Both the position numbers and the translations under genes were made by a program. A model generated the notes under the pieces. It did not search any database, was not told where the DNA came from, and saw only the letters and a list, made by a program, of their open reading frames with translations. DNA of 64,000 nucleotides from a virus. The DNA is taken from positions 61,940 to 125,939 of IMG/VR virus record IMGVR_UViG_3300044922_000175; one strand, 5' to 3'. Shown here one piece after another: positions 1-64,000 of this stretch; position 1 is the first letter of the stretch; each line of letters begins with the position of its first letter.

Positions 1-439
1 CTAAGATTGCTTGACCAACATAAGGATTACCTTTTTGATTTTGACTATTTGCATCTGTAAAATTCTTAAGATAATTACTTTTATCCTGTGCAGCTAATAT
101 ACTTGGAGGAGTAGTAGATGCCACTTCTCCCTCTCTTAAAGTTTGCTCTTGATTACGTATGTCTTGAGACATTCTAGAACCAGGAATACTAGGATCGTAT
201 GTAGGAATACCAAAATCTTTTTTTCTTTTAAAAAAATCACCGGTCATACTTAATTTTCCATTCTGTTTCTCCCATTGCTGTTGCGTAGGAACATTTAATC
301 CCATCATATCAGGAGTAATAGCTTTAGGCATACTTCCTAATGGAGGATAAATATCATAAGGTTTAATGCCTTGTGATGGAATATTATTAAAACCCATTTG
401 AGCTTTTGGTAAGCTCTTAACTCTTACTTTCTTTTTCAT
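1..439 (-). CDS. partial cargo-type virion protein (N-terminal 146 residues)
   Basis: An open frame starts at an ATG whose first base is 439 and runs off the left edge without a stop. It begins M-K-K-K-V-R-V-K-S-L-P-K-A-Q-M-G, an N-terminus I associate with large cargo (ejection) proteins of crAss-like phages; this is recall, not a search. The rest is polar, rich in Pro, Gln and Asn and without a catalytic motif. Only 4 bases separate it from the stop of the preceding cargo gene, so it is the next gene in the muzzle-cargo operon. The complete protein is probably large and packed in the capsid. Confidence 0.6.
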   Translation of the reverse strand, partial: MKKKVRVKSLPKAQMGFNNIPSQGIKPYDIYPPLGSMPKAITPDMMGLNVPTQQQWEKQNGKLSMTGDFFKRKKDFGIPTYDPSIPGSRMSQDIRNQEQTLREGEVASTTPPSILAAQDKSNYLKNFTDANSQNQKGNPYVGQAIL

Positions 440-443
440 TGTA

Positions 444-2771
444 TTAGTCTAAATACTCAATACCATAACCCTGATCAATCAATGCTTGAATCTCATCAGG
501 ATGTAATTCTAATTCAGAACCTTGAGTCATACCACCAAATTGTTTCTTCCAACCTGCGGCATTTCTAGCAAAGTTAGCTCTTTTAACTTGTGTTGCACTA
601 TAGTCCTCTTTATTTGCAAGTACCTTTCTAGCAAATTCTTGCACACCCATACCGGCTCTATTAGCTGACTCAGTAAATTTACCTTTGTTAGCAGGATTAA
701 TATAGATACCACCATTCTTCATCTGACCAGTTTGTCCTTGTTGAATAGCTTGCATAATTTTTTGAATAGCTTCTTGTTGCTCTAAAGGAGGTAACTGTTG
801 TAACATCATCATAAGTTGTTCAGGATCTGTTTGAGTCATCTGTGCATACATTTGAATAGCTTGCATCATTTCATCTTGTTGACCACCTTGTTGATATACA
901 TTACCACCACACTCGTAACAAGGTTGTCCACCTTTACCATACCATGCATTTCCACTAAATGTAGAACCACCCTTCATCATATTATACATAGCATCCATAT
1001 CCATTTGACCACCATACATATCAATATCACCACCATACATTCTTCTACCCATTTTACGGAGTTCTTTATTTGATGGAGTTTGATCAGTGCCTAGTCTTGG
1101 ATCATTAGAATTCATAAACTCCTGATAACCTCTTTGCTTACGAGCAGCTCTAATTTCAGAGGCAATAACACCAGCAGCAGTTCCAATACCTAAACCAATA
1201 CCAGTTATTGTATCATTACGTTTCTTTTTCTTAGCAGCAGCTTCTGCAGCGGCAGCTTTTTGTTCTTCTGTTAAAGCAGGACCACCTTCTTGAAATCTAC
1301 GGGCTTGTTGATCAAACGCAGACTTCTGTAAATTAGTACCTTGATTATATACTTTACCGGTATTAGGATCCACACCTTGACTAAATGTAGTTGAACTAGA
1401 AATACTTCCTGGTGCAGAACTAAATATCCTATCTCCTTTCTGATCTACAAGTGATTGAGGATTAGAGGACTGATAATAAGAATAAATATCATTACGTGAT
1501 GGTACTTCTTTTACACCAGCTTTATTAAATTGCTGAAGCTGTTGATTATAATACTGTTCAAATCTAGGATCAGCACCAACACCAGGAGACATAAATGTAT
1601 TAATAGGAGCAGAACCATAGGTTCCTCCTTCTGCCATATTAGATAATATCTTAGCTTGTACGTAAGAAGGTAATGCTTGGAATCCTGCATTACTCGGCTC
1701 ACCACCATTAGCCCAAGTACCAAAACGTTTATGCCAGTATAAAGGAGAGAAAGGATCTGTAGCTTTAGATGAGTTTTTACCACCCATTCTATTCCAGAAA
1801 TTATCTTTACGTTTCTTAGAACCATGTTGGCTAAAGTCTTTCATACCAACATAACCACCATGTACAATTTTATACTTATCACCTTTCTTAGCTAGTACCA
1901 TCCATTTCTTACCAGCTCTATCAGATTTTCTTTTAGCACCTACTTTAGTAAACCCTCTATTTTTATAACGCTGAGGAATACCACCCATCTTCATCTCTTC
2001 CATCTCACCCATGTTCATATCAATATCTTCTTCCTCTTCCGGTCCTTCTTCAGAACCTTCATTGAATTGCATATAGTCAGCAACAGATGTAAGATAATCA
2101 TCAGCTAAAGTTAACTTACTAGCTACCCAAGGCTCAACCTCTGATTCACCATTAATGAAGTTTTGCAATCTAGCAATCTTATCATTCATAGCCATTATTT
2201 GACCCATTGCCATTTCACCACCCTCATCATAATAATTATCACGCATCATCATACCTACACCACCCATTCCCATAGCTGGCATACCCATAAATTTCATAGC
2301 AAGATTAGCCATTTTCATTTTATCTTCACCATTTCCTTCACCATTATCCATTCCTTGACCTATAGCCATTGCAGTATTTTTTAAGAAATCACCAACAGGC
2401 TTTTGAATATTATTGCTATTATACTCATTTACTTTATCATAGTAACTACCAAGAGATTCATAGTTATTAGGATATTGAAACATGTCTTGTCCCATACTAC
2501 CACCAGTTTGAGCTTTTCTATATCCACCACCACGGCTCTTGTAAGTCTTAACAAGCCATGCAGAACCATAAGCTGAAGGCCAGGTATCAAATTTAGATTT
2601 AGCTTCTGATTTAACTCTAGAATATAACTCAGGATTAGTAGGAACATTACCACCCTTTTTCATTTCTACAGCTTGTGGATAGGCTTTAAAAAATGCTTCT
2701 TCTGTAGGGAACATCTTATAGAACTCCTTCTCAGATTTAACACCAGCCATTTTTAAAAATTTATCTTTCAT
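444..2771 (-). CDS. cargo (capsid-interior) protein with Met/Gln-rich and GGG linkers
   Basis: 775 residues, no enzyme motif seen. Three blocks stand out. Near residues 45-85 there is a Y-S-R-V-K..K-F-D-T-W-P-S-A-Y-G-S-A-W-L-V-K-T-Y-K pattern shared, as I recall, by crAss-like phage and giant-virus proteins. Around 260-350 a basic block contains K-I-V-H-G-G-Y-V-G-M-K-D-F-S and D-P-F-S-P-L-Y-W-H-K-R-F-G. Near the C-terminus a G-I-Y-I-N-P-A-N-K-G-K-F-T block is followed by R-A-N-F-A-R-N-A-A-G-W. Between them lie Met-rich and Gln-rich stretches, a CYECGG knuckle and a short hydrophobic Gly/Ala segment. Its place just after the muzzle and first cargo gene suggests a protein ejected with the DNA. 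The function is inferred from position and family resemblance only. Confidence 0.6.
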   Translation of the reverse strand: MKDKFLKMAGVKSEKEFYKMFPTEEAFFKAYPQAVEMKKGGNVPTNPELYSRVKSEAKSKFDTWPSAYGSAWLVKTYKSRGGGYRKAQTGGSMGQDMFQYPNNYESLGSYYDKVNEYNSNNIQKPVGDFLKNTAMAIGQGMDNGEGNGEDKMKMANLAMKFMGMPAMGMGGVGMMMRDNYYDEGGEMAMGQIMAMNDKIARLQNFINGESEVEPWVASKLTLADDYLTSVADYMQFNEGSEEGPEEEEDIDMNMGEMEEMKMGGIPQRYKNRGFTKVGAKRKSDRAGKKWMVLAKKGDKYKIVHGGYVGMKDFSQHGSKKRKDNFWNRMGGKNSSKATDPFSPLYWHKRFGTWANGGEPSNAGFQALPSYVQAKILSNMAEGGTYGSAPINTFMSPGVGADPRFEQYYNQQLQQFNKAGVKEVPSRNDIYSYYQSSNPQSLVDQKGDRIFSSAPGSISSSTTFSQGVDPNTGKVYNQGTNLQKSAFDQQARRFQEGGPALTEEQKAAAAEAAAKKKKRNDTITGIGLGIGTAAGVIASEIRAARKQRGYQEFMNSNDPRLGTDQTPSNKELRKMGRRMYGGDIDMYGGQMDMDAMYNMMKGGSTFSGNAWYGKGGQPCYECGGNVYQQGGQQDEMMQAIQMYAQMTQTDPEQLMMMLQQLPPLEQQEAIQKIMQAIQQGQTGQMKNGGIYINPANKGKFTESANRAGMGVQEFARKVLANKEDYSATQVKRANFARNAAGWKKQFGGMTQGSELELHPDEIQALIDQGYGIEYLD

Positions 2772-2772
2772 T

Positions 2773-5700
2773 TTAGTTATTGTATTTGTTTAGCCAACTA
2801 GTTTGGCCGCCTTGTTTTTGTTCTTGTAACTGTGATGCTGCAACTGCTGCAGGTGGAACCGCCCATAGTCTATTAAATAGATAAGCTAATTTTTTAGGAT
2901 CTCTATCTATAATATTAAGAAATTTAGGATCTACAAATGTTTGATCAGCTGCTTCATCTATAATATTTATTATATTTTTAGCTTGACCTGGAGTAACATT
3001 TTTAGATTGTTCAGGTGTCATGTTTAAAGCTTTTCTCAATTGCATAATTCTTGCATGCACTTCAGTAGGATTAGCCAAATAACCAGATATAGCATTTTCT
3101 CTTCCCATAAGTTTATTAGCGTCTAAACCTTGATCATATAATTGTTTCCATTTATTTGAATTTAATCTTACTTCATCAGATAATGTTTTTCTTATATCTC
3201 CCATTTGTCCAGATTCTTTTAATAAAAAATCTGAAGTCCAATCATGTGTTCCTTCATGTGCAGTTATTGAAGATCTTTGATTTTGAGGAATATTAATATC
3301 TCTACTAACCCAACTACCATATCTTGGATTAGTATTTGCTTTTTCTAAAATTCTTCTTGTATCTGGAGAATAATTATATAAATAACTTATACCTTTATTA
3401 CCAGAATGAATATGTGAATTAGGATTCTTTAAAAATAAACTTTCACCAAGATCTTGTATTTGATTTGATATAGGGTATTGTTTTGTATTAGGTACAAAAG
3501 ATTTAGCTTGCTCATAACCTAAATCAAATTTATCTTTTAAGATATTACCTCTTTGTGGAATCCAGCCTAAGTCTGTATCTATTTTGGCCTGAGTTACTGG
3601 ATCATTAATCCAATTTTTTAACCAAGTATTTCCTTCAGCAATAGCAGCTTTATTGCCTCTGTTTCTTACTGCACCTAATAGTTCATTCGCAATATTTTTA
3701 ATATGACCTCCTACTGGTGGTGTAGCTGACATCTGACCTACATTAGAAACTTCTACAGGTTTGTATCCAAGCAACCAATCTTTTTGTAATAATCTTATAT
3801 TAGGGTCGTCTATAGGTAAATGTCCTAATTGTGAAGTTTTAACGCCAGGTGTAATATTTCCTAAGTAAACTTCATCAACCCACTCTGGATTTAAAGGAAC
3901 AGCTCCTGCATCTTTATTATTAAAAATAATCTGGTTAGGTTCTATATTTTTAACCTGTAAAACATCAATTCCTTTGGCTTCTATTAACGCATCTGGATTA
4001 TAATAAAGAGCAGTTTTAAACTCATTTGGTCTTGCAAAATAAGGAGAAGGAAATAAATCTTGATCTCTTGATTTAATCACACGTGACTCTAATGCGTCCT
4101 TTATTCCTTCTTTACCTACCCCTCTATAATATGCTTCAGGATTAGGTTTAAATGCCCAAGGATTATATTTGTATGTATTTTTTAAAGGAGTTTGAGTTGT
4201 AAGATATTTTCCTGCTGACTTCAGGAGTCCACGTAATTCTGCAGTAGCTGGTATAACATTAATAGCATTAAAACCAGCATCAAGAGCATTACCAGCAGCT
4301 TCACTAAAATTACCTTTAGCTAAGTTGTTTACACCCATTGCAGTATTACCTACTAAATCAATTCCAGAAAATGGAAGAAATGCCGGATTAACAATGTCTA
4401 ATACATAGTCTAATGGATCAGCAGAACCTTTACGTTGTTCTGCTTGAGATACAAATGAACTAGCTTCTCTTGCTTTCTCATAAGCAGATTTAGTTTCTCC
4501 TTGACTAATACTACCTACACGTTTAGCATACTCTGCAGCTTCAGCTGCTTTTCTATTAGCTGCACTAACGTTTGTATTTTGATTAACTACTCTTGTATTA
4601 TCTGAGTATCCGGCATTACCTGCAGGACTAGTTCTCATATAGGGCTTACCTACATTAGGTGTCCAACCAGCCCAACCACCTGTCTGGAATTGATCTAACC
4701 ATCCTCCATACTTCTTATTTTCTGGATAGTCATAACTATAACCTCTACCTTCAGTTACTTTAGCTTTACTAATATCTAAGTTATTTGCAGCTTTCCAATC
4801 CTGGAACTCTTTCTCAGTTCTAAATGATTTCCGGTTACCATCTTGTAATGTAACACCAATGTTATATTCTCTAGCCATTCCACCATTAGGGGTATACATA
4901 TCTCTATCTATATTAGATACAAATAAAGAAGGCTTAGGTGGTTCTACTACTGGAGTATTAACTACATCAGGAACAACTTCTGGTTTTTTATATACGTATG
5001 GTTGAACAGGTTTTTTAAATCTAAAAACAGAATTTAAATCTGGAGTAACACCAGTTAATCCTAAATCTAGAAAATCTTCTTTAGTTACACTAACAGGCCA
5101 CATTCTATTTTTTCTAGCAGCATTATTTTTAATCTGAGCAGCAGTTAGTCCAACATTATAAGGTAACCATTGACCATCAGGTCTCGTTGCTCTATGATGA
5201 TACGTTTGTTTTGGATTAGGTGTAAGATAATCAGATATTTTAGTTTCTAAATAATTATTTCCTGGTTTTTCATAAAGATGAGTAAATCCACCCACAACAC
5301 CCGAACGAGGTCTTAGATAATGATGCATCATTTCTTCTACAGGTTTTATTATTATATTCTCATTATAAGGAGAAGGACCTTTAGGTTTATTAGGACCCCA
5401 ATACTGATTAAATAAATCATTACCTTGTAAAGAAGCAGTTTGTATATTATTTAGTCTAGTCCAGTTTTTATATTTATCAAAGGATGGTTGATATTTATTA
5501 TATAAATTTAAACTATCCTGATAAAGTTGTACTTTTCTTGGATTAGATGTATAGATAGGAGGTAATGTTCCACCAGTTTGATATTCATCTAACCAACCTG
5601 TCTCACCACCCTCTTCTCTACGCTTATGATTATAGTCTATACGCTTACCAGATGTTTTCTCTCTTTTAAATCTAGCTTTCTCTGCTGATGATAATTCTGA

Positions 5701-6057
5701 TGATGTCTTAGGGGTTGTTTCATTTACCCGTTTGCTTGGTCTGCATGCAGGATAAGGTCTAGAGTTTTTATCTTTACCTGATCTACCACATGTCTTACCT
5801 GTCTTAACATCCACCCATTTTTCATCAAACCACTGTCTTAAACCACCTTTACCCATCTGAGGTATCTCAGTTACATAGTCACCGGGGAATGTATAATCCT
5901 GACCGGGCATCATCATTTGCTGATTACCTAAATCATCTATACCTAATACAGGATAGTTAACCCCCTTCATTGTTATATTAGAAGAGGGTATAATTGTAAC
6001 TTCACCGGGATATGCCCACTGACCTAAAGGAGATATGATAGGTTTTTTTCTAGCCAT
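2773..6057 (-). CDS. cargo protein with DUF5872-like block and zincin-type HExxH motif
   Basis: 1094 residues. Residues about 70-150 form a basic Cys-containing block (G-L-R-Q-W-F-D-E-K-W-V-D-V, then C-G-R-S-G-K-D, Y-P-A-C-R-P-S-K-R, T-P-K-T-S) matching my memory of the DUF5872-type domain found in crAss-like phages and giant viruses. Low-complexity linkers containing G-G-x-x-G-W-L-D-x-Y/F-Q-T-G-G recur. Around residue 933 an A-H-E-G-T-H-D-W sequence fits the HExxH zinc-protease signature, in a helical context. The gene begins 4 nt after the muzzle stop. It is likely a capsid cargo protein delivered on infection, with a C-terminal metallopeptidase-like domain that could cut other virion proteins, host envelope proteins or itself. 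Activity is inferred; the third zinc ligand was not identified. Confidence 0.62.
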   Translation of the reverse strand: MARKKPIISPLGQWAYPGEVTIIPSSNITMKGVNYPVLGIDDLGNQQMMMPGQDYTFPGDYVTEIPQMGKGGLRQWFDEKWVDVKTGKTCGRSGKDKNSRPYPACRPSKRVNETTPKTSSELSSAEKARFKREKTSGKRIDYNHKRREEGGETGWLDEYQTGGTLPPIYTSNPRKVQLYQDSLNLYNKYQPSFDKYKNWTRLNNIQTASLQGNDLFNQYWGPNKPKGPSPYNENIIIKPVEEMMHHYLRPRSGVVGGFTHLYEKPGNNYLETKISDYLTPNPKQTYHHRATRPDGQWLPYNVGLTAAQIKNNAARKNRMWPVSVTKEDFLDLGLTGVTPDLNSVFRFKKPVQPYVYKKPEVVPDVVNTPVVEPPKPSLFVSNIDRDMYTPNGGMAREYNIGVTLQDGNRKSFRTEKEFQDWKAANNLDISKAKVTEGRGYSYDYPENKKYGGWLDQFQTGGWAGWTPNVGKPYMRTSPAGNAGYSDNTRVVNQNTNVSAANRKAAEAAEYAKRVGSISQGETKSAYEKAREASSFVSQAEQRKGSADPLDYVLDIVNPAFLPFSGIDLVGNTAMGVNNLAKGNFSEAAGNALDAGFNAINVIPATAELRGLLKSAGKYLTTQTPLKNTYKYNPWAFKPNPEAYYRGVGKEGIKDALESRVIKSRDQDLFPSPYFARPNEFKTALYYNPDALIEAKGIDVLQVKNIEPNQIIFNNKDAGAVPLNPEWVDEVYLGNITPGVKTSQLGHLPIDDPNIRLLQKDWLLGYKPVEVSNVGQMSATPPVGGHIKNIANELLGAVRNRGNKAAIAEGNTWLKNWINDPVTQAKIDTDLGWIPQRGNILKDKFDLGYEQAKSFVPNTKQYPISNQIQDLGESLFLKNPNSHIHSGNKGISYLYNYSPDTRRILEKANTNPRYGSWVSRDINIPQNQRSSITAHEGTHDWTSDFLLKESGQMGDIRKTLSDEVRLNSNKWKQLYDQGLDANKLMGRENAISGYLANPTEVHARIMQLRKALNMTPEQSKNVTPGQAKNIINIIDEAADQTFVDPKFLNIIDRDPKKLAYLFNRLWAVPPAAVAASQLQEQKQGGQTSWLNKYNN

Positions 6058-6061
6058 TTTA

Positions 6062-9000
6062 TTACCTAAATGAAGCTAACAATTTGTTATTACTGAGCTT
6101 CAATAAGAACTTAGATGAGCCAGAAACAAGTTTCTTTAATATAACCTTGTTAATGTAATGTCTAAACTTCTTTCTTTGTGTAGCTCCCTTATTATAATTT
6201 ACATAACTTGTATTAATATTCCTAATATAACCGTTGGCTTCAGTGGTCCACATGGGTACAAAAGTCCCAGTAAATTCACCACGATCATTAGTAATATCCC
6301 AGAACTGATTGAATCTATACTTCTGTTCTTCTTTAGAGAATAGAATATCAATATCACTAGTATTTACTAAAGGATAGTTATTAATTAAGTAAGGATTATT
6401 CTTAGGAGATAGGTTTAATATTAGGTCCCCAGAAATTTGTTCTGTGTTATATACAATAGCCCGATCAAAGTTCTCATCTAATAGATGATGATAATCTAAA
6501 CAGTTAGGAGAATACTTATAACACTCTAAAATATATTCTACTGAACGGGTTGTTGTAACGGTTTGACCTTGGTTCTGTACATACTCAATCTCAAATGGAT
6601 AGTCAACACCATAGTAATTACAATAAGAATTACATACTAAGTTATGTTTCCAAATGGTATTACCTTTAACAGTCATGTAGTATGTCTTACTAGCCATTAC
6701 TAAATCCGGATGCCAGTCATGAAAAGATATAAAAGCTTTAGCTTTAGGATCATAACTAACAGTCCATGATACATTATCAAAATATGTAGGATCACCTAAA
6801 TTAATTATTAATCCTGCATACTCTGTAGATATGAGTTTGTTCTGTGCTCCGGCTTTAAATTTATTTTTAAACTCAGGTTTTAATTTATAGTCTTTCTTAC
6901 AGAAATAAAGAATCTCATTTATGTTATCATAGGTAGTTTGTAGTCCAACTCCAATAATTGTATTATCTAAAACTATAGGATCTAGATCAGGAAAATCTTC
7001 AAGAACAGCATAAGGACTGTATTGTGAAAACCACCACTTCATACCAGACTTAGAAATGTCTTGTATTCCTTGACCAAAAGAAAATACCTTTCCTTGGTTT
7101 TGGCTTGCATAAAACAATCCAGCTGGAGTATTGATTACAGATAATCTATTCTGACAACTACCATATTCAAACTCAGGATCTACGTTTATTACGTTTTGTA
7201 AAGGTTGGCCGTTAAATAACTGACCATCACCAATAGTTAATTTAGTTCCACCATTAAGATCTAAAGTTTCTGCACCTTGGAATATAATAGGAGAGCTATC
7301 ATTAAACATAATAACTGCACCAGTTTTACCAAAGTTTCTCATAGTTACAACCTTAGAATTAAAGTCGTAATAGTTATTTGCTAAGAACTGTCTCCAGTTA
7401 TCTTTTCTTAATTCATACTGTTGCTGTAAAGAATAAAGAACTCTTGTATCATAAGAGGTAAAGCAACTTATATTATTAGGATCATATATTCTTGGTTGAA
7501 GATTACCCCATGAAACAAAGTTTGATACATGCTTACTAATACTTAAAGAGTAATCATACTTATAGTAGTTTGTATCTTTAATATAAGCAGCATTAAACAA
7601 CTGTTCATAATCACTATATGTTTTAAAATCGTAATGTCTTTTACCAGGATTATCATCATGATCTCTGTATGCTAAGTTAATTTCTGACTCTACATAGAAA
7701 TCTCTAATACCAGAATTAAACAAATACATATAAGCAAATCTAACCATCAAGAATCCTGAAGTCATTCTTCTATCAAAGTGATGATAATCATTAGGTAAAA
7801 TGCTATCACTGGTTGGCTCAAAAATAATATCTAATAAATCGCCAACGTTATACTTTCCAGTGTTCATCCAATATCTTGGATAAGGAAGCATGTTGTATAA
7901 TCTATAATCCCACTCTGTGCTATCTGGTAAATTCTGCATCCACTGAGTAAAATAGAAGAATGTAGATTTTTCAGTGTAACGGTTTACATACATGTCTCCA
8001 CCAAATACTAAACCAGAGGTAGCTTTAAGAGCTTTATTAATAGTCCAAAGATTTATACAGCCCACAGGTATTTGTCTAATACCATCTAATTGACCATATA
8101 AATTATCATTCTTAATTTTTAAAGCAGCGTAGTGAGCAGAAGTAACAGATGTTTGAGTATATGCTTCTGGTTCTTTCCAGATATCTTTAGCATTAAAAGG
8201 TTTACCTTTATCATCTACACCATAAACACTTAAATCAGGCCTACCATTTTGTGAGCGTGCAATATGACCAATAGTAAATAAAGTATTGTCTTTAGTTATT
8301 GGATCATTAATTGTTCTTTCAGTAGTTAAGACAACAGTATTTGCTCTATATAAATTATTAATCTTATAGATAGTATCATAGTCTTGAACAACAGGATCAA
8401 GATATAAAGAGTTCTTAATACCTCTTCTTCTACTACCAACTGCAGCTTTTATAAGATTATTATAAAAACCATGTGATACATATTGATAAGCAAACTGTCT
8501 TTTTTTACCAATGGATTCTATGATATCAACTATATTTCTTGTTGATTCTAACCAATAATAAGATACTAAAAATGCTTGACCTATTGCATAAGCAGCTGCG
8601 CCAGCAAATGCTCCAACTACTGCGCCTGATGCACCTGCTACTGGTGTTCCTATAATGCCACCTAAAGCAATTGTCATAAGAGCAGCCTTAGTTTGATCTG
8701 CAAAATTTCCATTAGCCGCATTGGCTGCAGTTACACCAACAGCAACACCAGCTAGTGAGGAAAGTATTACAGCAGTGTCTGTTATAAATTTATCTTTAGG
8801 ATGATTCTCAACCGGAATAAATCTACCAATTACATTACCGTATACCTCACCATAAACTTTTAATTCTGTGGCAGATAAAAAAGGATTTCTAAATGTTGTC
8901 TCAGGTGAGTGAAAAGAAAAGATATCCCGCTTAACACCATCAAATAATGTAACATCAACATTACTTAATCCAGTGCTATCATATTTATCTTTATCTCTAA

Positions 9001-10801
9001 ACGCTCCACCCTTAGTTTGTACACTTCTATTACCAGGTCTATCTAAAGTAGCTTTATCTCTACCTAAGAATGGATCATGATCTAAGAAGTTATAAGGATA
9101 GTTTACATATAAACCAGTTGTAATCTTATTGCCTGCAACCTTGTCGGGTATATCATACTCCCGCATGTTATTAATAAGACCCTTGGCAATAATAGTACGG
9201 TTACCTTCTCTAGTACCCCTTAAAATCTCATAACCTATAATAGTATTTATATATTGATTATTTTGATCTACCGGGAATTCTATATTAGAGAACTCAACAC
9301 CTAAAATAATAATACTATTAGTAGTAGGATTATAGTTAGGTATTACAATGTCATCAGGCATCTTATGATGTCTAATGTTTTCAGCACAAAGATCTCCCCA
9401 AATATCCGGTTTGTTATCAGGATACTTCTCAGTAGATTCCCAATAAGCTAGCTCACCAGAATACTTAATGAGGCCACCATCATCTGTTGTTCCAGAAGCC
9501 GGTATTACTGTAGCTGTATTATTTACTTGCCATTCTTGCTCTTGACCAAAATCTATAATGTGATCAGGGCTAGCATTATTATTAAGTTCTCCGGGCTTTG
9601 GAGCACGTCCTGGAATATGATAACTAGATGATTTATCACCGGTGTTATAAATCCATCGTATAAAGAAACTATATACTTCATCTCTTAAAAATGTTGGTTT
9701 GTTTCCGCCTTTATAATAATAGTCAGCGGGATATTCTACACCCACCCACTTTGCTGTAATATTATTAGCTAGGGGTTGGTAATTAAAGTCTTCATAAGTA
9801 GTAGGACCGACTCTAATTAAATAATCATTTACATTGTACATACCAGCTGATTTCTCATATGCCGGTGTACGTAAAGGTATTTGTTCTAAAGGAATTGTTA
9901 CTAATGTTGGATCAACAGCATCTAAAGATATAGTGGTTGTTTGAGTAGAATAATAACCAATCTTTCTAGCTACAGCTTGTTGATTAACAAAGCCTATTAA
10001 AACTAATTCAAACTCATCATAGTCTGCATCTATATCACTAATGATAATATCTAATGACCCATTAACGTTATCATGACTCCATAATGCTTGAACATTAGAG
10101 ATAGCTAAGTAATCAGTAACTTTAATACCATTTACAGAATATGCAATAGTTGCTTGATAAGAACCATTTAATAATGTTCCTAAGCCATGACCCTTTTGAA
10201 TTTTTATACAAGGGGTTTTAGCATAAGCTGCTAATCTTAGTTTATCACAATCTAATACCCCTGTAGATACTTCATCCTTACATGGTCCTGGATCCAGGTC
10301 ATTCATAAGATATGGAACACCCTCCCAGTTTAAAGGACTATAAGGCCAAGCTTCTTCCTTACCAATATTCATTGTTCTTGATGGGTTATTACCATCATCC
10401 CAATAAAGATTCCAAGTACAGTCAGAGGTATATTTAGATACTCCAATGATTGGATAAACCTTATTAAACTTAAAACATTGGTTTAAAGCATCATTGTGAA
10501 TTGTATTATATGTGCAACCATTCTCATCAAACAAACCAATCTCTGAAGAAAAGTCATTTGTTGAGTAAATAGCCCACTTACCATTACTTATATAAATAGT
10601 ACCTATAATAGTGTAGGGTACTTCTACACAAGCTATATTACTAGGTTCATTACCCAATACTCCAACATCTCCAGAAGGAGAATTGTTTACAGCATTTCTA
10701 GCATGTGTCCAATATCCCTCACCAATATAAGCATCACTTACATCTTTTAGTAAGCCTTTATTATACAGCTCGGTGTGAATTAAACCGGTCTTACCATCCA
10801 T
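6062..10801 (-). CDS. muzzle-type tail protein (tail stabilization protein)
   Basis: 1579 residues. The opening (L-I-H-T-E-L-Y-N-K-G-L-L-K-D-V-S-D-A-Y-I-G-E-G-Y-W) and the size match the large tail protein of crAss-like podoviruses, called muzzle in the PhicrAss001 virion structure (about 1.5 kilo-residues). Most of the protein is beta-rich with many Tyr, Asn and Asp residues, as expected of a tail barrel. A strongly hydrophobic Gly/Ala segment lies at about residues 672-747 and could insert in a membrane. The start overlaps the stop of the upstream ring gene by one base (TAATG), which indicates coupled translation. It lies between ring and cargo genes, the order known for the group. Assigned on length, context and remembered N-terminal similarity. 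Confidence 0.75.
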   Translation of the reverse strand: MDGKTGLIHTELYNKGLLKDVSDAYIGEGYWTHARNAVNNSPSGDVGVLGNEPSNIACVEVPYTIIGTIYISNGKWAIYSTNDFSSEIGLFDENGCTYNTIHNDALNQCFKFNKVYPIIGVSKYTSDCTWNLYWDDGNNPSRTMNIGKEEAWPYSPLNWEGVPYLMNDLDPGPCKDEVSTGVLDCDKLRLAAYAKTPCIKIQKGHGLGTLLNGSYQATIAYSVNGIKVTDYLAISNVQALWSHDNVNGSLDIIISDIDADYDEFELVLIGFVNQQAVARKIGYYSTQTTTISLDAVDPTLVTIPLEQIPLRTPAYEKSAGMYNVNDYLIRVGPTTYEDFNYQPLANNITAKWVGVEYPADYYYKGGNKPTFLRDEVYSFFIRWIYNTGDKSSSYHIPGRAPKPGELNNNASPDHIIDFGQEQEWQVNNTATVIPASGTTDDGGLIKYSGELAYWESTEKYPDNKPDIWGDLCAENIRHHKMPDDIVIPNYNPTTNSIIILGVEFSNIEFPVDQNNQYINTIIGYEILRGTREGNRTIIAKGLINNMREYDIPDKVAGNKITTGLYVNYPYNFLDHDPFLGRDKATLDRPGNRSVQTKGGAFRDKDKYDSTGLSNVDVTLFDGVKRDIFSFHSPETTFRNPFLSATELKVYGEVYGNVIGRFIPVENHPKDKFITDTAVILSSLAGVAVGVTAANAANGNFADQTKAALMTIALGGIIGTPVAGASGAVVGAFAGAAAYAIGQAFLVSYYWLESTRNIVDIIESIGKKRQFAYQYVSHGFYNNLIKAAVGSRRRGIKNSLYLDPVVQDYDTIYKINNLYRANTVVLTTERTINDPITKDNTLFTIGHIARSQNGRPDLSVYGVDDKGKPFNAKDIWKEPEAYTQTSVTSAHYAALKIKNDNLYGQLDGIRQIPVGCINLWTINKALKATSGLVFGGDMYVNRYTEKSTFFYFTQWMQNLPDSTEWDYRLYNMLPYPRYWMNTGKYNVGDLLDIIFEPTSDSILPNDYHHFDRRMTSGFLMVRFAYMYLFNSGIRDFYVESEINLAYRDHDDNPGKRHYDFKTYSDYEQLFNAAYIKDTNYYKYDYSLSISKHVSNFVSWGNLQPRIYDPNNISCFTSYDTRVLYSLQQQYELRKDNWRQFLANNYYDFNSKVVTMRNFGKTGAVIMFNDSSPIIFQGAETLDLNGGTKLTIGDGQLFNGQPLQNVINVDPEFEYGSCQNRLSVINTPAGLFYASQNQGKVFSFGQGIQDISKSGMKWWFSQYSPYAVLEDFPDLDPIVLDNTIIGVGLQTTYDNINEILYFCKKDYKLKPEFKNKFKAGAQNKLISTEYAGLIINLGDPTYFDNVSWTVSYDPKAKAFISFHDWHPDLVMASKTYYMTVKGNTIWKHNLVCNSYCNYYGVDYPFEIEYVQNQGQTVTTTRSVEYILECYKYSPNCLDYHHLLDENFDRAIVYNTEQISGDLILNLSPKNNPYLINNYPLVNTSDIDILFSKEEQKYRFNQFWDITNDRGEFTGTFVPMWTTEANGYIRNINTSYVNYNKGATQRKKFRHYINKVILKKLVSGSSKFLLKLSNNKLLASFR

Positions 10802-11655
10802 TATCTAGAACTATTATAGTTGTAACTTTTAAATTGATCATAGTACTTGCCGTACATGGCACGTCTATTCATATCATGCAATTTAGATAACTCTTTAAAG
10901 TTAGGAGTATTTACAATAGACAATGCATTGTTACGAGCTCCTCTGAATCTTTGTTCAATAAGGTTTAACTTCTGCATTACATCCTCTCCATTCATGTAAA
11001 GGTTCTCAAGTATTCTTTGCTTTAAACCATATTCATAGTACTCATTAATCATTGGATGATCCAAGATTAACAAGTTACCATCTTCATCTTCTAAAGCTCC
11101 TTGATAGTTAACGTATAGTTTTCCGGTCTCTAAGTTCATGTATATGAAACCATCTTTAAGTTTACCAACGTATGGTGACTTATAAGAGGTATTAGGACAA
11201 TCACAAGAAATACTTTTAGAGTTACCAGTTAATGTAATTGGTGTATTTATATCGTATATTCGTGTCTCATACTGTAATTTTTGTACAAGACGCATATGAT
11301 CACCACAATCAGTAATACAAGTATCCCCACATGGAGTAGTAACAGTTGCCGGATCAATTATAACTTCCTCAACGTGAGTACCACTCATGGCCGGTTGTTC
11401 AACTTTGTATTGACCACAAAGTAAAGCATAGTTCATTACATAGAAATCATCTGGTAGTTTTACCAGATTATTCTCAATGTCTAGAACCTCTTCTTTAGTT
11501 TTAAATATTCTTAAACCTAAATCATAATTTATTCTCTGAACAACTTTAATAAGTTGTTGAGGCTCAATCATACCCTCTAAAGAATACATTGAGAAATCAA
11601 CGCTTACATCTTCAAGTAATTCATCAAAGGTTTTATATTTTAATTCTGTAAGCAT
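10801..11655 (-). CDS. tail ring protein of the crAss-like connector-tail stack
   Basis: 284 residues. The N-terminal 60 residues are helical (T-F-D-E-L-L-E-D-V then Q-L-I-K-V-V-Q-R-I-N-Y-D-L-G-L-R-I), followed by beta-rich sequence with a Cys cluster near residues 108-118 (CGDTCITDCGD) and a C-terminal helical region with R-I-L-E-N-L-Y-M-N-G. This helix-bundle plus beta arrangement is typical of thin connector rings between portal and tail. It sits immediately upstream of the muzzle gene (TAATG overlap) and 4 nt downstream of another ring-type gene. In PhicrAss001 a ring protein gene also precedes the muzzle gene. Which ring it is cannot be told by eye. Confidence 0.58.
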   Translation of the reverse strand: MLTELKYKTFDELLEDVSVDFSMYSLEGMIEPQQLIKVVQRINYDLGLRIFKTKEEVLDIENNLVKLPDDFYVMNYALLCGQYKVEQPAMSGTHVEEVIIDPATVTTPCGDTCITDCGDHMRLVQKLQYETRIYDINTPITLTGNSKSISCDCPNTSYKSPYVGKLKDGFIYMNLETGKLYVNYQGALEDEDGNLLILDHPMINEYYEYGLKQRILENLYMNGEDVMQKLNLIEQRFRGARNNALSIVNTPNFKELSKLHDMNRRAMYGKYYDQFKSYNYNSSR

Positions 11656-11659
11656 TGCC

Positions 11660-12325
11660 TTATCTGTTTAAGTTAATATTGTCATCTGATAAATCTGAAG
11701 GGATCTGTAATCTTCCAATAAAATCTTGGATAGCCATTTTCTCTGCTTCAGCTAATAAAAATTCAGGAACATTAATCTTGTGATCCATTCTTTTAATACA
11801 AGTATCTTCATCTGTATACTGAGATACATCTTGAATAAAAATACCTTCTATCTTTAAAGCTTCCCAGCTAATATTCGGCATATATAAATAACCGTTTAAA
11901 AACCAGTAGTACTTAGTGTTGTTATATTTAAAACCTGTAGTCTTAGTCATAGAGGTATAAATACCAGGTGTAGTAGGATTTAATTCCTGACTACCATCTA
12001 TAGACGTTACAGATCTAATTAAAGGACCCCAGTAACCTTCCATGAATGTGGGAAGTTTATCTTTTGTACGCATTATAGTACGCCCAGATTTTATACCAGC
12101 GCAGCATGCTTCAACCTTATCTATTTCAATTAACTCTAAACATGGTAAAGTTTGCCAAATAGAATTAAATTTAGATAGTTTATTCTGAGAGTCTTGTCTC
12201 CTCATCAGAACTTGGGCATATTTAATTACAACATTATAAACATACCTATTAGTAAGAAATGCATCTTGTCTTACACTCTTAACTTGATTTTTTACCCTTG
12301 AGACTACGGTTCCAATAGTTACCAT
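11660..12325 (-). CDS. second tail ring or tubular protein
   Basis: 221 residues. A helical N-terminus (I-G-T-V-V-S-R-V-K-N-Q-V-K, then A-F-L-T-N-R-Y-V-Y-N-V-V-I-K-Y-A) leads into a beta-rich middle (Y-Y-W-F-L-N-G-Y-L-Y-M-P-N) and an acidic helical end. The pattern resembles conserved tail-tube or ring proteins of crAss-like phages placed between the IHF-like gene and the muzzle. It lies 4-5 nt from both neighbours, so it is co-translated in the muzzle operon. No catalytic residues are visible. The role is inferred mainly from position. Confidence 0.52.
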   Translation of the reverse strand: MVTIGTVVSRVKNQVKSVRQDAFLTNRYVYNVVIKYAQVLMRRQDSQNKLSKFNSIWQTLPCLELIEIDKVEACCAGIKSGRTIMRTKDKLPTFMEGYWGPLIRSVTSIDGSQELNPTTPGIYTSMTKTTGFKYNNTKYYWFLNGYLYMPNISWEALKIEGIFIQDVSQYTDEDTCIKRMDHKINVPEFLLAEAEKMAIQDFIGRLQIPSDLSDDNINLNR

Positions 12326-12330
12326 TTTTA

Positions 12331-12912
12331 TTAAAATTCAAATTCATCATATGAGCTAAGTATATCCTTATCTTCCTTCTTAACTCTTTGCTTTCTAAGA
12401 GCTTTTGAAAACATCTCTGACACTTTCTTATATGAATCTACAACAATATATTTTTGCCAAGACACAGGATACTCTTTAGCTACAGATCTCTTGAATTGTC
12501 TAACTGCTTGAAAACCCCATAACTCACGGTTTGCAAACTTATATTTGGTCTGATAGTTTGTATAGAAAATCTTAGCTAACTTAGAATCTGACTCTAGATT
12601 CCTGTTCTTTATTTCTTTACCGTATTTAACAGATAGACCATAATTTACATTAGTGTCCCGGTTAAATGTACAGGTACCTATGAACAGGTATCCCAGACTT
12701 TCTGGTAACTCAACTCCATCTCTATACGCAATTACCTCTTTCCAAATATTTTCATTAAACTTCATCACTATCTTCTTGATAGTTTTGTCATCTAATGTAG
12801 AAAACTCAGGATGCCTCTCCTTGAACTCTGCTAAAAAATCTTTTGTTAAGATTCTCTTAGGTTTTATTCTCAGCCTTGAGGCATGTAAATCAGGTGCTTT
12901 ATATCCTCTCAT
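12331..12912 (-). CDS. IHF/HU-like DNA-binding domain protein
   Basis: 193 residues, basic. Residues about 45-85 (K-I-V-M-K-F-N-E-N-I-W-K-E-V-I-A-Y-R-D-G-V-E-L-P-E-S-L-G-Y-L-F-I-G-T) follow the HU/IHF pattern of a helix, E-x-V-x-L beta turn and G-x-L/F motif, though weakly. The C-terminal half is Lys/Arg-rich (R-Q-F-K-R-S-V-A-K, A-L-R-K-Q-R-V-K-K). Crassvirales carry two IHF-related genes, one just upstream of the ring genes, which matches this position. It could compact DNA at the portal or be a structural adaptation of the fold. No transcription break is seen on either side. Confidence 0.5.
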   Translation of the reverse strand: MRGYKAPDLHASRLRIKPKRILTKDFLAEFKERHPEFSTLDDKTIKKIVMKFNENIWKEVIAYRDGVELPESLGYLFIGTCTFNRDTNVNYGLSVKYGKEIKNRNLESDSKLAKIFYTNYQTKYKFANRELWGFQAVRQFKRSVAKEYPVSWQKYIVVDSYKKVSEMFSKALRKQRVKKEDKDILSSYDEFEF

Positions 12913-12951
12913 ACCTTGACTACATTAATAAGATACAAAATTTAATCCAGA

Positions 12952-14160
12952 TTAAATACAGTTATAAACAAACTCTCCAATCTTACCATTGTCATAGTCA
13001 TGAACCTCAATAAGGGCAGCTCTCTTACTACCAATAAACTTATTATGGTAGTGCCAGTAGTCTGTTTTAGATAGACTAGGAATAATCTTAATAGAGAAAC
13101 CAGTTATTTCATCCTCTGTAATATACTCTACAGTTTTCTTCTTATGATAATGTCCAGTATATAGAGTTCTAAATTTAGTATTACCCCAGGGCTCTGAAAA
13201 TTCAGTAGCATAAACTAGTAATGAGTTCTTAGTATTTACATCTCCGTGCTCAAATGCAAAGAAGTTATTGTTAAACGTAAGTACTTTTCTCTCTGCATAA
13301 TCAGCATGCCATACTATACCATCCTCTTGTACAGCTTTAGAGAGAGCATGTACTAGATGATAAGATGATAGTCTATCATGATTACCGGGTATAAACATTA
13401 TATGTAATGTCTCACACCTCTCCTTTAAAAAACGAATGCCCCGGTATAGGGCATCAAAAGCTTCAGCATATACTTTGTAGGCTTTATCAGAGTTCTCTAC
13501 CGGAGTACCTGATGTAGTAGTACCATTAAACGTATCCATGTTTAATATATCACCACCTACAACATACACTAGATCATCTATAAAGTAATTATTAGATACA
13601 CTCTCTGTAAGTTGTTCTAGTGAAGCAAAGTACTGTTCTATGATATCATCATTACCATCCTTACCAATATGCATATCTTGCATAGATAGTACACAGCTTA
13701 CATATCGGTGTCTCTTTTGCTTCTTTACTACTACTGGTTTATAATCCGGTTTAAAGTTTTCTATGATGTCTTTTAGATAATCTTCTTTAGTCTTTACTAC
13801 TTTAGTTACTAAAGCTGATACTAACCATTTATCACTTCTCTCCTTATTCCAATATTGAGATAACTTCCACTCTGTAGTATCTATACCCAAGATCTCTATA
13901 ATCTCTTCAGGGGTTTTAGGATTAACTGATACTAATTTCTCTATCTTACCTGTGCCTTTTTCTAAATCATAAGACTCCGAATTAATTCTTTCTACATTAT
14001 GTTCTGAATTGTATTTTAATTTTTTAGATTTAAATCCTAGAGACTTTTTAATCTTTAAATATTCATCTAAAGTAATACCAATTCTTCTTGCACACTCAAT
14101 ATTAGATAGCTTCCATTCTTTACTTTTAGCTACCTTATCTTTTAATTCTTGTGAATACAT
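12952..14160 (-). CDS. calcineurin-like metallophosphoesterase with N-terminal HTH-like segment
   Basis: 402 residues. Metal-binding motifs of the calcineurin/Mre11 superfamily appear in order: D-M-H at 162-164 (DxH), G-G-D at 202-204, G-N-H-D at 259-262, then F-E-H-G-D and, near residue 337, G-H-Y-H (GHxH). The set is complete, so an active di-metal phosphoesterase or nuclease is likely. Residues 16-45 (K-L-S-N-I-E-C-A-R-R-I-G-I-T-L-D-E-Y-L) look like a helix-turn-helix, which suggests a DNA substrate. It is the first gene of the ring-muzzle-cargo operon and has its own promoter. The substrate is unknown; a role in DNA processing during packaging or ejection is only a guess. Confidence 0.8.
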   Translation of the reverse strand: MYSQELKDKVAKSKEWKLSNIECARRIGITLDEYLKIKKSLGFKSKKLKYNSEHNVERINSESYDLEKGTGKIEKLVSVNPKTPEEIIEILGIDTTEWKLSQYWNKERSDKWLVSALVTKVVKTKEDYLKDIIENFKPDYKPVVVKKQKRHRYVSCVLSMQDMHIGKDGNDDIIEQYFASLEQLTESVSNNYFIDDLVYVVGGDILNMDTFNGTTTSGTPVENSDKAYKVYAEAFDALYRGIRFLKERCETLHIMFIPGNHDRLSSYHLVHALSKAVQEDGIVWHADYAERKVLTFNNNFFAFEHGDVNTKNSLLVYATEFSEPWGNTKFRTLYTGHYHKKKTVEYITEDEITGFSIKIIPSLSKTDYWHYHNKFIGSKRAALIEVHDYDNGKIGEFVYNCI

Positions 14161-14176
14161 GCGGTAATTGTTTTAT

Positions 14177-14205
14177 CAAATGTAGTAAAAATAGTTTATA
14201 ATCAA
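14177..14205 (-). promoter_or_regulatory. Bacteroidota-type promoter of the muzzle-cargo operon
   Basis: On the minus strand TTG (14205-14203) is followed after 18 nt by TACATTTG (14184-14177), matching the Bacteroidota primary sigma consensus TTG then TAnnTTTG. It lies between the terminator hairpin at 14221-14243 and the metallophosphoesterase start at 14160, so it would restart transcription for the last virion operon. The spacer is 1-2 nt short of the usual 19-21. Confidence 0.6.
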
Positions 14206-14220
14206 GTTATTATAAAATAA

Positions 14221-14243
14221 ACCCCGGCTTTTTACACCGGGGT
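14221..14243 (-). terminator. terminator closing the adsorption gene block
   Basis: Perfect 7-bp stem ACCCCGG/CCGGGGT with a 9-nt loop; on the minus strand it is followed by a T-rich tract (TTATTTTATAATAAC). A second hairpin GAGGG/CCCTC lies just upstream at 14251-14273. They separate the FN3-type gene ending at 14323 from the operon that starts at 14160. Confidence 0.75.
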
Positions 14244-14322
14244 CTAATCAGAGGGGTAAACCAACAAACCCTCTTAGTACTTATACAATATTAATATAGT
14301 AAATGATTTTTAATTATCCAAA

Positions 14323-14766
14323 TTAAAGTGGTGGTACGCAAGCACTACCTGCAGTAACAACTAATCCTGAAGCAGCTGTATACTGTCCAGTAACAATACA
14401 TAATGAAATAGTAGTTCCAGCATTAATATTTAAATTAACTTCTTCACCACTTGTACCACAAGCTTCATAGTTTAAAAGCTTAGCACTTCCTGTAGGATTA
14501 TTAACTGTATAACTAGTACAACTTTGTACAATAGTTGTATCAGATGATACTAAGCTAAGCGTTACGTCTTCGCCAGAACCACAACGTGCATATACTTCAA
14601 CATCATAAACAGTTGATGTTAATCCTGCTAACTGAATTGGTCCACTAGATTGTGGAAAAACCATACTTTGCCATGCTCCTTGAGGAGAATTAACTCTGTA
14701 TTTTACCAAATAACCAAGAGCTGGTATAGGATTAGGAGGAGTAAAAGTTAAATATAAAGATGCCAT
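14323..14766 (-). CDS. fibronectin-III-like tail or fibre protein
   Basis: 147 residues with no charged catalytic centre. The first ~85 residues follow a fibronectin type III pattern (L-G-Y-L-V-K-Y-R-V, then L-T-S-T-V-Y-D-V-E-V-Y-A-R-C), followed by a Cys-containing beta-rich tail. Start and stop overlap the previous gene as TAATG, so translation is coupled. It belongs to the series of adsorption proteins and probably decorates the tail or binds a surface polymer. It is the last gene before the terminator. Confidence 0.5.
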   Translation of the reverse strand: MASLYLTFTPPNPIPALGYLVKYRVNSPQGAWQSMVFPQSSGPIQLAGLTSTVYDVEVYARCGSGEDVTLSLVSSDTTIVQSCTSYTVNNPTGSAKLLNYEACGTSGEEVNLNINAGTTISLCIVTGQYTAASGLVVTAGSACVPPL

Positions 14767-15302
14767 TAGGTTGTTAATGTTTTAAATGATAAGGTGATAG
14801 ATGTACAGCAATCAGCACTACCAGAAGTACTAGTAAGTAATCTTACATAATAAGTTGTGTTTGCTGACAAGTTAATAATAGTCCACTTAGGCGTAGCACT
14901 AACAAGAATTGACTGAGAACCTGTAACCGTTACAAACGCAGGGTCTGTAGACCATTGTAATTTAGTTGAAGTAATAGTAGCAGGAGCACCAGGAACAGTA
15001 TAACTGACAGTTGCTTCGGTTTGTTTAACATTACTAATATTAAAATTCTTGATTGATTGACAAGTAGCTAGTGGATTAAAGCAGTTTGGATTAGTTAAAT
15101 ATAATACTAATTTTTTTACTACTAAATCAAGACGCTCATTCTTCTTGATATCAATAGTATAAATATCATTACCGGTATACTTAACGCATTCAAAACTTAC
15201 TACCTCATCACATAGTTCAGAGATAGCACATTCAGTAGTAACTGGGGATACCAATTTGGTATCCTCACAGCCACAGGGTTTTGGTTGACAATTACAGCTC
15301 AT
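14766..15302 (-). CDS. Cys-rich N-domain plus FN3 appendage protein
   Basis: 178 residues. The first 50 are very Cys-rich (C-N-C-Q-P-K-P-C-G-C, then T-E-C-A-I-S-E-L-C). A segment C-V-K-Y-T-G-N-D..L-D-L-V-V-K-K-L at about 55-85 resembles the short adaptor block at the front of the neighbouring 512-residue protein (W-Q-G-P-N-I-P..V-S-E-V-V-A-K-L). A fibronectin III-like domain fills the rest (A-T-V-S-Y-T-V-P-G, T-T-Y-Y-V-R-L-L). It probably attaches to the virion through the shared adaptor block and presents the FN3 domain. Function is inferred from context. Confidence 0.52.
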   Translation of the reverse strand: MSCNCQPKPCGCEDTKLVSPVTTECAISELCDEVVSFECVKYTGNDIYTIDIKKNERLDLVVKKLVLYLTNPNCFNPLATCQSIKNFNISNVKQTEATVSYTVPGAPATITSTKLQWSTDPAFVTVTGSQSILVSATPKWTIINLSANTTYYVRLLTSTSGSADCCTSITLSFKTLTT

Positions 15303-15304
15303 GA

Positions 15305-16843
15305 TTAGTTAATTATAAAGGAATTAAGGTTGCTTATTGGAGGACAACTGCCTGAACCAACAACGGTAGTTTGTTTAGGACAAACTTTGCTAACTACATT
15401 TACTCCAGATGCTACATCAATAATTGAAATTTCTACCTTGTAGGTTCCAACTGTAAGACCTTGAAGTGTACCACTAATAGTTCCACCATATGTATTTGCA
15501 ATGTTAGTAGTAGTTTCTGAAAGCAATGCATCAGCATTAGTATACAATTTGATTCTGTATTTCTTAGTAGAGCTAGACGAGTAAACGTTATTAAAGCTAT
15601 AACTAAGAGTATAGGTTGTTCCAGATAAAGCAGAAGATAATGATAATGTAGGACAACTAATATTAGAGGTAACGTTGTAGGTTAAAGTATTCTGACAAAC
15701 CAAACCTTGGTTATCAGTGAAACAATAAGCAATAGCTACTTGATAAGAACCAGACAAATCTAACTGAGTGCTAGACAAGTTCAAATCATAATAGTTAGTA
15801 CCACCAATTAAGTTAGCAATATTAGGGAAGTTGTAGGTCTCAGTAAAAGGAATATTACTTACTGGAGATGCTACAGATAATGTAATAGTTGATCCTGGTG
15901 TAGGACATTGTACAAAACCTGAAGGAATTACACTAGTGCCGGTTAACCGTACACGTAAGTTTGTACTAGATGTCATATCTAATAAGAAACCTAAATCAAT
16001 ATCAGCACAAGTTTTAGTGCAACATGCTTTTAATGACTCAATTTCATTACGTAAATCACAGATTGTAATCCAAAGATTATTTACGCTATCTGCTACAGTA
16101 GATACAGTAGTCTTCCATCTATCTGAATAAGCACTTGCCATAGTACCAGTAGTACTTAAAGCAGGCTCATTAGAGATATCACAGTAAGGAACAATGCTGG
16201 CTGATAATAAAGCCGGAGTTCCAACAACTGATTGTAGATCACAAAGCTTCTGTTCAATAGTAGAAACAATTGTAGTCAATGGTGCAGAACCACTACTTAA
16301 ACAAACGTAAGTAGAATTCTTAGGTGCATAGTTTGTACTTAAAGAAGAAAGGGTGTTATTAATAGTTGTAATAGAATTACTATTACTAACTACACTAGAT
16401 TGTAAAGTAGTAACTGTTGTTTCTAATGTACAAAGCCTAGTTCCTAATAACTGGGCATATGATACAACACCTAATGTTGCACCACCAGCGGCTGCTTGCA
16501 AACAAGCTGCTACTGAACAAGTTAAATTAGCTGCAGCAGGAATACTAATAGCACTAATCTGTGATTGTAAACTACAAATTTTAGTTACTAAAGCTTGTAT
16601 TAAAGCTGTAGAACTAGCTGGTGTAGAACCTAAACTAAGACATGATAAGTTTAAAGTTGCAATATCAATACAGCAATCAGTTAAAATATCACATAACTGT
16701 TCACCCAGTTTTGCAACTACTTCACTTACTGTATCTCCTTTACAAAGACTTAAACAAGGAATGTTAGGACCTTGCCAGATAACGCAGTTAGATGATACCT
16801 CTGAACATCCTGTGCTTTTATAATTTGAACCTACGGGAAGCAT
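15305..16843 (-). CDS. Cys-rich fibre or adhesin protein
   Basis: 512 residues, rich in Ser, Thr and Cys, almost without basic residues. The N-terminus (C-V-I-W-Q-G-P-N-I-P-C-L-S-L-C then V-S-E-V-V-A-K-L-G-E-Q-L-C-D-I-L) is an adaptor-like block that partly repeats further in (L-T-T-I-V-S-T-I-E-Q-K-L-C-D-L). Residues ~150-180 carry a short Ser/Asn heptad-like stretch, and the C-terminal ~220 residues look like two immunoglobulin/FN3-type beta domains. The many Cys could form disulfides or bind metal in the assembled fibre. It is the first gene after the terminator at 16908-16935. Likely host recognition; partner unknown. Confidence 0.55.
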   Translation of the reverse strand: MLPVGSNYKSTGCSEVSSNCVIWQGPNIPCLSLCKGDTVSEVVAKLGEQLCDILTDCCIDIATLNLSCLSLGSTPASSTALIQALVTKICSLQSQISAISIPAAANLTCSVAACLQAAAGGATLGVVSYAQLLGTRLCTLETTVTTLQSSVVSNSNSITTINNTLSSLSTNYAPKNSTYVCLSSGSAPLTTIVSTIEQKLCDLQSVVGTPALLSASIVPYCDISNEPALSTTGTMASAYSDRWKTTVSTVADSVNNLWITICDLRNEIESLKACCTKTCADIDLGFLLDMTSSTNLRVRLTGTSVIPSGFVQCPTPGSTITLSVASPVSNIPFTETYNFPNIANLIGGTNYYDLNLSSTQLDLSGSYQVAIAYCFTDNQGLVCQNTLTYNVTSNISCPTLSLSSALSGTTYTLSYSFNNVYSSSSTKKYRIKLYTNADALLSETTTNIANTYGGTISGTLQGLTVGTYKVEISIIDVASGVNVVSKVCPKQTTVVGSGSCPPISNLNSFIIN

Positions 16844-16869
16844 TTTTTATAAATATAAGAGTACACGAC

Positions 16870-16885
16870 TATAGTGTACACTATA
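16870..16885. promoter_or_regulatory. perfect 16-bp palindrome upstream of the Cys-rich fibre gene
   Basis: TATAGTGTACACTATA is a perfect palindrome 27 nt upstream of the start at 16843. A related TAGTGTACA occurs at 46734-46742 upstream of the scaffold gene. No good promoter core is visible beside it, only a TATATTTA at 16851-16858 on the minus strand. It may be a protein-binding site or an RNA hairpin. Confidence 0.35.
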
Positions 16886-16907
16886 ATATAAACAATTAAT
16901 CACTAAT

Positions 16908-16935
16908 AAAAAAGACCCCCGAAGGAGTCTTTTTA
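16908..16935 (-). terminator. terminator after the coiled-coil gene
   Basis: An A-rich arm with AAGAC and CC pairs with GG and GTCTT plus T-rich sequence, with one C/A mismatch and a short CGAA loop. T-rich on both sides, so it may act in both directions. It lies 24 nt downstream of the stop at 16959 and before the start at 16843. Confidence 0.7.
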
Positions 16936-16958
16936 TTAAAATTAAAAATAATTAGAGA

Positions 16959-17240
16959 TTACTCTACTACAGACATAGTAGGTTCTGCAGGAGCTTCAGC
17001 AGCAATGTGCTCAAAGGTATCCAAATTGATCTGACCTTTACCGTAGTTAGCTTCAATAGATTGGAAGAACTCATTCTGTTCTTTTACTACTTCAGCCATT
17101 GCTTCCTTTACTTTTTCTTTTACAGAAAGCAAGTCATTCATTTGAAGTTCGATCTTACCCAAATCCATAATTACGTTTTGAGTCTTTTGTTGGAAGCCTT
17201 TGATTGCTTCGATCTCTTGTTCGTTTAATTTAGTTGCCAT
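16959..17240 (-). CDS. small helical coiled-coil protein, probably structural
   Basis: 93 residues, predicted almost fully helical: E-Q-E-I-E-A-I-K-G-F-Q-Q-K-T-Q-N-V-I-M-D-L-G-K-I-E-L-Q with heptad-like spacing, then A-E-V-V-K-E-Q-N-E-F-F and an Ala/Glu/Pro tail. It has its own near-consensus promoter and a following terminator, so it forms a short, probably well expressed unit. Small coiled-coil proteins of this kind occur among virion genes of Bacteroidota phages; scaffold, chaperone or tape-like roles are all possible. Confidence 0.5.
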   Translation of the reverse strand: MATKLNEQEIEAIKGFQQKTQNVIMDLGKIELQMNDLLSVKEKVKEAMAEVVKEQNEFFQSIEANYGKGQINLDTFEHIAAEAPAEPTMSVVE

Positions 17241-17265
17241 GATTTATATGTTTAGTTGGTTTATG

Positions 17266-17298
17266 CAAATATAATGCTTTTTTGTAGAATCTGCCAAA
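17266..17298 (-). promoter_or_regulatory. promoter of the coiled-coil gene
   Basis: Minus strand TTTG (17298-17295), 21-nt spacer, then TATATTTG (17273-17266), a near-ideal Bacteroidota sigma consensus. It ends 26 nt before the ATG at 17240. Confidence 0.7.
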
Positions 17299-17805
17299 TT
17301 AGCAGTCTTCTACTTTAGCAGCAGTAAATAAGCTGACAAGTTTTGCTTTCAAGTGGGTATAACCGAATGCAAAAATGTCAACACCTTCTGCAGAAGATAA
17401 ATCAGGAACAGTCAAAGTAACAGTGTACTCTTCAGTAACTTCTTCAGTTACGTACTCTTGTACAGTGTACTCTTCTGATACTTCTTCACCTGCTTCATTA
17501 GTGATAGTACGAGTCTTAACTACGTCTTTCTGTACAGGCTGCATCATAGTGCGAGTCTTAGTCTCTTCAACTTGCTTAGTCAAAGGAATAGACAAGTACT
17601 CACCGATTTGTTGGTTACGTGCTTGACCTCCGTCAATAGGAGCCATAGCGTTAGGAGAAGCTACTGCATCTGCAGCGCTCATGAACAATTGAATACGGAA
17701 GTTAGCGTTACCACTCTTAGAGATTTGGTAGTCAGCAATACGTACGTAAGCTTCATTGGTAATACCTTTATCGGTACCAATGCTTTTTGTGATTTTAAGT
17801 GCCAT
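17299..17805 (-). CDS. structural-type protein with Glu/Val/Thr-rich beta repeat
   Basis: 168 residues. The middle is a run of T/V/E motifs (V-K-T-R-T-I-T, E-E-Y-T-V-Q-E-Y-V-T-E-E-V-T-E-E-Y-T-V-T-L-T-V) expected to form long beta strands, ending with F-G-Y-T-H-L-K-A-K-L. No enzymatic motif. It is preceded by its own promoter at 17842-17872. The codon mix is richer in preferred synonyms (GTA, GAA, ACT) than surrounding genes, which suggests high expression. Probably a virion component; role not recognised. Confidence 0.48.
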   Translation of the reverse strand: MALKITKSIGTDKGITNEAYVRIADYQISKSGNANFRIQLFMSAADAVASPNAMAPIDGGQARNQQIGEYLSIPLTKQVEETKTRTMMQPVQKDVVKTRTITNEAGEEVSEEYTVQEYVTEEVTEEYTVTLTVPDLSSAEGVDIFAFGYTHLKAKLVSLFTAAKVEDC

Positions 17806-17841
17806 TGTTGTAAAATTATAATTTTAGATTTGTATACATAA

Positions 17842-17872
17842 CAAATATACTAAATAAAGTTTAGTTTGTCAA
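17842..17872 (-). promoter_or_regulatory. promoter of the 168-residue gene
   Basis: Minus strand TTG (17872-17870), 20-nt spacer, TATATTTG (17849-17842), fitting the Bacteroidota consensus. It overlaps the end of the upstream gene (stop at 17861) and sits 36 nt from the ATG at 17805. Confidence 0.7.
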
Positions 17873-18208
17873 GTTACTTAAGGGGTTGTCTTTCCTGTTC
17901 CACTCATCTGTAGCTAGCAGTTCTAAAATTTCTTCATGAGTGTACTCTTGCATACCCTCCTGATAAACATTAGGTCTACCGTATACACCTGCAGGAATAG
18001 TTACAATTAAAGTTTCTCCTGTCTCAGAGTTAACAGTCTCTACTTGACTCTCTTGAGTTTCTACAAGATTATACTTAATAAAGGTTTTTGTACCATCTAC
18101 AGAATACCTTAAAGTCTCTAAAGAGTTCTCTAGTATCTCGTCAAAGTTAATGTTTTCTACTTCTGTAGCTGGAATGACTAGCCATCTACGATTTATAAAA
18201 TGTGTCAT
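17861..18208 (-). CDS. small conserved-type tail region protein, unknown
   Basis: 115 residues, acidic. It begins M-T-H-F-I-N-R-R-W-L-V-I-P-A-T-E and ends with an E-Y-T-H-E-E-I-L-E-L-L helix. I do not recognise a domain. It starts 2 nt after the stop of the LamG gene and belongs to that operon. Small acidic proteins at this place may be chaperones or minor virion parts. Confidence 0.45.
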   Translation of the reverse strand: MTHFINRRWLVIPATEVENINFDEILENSLETLRYSVDGTKTFIKYNLVETQESQVETVNSETGETLIVTIPAGVYGRPNVYQEGMQEYTHEEILELLATDEWNRKDNPLSNLTN

Positions 18209-18210
18209 AG

Positions 18211-19497
18211 TTAAATAATGTTATATCTTGTTTTATAGTGTCTAAAGTTTTGTAATACTTCTGAATCTAAAAGTATCTTATTGTATTGTTTAAATACTCC
18301 TATCTCTCCGTTAAACTGGGAAGGTGCACCACCATACCATTGCTGAGATATTGGATCATGGCCTAAGTACCATTTCTGTGTTGAAGATGCAGCAATATTA
18401 GATCCTTCAGTATCATTTGTAATATTAGCTTCTAATACTCCATCAGTATAAATTTTCATTTGTTTGGTAACGTTGTTGTAGGTAAAAACAACATGATGCC
18501 AGTTACCATCAGTTATTATCTTAGATCCTTGTGGATCTGATGATCCCCAACCATGCCACTGTGCTCTATTATTTTCAATACCTAACCAAAATCTTTCATA
18601 GTAAGTAATAGAAGAAGCATTTGTCATAACAGCTATAGGCATCATAGATCCTCCGTAAGTTTTAAAAACCATCTCAAAACTTCTAGTATTGGATGCATAC
18701 ACTAGTGGATTCTCTATAACTACATGCGAGTTAGTACCATCAAACTCTAATTGCATATTACTACCAAATGGTGTATTAACTACCGTTACAGATGTACTAT
18801 TACCTGTAAGATCCAGTATCGACTGAGTTGCAGTTCTACTAGCCAAAGGTAAAAACATTTGTCTAGGGTCCTGTATTTCTGTTCCCTTTACAAGATTTAC
18901 AGCAGCTAAAGAAACTTTATCAGAAACTCCATATTGATAGTACCACATTCCAGGATAAAATGTACTAGTGTTTGCTGCTGTTGTTAAGTAGTTCCACGCA
19001 AAATACCAACCATCTCCTAGATGTGTTCTTTGTGCTTCAGTATGTACACCGTATTCAGTAACGTATCCAGAAGGACCATACTGATAATGGTACATAAAGT
19101 TTGGATGAGTGTAACCAGACTGAGTCTTATATATAATAGAATAAGTATAAGTAGTTGAAGCTTCAATAGGTACACCCCAGTCACCGTATCTCCATAGTGA
19201 AGGACAACAATAACAGTAATCTGCACAACCACAACAGTTATAATCATTTCTAATTAAAACAAACTGAACAGTTTTTTCCCCAAGTTGAGGAATATAAGCT
19301 TGTTCTTGTCCTACTTGAGTAAAAAAACTTTGACCATTTGCATAGTTTACTAAGTTAGCATTGCCTCCCCATTGAACAGGTGTACCAAGAATATTTGTTC
19401 CTGGTTTACCTTTATAGCAATTAAGCATATCTTTAGTATCAATAGATAATACTAAAGAATCTCTTACTATCTGACCGTATCCTTGTGTTACTCCCAT
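18211..19497 (-). CDS. LamG-type (concanavalin-like) receptor-binding protein with Cys cluster
   Basis: 428 residues. The C-terminal ~190 residues follow the laminin-G/concanavalin pattern: S-F-E-M-V-F-K-T-Y, W-L-G-I-E, G-N-W-H-H-V-V-F-T-Y then I-Y-T-D-G-V-L, and E-I-G-V-F-K-Q-Y-N-K-I-L-L near the end. The N-terminal half has another beta domain with a cluster Y-N-C-C-G-C-A-D-Y-C-Y-C-C (six Cys in about 12 residues). The first ~35 residues (D-S-L-V-L-S-I-D-T-K-D, N-C-Y-K-G-K-P-G) are shared with the next gene (S-F-N-T-K-D, S-Y-L-G-K-P) and may attach the lectin to the virion. It probably binds surface glycans. Confidence 0.65.
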   Translation of the reverse strand: MGVTQGYGQIVRDSLVLSIDTKDMLNCYKGKPGTNILGTPVQWGGNANLVNYANGQSFFTQVGQEQAYIPQLGEKTVQFVLIRNDYNCCGCADYCYCCPSLWRYGDWGVPIEASTTYTYSIIYKTQSGYTHPNFMYHYQYGPSGYVTEYGVHTEAQRTHLGDGWYFAWNYLTTAANTSTFYPGMWYYQYGVSDKVSLAAVNLVKGTEIQDPRQMFLPLASRTATQSILDLTGNSTSVTVVNTPFGSNMQLEFDGTNSHVVIENPLVYASNTRSFEMVFKTYGGSMMPIAVMTNASSITYYERFWLGIENNRAQWHGWGSSDPQGSKIITDGNWHHVVFTYNNVTKQMKIYTDGVLEANITNDTEGSNIAASSTQKWYLGHDPISQQWYGGAPSQFNGEIGVFKQYNKILLDSEVLQNFRHYKTRYNII

Positions 19498-19499
19498 CT

Positions 19500-20630
19500 T
19501 TAAATGCTATGTTGTGTTTTAAGTGCGTTAAAATTTTCTTGTACTTCTGAAGCTAAAAGAACTCTATTATATACTTTAAGTACAGGAAGAGTCATTGGAA
19601 AGTTTTCTCCAGGAGTTCCTCCAATGTAATGATTGACTTGGGTAGTATTTAAGCCTCCTGAATCTTTTCTGTTTCCATCTACTGTCCTAACAAGCACTCC
19701 ATTTTTATAACACTTAAACTCTCCTGTCCCTGCCTCATGGGTAAATACAAAGTGAATTGTTTCATTAGCAGGAGCAGAATAGTATATACCAGTTGTATAT
19801 CCCCAAGCAGAGTCCCCATAGTTTCCACTATTATTAACTCTTCGTAGAAAATATAAAAGATCTCCAGCCCAATCTCCCCTCATAAATATTGTAAATCCTA
19901 TTCCTCCTACACCATACAATAGATACCTAGACCCAATCAAATTATGAGTATGTCTAAAAACAAACTCTACAGTACAACTATCTGTAGGATAAAATCCTGA
20001 AGAAAGTGTTAAGTAGTCATCTGTTCCATCAAACACTATCTGACCTGAAGAGTCATAAGAAAGATTTGTAAGAGTGATTGTAGTATTACCTGTCAAGTCT
20101 TTTAAAGATTCTGTTGTAGATCTAGTTCCTGCTGTAAATGGACTAACATATGGGCCTGCCTCTATCTGAACATTTCTAACTGTTGGATTTCTTCCTGTGC
20201 CATAAATAGTGTAAGTAGCAAGCATTGCTCTGTTATCTCCAGGAGTATTTGCTTGCCAAGTAGCGTCTGGACCAGAAGGCGTAATATTAGGAAATACAAA
20301 ACGTTGCCACTCTGTTGTTAAAGTTACCCATTGACCTACAAATCCATACTTAGTATATGAACCATTCTGCATATAAACAAGACAGTCTCCAAAAATATTA
20401 CCCTTCATTTCCATAGAAAGAGTATAAGGTATTAAACCATATGTTTCAAAAATTGGGACAAGATTATAATATTGACCAAACTCACCTCTAGACATAACCT
20501 CTGCAGGATTTCCTATTGTAGATATATAATTTACAATAGGCTTGCCTAAATAAGAATTCTTAATGTCCTTTGTGTTAAAAGAGAATGTTAAACCTTGTTT
20601 AACTGTTTTAGGTCCTACTTTAGTTGGCAT
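19500..20630 (-). CDS. LamG-type receptor-binding protein
   Basis: 376 residues with the same layout as the neighbour at 18211: a short N-terminal attachment block (K-Q-G-L-T-F-S-F-N-T-K-D-I-K-N-S-Y-L-G-K-P), a middle carbohydrate-module-like beta domain (W-Q-R-F-V-F-P-N-I) and a C-terminal LamG domain (C-T-V-E-F-V-F-R-H-T, E-T-I-H-F-V-F-T-H-E, C-Y-K-N-G-V-L-V-R, P-V-L-K-V-Y-N-R-V-L-L-A-S-E-V). Two nucleotides separate the two genes. The pair looks like a tandem duplication followed by divergence, giving two glycan-binding specificities. Confidence 0.65.
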   Translation of the reverse strand: MPTKVGPKTVKQGLTFSFNTKDIKNSYLGKPIVNYISTIGNPAEVMSRGEFGQYYNLVPIFETYGLIPYTLSMEMKGNIFGDCLVYMQNGSYTKYGFVGQWVTLTTEWQRFVFPNITPSGPDATWQANTPGDNRAMLATYTIYGTGRNPTVRNVQIEAGPYVSPFTAGTRSTTESLKDLTGNTTITLTNLSYDSSGQIVFDGTDDYLTLSSGFYPTDSCTVEFVFRHTHNLIGSRYLLYGVGGIGFTIFMRGDWAGDLLYFLRRVNNSGNYGDSAWGYTTGIYYSAPANETIHFVFTHEAGTGEFKCYKNGVLVRTVDGNRKDSGGLNTTQVNHYIGGTPGENFPMTLPVLKVYNRVLLASEVQENFNALKTQHSI

Positions 20631-20644
20631 TGCTTTAGTTGTAT

Positions 20645-21361
20645 TTATACACCATACCGACTACGGTACATGTTAAAAGTCTGTTGTACTTTAGCTAAAT
20701 CATGTGCTTCAAAATAAATCATAAACACACCAATATAACCATTAAAAAATCTCCATCCCCACAAAGAACCTAAAACTCCTTGGTTACCTCCTCCAAAATA
20801 CTGTCCTGTACCAGTATCAGCAGTTAAAGTTCCATTCAAACTATCATTTAAATATAGATTCATAGTAGTAGAACTGTTTCTAACCCATGCAATCTGAGAC
20901 CAAGTATTCAAAGGAACAGAAGAACCTGTACTAACATACTCCCTCCATTCGGTGTAGTATTGGTAAACCCCAATCTTTCCACCCGCTATCTCATATCCTA
21001 AATTCACAGGTCCACCACTATAGTGTGAAAATATTCCTCCCGTAGAAGATATGGGGTATACCCAAGCATAGACGGTACAAATTTCAGGTAAACCTAAAGG
21101 ATTATATGTATTAGCTCCTAAATCATATCTAATCTGATCATTACTACCATCAAAGAAAAATGATCCTGCACCAAGAGAAGAAAACTCAGCACCATTTGTT
21201 AAGTTAGCAGTAGCGTTAATAGAATTATAAGCTGAGTTTACAACAAGATTACTAGCAGAGGTACTACCGTTATAGGATTTTCCTAACACGGGATCTAAGT
21301 AGTATTCACGATTTAAAACAATTCCTGGAATTTTAGGACCATGATGTAGTGCCATATACAA
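20645..21361 (-). CDS. single-domain LamG-type lectin protein
   Basis: 238 residues, essentially one concanavalin-like domain: N-R-E-Y-Y-L-D-P near the start, S-F-F-F-D-G-S-N-D, W-V-Y-P-I, N-T-W-S-Q-I-A-W-V-R-N, L-Y-L-N-D-S-L-N-G, G-Y-I-G-V-F-M-I-Y. It lacks the long N-terminal domain of the two following lectins. It lies 6 nt after the giant S74 fibre gene. Likely a receptor-binding or fibre-accessory protein. Confidence 0.62.
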   Translation of the reverse strand: MYMALHHGPKIPGIVLNREYYLDPVLGKSYNGSTSASNLVVNSAYNSINATANLTNGAEFSSLGAGSFFFDGSNDQIRYDLGANTYNPLGLPEICTVYAWVYPISSTGGIFSHYSGGPVNLGYEIAGGKIGVYQYYTEWREYVSTGSSVPLNTWSQIAWVRNSSTTMNLYLNDSLNGTLTADTGTGQYFGGGNQGVLGSLWGWRFFNGYIGVFMIYFEAHDLAKVQQTFNMYRSRYGV

Positions 21362-21367
21362 ATATAA

Positions 21368-24300
21368 TTATTTATTTTCTAAGGCTTCTAAACGAGCAAG
21401 TAAACTATCTATAGTAGCCTGTTGTTCCTTCATTGCTTCTACCAACAGAGGGATAACTTTGTTGTAAGCCAAGTTTTTGTATCCATCTTCTTGAGTAGTA
21501 ACTGCTTCTGGAAGTACTGCCTCAACATCTTGAGCAATAAGACCTACGTCATGTGTGCCTACTTGCTCACCTGAGTTCCAATCAAATTCTACACCACGTA
21601 GAGACTTAATCTTGTCTACAGGAGTGCTAATAGGAGTGATGTTGTCCTTAAGTCTAGAATCTGAAGGTTGAACAATTGGGTAGTCAAAGTTAACAGTGTT
21701 TGCACCTCTAGGTACATACCACATTCTAGAGTCTGTACCATTCTCTGCTATACGTCTGAACTCAATGTCTTGTCCACCTGCATCTCCAGTTAAGCGTATT
21801 TTAAGTGCTTTCCAACTGGTATCTGCTTGACCTCTTATCAAGAAGTAAGTCAAAGGATCTTGGTTGTAACCTACGTTACCATGAACCTCTAGACCTGTTC
21901 CGTTACCACCTACAATAGTACACAAGTTACCTTCCTGTTCTACTAATGTTTTCCAAGTACTCCAGTTACCATTCCATCCAGTTCTATAAGTACCTTTTCT
22001 AAAAATAGTACCAATGTTACCTGAGTTTTCTGGGAAGTACATTTGCAATAATGGACCACCAGTTTCTCCGTAAGATAAAGCTACACCATAGTCATAGGTA
22101 AGGTTAGGTCTGTTAGCTCCACTGTGTCCTAATGCGTTAGATACAATTAACTTACCACTTACATAGTAACTGTTCCAGTCTTGTCCATAGATGTCACCAA
22201 ACTTAGTAAGTTGTTGTGCTGTAGTAGCACTTCCTGCAGTACTAGCACTACCTGCGGTTGAAGCATAACTAACTGATTGGCTACCTATGTTTCCATTATG
22301 TACAAGTGTTCTCCAAGGTCCTACATCTCCAGGACTAATACTTCTAACAAAGAAGTCTGATTTATTCCAGAAAGCAGTTGCTAATTGAAACTCATACTGG
22401 TTACTTGTTGCACTGTTGTAGTGAGAATTTACAATCAAATGATACCAATCACTTGTTGGCATATTTGACATACCACTTCCGTCATAGAATCCAGAAGATA
22501 GTCCTCCAGCAGAGTTACCCCCAGTATGGTTAGTTGTTCTATAACCAAGTGCGTTTACTCCATTACCTTTAACAAAGTATATTGAATCAGTTCCGTCAAA
22601 TAGTTCTGAGTCCGCAGCTTTTCCTCCTGTAGTTAACCAGCCACCATAGTTACCCAAATCATTACTAAATTGAGATAAAGCTGTTGGTCTTCCAGTTACC
22701 CCTGTCCATGCTACGTTAGTAGCTGTAGCAGCGTTACCTGATATAGATCCAGAAGAAGTAATCCAACCACCATAGTTTCCTAGATCATTAGTGAACTGTG
22801 ATAAGTTTGTAGGTCTGCTAGATACGTTAGTCCAAGCAACACTTCCTGCACTGCCTGTAACATTTATACCCCATGTACCACTTGCTCCACTGCCTGTCAA
22901 TCCAGGAGCATAACTAGTGTAGTTACTACTATCTAGTACTGTTCTCCAAGCTTGCCAAGATCCTGCATTTTTACCACGAATAGCAATCTGACCTGTTCTA
23001 AAGTCACCATAAATTTGGTGAATCCAAGCAGAACTATACGCAGAAGAATAAAGACCTCCATCAGTTTGACCAAACAAACTTACACTTGTATTATAACCTA
23101 TTTGGTTTTGTGTAACACTGTCAGGATTAATTCCATTGCTAGAAGAAGTTAAGGTTAAGCCTCCAACAGTGTTTGCACTACCTGAAGTTGCCGCATATGA
23201 TACTGATTGTGAACCAATGTTTCCTGTATTAATTGCAGATGCAATCGGTTGAGCCCAAGAAGAATAGTTAGAAGAGTCAAGAATAGTTGCATCAGTGCCT
23301 CCATTTGCACCCTTGCCAATATACAACGTACCATTATCCCATCTGATTTGCCAACCATAAGAATTATTATGAAATCCAACAACTCTAGAATCTGTTGCAA
23401 TCATCATAGTCACGTTTCCATTAGTACCAGAATTAAACTCAATACCTTGCCAGCCATTACGAGAACCTGTCATCTGCCAAGAACCATAACTTGCATCGTT
23501 AGGTCTTAAGTGGGCACCATTTGTTGGAGAGTACAATCCATAGATACCATTAAGTTGAATCCAACTTTCAGGAATAAAATAACCACTTGCATTTCTAGTA
23601 GGAATAGTATTAGCACTAGCTCCTACAGATACACTATAACCACCTACAGTTGAAGAGTTACCCCCATTAGCTGGAGCAGATCCTGCTGTAGTGGCATAGC
23701 TTACCGATTGGCTTCCTATATTAGCAGTAGTAATTGCATCTGTAATTCCATAACCACTAATTGTAGTTGGCTTAGATGAAACATTTGCAAATGAAATACC
23801 AGTTATGTATCCACTATTATTAGTAAACTGGGAAATGTTCATACTACTTAAAGAACCAGAAGTACTTGCGTAAGATACACTTTGAGACCCAATAGTAGCT
23901 GCTGTGATTACAATACTATTATTTACTAAAAGATCTTTATTAAAATAGAAATTAGGTCTATCTGTATAAATATGAGCATGATTACTATTTGCAGGACCAA
24001 AGCTAATATTTCCTGAATCCGTTGTAAGACGCATTCCCCAATCTCCTGCCCCACTTAATGTTCCGTTATTGGTAGAAGTTCCAAAACGGATAGCATTCAT
24101 TACAGAAGTAGAAGCAAAATCTCCATAGTACCCAGTATCATTAGAGTCATAAAAAATAGGTGCTCTTAATGAACTTCCAGCCTGTAAGCTATTGTTAACA
24201 TATACATTACCTGCCCCAAGTGGGTCACTTCCATTATTAACAGACATGACTTGTGTAACCATGTCATAGTCAGTATAAAATTTTATACCTTGATAGCCAG

Positions 24301-27300
24301 AATTTGCTCCTAATTTAATTCCTGTATGAAATGCAATCCTTAAATCAGGATAAGGATGATCCCATGATCCACTTTCTCTATATATTCCATATGCACTAGA
24401 TAGATTATTATCAAAGTACATTCCATAAGAATGATCAGTACTTACACTATAATGATTTCTTAAATGATAAGAACTAAGTTTATCAGCGCTGAAATCTTGA
24501 CCAGCTGCACCAGCTTTGTATGCATATCTACCATCTGATTCACTTTCTGTGTAGTATCTGTCATCGTGATTATGTGAAGGTAAAGAAGTAAGGTATCCAG
24601 CGGATGCATGGTTACCCCACCCAAATGCGGTATTCCACTGACTAGAGTTACCGTATCCAGTAGAATATATAAGTCCACTAAAGGTTGCATTACCGTCTGG
24701 AGTCAATGCTAAGGAGTCTATTCTAGTAGCAAAATTCTTTACAAAGAAATTTAAAGAACCTGAAGACCATCCTCCGCAGTTTCCAACGCTTTCTTTTTTA
24801 GCTACAATACCTGCTAAATTTACTGAGTTACTTCCTACAACACATTCATTGGAAGCAAATACCATACTTGCAGTAGTTTGATCTCCTCCGTTATTGTTGA
24901 ATATTACTAAAGATGGAATAGAACCATTTACTCCTGTAGAAGCGTTATCTCTTCTAAGAATAAGACGGGCAGTCCATTGATTAGGATTCTGATAAGTTGC
25001 TCCATCCCACTGAAAGTTACTTTGTCCATTAGATGTGGTACCTCCAATAGATTGGTATCCTACAATACTTAAATTAGTAAGGTTAGAGTTACTATTAGGG
25101 TCAAGATAGTAGTTGGTATCATTTGAATCATAAAAGATAGGAGCACGGAATGAACCAGCAACAGTATTGTTACCACTCATATCCAATACCCAACGATCTG
25201 CAGAAGCAGACCATCCACCAATACGCATTATGTTATCAGAATCTAAACCAAAGTTTACAGCATAGTTTCCTGCTCTATGGAATGACATAAACGCAGCATT
25301 ACCACCTGTAGCATATGCTTGAAGACTAGGACTGTCTAGTCCTCCCAAGTAAGATCCTCTATTACTTCTAAAGTAGAAATAGTTTCCTTCCGTTAATGTA
25401 GTTCCAGACAGAGGTACATAAGAACTTAAGGCAGAAGAAGTAATATAGCCTGGACCATTAGAAAGTTGATTTAAATTAGTTAAATTACCCGAATCCCAAA
25501 CTTGTCTCCAAGCCTGAGAATTATTTATAGCAGTTGCACTAAAACTCCTATAATACATACTTCCATTAGAACTGAATCCTAATTGACTATTATATTCTCC
25601 AGGATGTCTGTTAATATTTAAAAACGCATTGGAGTTATCAGTAGCAGGCATTCCCAGTACTTCAGATCCTGCACTTAATTGCCCTGTGAATATTAACCTA
25701 CTTGTTCCTGGATGTGTATCTGCAGCACCCCCATCACCTAAAAAAGTATTGGTTTCTGTATAACCTGTAATATATCCATTAGGATTACTAGAGTTGTAAG
25801 GAGTATACCCTAAAGCACCTGTTACTTGTCCTGATGTTATTCCTGTTAAGTATCCCGCACTAGCATGATTACCCCAGTTGTAAGCGGCTAGCCAGTTTGC
25901 AGATGTTCCATAATCAGTAGTAGTAATAAGTCCTACAGTCCAAATACCATAACCAATAGCTGTTTGGGTACTACCATTAGCCATAAATAAAGCCTGATGC
26001 CCTAGTCCAGATTTAGATTGTCCACCTACGTTTGTGTGTGTCCATGCTATACCATAAAGAGATCCAGAAGATGTACCATCAGCAGATAACTTGTATGCAT
26101 CACCCATTGCAAACACACCTTGATATCTATCAGAAGCATAAAGACCTACAAGACCGTGCCCATAGTTTTGATTTGTATAAACATTACCGTCAACTGCTAT
26201 ACCTGCAGAAATAGTACTTAACCTCCAGTTTCCTGCATAAAATAAGTCAGTTCCAATATTTCCTGGATTTAATCTAATACCCCAGTTTCCTGTAGAATTA
26301 AGAAGACCAAATCCACTACCATCAAAGTATGCACTATATCCTCTTGTGCTAGAATTTCCATCCCTAACAAGAATTCCTCCTACAGAAGTAGAGTCTGGTT
26401 GAAAATATAAGTAGTTACTGTTATAAGTAACAAAACGAGTACCTCCATTAAAATGAAGTTGACTAACATAGTTAACCTCACGATTCTGCATGTTAAAATT
26501 CCTAGACCAGTTTACATAACTAGTATCATTAGTTAGATAACTAAACAAAGCAGTATCTGTACCTGCATTTCTAGTATACCAAGTAAATGTGTAACTTGAG
26601 TCCCAATACCAATGAGAACCATAATCAGAACCTGCTGATCCACCCTCACCAAAGTAAAAGTGTGCATCACCTGAATCAGTTGCTCCTACTCTAAGGATGT
26701 CATTAATATGTACTTCATCTCCGTTACCATCCCCTAAGTAAGTATTTCCGTAAACACTTAACTGATTGATATTCAATGTACCTAGTCTAGAGGTACCATC
26801 CATATTTAGGTAGTAGTTATTATTATCACGGTCGACCAGAGTGTATGTATACAATGTATTATTGAAGTACATATCACCACTTACAATAAAGTAATTACTA
26901 CTATTCCACATAATTCTTCCCCCACTATCTTGACCAGTAGAAGTTACAAAATCAATGTAAGATCCGTTTCCTCCAAATAATTGTAATTGAGCATAGTTAT
27001 CAGCTAGGTTAAAGCCCATACCCTTATTAGTCAAAGAGTATCTAGAACCTGCTACACTTCTGTCTCCTACATAGAATGGGAAGTTTGCATCTACTGTATC
27101 ACTATTGATAGCAATTTTACTATCTGAAATTGTAATAGAGTTAGATCCGTATTTACCAATATTAACTCTATTGTCAGCAAAAGCCTCAATTACAGGAAGA
27201 CCTGCAATTGTATTTACTGAAAAAAGAGAATCACTTAAGTCATCTGTTACTGTAAATAAACGTCCATTTACTCCGTCTACTGCTAATACATCTAAACCAC

Positions 27301-28339
27301 TAGTTGTACCAGTAACATATAATGGTACAGAACTTGGAGAAACTACAGCCTCTCCTTCACCAATTGAAAGAGATTTTGCAATAACCATTCTACCATCTGT
27401 CGTAAGAGATGCAGCACCTTGATTATCATTATGAGCTTCATCCCCCCACCAGAATCCTCTACCACTATTGTTATTCATTTGAAATGACATAGCATACTCA
27501 TCAGTACCCAAATGACCATAGTCATAGCCACTTTTCATACCAATAGTATAAGTACCGCTATCCCAAACTCTTAACTTATCTCTTGTTTGGTTACTATTAT
27601 AACCAACAAACCCTACTGCTTCAATGTTTAGTACACGTGATGTACTGTTAGGATCTAGATAATATCCAGTATCAGCAGAGTCATAAAAAATTGGAGCACG
27701 CATAGATTGATCGCTATGCCAACTACCGTCACTTGCAGCCCATGATCCCCATGTGTTAGATGTACTCAAGAAACCAACTCTACCAGAATTACAGTGAATT
27801 CTTCTATTACCCTCATCTGTATCTACCATATAGATATCAGATGATGTGGTATTTCCGATAGTTAAAGACATTCCATATACTCTTACATTCTTTGAAGAAT
27901 CAACTTGTAGACCCCAGTTACCGTCATTAGTTAAGAAACCAATTTCATTTGAGGTGTTTGCGTATATATAACCTCGCAATGCACTTACGTGACCACCTGT
28001 GTAGAATCTAATACCGGAATGTGATGTAGTACTTGACATATCCCAGTATCCATTTGAATTTGAGGACAAGTGCTGTGTGGTACTCTCATTATAGAGACCT
28101 GTATTAGAGTTATCATTTCTAAACCATGCAGTAGTATAAGTATTTGAAAACCTTACAGTACTTGAGGTAGATACTCTTTGATTCTCTAAAGGTTGAAATC
28201 TTCCATCAGACTCAGTCTCAGTAAAATACCTGTCATCATGATTATGAGACGGAAGACTAGTTAAAGCATAACTCCCGATGTTACCTGTGTGTATAGACTG
28301 GTAACCGCCTATTGTGGTATTGGATAATAAATTAGCCAT
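21368..28339 (-). CDS. giant tail fibre with C-terminal peptidase S74 intramolecular chaperone
   Basis: 2323 residues. The end (D-S-R-L-K-D-N-I-T-P-I, then G-L-I-A-Q-D-V-E-A-V-L-P-E-A-V, Y-N-K-V-I-P-L-L-V-E-A-M-K-E-Q and a Leu heptad tail) is the S74 endosialidase-type chaperone that trimerises fibres and cuts itself off. Upstream, beta-helix-like modules repeat: W-N-T-A-F-G-W-G-N-H-A-S-A-G-Y, L-P-S-H-N-H-D-D-R-Y, Y-D-S-N-D-T-x-Y-Y-L-D-P-N-S, and I-G-S-Q-S-V-S-Y-A. Its start overlaps the previous fibre gene by 8 nt (stop 28332, start 28339). It is the longest gene seen and very likely the main host-contact fibre. The specificity cannot be read from sequence. Confidence 0.82.
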   Translation of the reverse strand: MANLLSNTTIGGYQSIHTGNIGSYALTSLPSHNHDDRYFTETESDGRFQPLENQRVSTSSTVRFSNTYTTAWFRNDNSNTGLYNESTTQHLSSNSNGYWDMSSTTSHSGIRFYTGGHVSALRGYIYANTSNEIGFLTNDGNWGLQVDSSKNVRVYGMSLTIGNTTSSDIYMVDTDEGNRRIHCNSGRVGFLSTSNTWGSWAASDGSWHSDQSMRAPIFYDSADTGYYLDPNSTSRVLNIEAVGFVGYNSNQTRDKLRVWDSGTYTIGMKSGYDYGHLGTDEYAMSFQMNNNSGRGFWWGDEAHNDNQGAASLTTDGRMVIAKSLSIGEGEAVVSPSSVPLYVTGTTSGLDVLAVDGVNGRLFTVTDDLSDSLFSVNTIAGLPVIEAFADNRVNIGKYGSNSITISDSKIAINSDTVDANFPFYVGDRSVAGSRYSLTNKGMGFNLADNYAQLQLFGGNGSYIDFVTSTGQDSGGRIMWNSSNYFIVSGDMYFNNTLYTYTLVDRDNNNYYLNMDGTSRLGTLNINQLSVYGNTYLGDGNGDEVHINDILRVGATDSGDAHFYFGEGGSAGSDYGSHWYWDSSYTFTWYTRNAGTDTALFSYLTNDTSYVNWSRNFNMQNREVNYVSQLHFNGGTRFVTYNSNYLYFQPDSTSVGGILVRDGNSSTRGYSAYFDGSGFGLLNSTGNWGIRLNPGNIGTDLFYAGNWRLSTISAGIAVDGNVYTNQNYGHGLVGLYASDRYQGVFAMGDAYKLSADGTSSGSLYGIAWTHTNVGGQSKSGLGHQALFMANGSTQTAIGYGIWTVGLITTTDYGTSANWLAAYNWGNHASAGYLTGITSGQVTGALGYTPYNSSNPNGYITGYTETNTFLGDGGAADTHPGTSRLIFTGQLSAGSEVLGMPATDNSNAFLNINRHPGEYNSQLGFSSNGSMYYRSFSATAINNSQAWRQVWDSGNLTNLNQLSNGPGYITSSALSSYVPLSGTTLTEGNYFYFRSNRGSYLGGLDSPSLQAYATGGNAAFMSFHRAGNYAVNFGLDSDNIMRIGGWSASADRWVLDMSGNNTVAGSFRAPIFYDSNDTNYYLDPNSNSNLTNLSIVGYQSIGGTTSNGQSNFQWDGATYQNPNQWTARLILRRDNASTGVNGSIPSLVIFNNNGGDQTTASMVFASNECVVGSNSVNLAGIVAKKESVGNCGGWSSGSLNFFVKNFATRIDSLALTPDGNATFSGLIYSTGYGNSSQWNTAFGWGNHASAGYLTSLPSHNHDDRYYTESESDGRYAYKAGAAGQDFSADKLSSYHLRNHYSVSTDHSYGMYFDNNLSSAYGIYRESGSWDHPYPDLRIAFHTGIKLGANSGYQGIKFYTDYDMVTQVMSVNNGSDPLGAGNVYVNNSLQAGSSLRAPIFYDSNDTGYYGDFASTSVMNAIRFGTSTNNGTLSGAGDWGMRLTTDSGNISFGPANSNHAHIYTDRPNFYFNKDLLVNNSIVITAATIGSQSVSYASTSGSLSSMNISQFTNNSGYITGISFANVSSKPTTISGYGITDAITTANIGSQSVSYATTAGSAPANGGNSSTVGGYSVSVGASANTIPTRNASGYFIPESWIQLNGIYGLYSPTNGAHLRPNDASYGSWQMTGSRNGWQGIEFNSGTNGNVTMMIATDSRVVGFHNNSYGWQIRWDNGTLYIGKGANGGTDATILDSSNYSSWAQPIASAINTGNIGSQSVSYAATSGSANTVGGLTLTSSSNGINPDSVTQNQIGYNTSVSLFGQTDGGLYSSAYSSAWIHQIYGDFRTGQIAIRGKNAGSWQAWRTVLDSSNYTSYAPGLTGSGASGTWGINVTGSAGSVAWTNVSSRPTNLSQFTNDLGNYGGWITSSGSISGNAATATNVAWTGVTGRPTALSQFSNDLGNYGGWLTTGGKAADSELFDGTDSIYFVKGNGVNALGYRTTNHTGGNSAGGLSSGFYDGSGMSNMPTSDWYHLIVNSHYNSATSNQYEFQLATAFWNKSDFFVRSISPGDVGPWRTLVHNGNIGSQSVSYASTAGSASTAGSATTAQQLTKFGDIYGQDWNSYYVSGKLIVSNALGHSGANRPNLTYDYGVALSYGETGGPLLQMYFPENSGNIGTIFRKGTYRTGWNGNWSTWKTLVEQEGNLCTIVGGNGTGLEVHGNVGYNQDPLTYFLIRGQADTSWKALKIRLTGDAGGQDIEFRRIAENGTDSRMWYVPRGANTVNFDYPIVQPSDSRLKDNITPISTPVDKIKSLRGVEFDWNSGEQVGTHDVGLIAQDVEAVLPEAVTTQEDGYKNLAYNKVIPLLVEAMKEQQATIDSLLARLEALENK

Positions 28340-31300
28340 TTATCTTTTTGTTTAATTCTTGAACTTGATTTGTTAATTCTTTTACTGCACCGATAAGAGC
28401 AGCAGTTAAGCGTGAGTAGTGAACCCCTATAGGTTCTCCGTTCTCATCGTATTGTACAAACTCTGGGTATACTTCTGCCACTTCTTCTGCAATAAGTCCT
28501 AACTCCATAGTCTGAGACCCAATCTTATTATAAGTGACTGGTCTCAAATTTACTACCTTTTCCAAATTTCCCTCGCTAGTTTCTACATTTTCTTTTAGTT
28601 TAATAGAAGAGTTTTCTGTGATAGTTCCGTTAACTATTAAACTATTGTATATAGTGTGTACTCCAGCACCGTCTATTCTCCAAGCAAATCCAGATCCTCC
28701 TCCGTCACTCTTGTAAACATAAAACTCTCCATCTCTACCTACTACTTCCCATTTATTATTTGCAGCAGCGTCTTGGAATTGAATAATATTTCCAGAGCCC
28801 CTAATATACATTACTCTACTAGAACCATCATTTGTAAGAATTGCGTGAGTAGCGTTTACCTGTCCAATATTAATGACATTGTTGCCATTCATATTGATAC
28901 TACCACTCATTGTACCTCCAGCAAGAGGAAGCTTAGCAGCAATACTATTAGTTACTGTGGTAGCAAAGTTTGAATCATCTCCTAATGCAGCAGCCAATTC
29001 GTCTAGTGTATCTAATACTCCTGGTGCTCCTGCAATTAAGTTGTTGATTTGAGTAGTTACATAAGATGTAGTAGCATACCCAGAAGAAGCGTGATTACCC
29101 CATCCAAAGGCTGTGTTCCAATTAGTGCTATTGCCACCAGTTGCTGTAATTACTCCAGTAGATTCAAGTGCCGCATCAAATCTAAACTGACTTCCGTTAT
29201 AGCGAAGATTATTACTAGTATACCCACCTCTATGAAAGTTGATTACAATATTTCCAGCATCACTATTCTCAAGACTAAATGTGTGATCGCTATTAGGCCA
29301 AGAACCATCAATAGTTCCAATATTTCTAAATACTTTTAATCCCGCAAGTGCTGAATTATATATATCATTTCTTACAAATACTGACGCTTGTAGACCATCG
29401 AGCAGATCAGCATCTAATCCACTTCCACTTCCATCATTACCTGCGTGCCATACTGTACTTCCGCTTACTTGAAAACCTCCATCTGCTCTCATTAATCCTG
29501 GAGTGTATACACCAGAACCATAATCTCCACTTTGGTTAAGTCTTAGCCAAGAATCGGTTGAATCAATTGTATTTTTTCCTCTTAGATTTACTCCATTAGC
29601 AGTCAATGCCATATGCTCGTATGAGCCATAACCTTCATTATTAAATATAAAAGTCTGAGCATTAAACTTATGGGTAGACCCACTTGCGTATGTTCTAGTA
29701 GTCCAGGCTCCTATATTTCCTGTGGTGTGTCCAAAATATATAAAGTTACTTCCTACAATACCTAAAGCACCATTAACATCTAATTTAACTTGAGGAGTGC
29801 TAGTTCCAATACCCACATTCCCTGATATAATAGCTCCACCACTAGGAGGAGTTGCTCCTCCATATCCTACAGTAAGTCCTCCATCAGTTCCTAATAGTCC
29901 TGTTTGAGTCCAGATAGATTTATAGTTTACAGTTCTAATCCAAGAAGAATCTTGCATGTAGAATCCACCACCATAACTAGGGAAATAAAGTGCTGAAGTT
30001 CCACTAATATGTAAGTTCTGACTTGTACTTAGACCACTTGCACCAATAGAAACCTGAACATTATTAGAACTATCTCTAAAGTACATATTTCTCCAAAGAG
30101 AGTTATCTTGTGCTTTATTGATAATTCCTAATTCATATTGGCCAGGTCTACCCATTACATATTCCCACTGAGAAAACCAAGTAGCAACTGAAGAGCCTGA
30201 GTTAATAGTAATCTCTATTTCAACCATATAGTTGCCACCAGGAACGTTACCTCTCCAAACGGCATAAGAAGCATTATTAGCTACGTTAGTCCATCCTGAT
30301 ATATTTTCCCAGGTTCCATTTTGCCGTCTTACTCTTCCTGAAACAGATGCAGGAATTTGTACGTAATAGAAAGAAAGATATACGTAACCTTCTGTATAGG
30401 TAATTCCAGAAGAACCATTTCCCTTTGTATTTAATACAATAGAATAAGTACGAGAAGTATTTACTGGAATAATATCTACCCACTGGTCATAGTTAAGATT
30501 AAAAGGACTGTTAGTATTCCAAGCTACTCCATCCTTAAATACCTCAAATCTATCTGCTGCACTGTAAAGAACGTTATCAACTAAGTTAGACTTAATACCA
30601 TACTGACCAAATACAGGACTAGTCCAAGAATAAGAACCTGGACCAAAATATCCACTATTGTTAGTGAATTGTGATATGTTCATGGAAGTCAATGCACCAG
30701 CAGTAGCTGCATAACCAGCACTGTTTGCGTAATTTACTGATCCCGAACTTGTTACGTAGCCAGCTGAAGCATGGTTGCCCCAAGAGTAAGCGGTGTTCCA
30801 ATTTGAAGAATTGTACCCAGATGCACTAAATGTTCCTGTAACAGATAAATTACCAGAAGCATCTAATTGCATTACTTGGTCAGAACTAGTCTGAGAAGTG
30901 GTCTTGTACCATCTATGATGACCACCTGTATAGTAAGAAACAGTATCTGAATGTATACCAAAACCACCAATCCAACTACCACCATTATCATGCATAACAA
31001 TTTTGTTAGGTCCACGATTGGTATCACTGTGTAAGTTATCAAACTTCAACTGAGAAAAATCTCCAAAAGGTTGACTAGAAGAAGTACTAGCAGCACTTCC
31101 AATTGTTATATCTCCAGATGGAACTAAAACATTTGTAGAGGCAGCAAGACTTACAAGATTAGTTGCATAACCAGCAATTGTGTCTACAAATAAAACCCCA
31201 GATTGTATGTATGTATTTCCTACTACGTGTAATTTAGCTCCAGGACTAGTAGTGCCAATACCTATGTTTGTTCCATTATCATATATAATAGAATCATCTA

Positions 31301-32882
31301 AGATGCTTCCATTAAATTTAACAACGTAATTAGTTACAATATTAGTAACGCCTATACTACCTTCTACTTTTACATTACCAACTACATGTAACTTTTCACT
31401 AGGACTAACCGTACCAATACCAACATTTCCTGTAGAATCTATTTTTAATCTTTCTGAACCATTTGTAAAGAAACGAGTTATACCGTGAGTATAGTTAGCG
31501 TTGTTCTTATTTGTCTGACCAATACTAAGTACTCCTGCAGCTGCACCTACAGTATTTGGTACATAATCAAATTCAACTTGATTATCCCAATCCCAACTAG
31601 AGGCAAGAACAATAGAGGGATTATTATTTCCAATCATCCAAAGATGACCATCACTATATCCTAATAAATCAAAGTTATTATATCTTACTTTCTCATAACT
31701 TTGAGTGAGTTTAGCAGATACATAACCACTTCCAACTGCACCTACTTCAAACTTAAATGCTGGATTTGTAGTTCCAATACCCACATTCCCCGTAGTGTGT
31801 TGAAATACTAAAAAATTTGTAGCTAAAGCGTGTGAATACCAAGTCATTGACGTAGTATTTACAGCCATCTCCATTCTGGTTGTACCTCCGTTGTCTAAAA
31901 AGTGCATGTTAGCACCATTTAAATCAGAAGCACGACTTCTTATAAATCCAACTTTAGATATACTAACATAGGTCTTACTATTATAACCCGTAAAAGAAAA
32001 AGAATTACCACTTGACTCAGAGGATCCTGTTAGGATATCAAGTGTAGCAGAAGGTGATGTATTACCTATCCCTACATTTCCTAATTCATCAATACGTACT
32101 CGCTCAGTAGAACCTAAAGCTGATGCTCCTGTACTAAAAGTAATACCATTACCTGCTGCTCCATTTAAACTAATTTTAGCGTTATCAGTAGAGTAGCCCC
32201 AATCATAACTAGTACGGATATCAATTTGTCCTCCCCAGTTACCTTTCTTAGTATAATAAATACCATTAGGTACACCTGCGTGAGTTCCATTTACAGTAGG
32301 AAATAAAATACTATTAGTGTCTCCTATACTTCCTCCAGTAGTACCTAAAGTTATATTTTGTGCAACATTTAGACCACTACTGCCTAATGTCATCCAGTAT
32401 ACAGCTCCAGCTGATCTCCAATAATGAATAGGTGAATCTACATAAACACCATTTCCCCCATTATATAGATGAATGTTACTATAAGTGTCAAGAAGATTTA
32501 AAAAACTACCACTCTTTTCTAATCTTACATTATTAGCAACTGCTGTAAATAAAAGACTACCAGTCATTGTATCACCACTCTTAGAAACTTTGTTTCCTAT
32601 AGATGTAGTAATAGTTGTGGAGAAGTTGGCATCGTCTCCAAGTGCTGCTGCTAACTCATTAAGAGTATCTAACGCTGCAGGTGCTGAGTCTACTAAAGCA
32701 GCTATTGCACTAGTCACATAAGACTGTGTAGCATATCCGCTTAAACTAGCAGAAGTTAAGTACCCTTGAGAAGTAACCCAAGATTGTGTAGCTGCAAGAG
32801 CTCCATTAATAGTAATAGTTCCCGATGTGGTTAGGTCTCCTATTACTATAAGACCATTTTTGACTTTAAATTCGTTTGCCAT
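28332..32882 (-). CDS. tail fibre with C-terminal peptidase S74 domain
   Basis: 1516 residues. The C-terminus (S-S-I-K-L-K-E-N-V-E, then G-L-I-A-E-E-V-A-E-V-Y-P-E, Y-S-R-L-T-A-A-L-I-G-A-V-K-E-L and a coiled coil) is an S74 autochaperone. An N-terminal V-K-N-G-L-I-V-I-G-D-L-T-T-S-G-T-I-T block resembles virion-proximal ends of phage fibres. Five copies of the G-N-V-G-I-G-T-T-x-P-x-x-K-L-x-V type motif and two A-P-x-x-L-D-T-L-x-E-L-A-A-A-L-G-D-D blocks are seen. It shares G-N-H-A-S-A-G-Y modules with the 2323-residue fibre. The gene follows another fibre by 32 nt and overlaps the next by 8 nt. Confidence 0.8.
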   Translation of the reverse strand: MANEFKVKNGLIVIGDLTTSGTITINGALAATQSWVTSQGYLTSASLSGYATQSYVTSAIAALVDSAPAALDTLNELAAALGDDANFSTTITTSIGNKVSKSGDTMTGSLLFTAVANNVRLEKSGSFLNLLDTYSNIHLYNGGNGVYVDSPIHYWRSAGAVYWMTLGSSGLNVAQNITLGTTGGSIGDTNSILFPTVNGTHAGVPNGIYYTKKGNWGGQIDIRTSYDWGYSTDNAKISLNGAAGNGITFSTGASALGSTERVRIDELGNVGIGNTSPSATLDILTGSSESSGNSFSFTGYNSKTYVSISKVGFIRSRASDLNGANMHFLDNGGTTRMEMAVNTTSMTWYSHALATNFLVFQHTTGNVGIGTTNPAFKFEVGAVGSGYVSAKLTQSYEKVRYNNFDLLGYSDGHLWMIGNNNPSIVLASSWDWDNQVEFDYVPNTVGAAAGVLSIGQTNKNNANYTHGITRFFTNGSERLKIDSTGNVGIGTVSPSEKLHVVGNVKVEGSIGVTNIVTNYVVKFNGSILDDSIIYDNGTNIGIGTTSPGAKLHVVGNTYIQSGVLFVDTIAGYATNLVSLAASTNVLVPSGDITIGSAASTSSSQPFGDFSQLKFDNLHSDTNRGPNKIVMHDNGGSWIGGFGIHSDTVSYYTGGHHRWYKTTSQTSSDQVMQLDASGNLSVTGTFSASGYNSSNWNTAYSWGNHASAGYVTSSGSVNYANSAGYAATAGALTSMNISQFTNNSGYFGPGSYSWTSPVFGQYGIKSNLVDNVLYSAADRFEVFKDGVAWNTNSPFNLNYDQWVDIIPVNTSRTYSIVLNTKGNGSSGITYTEGYVYLSFYYVQIPASVSGRVRRQNGTWENISGWTNVANNASYAVWRGNVPGGNYMVEIEITINSGSSVATWFSQWEYVMGRPGQYELGIINKAQDNSLWRNMYFRDSSNNVQVSIGASGLSTSQNLHISGTSALYFPSYGGGFYMQDSSWIRTVNYKSIWTQTGLLGTDGGLTVGYGGATPPSGGAIISGNVGIGTSTPQVKLDVNGALGIVGSNFIYFGHTTGNIGAWTTRTYASGSTHKFNAQTFIFNNEGYGSYEHMALTANGVNLRGKNTIDSTDSWLRLNQSGDYGSGVYTPGLMRADGGFQVSGSTVWHAGNDGSGSGLDADLLDGLQASVFVRNDIYNSALAGLKVFRNIGTIDGSWPNSDHTFSLENSDAGNIVINFHRGGYTSNNLRYNGSQFRFDAALESTGVITATGGNSTNWNTAFGWGNHASSGYATTSYVTTQINNLIAGAPGVLDTLDELAAALGDDSNFATTVTNSIAAKLPLAGGTMSGSINMNGNNVINIGQVNATHAILTNDGSSRVMYIRGSGNIIQFQDAAANNKWEVVGRDGEFYVYKSDGGGSGFAWRIDGAGVHTIYNSLIVNGTITENSSIKLKENVETSEGNLEKVVNLRPVTYNKIGSQTMELGLIAEEVAEVYPEFVQYDENGEPIGVHYSRLTAALIGAVKELTNQVQELNKKING

Positions 32883-32914
32883 TTTTTATTGTTTTCACTA
32901 TCCAACAATGTTCA

Positions 32915-35900
32915 TTAAAAATATTTATAACTCATTACTATGGTATAAGGAGCAGAGCTAGAGTTAACTGCATTAATTCGTGCATCTGAGCCCACTAGAG
33001 AGCTTGTAAAGTTAATAGCGGTAGTTGACCCTATATCAGGTGTAGTTGTTTCTGTGTGAGCGATTGTAGGCGTTCCTGACTGATTCCAAGTAACCATAAT
33101 TGTACCTGCTCTTTGATCTGTAGTTGTGTTGTTGTTCAAAATGTAATATTCAATAAACGCACACATACCTACGCTTACGTTCTGAGACCAAACAATAGTA
33201 GTAGCACTAGGATTAATAGTAGCCGTAGAAGACATGTGTACTACTCCGTTACCAGAGTTAACATTACCTACTCTTAGTTTATCTTGTACTCTTACTTGAC
33301 CATTTACGTCTAAGTCATATCCTGGGGATGCTTGGTTAATACCTACTCTGTTAGTTCCTGAATCATAGGTAAGCGCAGAAGCTCCTGCCAATGTTCCAGA
33401 ACTATTGTATTGGAATTGGGTATTAGATCCTCCTGGAGTTGTTGTTGCTATGGTCCAACTTCTGTTTGCGCTTAGGTCATAAGTAGTTCCATTAATAGTA
33501 AGCGTTCTTGCTTGGGGAACATACCCTGCAGAACTATGATTACCCCAGCTATAAGCAGTATTCCAGTTAGTACTGTTTCCTCCTGTTGCTGTAATAACTC
33601 CGTTTACGTCCAATAAAGTAGCAGGGCTAGAAGTACCAATACCAACAGCTCCCCCACCTAAATTAAATATTACACTATTACCTAACTCATTAATACGAAG
33701 TGGTTTAGAAGAGTGACTTTGAATCCAACTATAGGCACTGTTTCCTCCTAACTTTAAATTAGTTCCTCCACCTGTGGCTAATTCTAAAACTCCAGTACCT
33801 GATGCATCATCCCCACCTAGAATTGTTAATTTAGTATTAGGACTATTAGTCCCTATACCTACATTCCCTCCATTAAAATGAGTTACCCCATTAGATCTAA
33901 TAGCAATACTTGTTGATCCAGCCGATGTACTTGCAAACAGACCAGAATCAATACCTCCTGCCGCATATGCGTGAACATTACCTGCTACATGAAGTTTTTC
34001 GTTTGGACTAGTCGTACCTATTCCAAGATTACCAAAAAGATCAAATCTTCCAACTTCAGCATTGTTTGAACCAAAAATAAGACCCATTCCTGTACGCCCA
34101 TATAAGTAATAATATGAGCCACTAGGAAACTGATAGTAATTTCCGTGATAAAGTACACCACTATTATAAGTTAAATATACTCCGCTAGTTACAAAATTAA
34201 ATGAGCCATTAACATCTAACTTATAAGAAGGATTGGTAACACCAATACCTACGTTACCTGTCGATGTAATACGTGCTTTTTCAGAACCATCTGTCTGAAA
34301 GTACATGTATTCCGAAATATTATCGTATCCTATTTTACCTTTGTACTGCTCACTTTCATCTGTAAATATAATCCCAGCTTCCGCATTATATGCACCAAAC
34401 AAACTAATATAAGCATTATTTCCTGCGGAAGAATTTTGGAAAGAAGCTACGTTTCCTGTAGGTCCGCCTGATGTATTTCCATTAAGTAATACATGTAGTT
34501 TACTACCTGTTGTTGTTGTTCCAATTCCTACGTTGCCACTAGTATCAATGGTCATATCAGGACTAGAACCATTAGACGCTAGGTATAACTTATTACCACT
34601 AGTTGCGTAGACAGTAGCTTGCCCTGTATCCCAAGTTAATCCTCCGTATGCTGTCGGATAACCTCCCCAGAATGAAATTGCAGCACTAACAGTCCATAGG
34701 GAATTTGATGAGAATGTTCCGTTAACGCTTAATTTTTCTGCAGGGTTAGTAGTCCCTATACCTACGTTACCTCCAGTAGTAATGTTAACAACAGGATTTC
34801 CTCCGTTGTAGAGTCTTAATTGGTTTGAAGCACCAACCAAATACATTGAATTTGCTATATCAAGAGTTACTGCTTGACCTGCATCTACTCTTATTTCACC
34901 ACCAGCAACGTGTAATTTAGCACCAGGACTAGATGTACCTATACCAACAAGACCTGCAGAGGTGATGCGTACACGTTCAGTATCAAGTGTACCAAGAATT
35001 AAGTTACCTGCTTCTCTAGAAAAAACATATGCATCAATTCCATTTAAACCAACTGTAAGTCCATCATTACTTGAATTAGTACCTGTACTAGTATTATAAT
35101 ACTGTGTATATGATACCGTATTTGAGCTTTGAACTATGTTTACAATACCACTTCCTACAGTGTGTAATGTAGCTGTAGGACTGGTAGTACCAATACCAAC
35201 GTTTCCATCAGAAGTAATACGCATACGTTCTACTGGGGTATTGCTACCGCCTGATGCAGCCGTGTATAATCTTATACTTCCAGGACTTCCAGTTGAACTA
35301 TATGTATCTTGAGATAAAGCTATTTGAGAACCTGAATATGTATTAAGAATCTTAAATGCTGTAACTCCAGTACTTTGTCCATAATCATGATAAATAGCAC
35401 CCTCTCCATACCCTCCTGAACTCTGTAAAAGTATACCTTCGTCAGCGTGTGTTGCATTAGATATTCCTATTTGCAACTTCTTACTTGGATTAGTAGTACC
35501 TATTCCTACATTACCACTATCTGTTATTTGAAATCTACCTCCAGTAATACCTGGGGCATCAACAGTTAGTGAACCTGTGCCTCCTATGTTTAAAGCGGAG
35601 TACCCTCCACCATTAGTATCAATACGTATACCATTAGAGTTTCCAGAAGAAATAGATAGTTTACCAAACATGGTAGTAGTACCTATCCCTACATTAGTTC
35701 CATCATCAAAGATCTGAGAGTTACCTAAGGTAGTAGATCCTGTGAACTTAGAAATATAGTTAGTAGTTCCACTTGCATTGGCTGGAGTGTATCCTAGCCA
35801 ACCTGCAATTGTTTTATTTACCCAAAGGGTTCCGTTATAACCTAATAAATGCCCGTTTATAGGGGCAGTTGTCTTTAAATCTACGTCATGAAGCTCGTCT

Positions 35901-36586
35901 AACTCAAAACCATTCTGAACCTTTACAAAGATTTCTCCGTTATTAGCGTTCTTACGGGTTACGATACCTATAAAAACTAAGTGAGCAGGGGCGTAAGGCT
36001 TATTAGTTAATCCGTAAATTAAGTTTCCTCCTGTTCCCAACCATACAGGATCACCTGCTGCGCCTGCAGTTGAGGTATCTAATCCATCTAAAAGACCTTC
36101 TGTCACTACATTGGCAAAACCATTTGTAGAAACTGTGGCATCCAAAAGACCCATAGTCTTACTAGATGTGGCCTCAGAAGCATTAGAAGCCAAACCAACA
36201 ATCATGTTAGTTCCATCTGCACTAGTAACGTAAACTGCTTGTCCCTTGTTAATAGCTACACCTGCCTTTACGGTATGCTGTAGTTTAGAAACATAAGGAG
36301 TTGTAATTGTCCAAGACCTATTAGCAGTTAAATCATAACTTACACCGTTAATAGTTAACGTGCGAGATGTAGGAACGTAACCACTTAAGCCTATGCCAGA
36401 TGTAATATCTGACATTAATTGAGCATAGGTTCTAGTATATAGTTGTCCTTGTGCAGTTGTTCCTACAATAACATGATCCCAGCTAGCTGTGTTGGTTATT
36501 CCTGTTAAATAAACAGTCCCTGAAAGAGTGGTTAAACCTTGTATAGTTACACCACATTGAAAAGTTTTAGCACTTAGAGACTTCAT
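32915..36586 (-). CDS. repeat-rich tail fibre without S74 domain
   Basis: 1223 residues containing about ten copies of the G-N-V-G-I-G-T-T-x-P-x-x-K-L-x-V motif, plus G-N-H-S-S-A-G-Y and a trefoil of N-R-S-W-T-I modules. The N-terminal ~200 residues differ (C-G-V-T-I-Q-G-L-T-T-L-S-G-T-V-Y, later H-T-V-K-A-G-V-A-I-N-K-G-Q-A-V-Y-V) and look like a virion-attachment plus DUF2190-like beta barrel. Unlike its two neighbours it ends in a plain beta domain (T-I-V-M-S-Y-K-Y-F) with no S74 chaperone, so it must trimerise another way. A terminator sits 21 nt upstream of its start. Confidence 0.75.
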   Translation of the reverse strand: MKSLSAKTFQCGVTIQGLTTLSGTVYLTGITNTASWDHVIVGTTAQGQLYTRTYAQLMSDITSGIGLSGYVPTSRTLTINGVSYDLTANRSWTITTPYVSKLQHTVKAGVAINKGQAVYVTSADGTNMIVGLASNASEATSSKTMGLLDATVSTNGFANVVTEGLLDGLDTSTAGAAGDPVWLGTGGNLIYGLTNKPYAPAHLVFIGIVTRKNANNGEIFVKVQNGFELDELHDVDLKTTAPINGHLLGYNGTLWVNKTIAGWLGYTPANASGTTNYISKFTGSTTLGNSQIFDDGTNVGIGTTTMFGKLSISSGNSNGIRIDTNGGGYSALNIGGTGSLTVDAPGITGGRFQITDSGNVGIGTTNPSKKLQIGISNATHADEGILLQSSGGYGEGAIYHDYGQSTGVTAFKILNTYSGSQIALSQDTYSSTGSPGSIRLYTAASGGSNTPVERMRITSDGNVGIGTTSPTATLHTVGSGIVNIVQSSNTVSYTQYYNTSTGTNSSNDGLTVGLNGIDAYVFSREAGNLILGTLDTERVRITSAGLVGIGTSSPGAKLHVAGGEIRVDAGQAVTLDIANSMYLVGASNQLRLYNGGNPVVNITTGGNVGIGTTNPAEKLSVNGTFSSNSLWTVSAAISFWGGYPTAYGGLTWDTGQATVYATSGNKLYLASNGSSPDMTIDTSGNVGIGTTTTGSKLHVLLNGNTSGGPTGNVASFQNSSAGNNAYISLFGAYNAEAGIIFTDESEQYKGKIGYDNISEYMYFQTDGSEKARITSTGNVGIGVTNPSYKLDVNGSFNFVTSGVYLTYNSGVLYHGNYYQFPSGSYYYLYGRTGMGLIFGSNNAEVGRFDLFGNLGIGTTSPNEKLHVAGNVHAYAAGGIDSGLFASTSAGSTSIAIRSNGVTHFNGGNVGIGTNSPNTKLTILGGDDASGTGVLELATGGGTNLKLGGNSAYSWIQSHSSKPLRINELGNSVIFNLGGGAVGIGTSSPATLLDVNGVITATGGNSTNWNTAYSWGNHSSAGYVPQARTLTINGTTYDLSANRSWTIATTTPGGSNTQFQYNSSGTLAGASALTYDSGTNRVGINQASPGYDLDVNGQVRVQDKLRVGNVNSGNGVVHMSSTATINPSATTIVWSQNVSVGMCAFIEYYILNNNTTTDQRAGTIMVTWNQSGTPTIAHTETTTPDIGSTTAINFTSSLVGSDARINAVNSSSAPYTIVMSYKYF

Positions 36587-36606
36587 TATTGTTTATGTAT
36601 ATAAAA

Positions 36607-36630
36607 GCTAGGGGTTTTTAGGCCCCTAGC
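36607..36630 (-). terminator. terminator between fibre genes
   Basis: Perfect 8-bp stem GCTAGGGG/CCCCTAGC with an 8-nt loop; minus-strand sequence continues TTTTATATAC. It lies between the stop at 36652 and the next start at 36586. Confidence 0.8.
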
Positions 36631-36651
36631 AAAGATAAGGTTTAAAATAAA

Positions 36652-38085
36652 TTAAGCAATTTTAATCACCAATACTCTAAGAGCATTTGTAGCAACAGGA
36701 GAACAGAATCCTAAAGTAACTACGTTGATGGTTGTACGTACTACGTCACACTCTACGTTCTCACCAGTAGCTAGTTCATAAACTTGAACTATGATATCGT
36801 TAGAAGCTAAACCGTGAGTCACTATCATGCTAGTAGCTGGAGCTGCTGGACCTGTTGCAGCATAACGCAAAGCAGCTAATCCAGAAGGAGTTACTGCTAC
36901 TGTAGAGCTACTTAAAGCATTTACTTCAGCACTAGTAGCCAATTCTACAACACCTGCAGCACTTGTAGTAGCGTTTACACCACTTACAGTGATAGAAGTT
37001 GTTCCTGAACCAGCAACTGCAACACCGTTAGATCCACTGATTGTGATTCCTGTAATAACGTCACCTGCTAAGTCAGCAGAAGTTAAGTATTTGATTACAC
37101 CTGAGTCAGAAACCAAGTATTTGTTTCCTGTGTAAGCAGCACCAGCATCAGCAATAGAACCTACGTGTAAAGGCTCAGTTACAGTAGACCAGTAGTCACT
37201 AGTCTCATTCCAGATGAAAGAAACGTTAGTACTTGTTCCTCTTTCTACTTCAATACCTGCGTTCTGAGAAGGAGCACTAACTTCATCTCTGTTAAGAAGA
37301 AGAATGTTATCACCAATCTCTACAGTGTTTGAGTTAACGTAAGTTACTGTACCGTTTACAGTTAAGTTGCCACCGACAGTTACGGTAGTTCCGTCATCTG
37401 TAATAGTTGAGTTAGAAAATCCTGTACCGTTCCACTTAGTTAAGTAGTTGTTAGTCAATGATCCAGCTCCTGTGATAGCAATATCATCAGCGTTAACTGT
37501 GATACCAGTTCCAGCACCTACTGTGAATGTACGTGAAGCTGTAATATCTCCACCACCTGTCAAACCTGCACCTGCTGTCAAGACAACTGCAGAGTGATCA
37601 GTGTTAAGAGTAGAGCTAGTATCTAACTGAACGCTGTCTGCATTTACAGTAATACCTGTACCTGCTCCAATGTTAAGAGTTACAGAAGCTCCAAGAGCAA
37701 CAGAACCACCATCAGTAAGACCTGCTCCAGCAACTACAGAAAGAGAGGAGTTAACCAACATTCCGTTAGTAACACCACCTGCCTTAATGTAAAGTTGGTT
37801 AGAACCATTTAAACCAATAGAAGCATCGTCATACAGAACGTTTACGGTAATATCTCTGGTTCCGCTAACAGATATAGCGTTACCAGCTACAATTGACCTT
37901 AGATCACCTCCTACGTCTACCCAGGCAGTACCATCATAGAAGTAGATTGACTTGTCTCCAGTAGAGGAGTTGAAGTAGACCTGACCTGCAGCAGGAGTAC
38001 CTGGTGCTGTACCTAAGTTCTGGATGACCGCATTCTGCAGTTCGCATTTATTGAGGTCTATCGCAGTTAAGAATTTTTTTGCCAT
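36652..38085 (-). CDS. fibre or head-fibre protein
   Basis: 477 residues of Gly/Thr/Val-rich beta repeats. The N-terminus A-I-D-L-N-K-C-E-L-Q-N-A-V-I-Q-N-L followed by P-A-A-G-Q-V-Y-F-N-S-S-T and Y-D-G-T-A-W is the usual phage fibre opening. A-G-A-G-L-T-G-G-G repeats follow, then N-T-V-E-I-G-D-N-I-L-L-L-N, and a C-terminal trimer domain S-M-I-V-T-H-G-L-A-S-N-D-I-I-V-Q-V-Y. Length and layout fit a short tail fibre or a capsid (head) fibre. Placement between small structural genes and the giant fibres leaves both possible. Confidence 0.68.
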   Translation of the reverse strand: MAKKFLTAIDLNKCELQNAVIQNLGTAPGTPAAGQVYFNSSTGDKSIYFYDGTAWVDVGGDLRSIVAGNAISVSGTRDITVNVLYDDASIGLNGSNQLYIKAGGVTNGMLVNSSLSVVAGAGLTDGGSVALGASVTLNIGAGTGITVNADSVQLDTSSTLNTDHSAVVLTAGAGLTGGGDITASRTFTVGAGTGITVNADDIAITGAGSLTNNYLTKWNGTGFSNSTITDDGTTVTVGGNLTVNGTVTYVNSNTVEIGDNILLLNRDEVSAPSQNAGIEVERGTSTNVSFIWNETSDYWSTVTEPLHVGSIADAGAAYTGNKYLVSDSGVIKYLTSADLAGDVITGITISGSNGVAVAGSGTTSITVSGVNATTSAAGVVELATSAEVNALSSSTVAVTPSGLAALRYAATGPAAPATSMIVTHGLASNDIIVQVYELATGENVECDVVRTTINVVTLGFCSPVATNALRVLVIKIA

Positions 38086-38112
38086 GATTATATTATTTTA
38101 TATTTTTATTTT

Positions 38113-38568
38113 TTAGTTAAAGTAAGCTTTGCCACTAAATGCTCCACAAAAAGTAATCTTGCAACTATTAAGAGAGAGATAATCAACAGCTCCTTCAACA
38201 ATACTTCCAGCAGAATCTACAACAGTAACGGAAGGATATTTATTCATGTTATGAATAGCAGTCCATTCTATATTAGGTGTATTTTCATAGTGCACATAAG
38301 TATCTACATAGGATACAGTAAGTGCTGCAGCATTTCTTCTATTAAAAACAATAGTTTTTATCAGATCTCCTACTAAAGATATAGATGTAATTGTTTCATC
38401 ATATGCCTGATCTCCTTTTTGAGATAAAACAGCTGATAAATTATCTAGTGTTATTTTCTTTGTAATGTTATTTACAACATCTACAATTGGAATAACATCA
38501 TAGTAAATATTTACCTCTTGTGAGAAGTAAGGAGGTAGTTGTGTTATAGTAGGATCGTAACTACGCAT
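38113..38568 (-). CDS. small fibre-tip-like virion protein
   Basis: 151 residues. The second half (W-T-A-I-H-N-M-N-K-Y-P-S-V-T-V-V-D-S-A-G, V-D-Y-L-S-L-N-S-C-K-I-T-F-C-G-A-F-S-G-K-A-Y) matches the fold-defining pattern of the small C-terminal trimer domain common to phage fibres (H-N-x-x-K-Y-P, then D-x-x-G). The same type of domain ends the next gene downstream. Start and preceding stop overlap as TAATG. Perhaps a fibre adaptor or a split fibre tip. Confidence 0.52.
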   Translation of the reverse strand: MRSYDPTITQLPPYFSQEVNIYYDVIPIVDVVNNITKKITLDNLSAVLSQKGDQAYDETITSISLVGDLIKTIVFNRRNAAALTVSYVDTYVHYENTPNIEWTAIHNMNKYPSVTVVDSAGSIVEGAVDYLSLNSCKITFCGAFSGKAYFN

Positions 38569-38816
38569 TATACAATGAATCTATTTCCTGCTTGAGTTAA
38601 TAAGTATTGAGGACCATAATCTACAACTTCAGTCTCAGTATACTCAGCATCAATTAATTTCATGAGATCAAAAACCTCTTTGTTGTAAATATCTATTTCT
38701 GCTGTATCACTACAACCAGTTTCAATACCATACTTGGTCTCTCTAAATTCAGCATACATTGCTTCACCAAATTTTAAAGAAACTTTAGCTTCATCACAGT
38801 TAGTGCACTTACCCAT
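38568..38816 (-). CDS. small Cys-containing protein, unknown
   Basis: 82 residues beginning M-G-K-C-T-N-C-D-E-A-K, a CxxC knuckle, followed by an acidic helix (D-L-M-K-L-I-D-A-E-Y-T-E-T-E). Not recognised. It overlaps the preceding zinc-ribbon gene by 8 nt and the following gene by 1 nt, so three tiny genes are translationally coupled. It may be an assembly factor or minor virion protein. Confidence 0.5.
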   Translation of the reverse strand: MGKCTNCDEAKVSLKFGEAMYAEFRETKYGIETGCSDTAEIDIYNKEVFDLMKLIDAEYTETEVVDYGPQYLLTQAGNRFIV

Positions 38817-38937
38817 TTTTTTGTTTTAAACTTTGTTCATACCCGTCTATACAATTAGCACAGACTTGTTTACCATCAGATGCAGTTTTCTTTTGACAAC
38901 CACAACTTAATCTTGATCCACAATTTTGACAATTCAT
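38809..38937 (-). CDS. 42-residue zinc-ribbon protein
   Basis: The reading is M-N-C-Q-N-C-G-S-R-L-S-C-G-C-Q-K-K, then K-Q-V-C-A-N-C-I-D-G-Y-E-Q-S-L-K. Two CxxC knuckles and a CGC make a likely one-zinc ribbon. Its end overlaps the next gene by 8 nt (the sequence ATGGGTAA serves as start of one and stop of the other). I recall similar mini-ribbons among Bacteroidota phage structural genes; the function is unknown. Confidence 0.6.
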   Translation of the reverse strand: MNCQNCGSRLSCGCQKKTASDGKQVCANCIDGYEQSLKQKNG

Positions 38938-38953
38938 ATTGGTTTATATTTAA

Positions 38954-39502
38954 TTAATTGCAATAAGTACAGTTTAGTTTTTCAAGTTGTTTCTTAGCAT
39001 AGTTATATATTGCTTGACCTTGTTCAGGGCTATGGCAAAATTCTACTTTTGCTTTAGCACCCTCTAACATCATTTTTAACAACCTTAACTTATTTAATTT
39101 TTCTTTTTCTGCAGGTAATGGCTCACATCCAGACAAGTTAATACTACAAAGAATATTGTAGTATATATTCATAGACTGTGCTATACGTAAATGATTATAT
39201 TCTACCCAAACTTTATCATTTGGTGCAACACTGTAGCGCAAAGTATAAATACCGTCAGGTAATTCACTTAATGCTGTATCACAGTTTGTATCTTGCAAAT
39301 GTAAAGTACATGCATTAAATACGTTTTCACTATTAGGTAAAATCTCAAGAACTACTTCCTCTAAATACCCCGGAAGTAAAATTTGTAATCTATTACAAGT
39401 AATTCCTAACTCTGTACTGTATGTACTAGTATCTACAACTCTAAAGATTTTTGCATTAAGAGTTTCTGGAATATCTAAACTGAGGATGTGTTTTTGTGCC
39501 AT
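38954..39502 (-). CDS. conserved-type structural module protein, unknown
   Basis: 182 residues. The N-terminal ~115 residues look like a beta domain (L-S-L-D-I-P-E-T-L-N-A-K-I-F-R-V-V-D-T-S, L-P-D-G-I-Y-T-L-R-Y-S-V-A-P), followed by two helices (E-K-L-N-K-L-R-L-L-K-M-M-L-E-G-A-K-A-K-V) and a Cys-ending tail (C-T-Y-C-N). It is preceded by a terminator and leads the group with the mini zinc ribbons. Position suggests a virion or tail assembly role. Confidence 0.48.
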   Translation of the reverse strand: MAQKHILSLDIPETLNAKIFRVVDTSTYSTELGITCNRLQILLPGYLEEVVLEILPNSENVFNACTLHLQDTNCDTALSELPDGIYTLRYSVAPNDKVWVEYNHLRIAQSMNIYYNILCSINLSGCEPLPAEKEKLNKLRLLKMMLEGAKAKVEFCHSPEQGQAIYNYAKKQLEKLNCTYCN

Positions 39503-39561
39503 AGGATTGTTAAATAGACGGTATGCCTACTCATATATAATTTACTAAATAAATCTAAATA

Positions 39562-39592
39562 AAAAAAGGGGAAGATCACTCCTCCCCTTTTT
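39562..39592 (-). terminator. terminator after the 476-residue structural gene
   Basis: An A-tract plus GGGGA pairs with TCCCC plus T-tract around a short loop, 20 nt downstream of the stop at 39612. The A/T arms make it a candidate in both directions. Confidence 0.8.
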
Positions 39593-39611
39593 ATATGATA
39601 ATAAAGTGTTA

Positions 39612-41042
39612 TTACAATGATTGTAAAGTTACACCATTACCAGCAGCGCTCAAAATTGAAGCCATATCGCTTTCAAAAGTAGAAGCTACTGAGCTAGTAA
39701 TTACTTCACACACATACTGATCATTATCAAATGTGCTAGTAGGATTACTGAAGCGAGGTACATTGTGTACAACCATATAACGGTAGTAAGAGTTGTTACG
39801 GTTAACACCAAATACTGCATTACCATTCAAGATTTCACGGATACGTGGATCATCATTGAAATGATTCTGTGCATAACGCTCAGACAAAATCAAATCACGG
39901 ATGATAGTTTCACCAAAACCTTCACCTTGCTTAGGAAGTTGTAAAGTATTAACACAAGTTCCACCAAAAGCACAAGGATCACCAACTTGATCAATTTCAG
40001 AAGCTAAAACAATAACGCCCTCTTTTTCAAAATGATCAGTAGGTTGGAAAGAACAATCACCAAACTTAGTGTCAACATAAGCACCAGTAATGATAATACC
40101 AGCTTTGTTGTCAGCAGTTGGAGTAGTATCTTCAACAAAAGAATCCCAAGAGATAGCTTTAACAGCGTAAGCAGCAGCACCAGATCCAGAACCACCAGAG
40201 AAAGTAACACCAGCAGCATCAGATAAAACATAACCTGAACCAGATACATTGATGGTAATTGCAGTAACAGCACCACCAGAAATAGTAGCAGTAGCAGTAG
40301 CTTGAACACCTGAAGCAGGAGCAGCAATAGCTACAGTAGGAGCAGAAGAATAACCACTACCACCGTTAGTAATTTTAATTTCAATTACTTTACCAACGTT
40401 AGCAGAAGTAGGATTAACATATGCAGTGTAGCTAACACCAGCATTAGTACTAACGTAAGCTACAGGAGAAATGAACTGATTAATACGGGGATCTTCAGCC
40501 AAGCTCTTAGCCCAACCAACCATAACTGCAGCAGGATCAACACTAGTTTGACCAGTAGCGCAACAACCAGTGTAGTAATCAGCTACATAGTAAGCATTAC
40601 GACCCAAGAAACGCAAAGCAGGAGAACCTTTAACATCTACACGTAAGTAGTAGGTTTCATCACACTTGTAAGTTTTGGTACAAGCAGCATAAGGAGTGTT
40701 GTTCAAACCAGCAGTAAGTCCTACAGCAACAATACTATTAGTTGCAGTTTTAGGAGATACTTTGTAGAAACCGCTAATGTACTTAGGGTTAATAGTTTTA
40801 GACTTTGAAGACTCAGCATAACCACCGTGGAAAGGACCAATCTTGTCATTAGCAGGAGTTAAGCTAGAAGATGCAAGAATAAAGTTTGTTCCGGTAGTAG
40901 CATTTAAGTTTACAAAAGTAGAGGCATTGTAAAGACCAAAGTTACCTACAGTGGTCAATTCAGATGCAGTAGTTCCGCTGGCGCTTTTCTGGTAAGTACC
41001 AGTCCCAAGGAACACCTTTTTGAAAGCATGATTGAAATACAT
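39612..41042 (-). CDS. virion structural protein with Gly-rich beta insertion
   Basis: 476 residues. The first part (F-L-G-T-G-T-Y, F-G-L-Y-N-A-S-T-F, Y-Y-L-R-V-D-V-K-G-S-P-A-L-R-F-L-G) and last part (Y-A-Q-N-H-F-N-D-D-P-R-I-R-E-I-L, Y-Y-R-Y-M-V-V-H) frame an inserted module at about residues 225-290 with the common phage motif G-G-S-G-Y-S-S-A-P-T-V and G-G-A-V-T-A-I-T-I, a bacterial-Ig-like or fibre-like repeat that probably projects from the particle. Cys-rich spots (G-C-C-A-T-G) occur. Strong preference for a few codons suggests high expression. It may be a major virion protein such as an auxiliary capsid or tail component; the exact role is undecided. Confidence 0.55.
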   Translation of the reverse strand: MYFNHAFKKVFLGTGTYQKSASGTTASELTTVGNFGLYNASTFVNLNATTGTNFILASSSLTPANDKIGPFHGGYAESSKSKTINPKYISGFYKVSPKTATNSIVAVGLTAGLNNTPYAACTKTYKCDETYYLRVDVKGSPALRFLGRNAYYVADYYTGCCATGQTSVDPAAVMVGWAKSLAEDPRINQFISPVAYVSTNAGVSYTAYVNPTSANVGKVIEIKITNGGSGYSSAPTVAIAAPASGVQATATATISGGAVTAITINVSGSGYVLSDAAGVTFSGGSGSGAAAYAVKAISWDSFVEDTTPTADNKAGIIITGAYVDTKFGDCSFQPTDHFEKEGVIVLASEIDQVGDPCAFGGTCVNTLQLPKQGEGFGETIIRDLILSERYAQNHFNDDPRIREILNGNAVFGVNRNNSYYRYMVVHNVPRFSNPTSTFDNDQYVCEVITSSVASTFESDMASILSAAGNGVTLQSL

Positions 41043-41093
41043 AATTTTATTTTTTTAATTGTTTATAAATAGATACACTAATATTATACTAAA

Positions 41094-41498
41094 TTATTTT
41101 AAGAAAAGCAACTTATATTTTGTAGAATTTATTAAAGCCTTGATTTCATCCATAGTATTTATGATGCTAGAGCATGTTACCATACCTTGAACAAGACCAA
41201 TTTTATCATATAAACTGCGAAGATATTTTACAGCTTCATCTGTAGTTTTAATAGTAGGAATAGCTGCTTGATCCGGGTAAGGTAATAATACCTCTTCTTT
41301 ACCCTGATACTGTTCTGCTAAACCATCCGTAATATCTACAAGAGAATCATAAAACTCTCCCATTGCAACGTGTGCTGAATAATTTGTACTTAATAGATGA
41401 GCAACATGCACCTTAGTTGAGGCATGTAATAACTCATAAATCAACTCTCCCATTGCTTTATGGACAGAGGAAGAAGGTCTTTGTAATTTATTAATCAT
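41094..41498 (-). CDS. ferritin/Dps-like helical protein (DUF5856-like)
   Basis: 134 residues, nearly all helical. H-V-A-H-L-L-S-T-N-Y-S-A-H-V-A-M-G-E-F-Y-D-S-L-V-D-I-T-D-G-L-A-E-Q-Y shows the Dps/ferritin-like arrangement of H-x-L-x-T..H..x-G-E-F-Y-D-x-L..D-x-L-A-E, with His and Glu placed as possible metal ligands. Two or three more helices follow, one short of or equal to a four-helix bundle. I recall DUF5856-type proteins with this pattern in phages and large viruses. It sits among head-tail genes, 2 nt after the connector gene. Metal or DNA binding is inferred. Confidence 0.5.
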   Translation of the reverse strand: MINKLQRPSSSVHKAMGELIYELLHASTKVHVAHLLSTNYSAHVAMGEFYDSLVDITDGLAEQYQGKEEVLLPYPDQAAIPTIKTTDEAVKYLRSLYDKIGLVQGMVTCSSIINTMDEIKALINSTKYKLLFLK

Positions 41499-41500
41499 CT

Positions 41501-42202
41501 TTAATTATTTCTTTCAGCGTTTTGAGAACCACGAGCAAACTGATTTACTGATTCAATATCACCAGCAATAATGCTAACTGTTTCATCAATAAGTACTTCA
41601 GTTATATCATCTTTAAATTCACAAATTACATCAACTGTAGATACTAAACCAGTGTAAGGATTTACTGCACCAGTGATTTCTATATAAGCTGGTTTCCTGT
41701 AATATGTAAGAATAGGATTTACAATAGTAAATAAACCATCATGATAGATCTTTATTCTATTACCCATGATAGTACAGAATGTTTCACCCCATTCAAAACT
41801 GGGCTTTCTAAATTCATCAACTAATAAGTTTGCAGTATTAGCTTCTTCAACTAGATATACAGTCATTGAATCAGCAGGACAGCATTCTGATTTAGCATCA
41901 GTAGACACTTTCTTATACTCTAAGTAATCAGCAGGTAAAGGGTTAGACTCAAAATACTCAGGTTTATTTAAGCCAGTTATTGGTAATTCTAACAACAAGA
42001 TCTGTAAATCATCTATACGTCTTTTAGAACCCTCATCACCTTCACGGAAAACATTACTAGCATGGAGTTGTCTTCTAACCCATTCTAGTTGTGCCTTGTT
42101 AAAAGCTTCAATAATCTGCCATGCCTCAAGATTATCATAATCATTTGAGGCCAACTTATTAAGCCGCTGCTTAATTTTTAACTGGAGTATATCGTTATTC
42201 AT
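41501..42202 (-). CDS. head-tail connector or adaptor ring protein (P22 gp4-like by position)
   Basis: 233 residues. A helical N-terminal half (L-Q-L-K-I-K-Q-R-L-N-K-L-A-S-N-D-Y-D-N-L-E-A-W-Q-I-I-E-A-F-N-K-A-Q) is followed by a beta domain ending in a helix (E-V-L-I-D-E-T-V-S-I-I-A-G-D-I). This helix bundle plus beta layout is that of portal-bound adaptor rings. It is the third gene after the capsid gene, where a connector is expected. The hairpin at 42216-42239 precedes it. The ring number in the stack cannot be given without modelling. Confidence 0.6.
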   Translation of the reverse strand: MNNDILQLKIKQRLNKLASNDYDNLEAWQIIEAFNKAQLEWVRRQLHASNVFREGDEGSKRRIDDLQILLLELPITGLNKPEYFESNPLPADYLEYKKVSTDAKSECCPADSMTVYLVEEANTANLLVDEFRKPSFEWGETFCTIMGNRIKIYHDGLFTIVNPILTYYRKPAYIEITGAVNPYTGLVSTVDVICEFKDDITEVLIDETVSIIAGDIESVNQFARGSQNAERNN

Positions 42203-42215
42203 ATGTGTTAACTGT

Positions 42216-42239
42216 AGGGGGTATTATATTATACCCCCT
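42216..42239 (-). terminator. inverted repeat between structural genes
   Basis: A 9-bp stem AGGGGGTAT/ATACCCCCT with a 6-nt loop, between the stop at 42260 and the start at 42202. There is no T-tract on the minus strand, so it may be an mRNA-processing or attenuation hairpin rather than a full terminator. Confidence 0.55.
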
Positions 42240-42259
42240 CAGTGTTATTCTATATTAGA

Positions 42260-43273
42260 TTACTCTTTCCAATGCTTTTCAACCTTCTCTATAATCTTGT
42301 CAGAAACATCCTGATTTAAAGGATTTTTCATATACTCAACTATATCAGCCGGTGTTCTACCAAGCATTGTGCTAGATTCAAGATGATAAATAAATCCATC
42401 ACTCTTACTAACTATATATTTATAAAAAGAAGAATCTTTAACAACTGCTCTGAGTTTAAGATTAGTTAAATCCTCATTAGCAAGTGCTAAGAACTTCTCT
42501 GCTGTTTTAGTTTTATCAGTTTCAATTGTCTCACCATTAATGTATTTGTCCATGTTATCATAAACAATATCATTAGGTGTAGACTTTTTATACTGTGCAC
42601 TATCAATGTCAAGAACTTTGGCAATATAAAATAATTTTCCTTGGTTCTTGTCAAACATTTTTTGTAATTCAGACAAAGCTTTGTTACGTAACTTTTTACT
42701 TTCTGTTTTAATTGTTACAGTCTCTTCAGCTCTATCTAAATAGAATTTTGGAGGAACGGCCCTACGTCTTGCATCATCGTAGTTTTTAGCTACAATACTA
42801 AAACCATTTGACTCAATTGCATAAAGCTTGATAAGATCATATGGATCTTTAGCAGGCTCTAAGAATAATGGTTCATTACCACATCTTATTGCAATCTTAC
42901 TCCAGAACTCATCATTATCTGGTTTAAGAAGTTTAATCTTATTCCAGAAATCAGGATCATCAGGATTAACAACGTTAGCTGCTAATTCCTTTTCTAATTG
43001 AGAAACTACTTTTCTAATCTCTCTGATTTTAGCTTCACGCTCATCATCTGGTAAGAATTTTACTTCAGGAGCAAATTCATTTAATCCAGTTACATAGCGC
43101 TTAATCCCGTTAATCTCAAGACAAGCAAGTTGTTCTTCATGAAATACCCCATCAAAAAGGGATAATCCATACTTTTCAAGACCCATATTATTGATTGTTG
43201 AATCAAAATAGGGACGTACACTTACAGTACTTTTTTTGTTCTGTGGGTACCTTTCTACAATTGTTATACTCAT
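42260..43273 (-). CDS. conserved-type head protein, unknown
   Basis: 337 residues, rich in Lys, Asp and Glu. It contains R-E-A-K-I-R-E-I-R-K-V-V-S-Q-L-E-K-E-L (coiled coil, about 78-96), N-P-D-D-P-D-F-W-N-K-I and N-D-E-F-W-S-K-I-A-I-R repeats, and a C-terminal S-S-T-M-L-G-R-T-P-A-D-I-V-E-Y-M-K-N-P-L-N. No known domain recognised. It lies between the capsid auxiliary gene and the connector gene, each separated by hairpins, which suggests a head or neck component of the crAss-like particle. Confidence 0.5.
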   Translation of the reverse strand: MSITIVERYPQNKKSTVSVRPYFDSTINNMGLEKYGLSLFDGVFHEEQLACLEINGIKRYVTGLNEFAPEVKFLPDDEREAKIREIRKVVSQLEKELAANVVNPDDPDFWNKIKLLKPDNDEFWSKIAIRCGNEPLFLEPAKDPYDLIKLYAIESNGFSIVAKNYDDARRRAVPPKFYLDRAEETVTIKTESKKLRNKALSELQKMFDKNQGKLFYIAKVLDIDSAQYKKSTPNDIVYDNMDKYINGETIETDKTKTAEKFLALANEDLTNLKLRAVVKDSSFYKYIVSKSDGFIYHLESSTMLGRTPADIVEYMKNPLNQDVSDKIIEKVEKHWKE

Positions 43274-43295
43274 GGTTTTTTGTTGGTTTGATTAT

Positions 43296-43320
43296 ATAGG
43301 GGAGCTATTAACTCCCCTAT
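43296..43320 (-). terminator. hairpin downstream of the capsid auxiliary gene
   Basis: Perfect 9-bp stem ATAGGGGAG/CTCCCCTAT with a 7-nt loop, 7 nt after the stop at 43327 and 23 nt before the next start. Followed by TATAATC rather than a clean T-tract. Confidence 0.6.
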
Positions 43321-43326
43321 AATTTT

Positions 43327-43761
43327 TTAATTAATTACTGAGAAATGTACAGATACTGCAGCATTTAATGCAGCAGAAGAATGCACATTGTAAAGTTTTA
43401 CACTGAAACTATTAGCAGCAATAGCTGAAATAGTTGCATATGCAATACCATTTCCTGCGTATTGTACAGATACTAAAACTTTAGAAGTAGCTAACACTTT
43501 GCTATTTGTAACAACAAATACAGCAGAAGCATCAGCAGCTAAAGTACTAGATACTGTAGTAATAACACCTGCTTCAGCATTCACAGTAACACCTGAAGTA
43601 ATGCTACTAGATTGAGTTACATTAGCAGTAGTAATAGCAGCAGCTTTTGTATTTAATTCATTTACAATAGCATTAATGTGTCCAAATTTAGCTAAGGACA
43701 TATCAGATTCTTTTACTAAGAAAGCATCTGGAGAAGCGGGAGAAAATGTAGAGATTGCCAT
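43327..43761 (-). CDS. capsid decoration or head-fibre base protein
   Basis: 144 residues, Ala/Ser/Val-rich. The N-terminal block F-L-V-K-E-S-D-M-S-L-A-K-F-G-H-I-N-A-I-V-N-E-L-N resembles an attachment helix, followed by an all-beta domain (V-L-V-S-V-Q-Y-A-G-N-G-I-A-Y-A-T-I-S-A). It lies directly downstream of the major capsid gene with a strong hairpin between. Size and position fit a decoration or head-fibre protein. Function is inferred. Confidence 0.55.
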   Translation of the reverse strand: MAISTFSPASPDAFLVKESDMSLAKFGHINAIVNELNTKAAAITTANVTQSSSITSGVTVNAEAGVITTVSSTLAADASAVFVVTNSKVLATSKVLVSVQYAGNGIAYATISAIAANSFSVKLYNVHSSAALNAAVSVHFSVIN

Positions 43762-43787
43762 TTTATTTTATATTTTTTTTAATTAGA

Positions 43788-43818
43788 ACCCAGAGCCAGC
43801 AACGAAGTGACTCTGGGT
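43788..43818 (-). terminator. hairpin/terminator after the major capsid gene
   Basis: Perfect 8-bp stem ACCCAGAG/CTCTGGGT with a 15-nt loop, then on the minus strand TCTAATTAAAAAAAAT. It is 15 nt after the capsid stop and 27 nt before the next start. It may set the capsid to downstream expression ratio or protect the 3' end of the capsid message. Confidence 0.7.
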
Positions 43819-43832
43819 TGATATGTTTATTA

Positions 43833-45452
43833 TTAGAAGCTTCCGCCAGTAATAGGGTTACGCATAACAATTTTCAACACTTTAGTTGGGTCTTTTACCC
43901 AAACTGCAGGCATTGTTTGAGACATCATTACACGGTATCCGTTAAAGTTACCAGAAGATTGGAATCCTTGGCTACGGCCCATATAATCCATAGTTCCGTT
44001 TTGGTAGAACCACTTCAATTGATTATCCCAAGACAATTTCAACAAGTAAAGGTTTTCATTTACGTTATCAGTAATGTCAAAGATAATGAAATTATATGAA
44101 CTCAAAGGATGACCATCAATTAAGGGGTTTTCAATATCGTTAGTATGTAAGTTATCAAATGCAGGGTTCAATACAAACTTAACGTTAGCCAAGAAAGGAA
44201 TTACGTAGCTGGTGTATGCAAATCCAAAGTTCAAATCCATACCTTTACCGGTAATAGCTCCAACTTCAGAAGCATTGATAACCAAACCACTGTTAACAGC
44301 TTCTTTCTTAATAGCCTCATTCACCATTTTCATACCACCCAAACCGGTTTGTACAATCAATTGGCGCTTAGGATCTGGACCTTGGAAGTCAACTTTACCA
44401 ACGTAGAAGTTGTACAATTCAGCACGGAACATATCCAAAGTGAAACTAGATTTGTTGTAGATACGCTTGAAAGAGTTATCCAACTGCTTCCAAAGACCCA
44501 CTGACAAACGGATATCATCTGGACCATCTTGCTTAATCTTACCACCTTGTCCCCACATCAAGTAGGTCTCAATGTCATTAGCAATTTTGCTCAAGTGAGC
44601 AGCTTCCATAGTAGTCAAGAAAGTACGGCTTAACTGACCATTGTCAAATGCACGCTTAACTGCATCTTTACCCATAGTCTGTACCATAGACTCCAAGCTA
44701 TTGATTGCAGGGTCCATAGACTTATCAAAGTTACGCCAGATTTCTACAACAGGAACAGTACCATCAGCTTTCATACCACCCTTCAACATCAAGTCAGCAC
44801 GACTAGAGATTGAGTAAGATACGTGAGCTTCAGCACCACCTACGAAGTTGTAGAATTCACGGAAACCAGCACCATAGTGTCCGATATCAGAGAAACGCTC
44901 ACCGTATTCACCACGAGCAGAACCTTTACGGAAAACTTTAGTACCAGATGCTAAGTATTTGTTATCCAAGTATTTAGCATTGTCATTGTTTACTAACTGA
45001 ACAGTGTAGATGAAACCATCACCTGTAGGAAGAATATCAGCAGCAGTTACGTACATTTCCAAACCGTTGTATTTGTCATAAGTGATGATATCACCATGTC
45101 CAAAAGAACGCTTGTTTAATTTGATTTTGAAGGTAGTACCATCAACACCTTTAGCAGCATTTGCAGATTCAATATCTTCTACAATGTAAGGAAGATCTTG
45201 AGCTACAGGAACTTGCCATTTGTACTCACCACGAGCATTGTCTACAGAGATGATGTTTTTTCCACCAAAACTAGAGAATTGATACAAGGGCATTTCAACT
45301 TTTTGAGCCATTGCCCATAAGTCTACTGGACCCATGTCCATAGGTTCACTGCTTTTCAGCATGTTTACGAGGTGGTATGAATCTACGTGAGAGCTAGCTT
45401 GGTAGCTGGTATCACGCAGAAATATACCATTGTTTAAAACTGGAGTTGCCAT
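43833..45452 (-). CDS. major capsid protein, crAss-like HK97-fold type
   Basis: 539 residues, within the usual 490-550 range for crAss-like capsid proteins. Features: N-terminal S-H-V-D-S-Y-H-L-V-N-M-L, a long helix region F-D-N-G-Q-L-S-R-T-F-L-T-T-M-E-A-A-H-L-S-K-I-A-N-D (HK97-type spine helix), and a C-terminal beta region with N-P-L-I-D-G-H-P-L-S-S-Y-N-F-I-I-F-D and W-F-Y-Q-N-G-T-M-D-Y-M-G. Highly biased codon choice fits strong expression. It follows portal and scaffold-like genes. No signs of a prohead protease site were identified by eye. Confidence 0.85.
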   Translation of the reverse strand: MATPVLNNGIFLRDTSYQASSHVDSYHLVNMLKSSEPMDMGPVDLWAMAQKVEMPLYQFSSFGGKNIISVDNARGEYKWQVPVAQDLPYIVEDIESANAAKGVDGTTFKIKLNKRSFGHGDIITYDKYNGLEMYVTAADILPTGDGFIYTVQLVNNDNAKYLDNKYLASGTKVFRKGSARGEYGERFSDIGHYGAGFREFYNFVGGAEAHVSYSISSRADLMLKGGMKADGTVPVVEIWRNFDKSMDPAINSLESMVQTMGKDAVKRAFDNGQLSRTFLTTMEAAHLSKIANDIETYLMWGQGGKIKQDGPDDIRLSVGLWKQLDNSFKRIYNKSSFTLDMFRAELYNFYVGKVDFQGPDPKRQLIVQTGLGGMKMVNEAIKKEAVNSGLVINASEVGAITGKGMDLNFGFAYTSYVIPFLANVKFVLNPAFDNLHTNDIENPLIDGHPLSSYNFIIFDITDNVNENLYLLKLSWDNQLKWFYQNGTMDYMGRSQGFQSSGNFNGYRVMMSQTMPAVWVKDPTKVLKIVMRNPITGGSF

Positions 45453-45485
45453 AATTATTTATTTATTTGTTTGTTTGTTGTGTTG

Positions 45486-46712
45486 TTAAAATCTTTTAAA
45501 AATATTTGCTTGTCTTGGAATCTTACGCTGTTTGGGTTCCTCTCTTTCTTCAGGTACAGTACTAGAAACTTTTCTTGACTGTTCTGTTTTAAGTTGCCTT
45601 ACAGTGTTTTCAACCACTTTATTTTTGCCTTGCTCCATGATCTTTGACTTGTATCCATCAGGATCTGCCAATAACCACAGCGCTTCAGCTACTAATGGGT
45701 AGTTAGGTTCTACAAATTGATGTTTCTCTAACAAATGACCCAATAGGTTTGTGTTTCTTCCTGAGATAGAAGGATAGTTAGGTTGTACAAGACCAGCATA
45801 TAACATAGACTGGGTTTTCTTATCCAACTTAACACCAGCTAACTCAGCGGGTTTAAGAGCCTCATACACGTTATCCATGTAAGCTGCTGCTGCTTGTTCT
45901 TGTTGTGCCTTCATATGCTCTTGTTCAGCAATCTTTTGGGCTACAATAGACTCTTGCATCTTATCCAACTTTGGTTTAAACTTATTAGCTTGTTGTTCTA
46001 ACTTACCTAAGTCTTTCCAGGTTGTGATTTCCTCATCAATATCTTCATCATTACCAAATCCAGTAGCACGCAAATAAGAACGTACAATTTGTTCTTGATC
46101 CATTTCATCTGTAGGATCTAAACCACGTACTTCTTCTACTTGTGCTAATGCACTGAACAAACCTTTAAGATCTGTACCACCATTAGCTACATACTGGGCA
46201 GCATACTGAAGTTCTTCAGGAAGCGCTTCAAAGAACTCTTTTGGAGTTTGCTCTTTAATTGCTCGCTCCTTTTCTTCAAAGTTAGCTTGCAAGAGCTCCT
46301 TCCAATCTTTAATAGAGTATTCATCCATTGGTTTATCATCTTCAAAACCAATCAATACACCCTCTTCAATAAGTTTAGAGAAGGTTTCCACCATACCACT
46401 CTTATCTACTTTAGGTCTACCTCCTCTGGGTGACTCCTCTTCTTGCTCTAATAAATCATCAACCTCATTGGTTAACTCTTTAAGAACTTGTTCAGCAGAT
46501 TGAGTTGGTTTCTTGATGTTACCATCCTCATCCTCTTCTTCTTTATCTAAGAACGTTAAATCCGTTTTAGGAGATGAAAAGATACTTGGTTTCTTTTCTT
46601 CTTCTGTTGGAAGCATGATACTATCTGCTCCCGGAGCTCCACCAAAGATATCATCAATGTTGATATCTACTTGTTGTACGGTGGTTTGCTCAGTTGGTTT
46701 GGTTTCACTCAT
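45486..46712 (-). CDS. acidic scaffold-like protein
   Basis: 408 residues, strongly acidic and Gln/Glu-rich, low in Cys and aromatic residues. Charged clusters (D-K-E-E-E-D-E-D-G, L-L-E-Q-E-E-E-S), a long helical middle (I-V-A-Q-K-I-A-E-Q-E-H-M-K-A-Q-Q-E-Q-A-A-A) and a basic C-terminus (K-Q-R-K-I-P-R-Q-A-N-I-F-K-R-F) are typical of scaffolding proteins, whose basic tail contacts the capsid protein. It lies between portal and capsid genes, the canonical place. The alternative is an internal head protein kept in the virion. Confidence 0.65.
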   Translation of the reverse strand: MSETKPTEQTTVQQVDINIDDIFGGAPGADSIMLPTEEEKKPSIFSSPKTDLTFLDKEEEDEDGNIKKPTQSAEQVLKELTNEVDDLLEQEEESPRGGRPKVDKSGMVETFSKLIEEGVLIGFEDDKPMDEYSIKDWKELLQANFEEKERAIKEQTPKEFFEALPEELQYAAQYVANGGTDLKGLFSALAQVEEVRGLDPTDEMDQEQIVRSYLRATGFGNDEDIDEEITTWKDLGKLEQQANKFKPKLDKMQESIVAQKIAEQEHMKAQQEQAAAAYMDNVYEALKPAELAGVKLDKKTQSMLYAGLVQPNYPSISGRNTNLLGHLLEKHQFVEPNYPLVAEALWLLADPDGYKSKIMEQGKNKVVENTVRQLKTEQSRKVSSTVPEEREEPKQRKIPRQANIFKRF

Positions 46713-46819
46713 ATAGTTGGTTATTTTAGTTTGTAGTGTACATTAAGAATATAATATATTACTTCTAATAAACTTTAAAAATTTGATTTTAAAGCCGTAT
46801 TTTTTGTAATATAAGGCTA

Positions 46820-49567
46820 TTACTTCTTCTTGTTATCTTTAACATCATACTTATTCTTGTTCACTCTAGCTATTTCTAATTGTTTATTAGCAATCTCTCT
46901 TTGTGAAGCAAGCTTTTCTCTTTCAATAGATAACTTATCCATGTTAATAGCTTTCTGAGTACTGGCAGATTCTTTCTTTAAGTCCATTTGTTGCTGAAAC
47001 TCCTCACTCTTACGGATATCTTTCATAGCATCTTGATAATCAGACTGTAAATTTTGGTTAATATCTACACCAGCACCATAACCAGCAGCCCTAATTTCAG
47101 CAATAACAATATCATTCTGTCTATTCTTCTCATTCTCTTCAGCTTCAAACTGCATCTTCATCATAGCCTCTTGATTCTTAGCTTGTAAAGCCTGCTCTTG
47201 CATAGCTTGTTGTTGTTGCATTTCCTGCTGACGTTGAGCTTGTTGTTTCTCATCAGAAGATTTAAGGATGTGAGATACTTCTGCAATAGACTCAGCCTTC
47301 ATGATATTACCTAAATCATAAATAGAGGCACCTGCGGTGTTGTTTGTGATAGCCAATTGCTTTAACTGCTCCAGAGTAGCTCTGTGATTAGTTTTGGTCG
47401 TACAGAAGATATTAAAGTCTCTAAGCAATAAGTCAGTACCATTCATCTCAAAGTTAACCTTCTCATCAGTAGAGGTAATATACTGCAATCTAATAGATGG
47501 TTTGGTTGACTGATAGAACTGGGCTAAGTCTGTACGCATCTGATGTACACGAGGCATTAAGTAATCACAGTGATTAATAAAGTATGTCTCTGTCTGTGCA
47601 TAAGAGTTTGATACAGCAATTCTTACACCAGTAGCTGTTGCTTGCTCTACTTGTTCTCCAAGACGCTGTGGTGTAATACCTATTACCTCAAATGCTTGCT
47701 GCTTAAAGTAGTTAGCCAATTGAGTTCTAGACATCAAACGCTGTGTCTGTTCTAAGTTTAATACCTGATAGTGTTGAAAGTTAAGAGCATTCTCAGTGTT
47801 AGTGATAGATGTATCCAATGGTAACATCTGGAAGTTCTTCATTGCAACGTAGGCTTTTGCTAAGTTGTTCTTTCCCCAATCTTCTCCCAATGAGTGTCTA
47901 GGTAAAGCATTCTGATCTAACATGATCACAGTACCTAATTCATCTACAAGAATATCAGCAATTTGGTTATTTACAATGTTATAACCAATCTGGTAAGGCT
48001 TCATTAAATCTACTAAAGATGTAGACTTAGTGTTTCTATCTGAGAATACAGATCCTTCTACTGGTAATTTACAACCGTACAATGTAGAATCTCCTTTAAA
48101 TTGGAAAGGTACTCGTCCTGGTTTAGAACGATTAATACCTAAGTAAATAGGATTAATACCACTTGCATTGTTGTTCATCCCAAAATATGCAGGGTAGTTA
48201 GGCCCAATTTTTACTCCACCCCATACCTCATTAATCCAAATCCAATCAATATGTTCTCCTGCAATTAAGTTCTCTTTAGTTTTATTCTTAAGTACACTTG
48301 TATCATAGATAGGTTTTTGAGTAATAGCATATGACTCATCTACCACATCTTGCATAACTTGTCCGGTCTCATCAATCTTAATTAAATGTCCAACTTTACG
48401 CTGTGACTTCCAATAGATATGAGCTACACGTAACATATCTGTATTCTGATAATCTGTATAATCTTCAGATTCAGACATGATATAACTAACTATATCATTA
48501 CCAGCAGTACTATTTTGCTCCCATACAGACATAAACTGACGGTATTGTAATGATGGCATGTTAGTATTCCATTCATGAGACTTAGTAGCATCATAGTAAG
48601 AACCATCATTTTGCATTCCTTGCAATGGATATCCTGCTGCTCTTGTTGGATAAATAGCTTCTAATGATTGTAATTGAGCATCAGTCATTAAATATCCATA
48701 CTTGTCAATAATATCAGAGACTGTATATAACTCAACTTTACCTACCCAGTTACCTTGAGAGATATACCTAATGTCTGGAGACTTATGATAGAAAGTAACC
48801 AAAGGATTCCACAATTCTAATTCATAATCATCTTCATTCATCTTAAAGTGCCAGAACTCTCTATCTGTGATTAACATATCACGGAAAGCTCTTTCCTCAA
48901 GCTCATCCATTTTAAATCTTTCTTCATCTACACGGGCTTGATGTTCTGCCCACTCTTCTAACATTGAACGATAGTCTTTCTTAAAGAACTGTTCAATCTC
49001 AGGTAATGATTTAAGATTTTCTGGGGCTAATGCTTTCTGAATCTCAGGATCTTCCATATCAGCACCCTGCTCAATCATACTCATAACCATCTTACGTTCA
49101 GCATCAGCTAATAGCCTTTGCTCAATCATAGCTCTTTTCTGATCTAATAATTCATTGTAGGAGATCTCATCTACAGCCCGGAATGTTACTCTTGTATTTC
49201 TTTTAGCAAATTCTGCTACTAATACATTAATTACATTAGGAATAATTGGGTAAAATTTTAACTCTAATGCTGACTGATCTTCTTTAGTAAGAACATCAAT
49301 TAATTCAGCATACTCTACATCTTCCTCAACTATATAATCACTACGATCAATAATACCTTTAGCAAGCTTGTAGTTCTTAGAGAGTCTGCGTGCATTTCTA
49401 CGCAACTGCTTCATACCCTGCCACTCTAACCAATCAAGGTTATGTGCAGCCCAATCATCATCTTTATCCTTTCTTGGAATAAATTGGATTGGTTGAGTAA
49501 GAGTACTCATCTTATTGTATTCTGCCTTAGCTCCATTTTTGAGCTGCATAGCATTATATAACTGCAT
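46820..49567 (-). CDS. portal protein, crAss-like
   Basis: 915 residues, the large portal size of the group. The core includes W-N-P-L-V-T-F-Y-H-K-S-P-D-I-R-Y-I-S-Q-G-N-W-V-G and a long stem/wing region; residues ~770-915 are a Gln/Glu/Lys-rich coiled coil (A-Q-R-Q-Q-E-M-Q-Q-Q-Q-A, then L-S-I-E-R-E-K-L-A-S-Q-R-E-I-A-N-K) that would form the barrel inside the capsid. Several in-frame ATGs exist near the front; the one at 49549 avoids overlap with the tiny gene ending at 49554, so the true start may be 6 codons shorter. It lies directly after the terminase. Confidence 0.85.
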   Translation of the reverse strand: MQLYNAMQLKNGAKAEYNKMSTLTQPIQFIPRKDKDDDWAAHNLDWLEWQGMKQLRRNARRLSKNYKLAKGIIDRSDYIVEEDVEYAELIDVLTKEDQSALELKFYPIIPNVINVLVAEFAKRNTRVTFRAVDEISYNELLDQKRAMIEQRLLADAERKMVMSMIEQGADMEDPEIQKALAPENLKSLPEIEQFFKKDYRSMLEEWAEHQARVDEERFKMDELEERAFRDMLITDREFWHFKMNEDDYELELWNPLVTFYHKSPDIRYISQGNWVGKVELYTVSDIIDKYGYLMTDAQLQSLEAIYPTRAAGYPLQGMQNDGSYYDATKSHEWNTNMPSLQYRQFMSVWEQNSTAGNDIVSYIMSESEDYTDYQNTDMLRVAHIYWKSQRKVGHLIKIDETGQVMQDVVDESYAITQKPIYDTSVLKNKTKENLIAGEHIDWIWINEVWGGVKIGPNYPAYFGMNNNASGINPIYLGINRSKPGRVPFQFKGDSTLYGCKLPVEGSVFSDRNTKSTSLVDLMKPYQIGYNIVNNQIADILVDELGTVIMLDQNALPRHSLGEDWGKNNLAKAYVAMKNFQMLPLDTSITNTENALNFQHYQVLNLEQTQRLMSRTQLANYFKQQAFEVIGITPQRLGEQVEQATATGVRIAVSNSYAQTETYFINHCDYLMPRVHQMRTDLAQFYQSTKPSIRLQYITSTDEKVNFEMNGTDLLLRDFNIFCTTKTNHRATLEQLKQLAITNNTAGASIYDLGNIMKAESIAEVSHILKSSDEKQQAQRQQEMQQQQAMQEQALQAKNQEAMMKMQFEAEENEKNRQNDIVIAEIRAAGYGAGVDINQNLQSDYQDAMKDIRKSEEFQQQMDLKKESASTQKAINMDKLSIEREKLASQREIANKQLEIARVNKNKYDVKDNKKK

Positions 49568-49700
49568 AGTCTGTAATTGTTGTATTAAATTGTTCTATTA
49601 ATTCATTAACATTAATGTCAACAGTTTCTTCATCTTCATCAGAATAATAACTGATATAAGTTACATTAACTGTAACATTTTCCATCGCTGTAGTACTCAT
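49554..49700 (-). CDS. 48-residue acidic protein between terminase and portal
   Basis: The frame reads M-S-T-T-A-M-E-N-V-T-V-N-V-T-Y-I-S-Y-Y-S-D-E-D-E-E-T-V-D-I and ends T-D-Y-A-V-I. It fills the 144-nt gap exactly, starting 11 nt after the terminase stop and overlapping the annotated portal start by 14 nt. No known domain. Spacing and lack of stop codons make it a likely small gene, but its length gives little statistical support. Confidence 0.5.
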   Translation of the reverse strand: MSTTAMENVTVNVTYISYYSDEDEETVDINVNELIEQFNTTITDYAVI

Positions 49701-49711
49701 GCACCAGTTTA

Positions 49712-51904
49712 TCATTTTAAATTTCTAAACGCCTGTTTTGGTCTTTGCATATTACCAGAAGACCCACTTTTTCCAATATGCCTAAAAGCCCCTACTTTTA
49801 ATTTATATAAATCTTTTGACTTATCCAAACTTTCAGGGTTTAGTTCTCTACGTTTTAAATATCCACGGTTTGATTGTTGGATCTTTGCAAAGGCTACAAG
49901 AGCTGTAAATGCCACTAATCTATCCACGTTTAAACCCTCTCTATATGACAACATCTCTTTGATCAGCATAGGATCTGGTATTCTAGATACACCATAGGTA
50001 GTCTTTACAACTGTACCATCTGTTTTATAATCATGATCAATCTCCTCTCTAAGAAATTCAATTGCATAAGAAAGTAAATGAGCTTTAAATAATGTACCCG
50101 TGTTTCTCCAACCATACTGTTGATATACACTAGCATTACTACCAATGTCTTTCAAGAATAAGATCTGATCTTTAGTAACCAGGTATCTCTGTTTTCTCTG
50201 GGATATCATGTACTGGATAAATAGGGATACGTTATTCTCCACTAATGTCCAGGCATTATACCACTCAATAATTAACTCTAGTCTTTCATGTGTTTTCTTG
50301 ATATCATCAAAACGTCCACACCATGCTGCTACAATTCTATCCTGTTCTATATGCGTTTTCTGTTCTCCACCCTCTTCTCTAGATACTTCCACAGGAGCTT
50401 TATAAACAAAAATGGAACAAAGAGAATCAGAGGTAGTAGTCTTACCTTCAGAAACCGGGTCAATACTTGCATAATACATTCCAAATGTAGGATCTTTTTT
50501 AGGTCTTTCCCACACGACCAAGCATCCTGTCTTATCTTCTGTCTTTTTAGAGATAGGAAACTCATTAATAGGTAGTTTATTAGAGTCTTTAACAGCTAAA
50601 TTACTATGCTCATCTCTATATAACTCTAATAATTCATAAGCATATTCTTTATCTTCAATTCTTCGTAATTGTGCAGCAAGTAAATGTACAGAAAATACAG
50701 ACTCTCTTCTAAATGCAAAAGCCTCTTCAATATTTGTAGGCTTCTGGGAGATACGTAACTGGTACTTATCAGGCTCAATCTCTTTCTTCCACTTAATCCT
50801 CTCTTCTTTAATAGCTTCTAAAGCAGTCTCTACTAATGAGTTACCATACTTATCTACATACGGCATCATTGACCACTGTTCAGGAATAAATAATCCGGCT
50901 GTACCAATAGTCCCTTTGCCATCTAATAGATTAGTTTCTACAGCAAAGATATCATTAGCTTCCGGGTTCATGATTAAGTTCTTTAATGGTTCACACTGAT
51001 CAAGGTCACCGACAGATCCTGCTGCAATAAATACCCCGGTAGTTACCATACCAGATTGTAATGCAGGACGTAAGTATTCATATGTCTCCCCCATCTTAGG
51101 AGCAATACCTGCTTCCTCGTGGAAGAAGTACTGACAAGGACCACCCACACCCGCTGTTGCAGATTTCTCAAATGACATACCTTGTATAGTACCTTTTAAT
51201 CCTACCTCAGTTTTCTTATTCCCTTTTCTTACCTCAATCTTTTGCTGCCATAGCATTACTTTATCCGGATTCATTGGTCTGTACCAGGCTGTATGCTCAT
51301 TCAGAAACGATGCATACTCATCTAAGAACTTCCATGTACCCTTATCGTTTATATAATCTTTAAGCGAAGCTCCTATCTTAAGAGTAACACCCTCTTCAAA
51401 CCATAATGAGTTGATTAGTTTACCAGCATGAAAGTATGAAGATGCAATCTGACGTTTCTTAAGAATAGCTACGTGCTTGTAGTATAGTTCAGCCAAGATC
51501 TCATACAGAGCCATGTGGTACTGAGCATCCCGGACTTTAGCAAATCCAAACCTCTTCTCTTCTTTATCATAAATAGGTAAGAAGTTTAACCACATGTAAT
51601 AATCTCTGCTTAAGTACCAAACATTTGTTTGATCCTTATACAGTACACCATTCCTGCATTTCTTTTTCTGGTCATCCCAGTAATATATGTAATCCTTAGA
51701 TTTAAAAGGCGCTACTGTATAGAAGCCTAACTTATTAAAAGTAGTTGCCTCTTTATTAAACAATAGACTAGTCTCATTAAAATTATACTGCCCTGGTTCC
51801 TTAAATAGTGTAAGTAAATAACTCCTCCATTCTTCTTTAGAAGAAAATTCTGTAGTTGTCCAAACACCATTATCCCAAGTAGGAATTTCAATAATACTAT
51901 TCAT
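49712..51904 (-). CDS. terL: terminase large subunit (packaging ATPase-nuclease)
   Basis: 730 residues. The ATPase shows a divergent Walker A/Q-motif region (K-K-R-Q-I-A-S-S-Y-F-H-A-G-K, about 149-162), a Walker B with catalytic Glu pair at 261-266 (F-H-E-E-A-G) and a coupling motif near 290-300 (G-V-F-I-A-A-G-S). The nuclease half begins near 475 with Y-Y-A-S-I-D-P-V (Asp482 as likely metal ligand). This pattern and length match Crassvirales terminases. It starts the packaging-head gene series and overlaps the 77-residue gene before it by 8 nt. No separate small subunit is recognised. Confidence 0.9.
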   Translation of the reverse strand: MNSIIEIPTWDNGVWTTTEFSSKEEWRSYLLTLFKEPGQYNFNETSLLFNKEATTFNKLGFYTVAPFKSKDYIYYWDDQKKKCRNGVLYKDQTNVWYLSRDYYMWLNFLPIYDKEEKRFGFAKVRDAQYHMALYEILAELYYKHVAILKKRQIASSYFHAGKLINSLWFEEGVTLKIGASLKDYINDKGTWKFLDEYASFLNEHTAWYRPMNPDKVMLWQQKIEVRKGNKKTEVGLKGTIQGMSFEKSATAGVGGPCQYFFHEEAGIAPKMGETYEYLRPALQSGMVTTGVFIAAGSVGDLDQCEPLKNLIMNPEANDIFAVETNLLDGKGTIGTAGLFIPEQWSMMPYVDKYGNSLVETALEAIKEERIKWKKEIEPDKYQLRISQKPTNIEEAFAFRRESVFSVHLLAAQLRRIEDKEYAYELLELYRDEHSNLAVKDSNKLPINEFPISKKTEDKTGCLVVWERPKKDPTFGMYYASIDPVSEGKTTTSDSLCSIFVYKAPVEVSREEGGEQKTHIEQDRIVAAWCGRFDDIKKTHERLELIIEWYNAWTLVENNVSLFIQYMISQRKQRYLVTKDQILFLKDIGSNASVYQQYGWRNTGTLFKAHLLSYAIEFLREEIDHDYKTDGTVVKTTYGVSRIPDPMLIKEMLSYREGLNVDRLVAFTALVAFAKIQQSNRGYLKRRELNPESLDKSKDLYKLKVGAFRHIGKSGSSGNMQRPKQAFRNLK

Positions 51905-52130
51905 CTTCTACAACGTCTACAATGCTTTCAAAGTTTTCAGGTTTACCATTTGTAGTAATAATCATATAAAGTAATGTATCAATTGTCTTAGATGCAATCT
52001 TTGACTTACATTCTTTACCATTACCAAAATATGCTTCTTTATCATCACGATGAAAAGCATTCCATTGTTTTGTGTACGTGTTGTAATTAAACAACCAGTT
52101 GTACAAGCTGTGTTCTATCTCATTGATCAT
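51897..52130 (-). CDS. 77-residue unknown protein upstream of terminase
   Basis: Begins M-I-N-E-I-E-H-S-L-Y-N-W-L-F-N-Y-N, a helical stretch, with an acidic end (S-I-V-D-V-V-E-D-E). Not recognised. It overlaps terL by 8 nt and the gene before it by 11 nt, so it is coupled to both. Position before terL makes a terminase small-subunit-like or packaging accessory role conceivable, but no DNA-binding motif is seen. Confidence 0.5.
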   Translation of the reverse strand: MINEIEHSLYNWLFNYNTYTKQWNAFHRDDKEAYFGNGKECKSKIASKTIDTLLYMIITTNGKPENFESIVDVVEDE

Positions 52131-52635
52131 AAGCTAATCCTATATTTCCTCTTACTTGACTTTGCTGTTCTTCAGCTAAATCTTTATACGCTCCCTTAAA
52201 TGACTGTCTAATCTGCTCAAACTTAGCAGCAGCATTCACTAAAGCTGTAATATTACCATCTCTACCATGCTGTATTTCCGTAGTCTCCATGTAATGGGCT
52301 AATCTATCCAGCATAGACTTAATTCCTACATACGTTCTATACGTGGGAGTCTCGTATAACTTCTTACATGTATTCATACCCCGGATAATAAATTCATCCT
52401 CAGTAGAAACATCCATATCAATCTCAGACATAATAATCTCTTCCTTCTCATGTTCAGGAACATTGAAGAAAGGATTAAGATCTGGGTTAGGGCAAGTCAT
52501 ATAAAACAGGTAGGTATATACTTTTAAATAATCCTCTGGATATTCCGTCATTATATCATTAAGAGAGGAGATTGTATAACAATGTTCCGTAGGAACCACT
52601 TTATTATTAACTATATCAAATAGTTTAATTAGCAT
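52120..52635 (-). CDS. conserved-type crAss-like protein upstream of terminase, unknown
   Basis: 171 residues, mostly helical: M-L-I-K-L-F-D-I-V-N-N-K-V-V-P-T-E-H-C, then Y-L-F-Y-M-T-C-P-N-P-D-L-N-P-F-F-N-V-P-E, and a C-terminal half N-A-A-A-K-F-E-Q-I-R-Q-S-F-K-G-A-Y-K-D-L. I recall conserved unknown proteins of this size in this position in Crassvirales. It overlaps neighbours by 11 nt on each side. A packaging or head assembly role is inferred from linkage only. Confidence 0.5.
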   Translation of the reverse strand: MLIKLFDIVNNKVVPTEHCYTISSLNDIMTEYPEDYLKVYTYLFYMTCPNPDLNPFFNVPEHEKEEIIMSEIDMDVSTEDEFIIRGMNTCKKLYETPTYRTYVGIKSMLDRLAHYMETTEIQHGRDGNITALVNAAAKFEQIRQSFKGAYKDLAEEQQSQVRGNIGLAYDQ

Positions 52636-53437
52636 CTTGTTTATGTTTAATTAGGTTTATCACCTCTGTTTTAAGGTAGGGTAGATCATAAGGAACAATC
52701 TTTTTAACTAAGGGTTCCCCTTGATTATCAAGCTTAGTAATAGGGTTACCAAACTTATCTGTACCCTCTGTATAAAACAAAACGTGGTGAATTGTTAGTT
52801 TTCCCGGTTTTAGTTTTGGGTTGTGCTTCAATATAATATACATATATGTAGACAACTGTAGTGCATAATGCCAGAAATTACAGTCATCTAAATGACTTAC
52901 AGGTGCTGACATCTTTTGACTAATACCCTCCCAATTTACATAGGATTCTTTCTTTATCTCTTTATTCGTCTTATAATCTGTGATATTTACATAACCTTTT
53001 GCCACCTCTACAAGATCAGATTGACCACATATACCAGCAGACTTCAAGTAAACAAAATGCTCCGGATACATACCCTCTACTAGCTTCTGTGCTGGAGCAT
53101 ACTTTATATCATCAGTAACTAGGGGCCTAATAATAGGGAGAATACAACCGTGTCTTTCAATAGTATTTAACTGGAGTAAGTCTGCTTCACGCTGATTGTG
53201 ATACCAGTTACCCTGATCAATAGCCCTATTAGATTCATTAGACCAAGCCTGTAAGATATCCTCTACAGTCATACCGTACCACTTAGACTTCTTAGACTTA
53301 GCTGACTTCTCTGCTACAGTTTGAGCATCAAATGGCTTCTTATACTTAGATATAAAAGAGGTGACTGAGGTCCATTCAATACCATCACTGTCTACAGACT
53401 CGTATTTATGATTCTGGGATTTAAATATTACACTCAT
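52625..53437 (-). CDS. PD-(D/E)XK family nuclease (Cas4/RecB-like fold)
   Basis: 270 residues. Active-site pattern: Asp141 in C-G-Q-S-D-L-V-E-V, then Asp154 and Lys156 in I-T-D-Y-K-T-N-K-E, the D...D-x-K core of the superfamily; H80 and E122/E126 region provide the usual upstream acidic and His positions (W-Y-H-N-Q-R-E). A W-Y-G-M-T-V-E-D block precedes. Crassvirales carry a PD-(D/E)XK nuclease near terL, which agrees. It may process replicated DNA ends for recombination or packaging. It overlaps flanking genes by 11 and 4 nt. Confidence 0.78.
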   Translation of the reverse strand: MSVIFKSQNHKYESVDSDGIEWTSVTSFISKYKKPFDAQTVAEKSAKSKKSKWYGMTVEDILQAWSNESNRAIDQGNWYHNQREADLLQLNTIERHGCILPIIRPLVTDDIKYAPAQKLVEGMYPEHFVYLKSAGICGQSDLVEVAKGYVNITDYKTNKEIKKESYVNWEGISQKMSAPVSHLDDCNFWHYALQLSTYMYIILKHNPKLKPGKLTIHHVLFYTEGTDKFGNPITKLDNQGEPLVKKIVPYDLPYLKTEVINLIKHKQDAN

Positions 53438-53769
53438 AGTTTAGATAATAAATCATTCTCTTGTTCTTCAGTAAGTAAAGCTGGCCATTTCTTTAATGGA
53501 CACTCAGAAGATAAACTCCGTGTCTTAAACTTTAAAGAACACCCACACTCAGAACAACATGGTTGTGTACCAGGTGCTAAACAATTAACACCACTAAGAT
53601 CTACATTAGGACAAGCCAAACAAATAGTGTTACGCTCAAGAGCAATCTGCTCAATAGTATCTGTAGTAAACAAATAATTCTTAATTCCCTCAAGAATAAG
53701 TTCTTTGTTATTCCACAGAGTCGTCAGTTTGTTGTTTTTTATTTTTTCTATGATCTTTCTTTTTCTCAT
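53434..53769 (-). CDS. small Cys-rich zinc-binding-type protein
   Basis: 111 residues. Eight Cys in the middle (C-L-A-C-P, then C-L-A-P-G-T-Q-P-C-C-S-E-C-G-C-S, later E-C-P-L-K-K-W) suggest two zinc sites. The N-terminus is basic (M-R-K-R-K-I-I-E-K-I-K-N-N-K). It overlaps the HU-like gene before it by 62 nt, an unusually long overlap; a later non-ATG start is possible. The context of nuclease and DNA-binding genes suggests a DNA-transaction accessory, but this is unproven. Confidence 0.55.
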   Translation of the reverse strand: MRKRKIIEKIKNNKLTTLWNNKELILEGIKNYLFTTDTIEQIALERNTICLACPNVDLSGVNCLAPGTQPCCSECGCSLKFKTRSLSSECPLKKWPALLTEEQENDLLSKL

Positions 53770-54091
53770 ACTCTTCTTTCATTTTAATCTCTAAATTTTG
53801 CATCTTCTCTAGCTTATCCACTGTACCCTTGTACACGTGATACCTAGAAAAAATTAAATTCTCCCGGTTTTCTAAATACTCAGAATACCTCCGGATATTA
53901 GTCTGGAGAATATCCCACTTAATATTAAACGTACCAAGACCATCTATAAGTACATGGGGATCCTCTAAAGAAGAGAGAGACTTCCTAGCTTTATCCCAGT
54001 AAAAGTCCGTCACTGCTTTAATAACCTTTTGTTCCATGTCTAACTCTACAGCTGTCTCCTTTAAAATGTCCTTATACTTCTTCGGATTCAA
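53708..54091 (-). CDS. HU/IHF-like DNA-binding protein
   Basis: 127 residues. Residues about 27-58 (T-D-F-Y-W-D-K-A-R-K-S-L-S-S-L-E-D-P-H-V-L-I-D-G-L-G-T-F-N-I-K) match the HU/IHF signature: F-[YF]-x-x-[AV]-R-x-x-L-x-x-x-E-x-P, then V-x-I-x-G-[LF]-G-T-F-x-I-K. The C-terminus is highly basic (E-K-K-K-D-H-R-K-N-K-K) and may contact DNA. Crassvirales have IHF-like genes in the packaging region. A role in DNA bending for packaging, replication or transcription is likely. It overlaps both neighbours. Confidence 0.68.
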   Translation of the reverse strand: MNPKKYKDILKETAVELDMEQKVIKAVTDFYWDKARKSLSSLEDPHVLIDGLGTFNIKWDILQTNIRRYSEYLENRENLIFSRYHVYKGTVDKLEKMQNLEIKMKEEYEKKKDHRKNKKQQTDDSVE

Positions 54092-54440
54092 GACTTACAA
54101 ATTTATAATCTAATAAAACATTACCCTTTGCTTGCACATTAAGAAAAGTTGCTAACCTAATCATCTTCCTACCCTTACCATTCTTCTCAATCATCCCCTT
54201 ACGCTCAAACTTAATAACCGCATTACGCACAGACTGAGGGGTTTTAAATATCCCCTCATCTGATGCATAATTACAAAACTCGGTAAGCTCAATCTCCCCG
54301 TTAAATGCAAGCATAGTAAGACAATCCAAATCAGCATTACTAACAGTAATCCTCTCTAAATAACAATGTGTAAGGAGCTGATACTTTACAATATCCCCCT
54401 TACTCATCTTAACCTTCTTACTAACTTGATTTACAATCAT
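54072..54440 (-). CDS. winged-helix-like DNA-binding protein
   Basis: 122 residues. A helix-turn-helix pattern appears in I-V-K-Y-Q-L-L-T-H-C-Y-L-E-R and especially K-T-P-Q-S-V-R-N-A-V-I-K-F-E-R-K-G-M-I-E-K-N-G-K-G-R-K-M-I-R, which reads as recognition helix followed by a basic wing. I recall a similar conserved protein near the Crassvirales packaging genes. It may be a late regulator or part of the packaging complex. It overlaps the next gene by 20 nt and the previous by 4. Confidence 0.55.
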   Translation of the reverse strand: MIVNQVSKKVKMSKGDIVKYQLLTHCYLERITVSNADLDCLTMLAFNGEIELTEFCNYASDEGIFKTPQSVRNAVIKFERKGMIEKNGKGRKMIRLATFLNVQAKGNVLLDYKFVSLESEEV

Positions 54441-54676
54441 GACCTTTTAAGTGTTCTGGGTTGTTCAGCTTCCTCCTCTTCAGGTTCTTCAGCCAACATA
54501 TTAGCCACCATCACCTGAAACTGTAAGCGCTTAGCTCTCTGTTCCTCAATGTCAGTGATTAACGTTTCATACTTTAACTGTACAGTTAAAAACTCTACTT
54601 GCTCAGTATAGTACTGAACCAACTTGTCTTTGCGCTCTTTTACCTCTTCAGGTGTAAGCTCTTTATTTTCTTCCAT
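54437..54676 (-). CDS. small coiled-coil protein
   Basis: 79 residues: M-E-E-N-K-E-L-T-P-E-E-V-K-E-R-K-D-K-L-V-Q-Y-Y-T-E-Q-V-E-F-L, helical throughout with an acidic Glu-Pro tail. The ATG at 54676 is chosen over an upstream TTG (54694) because it leaves the preceding mini gene free and gives a 5-nt gap. No domain recognised. It may be a small adaptor of the winged-helix or packaging proteins. Confidence 0.55.
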   Translation of the reverse strand: MEENKELTPEEVKERKDKLVQYYTEQVEFLTVQLKYETLITDIEEQRAKRLQFQVMVANMLAEEPEEEEAEQPRTLKRS

Positions 54677-54681
54677 AATTA

Positions 54682-54807
54682 TTAAATTTCCCAATATATA
54701 AATACTAACTCATTGCAATCACAGGGATCTCTAGAGTCCATGGGTTTACCACACCTAATACAACTAGTGCCTGGTTTACCATCATCCTTAACTTCTTCAT
54801 TCTCCAT
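54682..54807 (-). CDS. 41-residue zinc-knuckle protein
   Basis: The frame reads M-E-N-E-E-V-K-D-D-G-K-P-G-T-S-C-I-R-C-G-K-P-M-D-S-R-D-P-C-D-C-N-E. CxxC plus CDC give a four-ligand zinc site like that at 38809. It is the first leftward gene after the divergent control region, so it would be the first product of the minus-strand programme. Unknown function; could be a transcription regulator. Confidence 0.55.
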   Translation of the reverse strand: MENEEVKDDGKPGTSCIRCGKPMDSRDPCDCNELVFIYWEI

Positions 54808-54835
54808 GATATACAAGATTACACTTTATATATTT

Positions 54836-54932
54836 ACCCCCACTAACATTTTACCAACAAATACCCCCCGTACATGGGGTTCACTCTAATACCCCCTACC
54901 ACGTATATGGAGATTGTTTTATGTATGGGGGT
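54836..54932. repeat. C-rich iteron-like repeats in the divergent control region
   Basis: ACCCCC occurs at 54836, 54863 and 54891, spaced 27 and 28 nt, and once inverted as GGGGGT at 54927-54932. They sit between the leftward first gene (start 54807) and the rightward first gene (start 55003). Evenly spaced short repeats here fit operators or an origin element. No consensus sigma promoter is obvious. A hairpin with AGCAG/CTGCT arms ends about 13 nt before the ATG at 55003. Confidence 0.45.
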
Positions 54933-55002
54933 GTGGAAGACTATAAGCTATCAACTCCCCTCCTTACTTTTAGCAGGGACTAACCCCCTCTGCTGAACTA
55001 CC

Positions 55003-55260
55003 ATGCTGTACTTTTACAAAAAAACTGAACGTGCTATCGTTTGCACAGACAAGATCTTTGGTAAGAAAATCAAAGTAACTCTTGAAAACGGAAATGAAAT
55101 TGAGGTAAATGCTCAAGTGAAATTTGGCATCATTGCAATCGGAGACCAAGAGATTGGTGAGATTGCTCAAGGTACTAAATTGCCTTTTACTCTCACTAAC
55201 CAAAAAGTGAAAGATCAAGAGGGCAATGAAACCAGCCTGTATTGGTGCACACCTGATTAA
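55003..55260 (+). CDS. small beta-rich early protein, unknown
   Basis: 85 residues: M-L-Y-F-Y-K-K-T-E-R-A-I-V-C-T-D-K-I-F-G-K-K-I-K-V-T-L-E-N-G-N-E-I-E-V-N, then K-F-G-I-I-A-I-G-D-Q-E-I-G-E. Even beta pattern, OB- or SH3-like in look, but I cannot name a family. It is the first rightward gene and is followed by about 700 nt without a gene. Codon use is G-richer than the other early genes (many GGT, GAG, ACT). Another open frame on the opposite strand covers it but has no support. Confidence 0.6.
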   Translation: MLYFYKKTERAIVCTDKIFGKKIKVTLENGNEIEVNAQVKFGIIAIGDQEIGEIAQGTKLPFTLTNQKVKDQEGNETSLYWCTPD

Positions 55261-55600
55261 GGTGTGCCCTTACGGGTTACAGGCATAAGCACTTTCTATA
55301 CAAGTTCCTAATTGTCCAGGGATTAAATCATGGTGGCTCCATGAGCTTGTTATATAGTTAAATATAGTTTTGTTTAACTTTTAAAACTATAAACCCCGTA
55401 AATCCTGAGACAATTGTCATAATGTTTAACTTTTTTATGACAAACTGTATAATACAGTAGACATGTGTAAGGGTGTGTGTGAGTGTGACTAAAACACTTC
55501 ACACCAAAACATCATGTGGGACAAAGTGGTAAGAAGTGGGGTCAGATGGGGAAGATAGGACCATTATATGGCTAATTGATTGAATAACATGCTTTAATGC
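55261..55600. other. gene-free region with several hairpins
   Basis: No coding frame is seen. Hairpins: TCATGG/CCATGA at 55328-55344, TATAGTTTT/AAAACTATA at 55363-55391 (9 bp, 11-nt loop), CTGTA/TACAG at 55445-55457, and GTGAGTGT with ACACTTCAC at 55479-55502 (one bulge). A GTGT-rich stretch lies at 55465-55490. The 9-bp hairpin could stop transcription coming from 55260; the rest leads into the structured region at 55608. Confidence 0.45.
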
Positions 55601-55607
55601 ATCATAA

Positions 55608-55878
55608 CCTACTTCACAAGGGTAGGCAAATATGTAGTACACTTTGATAAGCATAGCATAGAAGCTTATTGGATTGGTCTAAGACTAGGATGAAAGACTC
55701 CTATTACTACATATTTGAATGCAGAGTGGAGTAACTAAATCATATAGGCAAGTTCCAAAGCCTTAAGTGCGGAAATGATGGATAGGTTTGTTCCGCTGTA
55801 GTAATACAGTATCTCAAAACAGAGCCATTGAAGTAAGGTAGTTGAAGTCATCCCTTACAAACACCTAAGCATGTGTTT
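55608..55878 (+). ncRNA. candidate structured RNA (or structured origin), at least seven adjacent helices
   Basis: Perfect helices follow each other: CCTAC/GTAGG (55608-55626), AAATATGTAGT/ACTACATATTT closing 55628-55716, inside it ATAAGC/GCTTAT (55647-55669) and TAGGA/TCCTA (55686-55703), then GCGGAA/TTCCGC (55769-55796), CTGTA-GTAA-TACAG with a GNRA-type loop (55796-55809), GTAAGG/CCTTAC (55833-55858) and AAACAC/GTGTTT (55859-55878) directly abutting. The plus strand is favoured by the GTAA tetraloop and G-T pairing. No stop-free coding frame covers it. It lies between two early plus-strand genes. Not tRNA, tmRNA, RNase P or group I by the motifs I checked. Confidence 0.55.
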
Positions 55879-55955
55879 AAACTGCTTCTTATACTCTATG
55901 GTATTATACCTACTAGTATTACCGGATTTTTTAATTGAGCTAAACTTAAATAGAT

Positions 55956-56150
55956 ATGATACAGAATATTAATCAAGAGATAGAGTCTCTTAAGATTGAG
56001 ATTGCGGCACTTAGGGTAATCTATACCCGGATTAATCAATATGCTCTAGAAACTTATGGAAGTAGTATTCTTGAGATTGAGAGTTCTTTAGAGTTTAAAG
56101 AAAGATTACTCTCTTGTATTGATGATGAGGGAGATTGGTTTAATGAATAA
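55956..56150 (+). CDS. small helical early protein
   Basis: 64 residues: M-I-Q-N-I-N-Q-E-I-E-S-L-K-I-E-I-A-A-L-R-V-I-Y, a Leu/Ile coiled coil, ending S-C-I-D-D-E-G-D-W-F-N-E. No family recognised. The next small gene starts 13 nt downstream. A-rich leader without a Shine-Dalgarno, as usual for the host group. Confidence 0.55.
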   Translation: MIQNINQEIESLKIEIAALRVIYTRINQYALETYGSSILEIESSLEFKERLLSCIDDEGDWFNE

Positions 56151-56162
56151 ATATACACAGAT

Positions 56163-56327
56163 ATGACTTTTGAAGAAGCATCGGATATGTTTGCTATGTA
56201 TAGCATCAGTCCACAGTTAACTTGTCAGTGTGATGAAGAATTAAGAGTTCTTTGTCAGCAATGCTATGAAGACGCTAAGAATGAAAGTGATCTTAATGCA
56301 TTAGAGAATCAAACTTATGAAGGATAA
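56163..56327 (+). CDS. 54-residue Cys-containing early protein
   Basis: The frame reads M-T-F-E-E-A-S-D-M-F-A-M-Y-S-I-S-P-Q-L-T-C-Q-C-D-E-E-L-R-V-L-C-Q-Q-C-Y-E-D-A. A CxC and a CxxC could form one zinc site. It follows the previous gene by 13 nt and its stop abuts a 15-bp hairpin. Unknown function. Confidence 0.55.
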   Translation: MTFEEASDMFAMYSISPQLTCQCDEELRVLCQQCYEDAKNESDLNALENQTYEG

Positions 56328-56367
56328 ATATACAACTTGCCCTATTACCGGGTGAGTTGTATATTTG
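56328..56367 (+). promoter_or_regulatory. hairpin with an embedded promoter in front of tRNA-Leu
   Basis: Arms 56328-56342 and 56350-56364 form a 15-bp stem with two G-T pairs and a 7-nt loop, directly after the stop codon. The same bases contain TTG (56337-56339), exactly 20 nt, then TATATTTG (56360-56367), the Bacteroidota promoter consensus. Initiation about 7 nt further would begin at or near the first base of the tRNA (56374). It can act as terminator of the preceding genes and promoter of the tRNA. Confidence 0.65.
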
Positions 56368-56373
56368 TACTAT

Positions 56374-56459
56374 GCTACTATGGCGGAATAGGTAGACGCG
56401 CAGGACTTAAAATCCTGTTGTCAGTAATGACAGTGTGGGTTCGATTCCCACTGGTAGTA
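56374..56459 (+). tRNA. tRNA-Leu (anticodon UAA)
   Basis: 86 nt, class II. The acceptor GCTACTA pairs with TGGTAGT (two G-T), the D arm is GCG/CGC, the anticodon stem CAGGA/TCCTG holds loop CTTAAAA with anticodon TAA, the long variable arm is TGTCA/TGACA, and the T arm GTGGG/CCCAC holds TTCGATT. The discriminator is A; CCA is only partly encoded. UUA is a common codon in this AT-rich phage, which explains its value. Confidence 0.93.
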
Positions 56460-56502
56460 CAAACTTAATTCCGTGGGGGAATTGAGTGTTTTGTAAAATG
56501 TA

Positions 56503-56541
56503 CTTAGTAGCATACCGTAAGATCTGCTACTAGGTCTTTTT
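56503..56541 (+). terminator. terminator between the two tRNA-type genes
   Basis: Ten-bp stem CTTAGTAGCA/TGCTACTAGG (one G-T) with a 12-nt loop, followed by TCTTTTT. A smaller AATTCC/GGAATT hairpin lies at 56466-56482. Confidence 0.75.
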
Positions 56542-56545
56542 AAAT

Positions 56546-56673
56546 AGTCAGGTGGCGGAAATTGGTAGACGCATGAATAAGGGTTAATAGTAAAGATAAC
56601 GTAGAGTAACCTTGAAACACCCGTAAAGTTCAGCTCATAAGTTATCATACAGGTTCAAATCCTGTCCTGACTG
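56546..56673 (+). tRNA. tRNA-Leu-like gene with 42-nt excess in the anticodon loop
   Basis: 128 nt. The acceptor AGTCAGG/CCTGACT is perfect, the D arm (GCG/CGC with GGTAGA) and T arm ACAGG/CCTGT with TTCAAAT are canonical and the variable region is long, so class II Leu- or Ser-like. The anticodon stem TGAAT/GTTCA encloses 49 nt instead of 7. Within it AAGG(G)TTA pairs with TAACCTT. An alternative stem TTGAA/TTCAG also exists. The anticodon cannot be read with confidence. It is either an intron-containing tRNA, a degraded tRNA or a tRNA-shaped RNA with another job. Confidence 0.65.
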
Positions 56674-56696
56674 CAAAGGCTACCCAATAGTGGCCC

Positions 56697-56725
56697 TAAC
56701 CAATGAGTGGTTAAAATCTTTTTCA
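56697..56725 (+). terminator. terminator after the tRNA-like gene
   Basis: Six-bp stem TAACCA/TGGTTA with a 5-nt loop followed by AAATCTTTTTC. It lies 24 nt past the tRNA-like 3' end. Confidence 0.55.
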
Positions 56726-56740
56726 TATCTGTATTACGTC

Positions 56741-56771
56741 AAAGGAGGTTATTGGGCCTCCTTTTTCTTTT
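56741..56771 (+). terminator. strong terminator before the small membrane gene
   Basis: Perfect 8-bp stem AAAGGAGG/CCTCCTTT with an 8-nt loop followed by TTCTTTT. It is 42 nt upstream of the ATG at 56813. Confidence 0.8.
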
Positions 56772-56812
56772 AGCAGATATATAATCTTGTAACTAATTAA
56801 TAAAAACCACAT

Positions 56813-56995
56813 ATGAAAAAATTTAATTTTAAACTAGTGTCCTCATTGATAATGACCGCATTAGGAATCACACAAATTTGTACTATGGTATTGCTTATGT
56901 TTACCGGTAATGTAAATTATCTGTATGCTGCCGTATCATTATTAGTATCAATGTTCTTTGTTATGGTATTCTTTGACCGTTTTATTGAAGATTAA
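56813..56995 (+). CDS. 60-residue membrane protein with two transmembrane segments
   Basis: Two hydrophobic helices (about residues 9-31, L-I-M-T-A-L-G-I-T-Q-I-C-T-M-V-L-L-M-F, and 36-54, L-Y-A-A-V-S-L-L-V-S-M-F-F-V-M-V-F-F) joined by a short T-G-N-V-N loop; the N-terminus is basic (M-K-K-F-N-F-K), so both ends are probably cytoplasmic. It is followed after 1 nt by the next gene. It could be a holin-like, exclusion or host-membrane-modifying protein. No family assigned. Confidence 0.6.
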   Translation: MKKFNFKLVSSLIMTALGITQICTMVLLMFTGNVNYLYAAVSLLVSMFFVMVFFDRFIED

Positions 56996-56996
56996 C

Positions 56997-57242
56997 ATGA
57001 GCCAGATACTTTCTTACCGTAAAACTGAAGAACCAGGTAAAATCATTCTTCTTGTCAAAGACATAAAGGGTGGTGAACATGAGGTTGGTCCCGTTAATCA
57101 TATAGATTTAAACTTCTATATGCAAGGTGGACATGTGCAATCAGCATTTCCTTATCTTAGTGTAGATCAGAGAGAGTTAATTATCTCTGGCTATACACAA
57201 CAGATGTGGGATGATTTAGTGGCCGGAATCGGAGGACTGTAG
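56997..57242 (+). CDS. 81-residue early protein, unknown
   Basis: The start at 56997 (M-S-Q-I-L-S-Y-R-K-T-E-E-P-G-K) is preferred to an earlier in-frame ATG that overlaps the membrane gene. The C-terminal part Q-S-A-F-P-Y-L-S-V-D-Q-R-E-L-I-I-S-G-Y-T-Q-Q-M-W-D resembles a short motif in many small phage proteins (A-F-P-x-L-S-x-x-x-R-E-x-I-x-S-G), of unknown function. It ends with TAG, which argues against recoding of that codon here. Confidence 0.6.
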   Translation: MSQILSYRKTEEPGKIILLVKDIKGGEHEVGPVNHIDLNFYMQGGHVQSAFPYLSVDQRELIISGYTQQMWDDLVAGIGGL

Positions 57243-57291
57243 GTCGTATACTACAGTCCAATGTGTTTTTAAATATTAATATTTGTAACCG

Positions 57292-57317
57292 GGGGTGTAT
57301 ACGAGCACCCCTTTTTT
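57292..57317 (+). terminator. terminator just upstream of the 210-residue gene
   Basis: GGGGTG/CACCCC stem, 8-nt loop, six T. It is only 16 nt before the ATG at 57333. A perfect 14-bp palindrome AAATATTAATATTT precedes at 57271-57284. Confidence 0.8.
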
Positions 57318-57332
57318 AATTAAACTACTACA

Positions 57333-57965
57333 ATGAACTCTTTTACATTTAAAAAAGCAAAAAAAGTACAGTGTTTTCATGATGATAACACACAACTTAT
57401 GCTGGTTATTTATGATAGCTGGCATTGGTCCTATGATTACAGCAAGAAAAAACTAAGTGTTTGGTTTGCTACAACTCCTACAAAATGGACTAAAAACATT
57501 CCTGTTCAGGACTTTTCTATTAAAATACAGACTCCTATCTATTTCAAAGATGGTAGACTATCTGTTAGGCGTAAGCCCGTTTATGAAAAACAGAGTGTAG
57601 ATTGGGATCAAGATAGTGCACACTGTGTATCTTTTAAGATTTCATTCTTTAGTAACTATTTTAATCTATCATTTGATGAATCAGTAGATGCTCTTTATGG
57701 TGATGACATTATTGTTATCCTTGAAAGTATGCGCGGATTTTTTACAGAATTTAGAGAGGAACTTAAAAGAATAAAGTCTTTTGATCTAGATACTGTAGAT
57801 GCTATCTTAACATCTCTAAACTGCAGATTATGTAAGTTTGGTATAAACAACTCTACTCCTGAAAAAGTTAGGGATGAAAGAATTCCAAAAAGATATAGTA
57901 TCTTGCCGGCAACTCAATCAATATTCAATGAAGAAACTACTGATATTGACCCTCTTCCTTTCTAA
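57333..57965 (+). CDS. 210-residue early protein, unknown
   Basis: Trp- and Lys-rich front (W-H-W-S-Y-D-Y-S-K-K-K-L-S-V-W-F-A-T-T-P-T-K-W), a middle acidic helix (D-E-S-V-D-A-L-Y-G-D-D-I-I-V-I-L-E-S-M) and a D-L-D-T-V-D-A-I-L-T-S-L-N-C segment. No domain recognised. The gene stands alone between a terminator and the overlapping secreted gene at 57928. Leader is A-rich. Confidence 0.55.
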   Translation: MNSFTFKKAKKVQCFHDDNTQLMLVIYDSWHWSYDYSKKKLSVWFATTPTKWTKNIPVQDFSIKIQTPIYFKDGRLSVRRKPVYEKQSVDWDQDSAHCVSFKISFFSNYFNLSFDESVDALYGDDIIVILESMRGFFTEFREELKRIKSFDLDTVDAILTSLNCRLCKFGINNSTPEKVRDERIPKRYSILPATQSIFNEETTDIDPLPF

Positions 57966-58269
57966 TACATTGTACTCTCAATCTATTAAGATTAAAGTAC
58001 ATAAATTTGAAAGTGATGAAATCTGTCACCGGTTAACTTGTGATGATACAGCCGCTGTTATTAGTTTAGCAGAAGAAGAGGGTGTAGATAATGCCTTTGT
58101 AATGAAAGTATCAGAACAGAAGATGTTAGTTACTATGAAATGTGACGATTGTGAAGTACAGTACGTGCTTTATGATCGTTACATACACATGATTGTTAAA
58201 TATTACCCAACTAAAACCCTATTTTATGACAAAAACTACAATGTTTACAAACCCAAGACCTGTGATTGA
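57928..58269 (+). CDS. 113-residue secreted protein with signal peptide
   Basis: The start at 57928 gives M-K-K-L-L-I-L-T-L-F-L-S-N-T-L-Y-S-Q-S, a typical signal peptide with a likely cut near S-Q; an earlier in-frame ATG would bury it. The mature part has D-E-I-C-H-R-L-T-C-D-D and K-C-D-D-C-E-V-Q-Y-V-L-Y, four Cys that could form disulfides in the periplasm. It overlaps the preceding gene by 38 nt. It may be a periplasmic exclusion, adhesion or lysis accessory protein. Unknown. Confidence 0.6.
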   Translation: MKKLLILTLFLSNTLYSQSIKIKVHKFESDEICHRLTCDDTAAVISLAEEEGVDNAFVMKVSEQKMLVTMKCDDCEVQYVLYDRYIHMIVKYYPTKTLFYDKNYNVYKPKTCD

Positions 58270-58372
58270 AGGTAAAATCATAGGTAAAGTGTCACAGAAT
58301 GGCACTATTATTGGTCTTATGGTTAAGACCGGTCAAAGAATTACAATGATGAAGTACTCTGGTTCCGTATAA
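58226..58372 (+). CDS. 48-residue basic protein overlapping the secreted gene
   Basis: Reads M-T-K-T-T-M-F-T-N-P-R-P-V-I-E-G-K-I-I-G-K-V-S-Q-N-G-T-I-I-G-L-M-V-K, followed by Q-R-I-T-M-M-K-Y. It looks like a small beta barrel (G-K-V-x-x-N-G-x-x-I-G). It overlaps the previous gene by 44 nt in another frame; a start at 58241 would shorten this to 29 nt. A terminator follows 42 nt later. Modest support because of the length. Confidence 0.45.
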   Translation: MTKTTMFTNPRPVIEGKIIGKVSQNGTIIGLMVKTGQRITMMKYSGSV

Positions 58373-58414
58373 ACTAGAGTATTTCGTATTTAGATTAGTT
58401 ATAAGTTGAAAACA

Positions 58415-58443
58415 ATGGGGGTCTATACGGTACCCCCATTTTT
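58415..58443 (+). terminator. terminator just upstream of the lysin gene
   Basis: Eight-bp stem ATGGGGGT/ACCCCCAT, 9-nt loop, then TTTTAATC. It lies 13 nt before the ATG at 58457. Confidence 0.78.
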
Positions 58444-58456
58444 AATCTAAAATCCT

Positions 58457-58951
58457 ATGATACTAAAAGTTAATGATGATCTCAGTGTGACTCACACTAA
58501 ATCGTACAAGAAATTGTTTATTGTTTCTCTATCCCTGAATGTAATACTATTGTTTACATCTATGATGGATCTAAGTACCGAGATTGTCTCGGTAGTTAAA
58601 GACACTGTTACAATTGAAAAGACTGTGGAAGATATGAAACTTACTGACTCTGGCTTAACAGCTGAGTTAGTGAAGTATGGCTGTGTATTACCGGCTGTTG
58701 CTGTTGCCCAAGCTAAGATAGAATCTAGTATTGGTAAAAGTAACGTTGGTGTAAAAGCCAAGAACATGTTTGGATTAACTTACCATAAGTGTAAGTATGT
58801 AGATGGCAAACATGGTGTATATGCAAAGTATAAGTCTTACAGAGACAATGTAAGATGCTATATTGATATACAGAATAAGTATCTACGTAAAATTGATGGT
58901 GTCTACGCCAGTGACCCAAACTACCTGAGTGCTCTTAGAGCCGCTAAATAA
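58457..58951 (+). CDS. membrane-anchored glucosaminidase-like lysin (GH73-type)
   Basis: 164 residues. A hydrophobic anchor at about 20-35 (L-F-I-V-S-L-S-L-N-V-I-L-L-F) is followed by a domain with A-V-A-V-A-Q-A-K-I-E-S-S-I-G-K-S-N..A-K-N-M-F-G-L, the motif of endo-beta-N-acetylglucosaminidases with Glu89 as the likely acid, and Y-K-S-Y-R-D-N-V-R-C-Y. It should cut the peptidoglycan glycan strand, held at the inner membrane and facing the periplasm. Signal-anchor lysins allow release without a large holin. It is located in the early arm, not beside the tail genes. Confidence 0.75.
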   Translation: MILKVNDDLSVTHTKSYKKLFIVSLSLNVILLFTSMMDLSTEIVSVVKDTVTIEKTVEDMKLTDSGLTAELVKYGCVLPAVAVAQAKIESSIGKSNVGVKAKNMFGLTYHKCKYVDGKHGVYAKYKSYRDNVRCYIDIQNKYLRKIDGVYASDPNYLSALRAAK

Positions 58952-58988
58952 GCTCGCAATGTGGTAGTTGATTAGAGAATTAGTAAAT

Positions 58989-59017
58989 AAGGGCTGGGAG
59001 AAATCCTGGCCCTTTTT
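58989..59017 (+). terminator. terminator with GAAA tetraloop
   Basis: Eleven-bp stem (AAGGGCTGGGA/TCCTGGCCCTT, two G-T pairs) closed by GAAA and followed by TTT. It lies 42 nt before the next start at 59059. Confidence 0.8.
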
Positions 59018-59058
59018 CTAATGTGGCTACCTTGTAAATATATAAAAAATCATCTATC

Positions 59059-59505
59059 ATGAATAACACAGAAGTTAAACAAGCAACCAAAAGAATTCAA
59101 AACCTGCAGAAGTATGGCTTTGATTTAGAAGCTGTCCAGATTATTACTGGGTATGAACAACATGTAGTTGTAAATTTTGCAACACCTATGCACAAAGTAA
59201 AAAAGTATCCTAAAAAACACTTAAGTCACGGACAAAAAGGCTATGTCCGTAAGTGTAAGGATATTGTAGAAGCTAAATCACCAGGATTTTGGCAGAAAAA
59301 GTTACAAAAAACAGTTACCAATGTAGAGTATCCTGATAATGTTGTAGCTGTAACTGCTAAACCTGACTTGATTAAGCCGGTTTCTCACACAATTAAAAAT
59401 ATTAAAGCAGACAAACCCGTGAGTTTAGTGATTGGAGAAGAGGGTAGAGCTCTACTTATTGATATTGAAATGTTGCCAAAGGGTATTAAAATTACCTGGC
59501 AATAG
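59059..59505 (+). CDS. 148-residue basic early protein, unknown
   Basis: Lys-rich with a His/Lys stretch (K-V-K-K-Y-P-K-K-H-L-S-H-G-Q-K-G-Y-V-R-K-C-K). The C-terminal V-S-L-V-I-G-E-E-G-R-A-L-L-I-D-I-E-M looks like a beta hairpin. It may bind nucleic acid. No family recognised. It ends TAG. Confidence 0.52.
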   Translation: MNNTEVKQATKRIQNLQKYGFDLEAVQIITGYEQHVVVNFATPMHKVKKYPKKHLSHGQKGYVRKCKDIVEAKSPGFWQKKLQKTVTNVEYPDNVVAVTAKPDLIKPVSHTIKNIKADKPVSLVIGEEGRALLIDIEMLPKGIKITWQ

Positions 59506-59526
59506 CCTTATAATAGAAATAACTTA

Positions 59527-59567
59527 TATATAGGGTAGTTAATTAATTTAATTACTCTATATATTTG
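59527..59567 (+). promoter_or_regulatory. 14-bp hairpin overlapping a TATATTTG promoter element
   Basis: Arms TATATAGGGTAGTT (59527-59540) and AATTACTCTATATA (59550-59563) pair fully with two G-T. The 3' arm overlaps TATATTTG (59560-59567), 6 nt before the ATG at 59574. No TTG at the -33 position is seen, so promoter strength is doubtful. If it works, the message would be leaderless. Confidence 0.5.
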
Positions 59568-59573
59568 AATGAG

Positions 59574-59825
59574 ATGTTGTACCAATTAAGGAATGGTAAG
59601 GTTATAGAGTTATCTGTAGAGCAGTATCTTGACTGCACTGATGATGACTTGCAATACCTCATGTGCCTTAATGCCGGTGATGTAGTTGAAGACCCGTTCT
59701 TTGGTGCATCTATTAGCAGTACAACAATTACAATCCTAGAAGTTGAAGAACTAGAGATAGAGGAGATAGACCCTTCAGAGTTTGAAGCTGATATACTCCC
59801 GGAAGATTTACTTCCAGACATGTAA
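59574..59825 (+). CDS. 83-residue acidic early protein
   Basis: Start ATG 59574 (M-L-Y-Q-L-R-N-G-K-V-I-E-L-S-V-E-Q-Y-L) is preferred to a TTG 9 nt earlier that lies in the promoter-like TATATTTG. The second half is very acidic (E-V-E-E-L-E-I-E-E-I-D-P-S-E-F-E-A-D), like DNA mimic or protein-binding tails. Unknown; an anti-host inhibitor is one possibility. Confidence 0.55.
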   Translation: MLYQLRNGKVIELSVEQYLDCTDDDLQYLMCLNAGDVVEDPFFGASISSTTITILEVEELEIEEIDPSEFEADILPEDLLPDM

Positions 59826-59848
59826 GCCGGTTAATAGCCGGTTTTTTT
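59824..59848 (+). terminator. terminator overlapping the stop codon
   Basis: AAGCCGG pairs with CCGGTTT (one G-T) around a 7-nt loop and continues in T. The stem begins inside the TAA of the preceding gene. Confidence 0.72.
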
Positions 59849-59884
59849 ATGCATTAAACAATTTAAAAAACCCTAAAAAATATT

Positions 59885-60415
59885 ATGAACAAAGTTAAAG
59901 TTGTTGCTGATGAGTTCGGCAGCGTAATCCGTGTGTCTCAAAACAATCCTGAGTATGGTTTTGTACGTGTTGAACAAGATGCTATTGAAGTATCTAATGG
60001 TTGGGTACGTAGGAAAGTAAGATCATCTATTGTACCAGGTTTGGTAGCTGATCTTAAAGCAATTGGTTGGAAAGCTAATGAAGAATTAGTTGGTAAGATT
60101 ACTGTTAAAGAATCTCTTGATCCTATTATGGAGTCTAATCCTGATTTTGGTGTTAAGCGTGCTGGTCAAGATGGTCCTGTTTGTTTATTTGAAGATCAAG
60201 CTATTTACAGACGTACTTACTATACTCTTGATACACAAGATCAAGATGTATTTATTCAACACACAAATGTTGATGAGATCCGTGAATCTAATGCTAGCCG
60301 TGTAACTACAGCTGTTGCTGCAAAACCTGCTGCTAAAGCTAAAGTAGAAGTAAAACAAGAGGAAGCACTTGAAGTTCCTGTAACTTCTGATTCTGACGTA
60401 ACATTTGATTTCTAA
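59885..60415 (+). CDS. SSB-like or nucleic-acid-binding early protein
   Basis: 176 residues. Beta-rich N-terminal ~130 residues (V-K-V-V-A-D-E-F-G-S-V-I-R-V, G-F-V-R-V-E-Q-D, Q-A-I-Y-R-R-T-Y-Y-T) are followed by an Ala/Lys linker (A-A-K-P-A-A-K-A-K) and an acidic tail ending S-D-S-D-V-T-F-D-F. An OB-like body, flexible linker and acidic Phe-ended tip is the layout of single-stranded DNA-binding proteins. Codon choice is strongly biased (CGT, GGT, GTT), suggesting high expression, as for phage SSBs. The fold is inferred. Confidence 0.5.
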   Translation: MNKVKVVADEFGSVIRVSQNNPEYGFVRVEQDAIEVSNGWVRRKVRSSIVPGLVADLKAIGWKANEELVGKITVKESLDPIMESNPDFGVKRAGQDGPVCLFEDQAIYRRTYYTLDTQDQDVFIQHTNVDEIRESNASRVTTAVAAKPAAKAKVEVKQEEALEVPVTSDSDVTFDF

Positions 60416-60423
60416 TGTAATAA

Positions 60424-60445
60424 GGGGCTGGGGAAACTCAGCCCC
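60424..60445 (+). terminator. terminator after the SSB-like gene
   Basis: GGGGCTG/CAGCCCC 7-bp stem with an 8-nt loop. Downstream sequence is ATTATTATAAATTTT, not a clean T-tract. It lies 44 nt before the next start. Confidence 0.65.
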
Positions 60446-60488
60446 ATTATTATAAATTTTATCTAATTAACAAACCAAATTACCACAT

Positions 60489-60953
60489 ATGACAAAAGAA
60501 AATCGGGTTATGTATAGCGGTAAGCTATCTACCTATCAAGCAAACACAAAGAACTTTAATGGTAAGTCTTATCAAGTTTATGATAAAGATCCCTTTAACC
60601 CTAACCAGAACTTCTTGTACAAGAGAGCCATGTTTGGCATCACTATGTATACAGAAGAAGAATTAAAAGAGATGTCTGAAGCTAAAAAGCTAAGAGTCAT
60701 CAAAGCCCACAGAAAAACTCAGTTTATTCTAAACTCCTGGAAGCAAGAGATGATGATTAAATTTAGTAATAGTTTATTGGGACATTTCTTTAAGGATCAT
60801 CCTTTCTTAAATCCTTTTTGGGAAAATACAGAACCAGATCCTAAATTTGTATGTACGCTATCATTTAAAGATTTGGGTATCAATAAAAAAGATATCATAG
60901 ACAAGTTAATAGATGTTGGTATATTACCAGTTAATTTCTACCAAATATCATGA
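60489..60953 (+). CDS. 154-residue early protein, unknown
   Basis: Basic and aromatic: Y-D-K-D-P-F-N-P-N-Q-N-F-L-Y-K-R-A, a helical middle (L-R-V-I-K-A-H-R-K-T-Q-F-I-L-N-S-W-K-Q) and a short C-terminal beta/helix tail. It overlaps the next gene by 4 nt (ATGA). With the SSB-like and HNH genes around it, a replication or recombination role is possible. Not recognised. Confidence 0.5.
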   Translation: MTKENRVMYSGKLSTYQANTKNFNGKSYQVYDKDPFNPNQNFLYKRAMFGITMYTEEELKEMSEAKKLRVIKAHRKTQFILNSWKQEMMIKFSNSLLGHFFKDHPFLNPFWENTEPDPKFVCTLSFKDLGINKKDIIDKLIDVGILPVNFYQIS

Positions 60954-61270
60954 CAAAATTCCACGGCCTTGACAACAGACAAATTGTATTCTGTTATTTA
61001 AACAATCTAAATCAGTTAGAACAACTAGAAGAGCTTATTGCAGAAGCTGAAATCAGCTCTACTGTACCTTTTATGGGTACTGCAGTAACTTTATCTATGA
61101 TTCTAACTGAAGATAATCTTAACAAGCTTAAACAGCATGACATGTATATCCTTCTAAATCAAGTTAATGATATTCTATACCCAGTTGTAGAGCTCATTAA
61201 AGATAGTGATCCGGATTTATATGATGATGTAGCAGCTGCCTTTGATATTGGGTTAGATGACTTAATATGA
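60950..61270 (+). CDS. 106-residue acidic helical protein
   Basis: Leu/Glu-rich helices (L-N-Q-L-E-Q-L-E-E-L-I-A-E-A-E, L-L-N-Q-V-N-D-I-L-Y-P-V-V-E-L-I-K) with an acidic end. It sits between overlapping genes (ATGA at both ends), so all three are translationally coupled. Unknown; likely an adaptor within a small complex. Confidence 0.52.
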   Translation: MTKFHGLDNRQIVFCYLNNLNQLEQLEELIAEAEISSTVPFMGTAVTLSMILTEDNLNKLKQHDMYILLNQVNDILYPVVELIKDSDPDLYDDVAAAFDIGLDDLI

Positions 61271-61650
61271 AACAGTGTCAAGACTGTGGAATTACTTTAC
61301 CAGCATTTTGGAAGAGAATATTGGGTAAAGGCTATTGTAAGAACTGTGCTAACAAGTATAGTAAACCAAAGTCTTTACCTAAAATCTCTAAGAAGAAACT
61401 TGTAGAGAATCAAGAGTATAGTATCCTACGTGTAGAGTTCTTAACTAAACATAGTACATGTCAGGCTAAACTTCCTGGATGTACTGTGATGAGTACAGAT
61501 GTACATCACCTTTATTCTGGTAAAGATAGAAGTAAATATTATCTAGAATCTAGTACATGGAAAGCAGTATGCAGGATGTGCCACAATTTTATACATGATA
61601 AGCTATCATCTGAAGAAGCTATAGAATTAGGACTTAAACTTAAATATTAA
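61267..61650 (+). CDS. HNH endonuclease-like protein with zinc ribbon
   Basis: 127 residues. An N-terminal C-Q-D-C-G..C-K-N-C zinc ribbon, a basic linker, then an HNH core: C-Q-A-K-L-P-G-C..D-V-H-H-L-Y-S-G and W-K-A-V-C-R-M-C-H-N-F-I-H. The H-H, Asn and final His positions are present, so it may be active. Phage proteins of this type process recombination intermediates or packaging sites. It follows the acidic gene by ATGA overlap. Confidence 0.72.
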   Translation: MKQCQDCGITLPAFWKRILGKGYCKNCANKYSKPKSLPKISKKKLVENQEYSILRVEFLTKHSTCQAKLPGCTVMSTDVHHLYSGKDRSKYYLESSTWKAVCRMCHNFIHDKLSSEEAIELGLKLKY

Positions 61651-61707
61651 TTTGTTAATTTGTAGTATTTGTCATATATTGTATTGTAAAACAAATTATA
61701 TGGCATT

Positions 61708-62589
61708 ATGAACAAACAATTTTATCTTTATACGCATATAAGACCAGATACTAATGATATATTTTATGTAGGTATTGGTTCAGATTTTCCCGGTAGATAT
61801 TCTAGAGCACATGAATTTGGACCTAATAAAAGAAATTCTATATGGAACAAAATCTGGTTTAAAAATAAAAAACAAATTATAGTAGATATTATAAAAATAT
61901 ATGATAATCAAGATGAATGTATGCAAGCTGAAATAGATTTAATTAAAAAATATGGTAGAATATGTCATAATACAGGTCCATTAGCTAATATATCTATTGG
62001 TGGTGAATCTAAGAATAAAGACCCTAAAAAAGTAATTCAATATGATTTAGAAGGTAATTTTATTCGTATTTGGAATAGTGTAGCAGAAATTACAAATACT
62101 TTAAAAATTAAAGATAGAAGTATATATCCTACTTTAAATGGAATGTCTGTTACTTCTAATAACTTTATTTGGAAATGGTACACAGAAGATTATTTACAAA
62201 AAATTACAGTAGATATTCCTAATAGAAGAAAACGTTTTGTATATCAGTATGATAAACAATGTAATTGTATAAATACTTATAAATCTGTTTTTCAAGCCAG
62301 TAGTATAACCAACATAGATGCCGCCTCTATTTTTAAAGTAACAAATAATCAAAGAAAAACAGCTGGAGGTTATATATGGTCTTACGATAATACTTGTGAT
62401 TCTTATTATAAAAATAAAATAGCTCAATATTCTATAGATGGTGAATTAATAAAAATTTATGATAATTTAGAAACAGTAGTAAAAGATTTAAAATTAACCA
62501 GCAGAACAGCTATTAAAAATTGTTTTAATGGAAAACAAAAAAGAGCATATGGATACATATGGAAAAAATATCCAGAATTAATAAAATAA
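61708..62589 (+). CDS. GIY-YIG homing endonuclease with three NUMOD-like repeats
   Basis: 293 residues. GIY-YIG motifs: F-Y-L-Y-T-H at 5-10, F-Y-V-G-I-G at 19-24, Arg30 and Arg33 (G-R-Y-S-R), Glu75 in Q-A-E-I-D-L-I-K, and the closing N-I-S-I-G-G. Three C-terminal repeats at about 109-157, 178-226 and 238-287 each read [V/I]-x-Q-Y-D..I-x-x-[Y/W]-x-S..G-[F/Y]-I-W-[K/S], the DNA-binding NUMOD1-type module. Very AT-rich with many ATA, AAA and TTA codons, unlike neighbours, which suggests late arrival. It is a free-standing selfish nuclease with a weak promoter-like AT-rich leader. Confidence 0.82.
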   Translation: MNKQFYLYTHIRPDTNDIFYVGIGSDFPGRYSRAHEFGPNKRNSIWNKIWFKNKKQIIVDIIKIYDNQDECMQAEIDLIKKYGRICHNTGPLANISIGGESKNKDPKKVIQYDLEGNFIRIWNSVAEITNTLKIKDRSIYPTLNGMSVTSNNFIWKWYTEDYLQKITVDIPNRRKRFVYQYDKQCNCINTYKSVFQASSITNIDAASIFKVTNNQRKTAGGYIWSYDNTCDSYYKNKIAQYSIDGELIKIYDNLETVVKDLKLTSRTAIKNCFNGKQKRAYGYIWKKYPELIK

Positions 62590-62609
62590 AATAACTAAAC
62601 AACTAAGCA

Positions 62610-62960
62610 ATGACAAACAATAAACAACAAACACCACACGGTTTTTGTGAAACCCCAGAACAAAAATGTACAATGAATTATTGTGATGAAAACGGATGTC
62701 AAAATAGAAAAAGAACTTTGGCAGAACCTACGGAGATGCCAAATAATAAACAGCAAACAGTAGTACAACTAATTATTAAAGCCTTAGATATTGAATGCAA
62801 ATCAAGAGGAATGAATGTAAATTGGGATATGTATTTAGAAACGGAGAAAGAAAGAATTGAAACTGCATACAACAAAGGAACAGTTCATGGAATTGATTAT
62901 CCTGAAAGTACACTACCAATAACTGGTGAACAATACTACAACGAAACATTTGGAGGTTAA
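62610..62960 (+). CDS. 116-residue cassette protein with duplicated start-like segment
   Basis: Begins M-T-N-N-K-Q-Q-T and contains M-P-N-N-K-Q-Q-T again at residues 43-50, followed by a body V-V-Q-L-I-I-K-A-L-D-I-E-C-K-S-R-G-M-N. The internal ATG at 62736 may be the original start of a second gene fused in frame to a short Cys-rich leader. It ends F-G-G at a GGAGG that precedes the next gene. Unknown function. Confidence 0.6.
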   Translation: MTNNKQQTPHGFCETPEQKCTMNYCDENGCQNRKRTLAEPTEMPNNKQQTVVQLIIKALDIECKSRGMNVNWDMYLETEKERIETAYNKGTVHGIDYPESTLPITGEQYYNETFGG

Positions 62961-62969
62961 AAATAATTT

Positions 62970-63185
62970 ATGGACAAGTTTAAATATCAATACGGGTTTA
63001 TGACTTTAAGTAGACCAGAATTAAGCAAAAAACTAAACGAATTAGGTTCTGAGGGCTGGGATATTATATCTACACCTAGAGAACTTTTTGAAACTGATGA
63101 GCTTGATAGTGAAGGTACTGTTAGAATGAGGTGGGAAATCTTTATGAAGCAGAAAATATTCGGAGGTAACAATGAGCAACAATAA
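62970..63185 (+). CDS. 71-residue cassette protein
   Basis: M-D-K-F-K-Y-Q-Y-G-F-M-T-L-S-R-P-E-L-S-K-K-L-N-E-L-G-S-E-G-W-D, a beta-helix pattern known in DUF4177-like small proteins (Y-x-x-x-x-L-N-x-L-G-x-E-G-W). The last residues G-G-N-N-E-Q-Q are the translation of the next gene's ribosome binding site and start. GGAGG lies 14 nt upstream of its own start. Function unknown. Confidence 0.62.
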   Translation: MDKFKYQYGFMTLSRPELSKKLNELGSEGWDIISTPRELFETDELDSEGTVRMRWEIFMKQKIFGGNNEQQ

Positions 63186-63187
63186 AC
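63162..63187 (+). repeat. 26-nt cassette junction repeat, copy 1
   Basis: Begins GGAGGTAACA and continues ATGAGCAACAATAAAC; identical to 63951-63976. It contains the Shine-Dalgarno, the start of the downstream gene and the stop of the upstream gene. A variant with GGAGGGAACAATGAGTAAC lies at 63761-63779. Confidence 0.8.
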
Positions 63188-63540
63188 GTATGAAAAATAA
63201 AGAAGAACAGATTTTACAAGTATTCAAAGACGGCCTCTTAGAATGCTTAAAGGATGTAACTCTGACATCAGCACAAACAAACCACATCTACAGATGTTAT
63301 TTATTCGCATTGGAGAAAGGTTTTATTTCCAATTCGGTAAATTGGCTCCCAAGTTATATCTTCTACAAAAATGTATTATCAGGGTTGGCTCACGCAAAAA
63401 TAAGCGTTCATGTTCACGAAGAGATTTTAGCTTTGTACCAGCAAGTACAGAAAACAGAACTTGATTATGCCAATCGTGAGGAAATGAAATCCTCAAAGAA
63501 GTCTAATTACATTAATACAATGTTCTACTCAAGCAATTAA
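63172..63540 (+). CDS. 122-residue helical cassette protein
   Basis: M-S-N-N-K-R-M-K-N-K-E-E-Q-I-L-Q-V-F-K-D-G-L-L-E-C-L-K-D-V-T-L, then helices and a Ser/Asn-ended tail. It starts inside the last 14 nt of the previous gene, 6 nt after GGAGG. Unrecognised. The strong ribosome binding site marks it as part of the cassette. Confidence 0.58.
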   Translation: MSNNKRMKNKEEQILQVFKDGLLECLKDVTLTSAQTNHIYRCYLFALEKGFISNSVNWLPSYIFYKNVLSGLAHAKISVHVHEEILALYQQVQKTELDYANREEMKSSKKSNYINTMFYSSN

Positions 63541-63544
63541 ATCA

Positions 63545-63778
63545 ATGAAAAAAACAATACTGCTGTTAATGCTTTTGGTCTCCTTAGCAACAGCGAATGC
63601 AAAATGTACATGGGCTTCTGTTAACATTGAACAAATGAGTAGTGGAAACTTCTTTCTTTGGAGAATAACCGGAGATGCGTTCAAGGATACTTGTACTAAG
63701 TACGACTATGACATTATTACTGAGAGTGGTAAAACATTGAAACACATTTATGTAGAACAAGGAGGGAACAATGAGTAA
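63545..63778 (+). CDS. 77-residue secreted cassette protein
   Basis: Signal peptide M-K-K-T-I-L-L-L-M-L-L-V-S-L-A-T-A-N-A-K-C with a probable cut at A-N-A, then two Cys in the mature part (K-C-T-W, D-T-C-T-K). The end E-Q-G-G-N-N-E overlaps the next gene's start region. Probably a periplasmic or surface protein made early; possible exclusion or envelope function. It is not preceded by GGAGG, unlike its neighbours. Confidence 0.6.
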   Translation: MKKTILLLMLLVSLATANAKCTWASVNIEQMSSGNFFLWRITGDAFKDTCTKYDYDIITESGKTLKHIYVEQGGNNE

Positions 63779-63974
63779 CTATGAAAATCTATCGCTAATT
63801 GATGCACTTTGCATTGTGAAAACAGGATGGCGAACAGAACAAGAAAAAGAATTATTAGACAATGCGTATTTAGTAATCAAAAAACATTCAGAAATACTGC
63901 ATCTTGAGTATCAAAGAGAATGCATTGATGAGAAACTAACTGAAATCAAAGGAGGTAACAATGAGCAACAATAA
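63771..63974 (+). CDS. 67-residue cassette protein
   Basis: M-S-N-Y-E-N-L-S-L-I-D-A-L-C-I-V-K-T-G-W-R-T-E-Q-E-K, helical, ending K-G-G-N-N-E-Q-Q, which again is the translated ribosome binding site of the following gene. GGAGG lies 5 nt before its ATG, with an 8-nt overlap with the gene before. Unknown function. Confidence 0.58.
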   Translation: MSNYENLSLIDALCIVKTGWRTEQEKELLDNAYLVIKKHSEILHLEYQRECIDEKLTEIKGGNNEQQ

Positions 63975-63976
63975 AC
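63951..63976 (+). repeat. 26-nt cassette junction repeat, copy 2
   Basis: Identical to the copy at 63162-63187, 789 nt further on. It joins the 67-residue gene to the partial gene at the right edge. Confidence 0.8.
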
Positions 63977-64000
63977 AAAGTATGAAACTATACACAGAAG
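63961..64000 (+). CDS. partial cassette gene at the right edge
   Basis: Starts M-S-N-N-K-Q-S-M-K-L-Y-T-E and continues beyond the window. Its start lies within the second copy of the 26-nt junction repeat. Nothing can be said of its function. Confidence 0.55.
   Translation, partial: MSNNKQSMKLYTE

Follow-up and report, generated by a model that had tools for sequence, protein, structure and literature searches.

A twister-like RNA with a rebuilt L2 region, probably self-cleaving, and a second, widespread pseudoknot RNA between genes of a crAss-like phage

The window, a stretch of 64,000 nucleotides, is part of a viral record of 125,939 bases. Its large terminase gene (49712-51904, minus strand) matches PHROG 6681, and the encoded protein is 23–26% identical to the terminases of crAss-like phages. 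The interval considered here, 55608-55878, lies upstream of a tRNA-Leu gene at 56374-56460, which is the sole match in the region to ARAGORN and Rfam; as an earlier note on this DNA had reported, the interval itself contains no recognisable tRNA, tmRNA, RNase P RNA or intron. Two neighbouring segments also deserve mention. At about 55260-55360 there is a conserved leader-like segment, ACAAG-UCCUAA..GUCCAGGGAUUAAA-hairpin-CUUGU, common to the viral sequences L049 and L127; its hairpin changes in sequence and stays paired, and the segment is possibly a further structured RNA. At 56548-56674, tRNA-like ends (GUCAGGUGGCGGAAAUUGGUAGACGC ... CAGGUUCAAAUCCUGUCCUGACU) surround a long insert that draws no ARAGORN call, and a shorter version is found in L083.

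The earlier note had proposed one new structured RNA for the interval. At least two separate RNA elements are present, of which the larger is recognisably twister-like. Their parts are as follows.

55590-55733, plus strand: the whole predicted twister-like ribozyme variant, defined by RNA model R1 and alignment A1
55590-55594, plus strand: 5' strand of P1, UGCUU, read from the sequence; pairs with GAGUA at 55729-55733, two of the pairs being G-U
55595-55597, plus strand: U^AA, the predicted scissile step U55595^A55596 and the next A, marked by conservation of TAA
55598-55602, plus strand: 5' strand of P2, UGCAU; pairs with AUGCA at 55719-55723 and covaries
55603-55607, plus strand: linker CAUAA, its CA invariant in the 40-row alignment
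55608-55626, plus strand: P4 hairpin, CCUAC-UUCACAAGG-GUAGG, with covarying strands
55615-55617 with 55726-55728, plus strand: T1 pseudoknot, CAC of the P4 loop with GUG; covarying
55627-55717, plus strand: 13-bp stem in the P5 position (55627-55639 with 55705-55717); covaries in relatives
55719-55728, plus strand: P2' AUGCA and L1 GAGUG, the equivalent of twister GAGGG, with the last G invariant
55743-55861, plus strand: conserved hairpin module between ribozyme and pseudoknot, with hairpins at 55769-55796, 55796-55809 and 55833-55858
55862-55887, plus strand: the E element, a 26-nt H-type pseudoknot; covaries in viral sites
55862-55864 with 55873-55875, plus strand: E stem S1, CAC with GUG
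55867-55871 with 55883-55887, plus strand: E stem S2, AAGCA with UGCUU; loop 3 is UUUAAAC

The larger element thus runs P1, U^AA, P2, P4, the 13-bp stem, P2', GAGUG and P1', with T1 as a loop-to-core pseudoknot. The apical part of the long stem is variable and holds two small hairpins. In the minimum-energy fold the P4 loop region pairs instead with the P1'/L1 strand in a nested arrangement; covariation favors the P4 hairpin and T1, and the nested pairing was set aside.

The helices that the earlier note described in 55608-55878 are real, but the first structured element starts near 55590, upstream of the limits it gave, and a start at 55608 leaves out 18 bases that include the conserved UAA together with the 5' strands of P1 and P2. 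The long helix is present and has 13 bp rather than 11; no stem of that length appeared in 200 shuffles of the interval. The hairpin closed by GTAA is found as proposed (CTGTA-GTAA-TACAG, 55796-55809), and the last hairpin, AAACAC/GTGTTT at 55859-55878, contains stem 1 of pseudoknot E. A greedy non-crossing search finds seven perfect stems of 5–13 bp in the interval, 47 bp in total, compared with 30.8 ± 6.7 bp in dinucleotide shuffles, of which 3 in 300 reached 47. The claim that helices are far denser here than in the flanks does not hold: 55201-55471 has 56 bp and several other nearby windows have 43–49 bp, so that density alone does not single out the locus. Folding of the plus strand is somewhat better than in shuffles (z = −1.98, 5/200), and folding of the minus strand is no better (z = −0.62). 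This unremarkable folding energy and the equally hairpin-rich flanks are what might be expected of chance hairpins in A+T-rich intergenic DNA. That explanation has, however, a negligible probability and is already refuted by covariation over more than 100 viral sites, which extends to helices not used in finding them.

Close and medium relatives are plentiful in IMG/VR, and BLAST comparison of the region with them reveals conserved islands at 55592-55629, 55716-55743 and 55861-55887 separated by variable sequence. Reading of these relatives yielded a single motif, present in three tandem copies in L085: a variable helix, UAA, UGCAY, CAYAA, then a hairpin whose loop is UUCNNAAGG, followed by a long helix, A, RUGCA and GANNN, after which comes the second strand of the first helix. 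In its order and its conserved letters the motif agrees with the twister consensus printed by Rfam (ccuu-UAA-cgCc-GCC...GGUCCCAAGCCC...UAAA-gGcg-GAGGG-aagg). Direct DNA similarity to named phages was found neither for window positions 55260-55960 nor for one compact variant copy. A pattern search over IMG/VR, in which only 32 nt of the 5' strand were fixed, returned at least 119 stretches and at least 116 distinct sites; for both motifs described here the true numbers of sites exceed those listed.

A matching 3' half is found in at least 112 of the 116 distinct sites among the matches listed. An automatic test recognised it in 105 of the 116, in which an exact P2' follows a P5-type helix of 6 bp or more, and 101 of those 105 form all three T1 pairs; inspection added seven more (L088, L100, L146, L170, L172, L191 and L200), in which the stem is shorter or slightly interrupted. 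The U-A preceding ATGC, which the pattern left unconstrained, is kept in 111 of the 116 listed sites, and TAA in 112 of the 115 listed sites that could be parsed. In those 115, P2 takes the forms UGCAC/GUGCA, UGCAU/AUGCA, UGCGU/ACGCA and UGUAC/GUACA; P4 occurs in 23 distinct strand combinations, nearly all fully paired; and T1 is CCC/GGG in 74, CAC/GUG in 20 and CCA/UGG in 18. The P4 loop is UUCCCAAGG, UUCACAAGG or UUCCAAAGG in 114 of the 115, a loop that was itself part of the search pattern. Since the parser required pairing of P2, P4 and P5, the counts for those helices are partly circular. An initial candidate, L049, has neither UAA nor T1 and was left out as degenerate.

Alignment A1 comprises 40 diverse rows. 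Pairing is kept in 93.3% of its cells, against 72.5% after shuffling, and 20 of 25 pairs show changes on both sides; the covariation score is 0.588, compared with 0.193 ± 0.013 for shuffled and 0.05–0.11 for slid alignments. T1, which the parser did not require, is paired in 100% of cells across the 40 rows. P1, which was not a selection criterion, is paired in 72.9% of cells and shows two-sided changes at all six tested pairs. The fifth P2 pair is C-G in 20 of the 40 rows and U-A in the other 20. Every helix, T1 and P1 included, has compensatory changes, and the characteristic twister residues are kept: UAA, the UCNNAAG loop, and GANNG with its last G invariant. The covariation that the earlier note had asked for in relatives is strong, no conserved protein frame crosses the element, and its main proposal is borne out: the plus strand of this crAss-like phage encodes a structured RNA here.

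Model R1, built from these sites, finds the window site as the only strong match in its own genome (G000:C1:117526-117605, 38.8 bits, model positions 1–75 of 75; the E value of 3.5e-8 is rough, from a short calibration) and matches sites in 22 of 23 related records. A terminase of the crAss-like type, related to that of the window, occurs in 19 of 21 tested carrier records. Among the matches listed, the next open reading frame lies on the same strand as the variant at 81 of 83 evaluable sites, only one of which overlaps a same-strand frame, and the preceding frame is on the same strand at 71 of 75. A tRNA gene lies within 3 kb of 31 of 115 listed sites; almost always it follows the site and shares its strand. 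Bacteroidota-type and sigma-70 promoters are no more frequent than expected by chance. In a collection of bacterial and archaeal genomes the pattern is absent except for two phage-like contigs in metagenome-assembled genomes: a prophage origin was considered for eight pattern matches on genome contigs, of which only L327 (cut by the contig end) and L329 have the expected structure, and these two look like phage contigs that were assigned to metagenome-assembled genomes.

A replication or recombination site acting as DNA rather than RNA might leave the tandem copies, 194–1220 nt apart, that are seen in some phages. It would not account for an orientation that follows the genes at 81 of the 83 sites, for T1 and the unpaired conserved loops, which are RNA features, or for a copy number of one in some genomes and two or three in others, at varied places. 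Such an element is very improbable, and nothing was found in favor of the replication origin that the earlier note had also offered.

The segments that follow the ribozyme vary in type. One is common to the second copy of L085, L090 and L150, another to the first copy of L085 and L121, and these payloads (L085 9318-10350, L150, L090, L098) look as if they had been exchanged as cassettes. A structured-looking module, AAGCAUAGCAUAAGUGCUGAUGAA...CAGUAUAGUCAGCUAUUGGCUACUAAUAGGUGAAAGGCC, is repeated in several phages (L085 10380-10460; L010 2690-2620, minus strand; also L191). By inspection it is not a hammerhead: the downstream module of L010/L085 has CUGAUGA and GAAA, but no stem II spans the two. 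A group II match in L085 (E 2.3) was dismissed as noise.

On the evidence of sequence and covariation, 55590-55733 on the plus strand is probably a self-cleaving ribozyme of the twister type whose L2 region has been rebuilt. P1, P2 and P4 would form in the plus-strand transcript, and the P4 loop would reach back to the L1 strand through T1, so that the twister active site surrounds the U55595^A55596 step. Attack by the 2'-OH of U55595 on the phosphate that joins it to A55596 would give an upstream product with a 2',3'-cyclic phosphate and a downstream one with a 5'-OH. The place of T2 may be taken by the fifth P2 pair, a single loop pair at most (C55603 with G55621, if it forms) and the long stem in the P5 position, which abuts P4. 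On one reading the helix stack would stay at six pairs, four plus two in the standard fold and five plus one in the variant.

Several features speak against the ribozyme reading: T2 is not preserved, P2 has five pairs, the Rfam twister models miss the variant, and P1 of the window has only 5 bp, two of them G-U. The loss of T2, the longer P2 and an Rfam score below detection would equally suit a catalytically dead descendant of a twister that persists as a structural leader in the intergenic position where a leader would sit, serving for instance to cap the 5' end against nucleases or to bind a protein. Against this, both nucleotides of the predicted cleavage step, U and A, survive in nearly all copies, as does the invariant L1 G, and P1, which spans the cleavage site, still covaries. 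A dead twister is an unlikely alternative to the active ribozyme.

If the ribozyme is active, its likely role would be to cut a polycistronic message between genes. In a transcript from the control region, the cut would separate the conserved leader (about 55260-55590) from a downstream piece made up of about 290 nt of structured RNA, small open reading frames and then tRNA-Leu, which would begin with a 5'-OH and the compact ribozyme core. We infer cleavage, and with it any rate or effect on the message, from these comparisons.

The E element lies 133 nt after the ribozyme in the window. Together with the hairpin module it is 94.5% identical over 201 nt to L160, the terminase of which is 96% identical to that of the window's phage. 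Its consensus is [CG]ACCURAGYAWGU[GC]NNUAAACURCUY. Among the matches listed, the three pairs left free to vary are all formed in 106 of 114 viral sites; the exchanging S1 pair is G-C in 62 and C-G in 45, and S2 occurs as GC/GC, GU/AC, AC/GU and UG/CA. The element is intercistronic: among the matches listed, the preceding frame shares its strand in 156 of 159 cases, and the median distances are 26 nt from the preceding stop and 34 nt to the next start. It is widespread in unrelated phages, including crAss-like phages, cobaviruses and roseobacter phage SIO1 (also L203-L317 and L335-L446), and in cr124_1 it ends about 4 nt before tRNA-Val. No Rfam family matched E in the stretches scanned, and it is a separate and very widespread phage RNA.

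One might guess that E protects or defines RNA ends. In L009/L085 and L150 it stands 3–4 nt before the next ribozyme, so that after cutting the upstream piece would terminate in E. A more far-reaching proposal, which we regard as speculative and rather doubtful, is that phages of the Crassvirales type use the two elements as an RNA processing kit, in which the twister variant frees the 5' end of an RNA unit and E marks or protects its 3' end. Discrete, stable RNAs would then be released from repeated units such as those of L009/L085 and L150 (twister, payload, E, twister), and in unrelated phages E would serve a similar purpose by itself.

Standard twisters occur in the same group of phages. 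Weaker R1 matches coincide in register with Rfam twister-P1 (RF03160) in G013, G016 and G020, and a fourth such coincidence falls in the named phage Bohxovirus. L131 carries a standard twister about 180 nt upstream of its variant copy, with a P1 of the UUGU type in both. Among gut crAss-like phages, standard twister-P1 sites below the Rfam cut-off were noticed at NC_055899.1 39701-39759 (minus), NC_055895.1 15767-15825 (plus), PV686213.1 77759-77839 (plus) and NC_055891.1 17419-17472 (minus), two of the four having perfect P1 stems of 7–9 bp; named genomes with such sites are cr124_1, cr7_1 and, more weakly, cr60_1. Both standard and variant twister-like RNAs are present in crAss-like phages, human-gut genomes with sub-cut-off sites among them, and these phages make a convenient system in which to ask what twisters do in bacteria and phages.

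The variant itself falls outside the Rfam models. At permissive thresholds no Rfam family is found at the element in the window and its relatives; neither the window nor L085 nor the variant copy of L131 reaches the Rfam twister score; and RF03160 is absent from the window's own genome at E ≤ 1. Twister-P5 (RF02684) shares a P5 stem, but is circularly permuted and ends in P5, and in 23 records its model matches none of the variant sites at E ≤ 1. Twister-sister (RF02681) likewise has a multi-stem junction, and its P4 loop is similar (PMC6154101), but it has no loop-loop Watson-Crick pseudoknot (PMC6154101), whereas the variant has a covarying T1 and no Rfam match. Pistol, hatchet and hammerhead are also small self-cleaving RNAs, reported to occur close to phage genes and to one another (PMC10085705); their folds differ, and none matches Rfam in the window. 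A pistol match just under the cut-off (33.9 against 34.5 bits) was seen at 1398-1457 of L104, which also carries the twister variant.

With RF03160 the variant shares the order P1-UAA-P2-P4 (UCCCAAG loop)-P2'-GAGGG-P1', T1 and the U^A step, and its P2 begins with UGCA, as does that of the standard twisters in these phages. Missing permutations of the twister were sought in a 2023 study, which reported no promising candidate (PMC10085705); the variant keeps the type P1 order and is therefore no permutation. Stems P1, P2 and P4 are essential in twisters, which also have pseudoknots T1 and T2 (PMC5408937). The standard P2 has four Watson-Crick pairs, and T2, called a uniform feature of the solved structures, forms through the conserved GC of L2 and L4 (PMC5408937); it has been suggested that extra P2 pairs may disturb the active site (PMC5408937). 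The variant, in contrast, has five covarying P2 pairs, CAYAA (Y = C or U) in L2 in place of GCC, and a single A in place of UAAA; its T2 is lost or reduced to one pair, L2 CA facing L4 GG with at most a C-G. P3, present in 78% of annotated twisters, is lacking, and a long stem occupies the position of P5, which only about 1% possess (PMC6154101). A twister without the usual T2 would mean that a junction can stand in for one half of the double-pseudoknot core. The element is best described as a twister-like variant, probably derived from twister, rather than filed as a standard member of the family.
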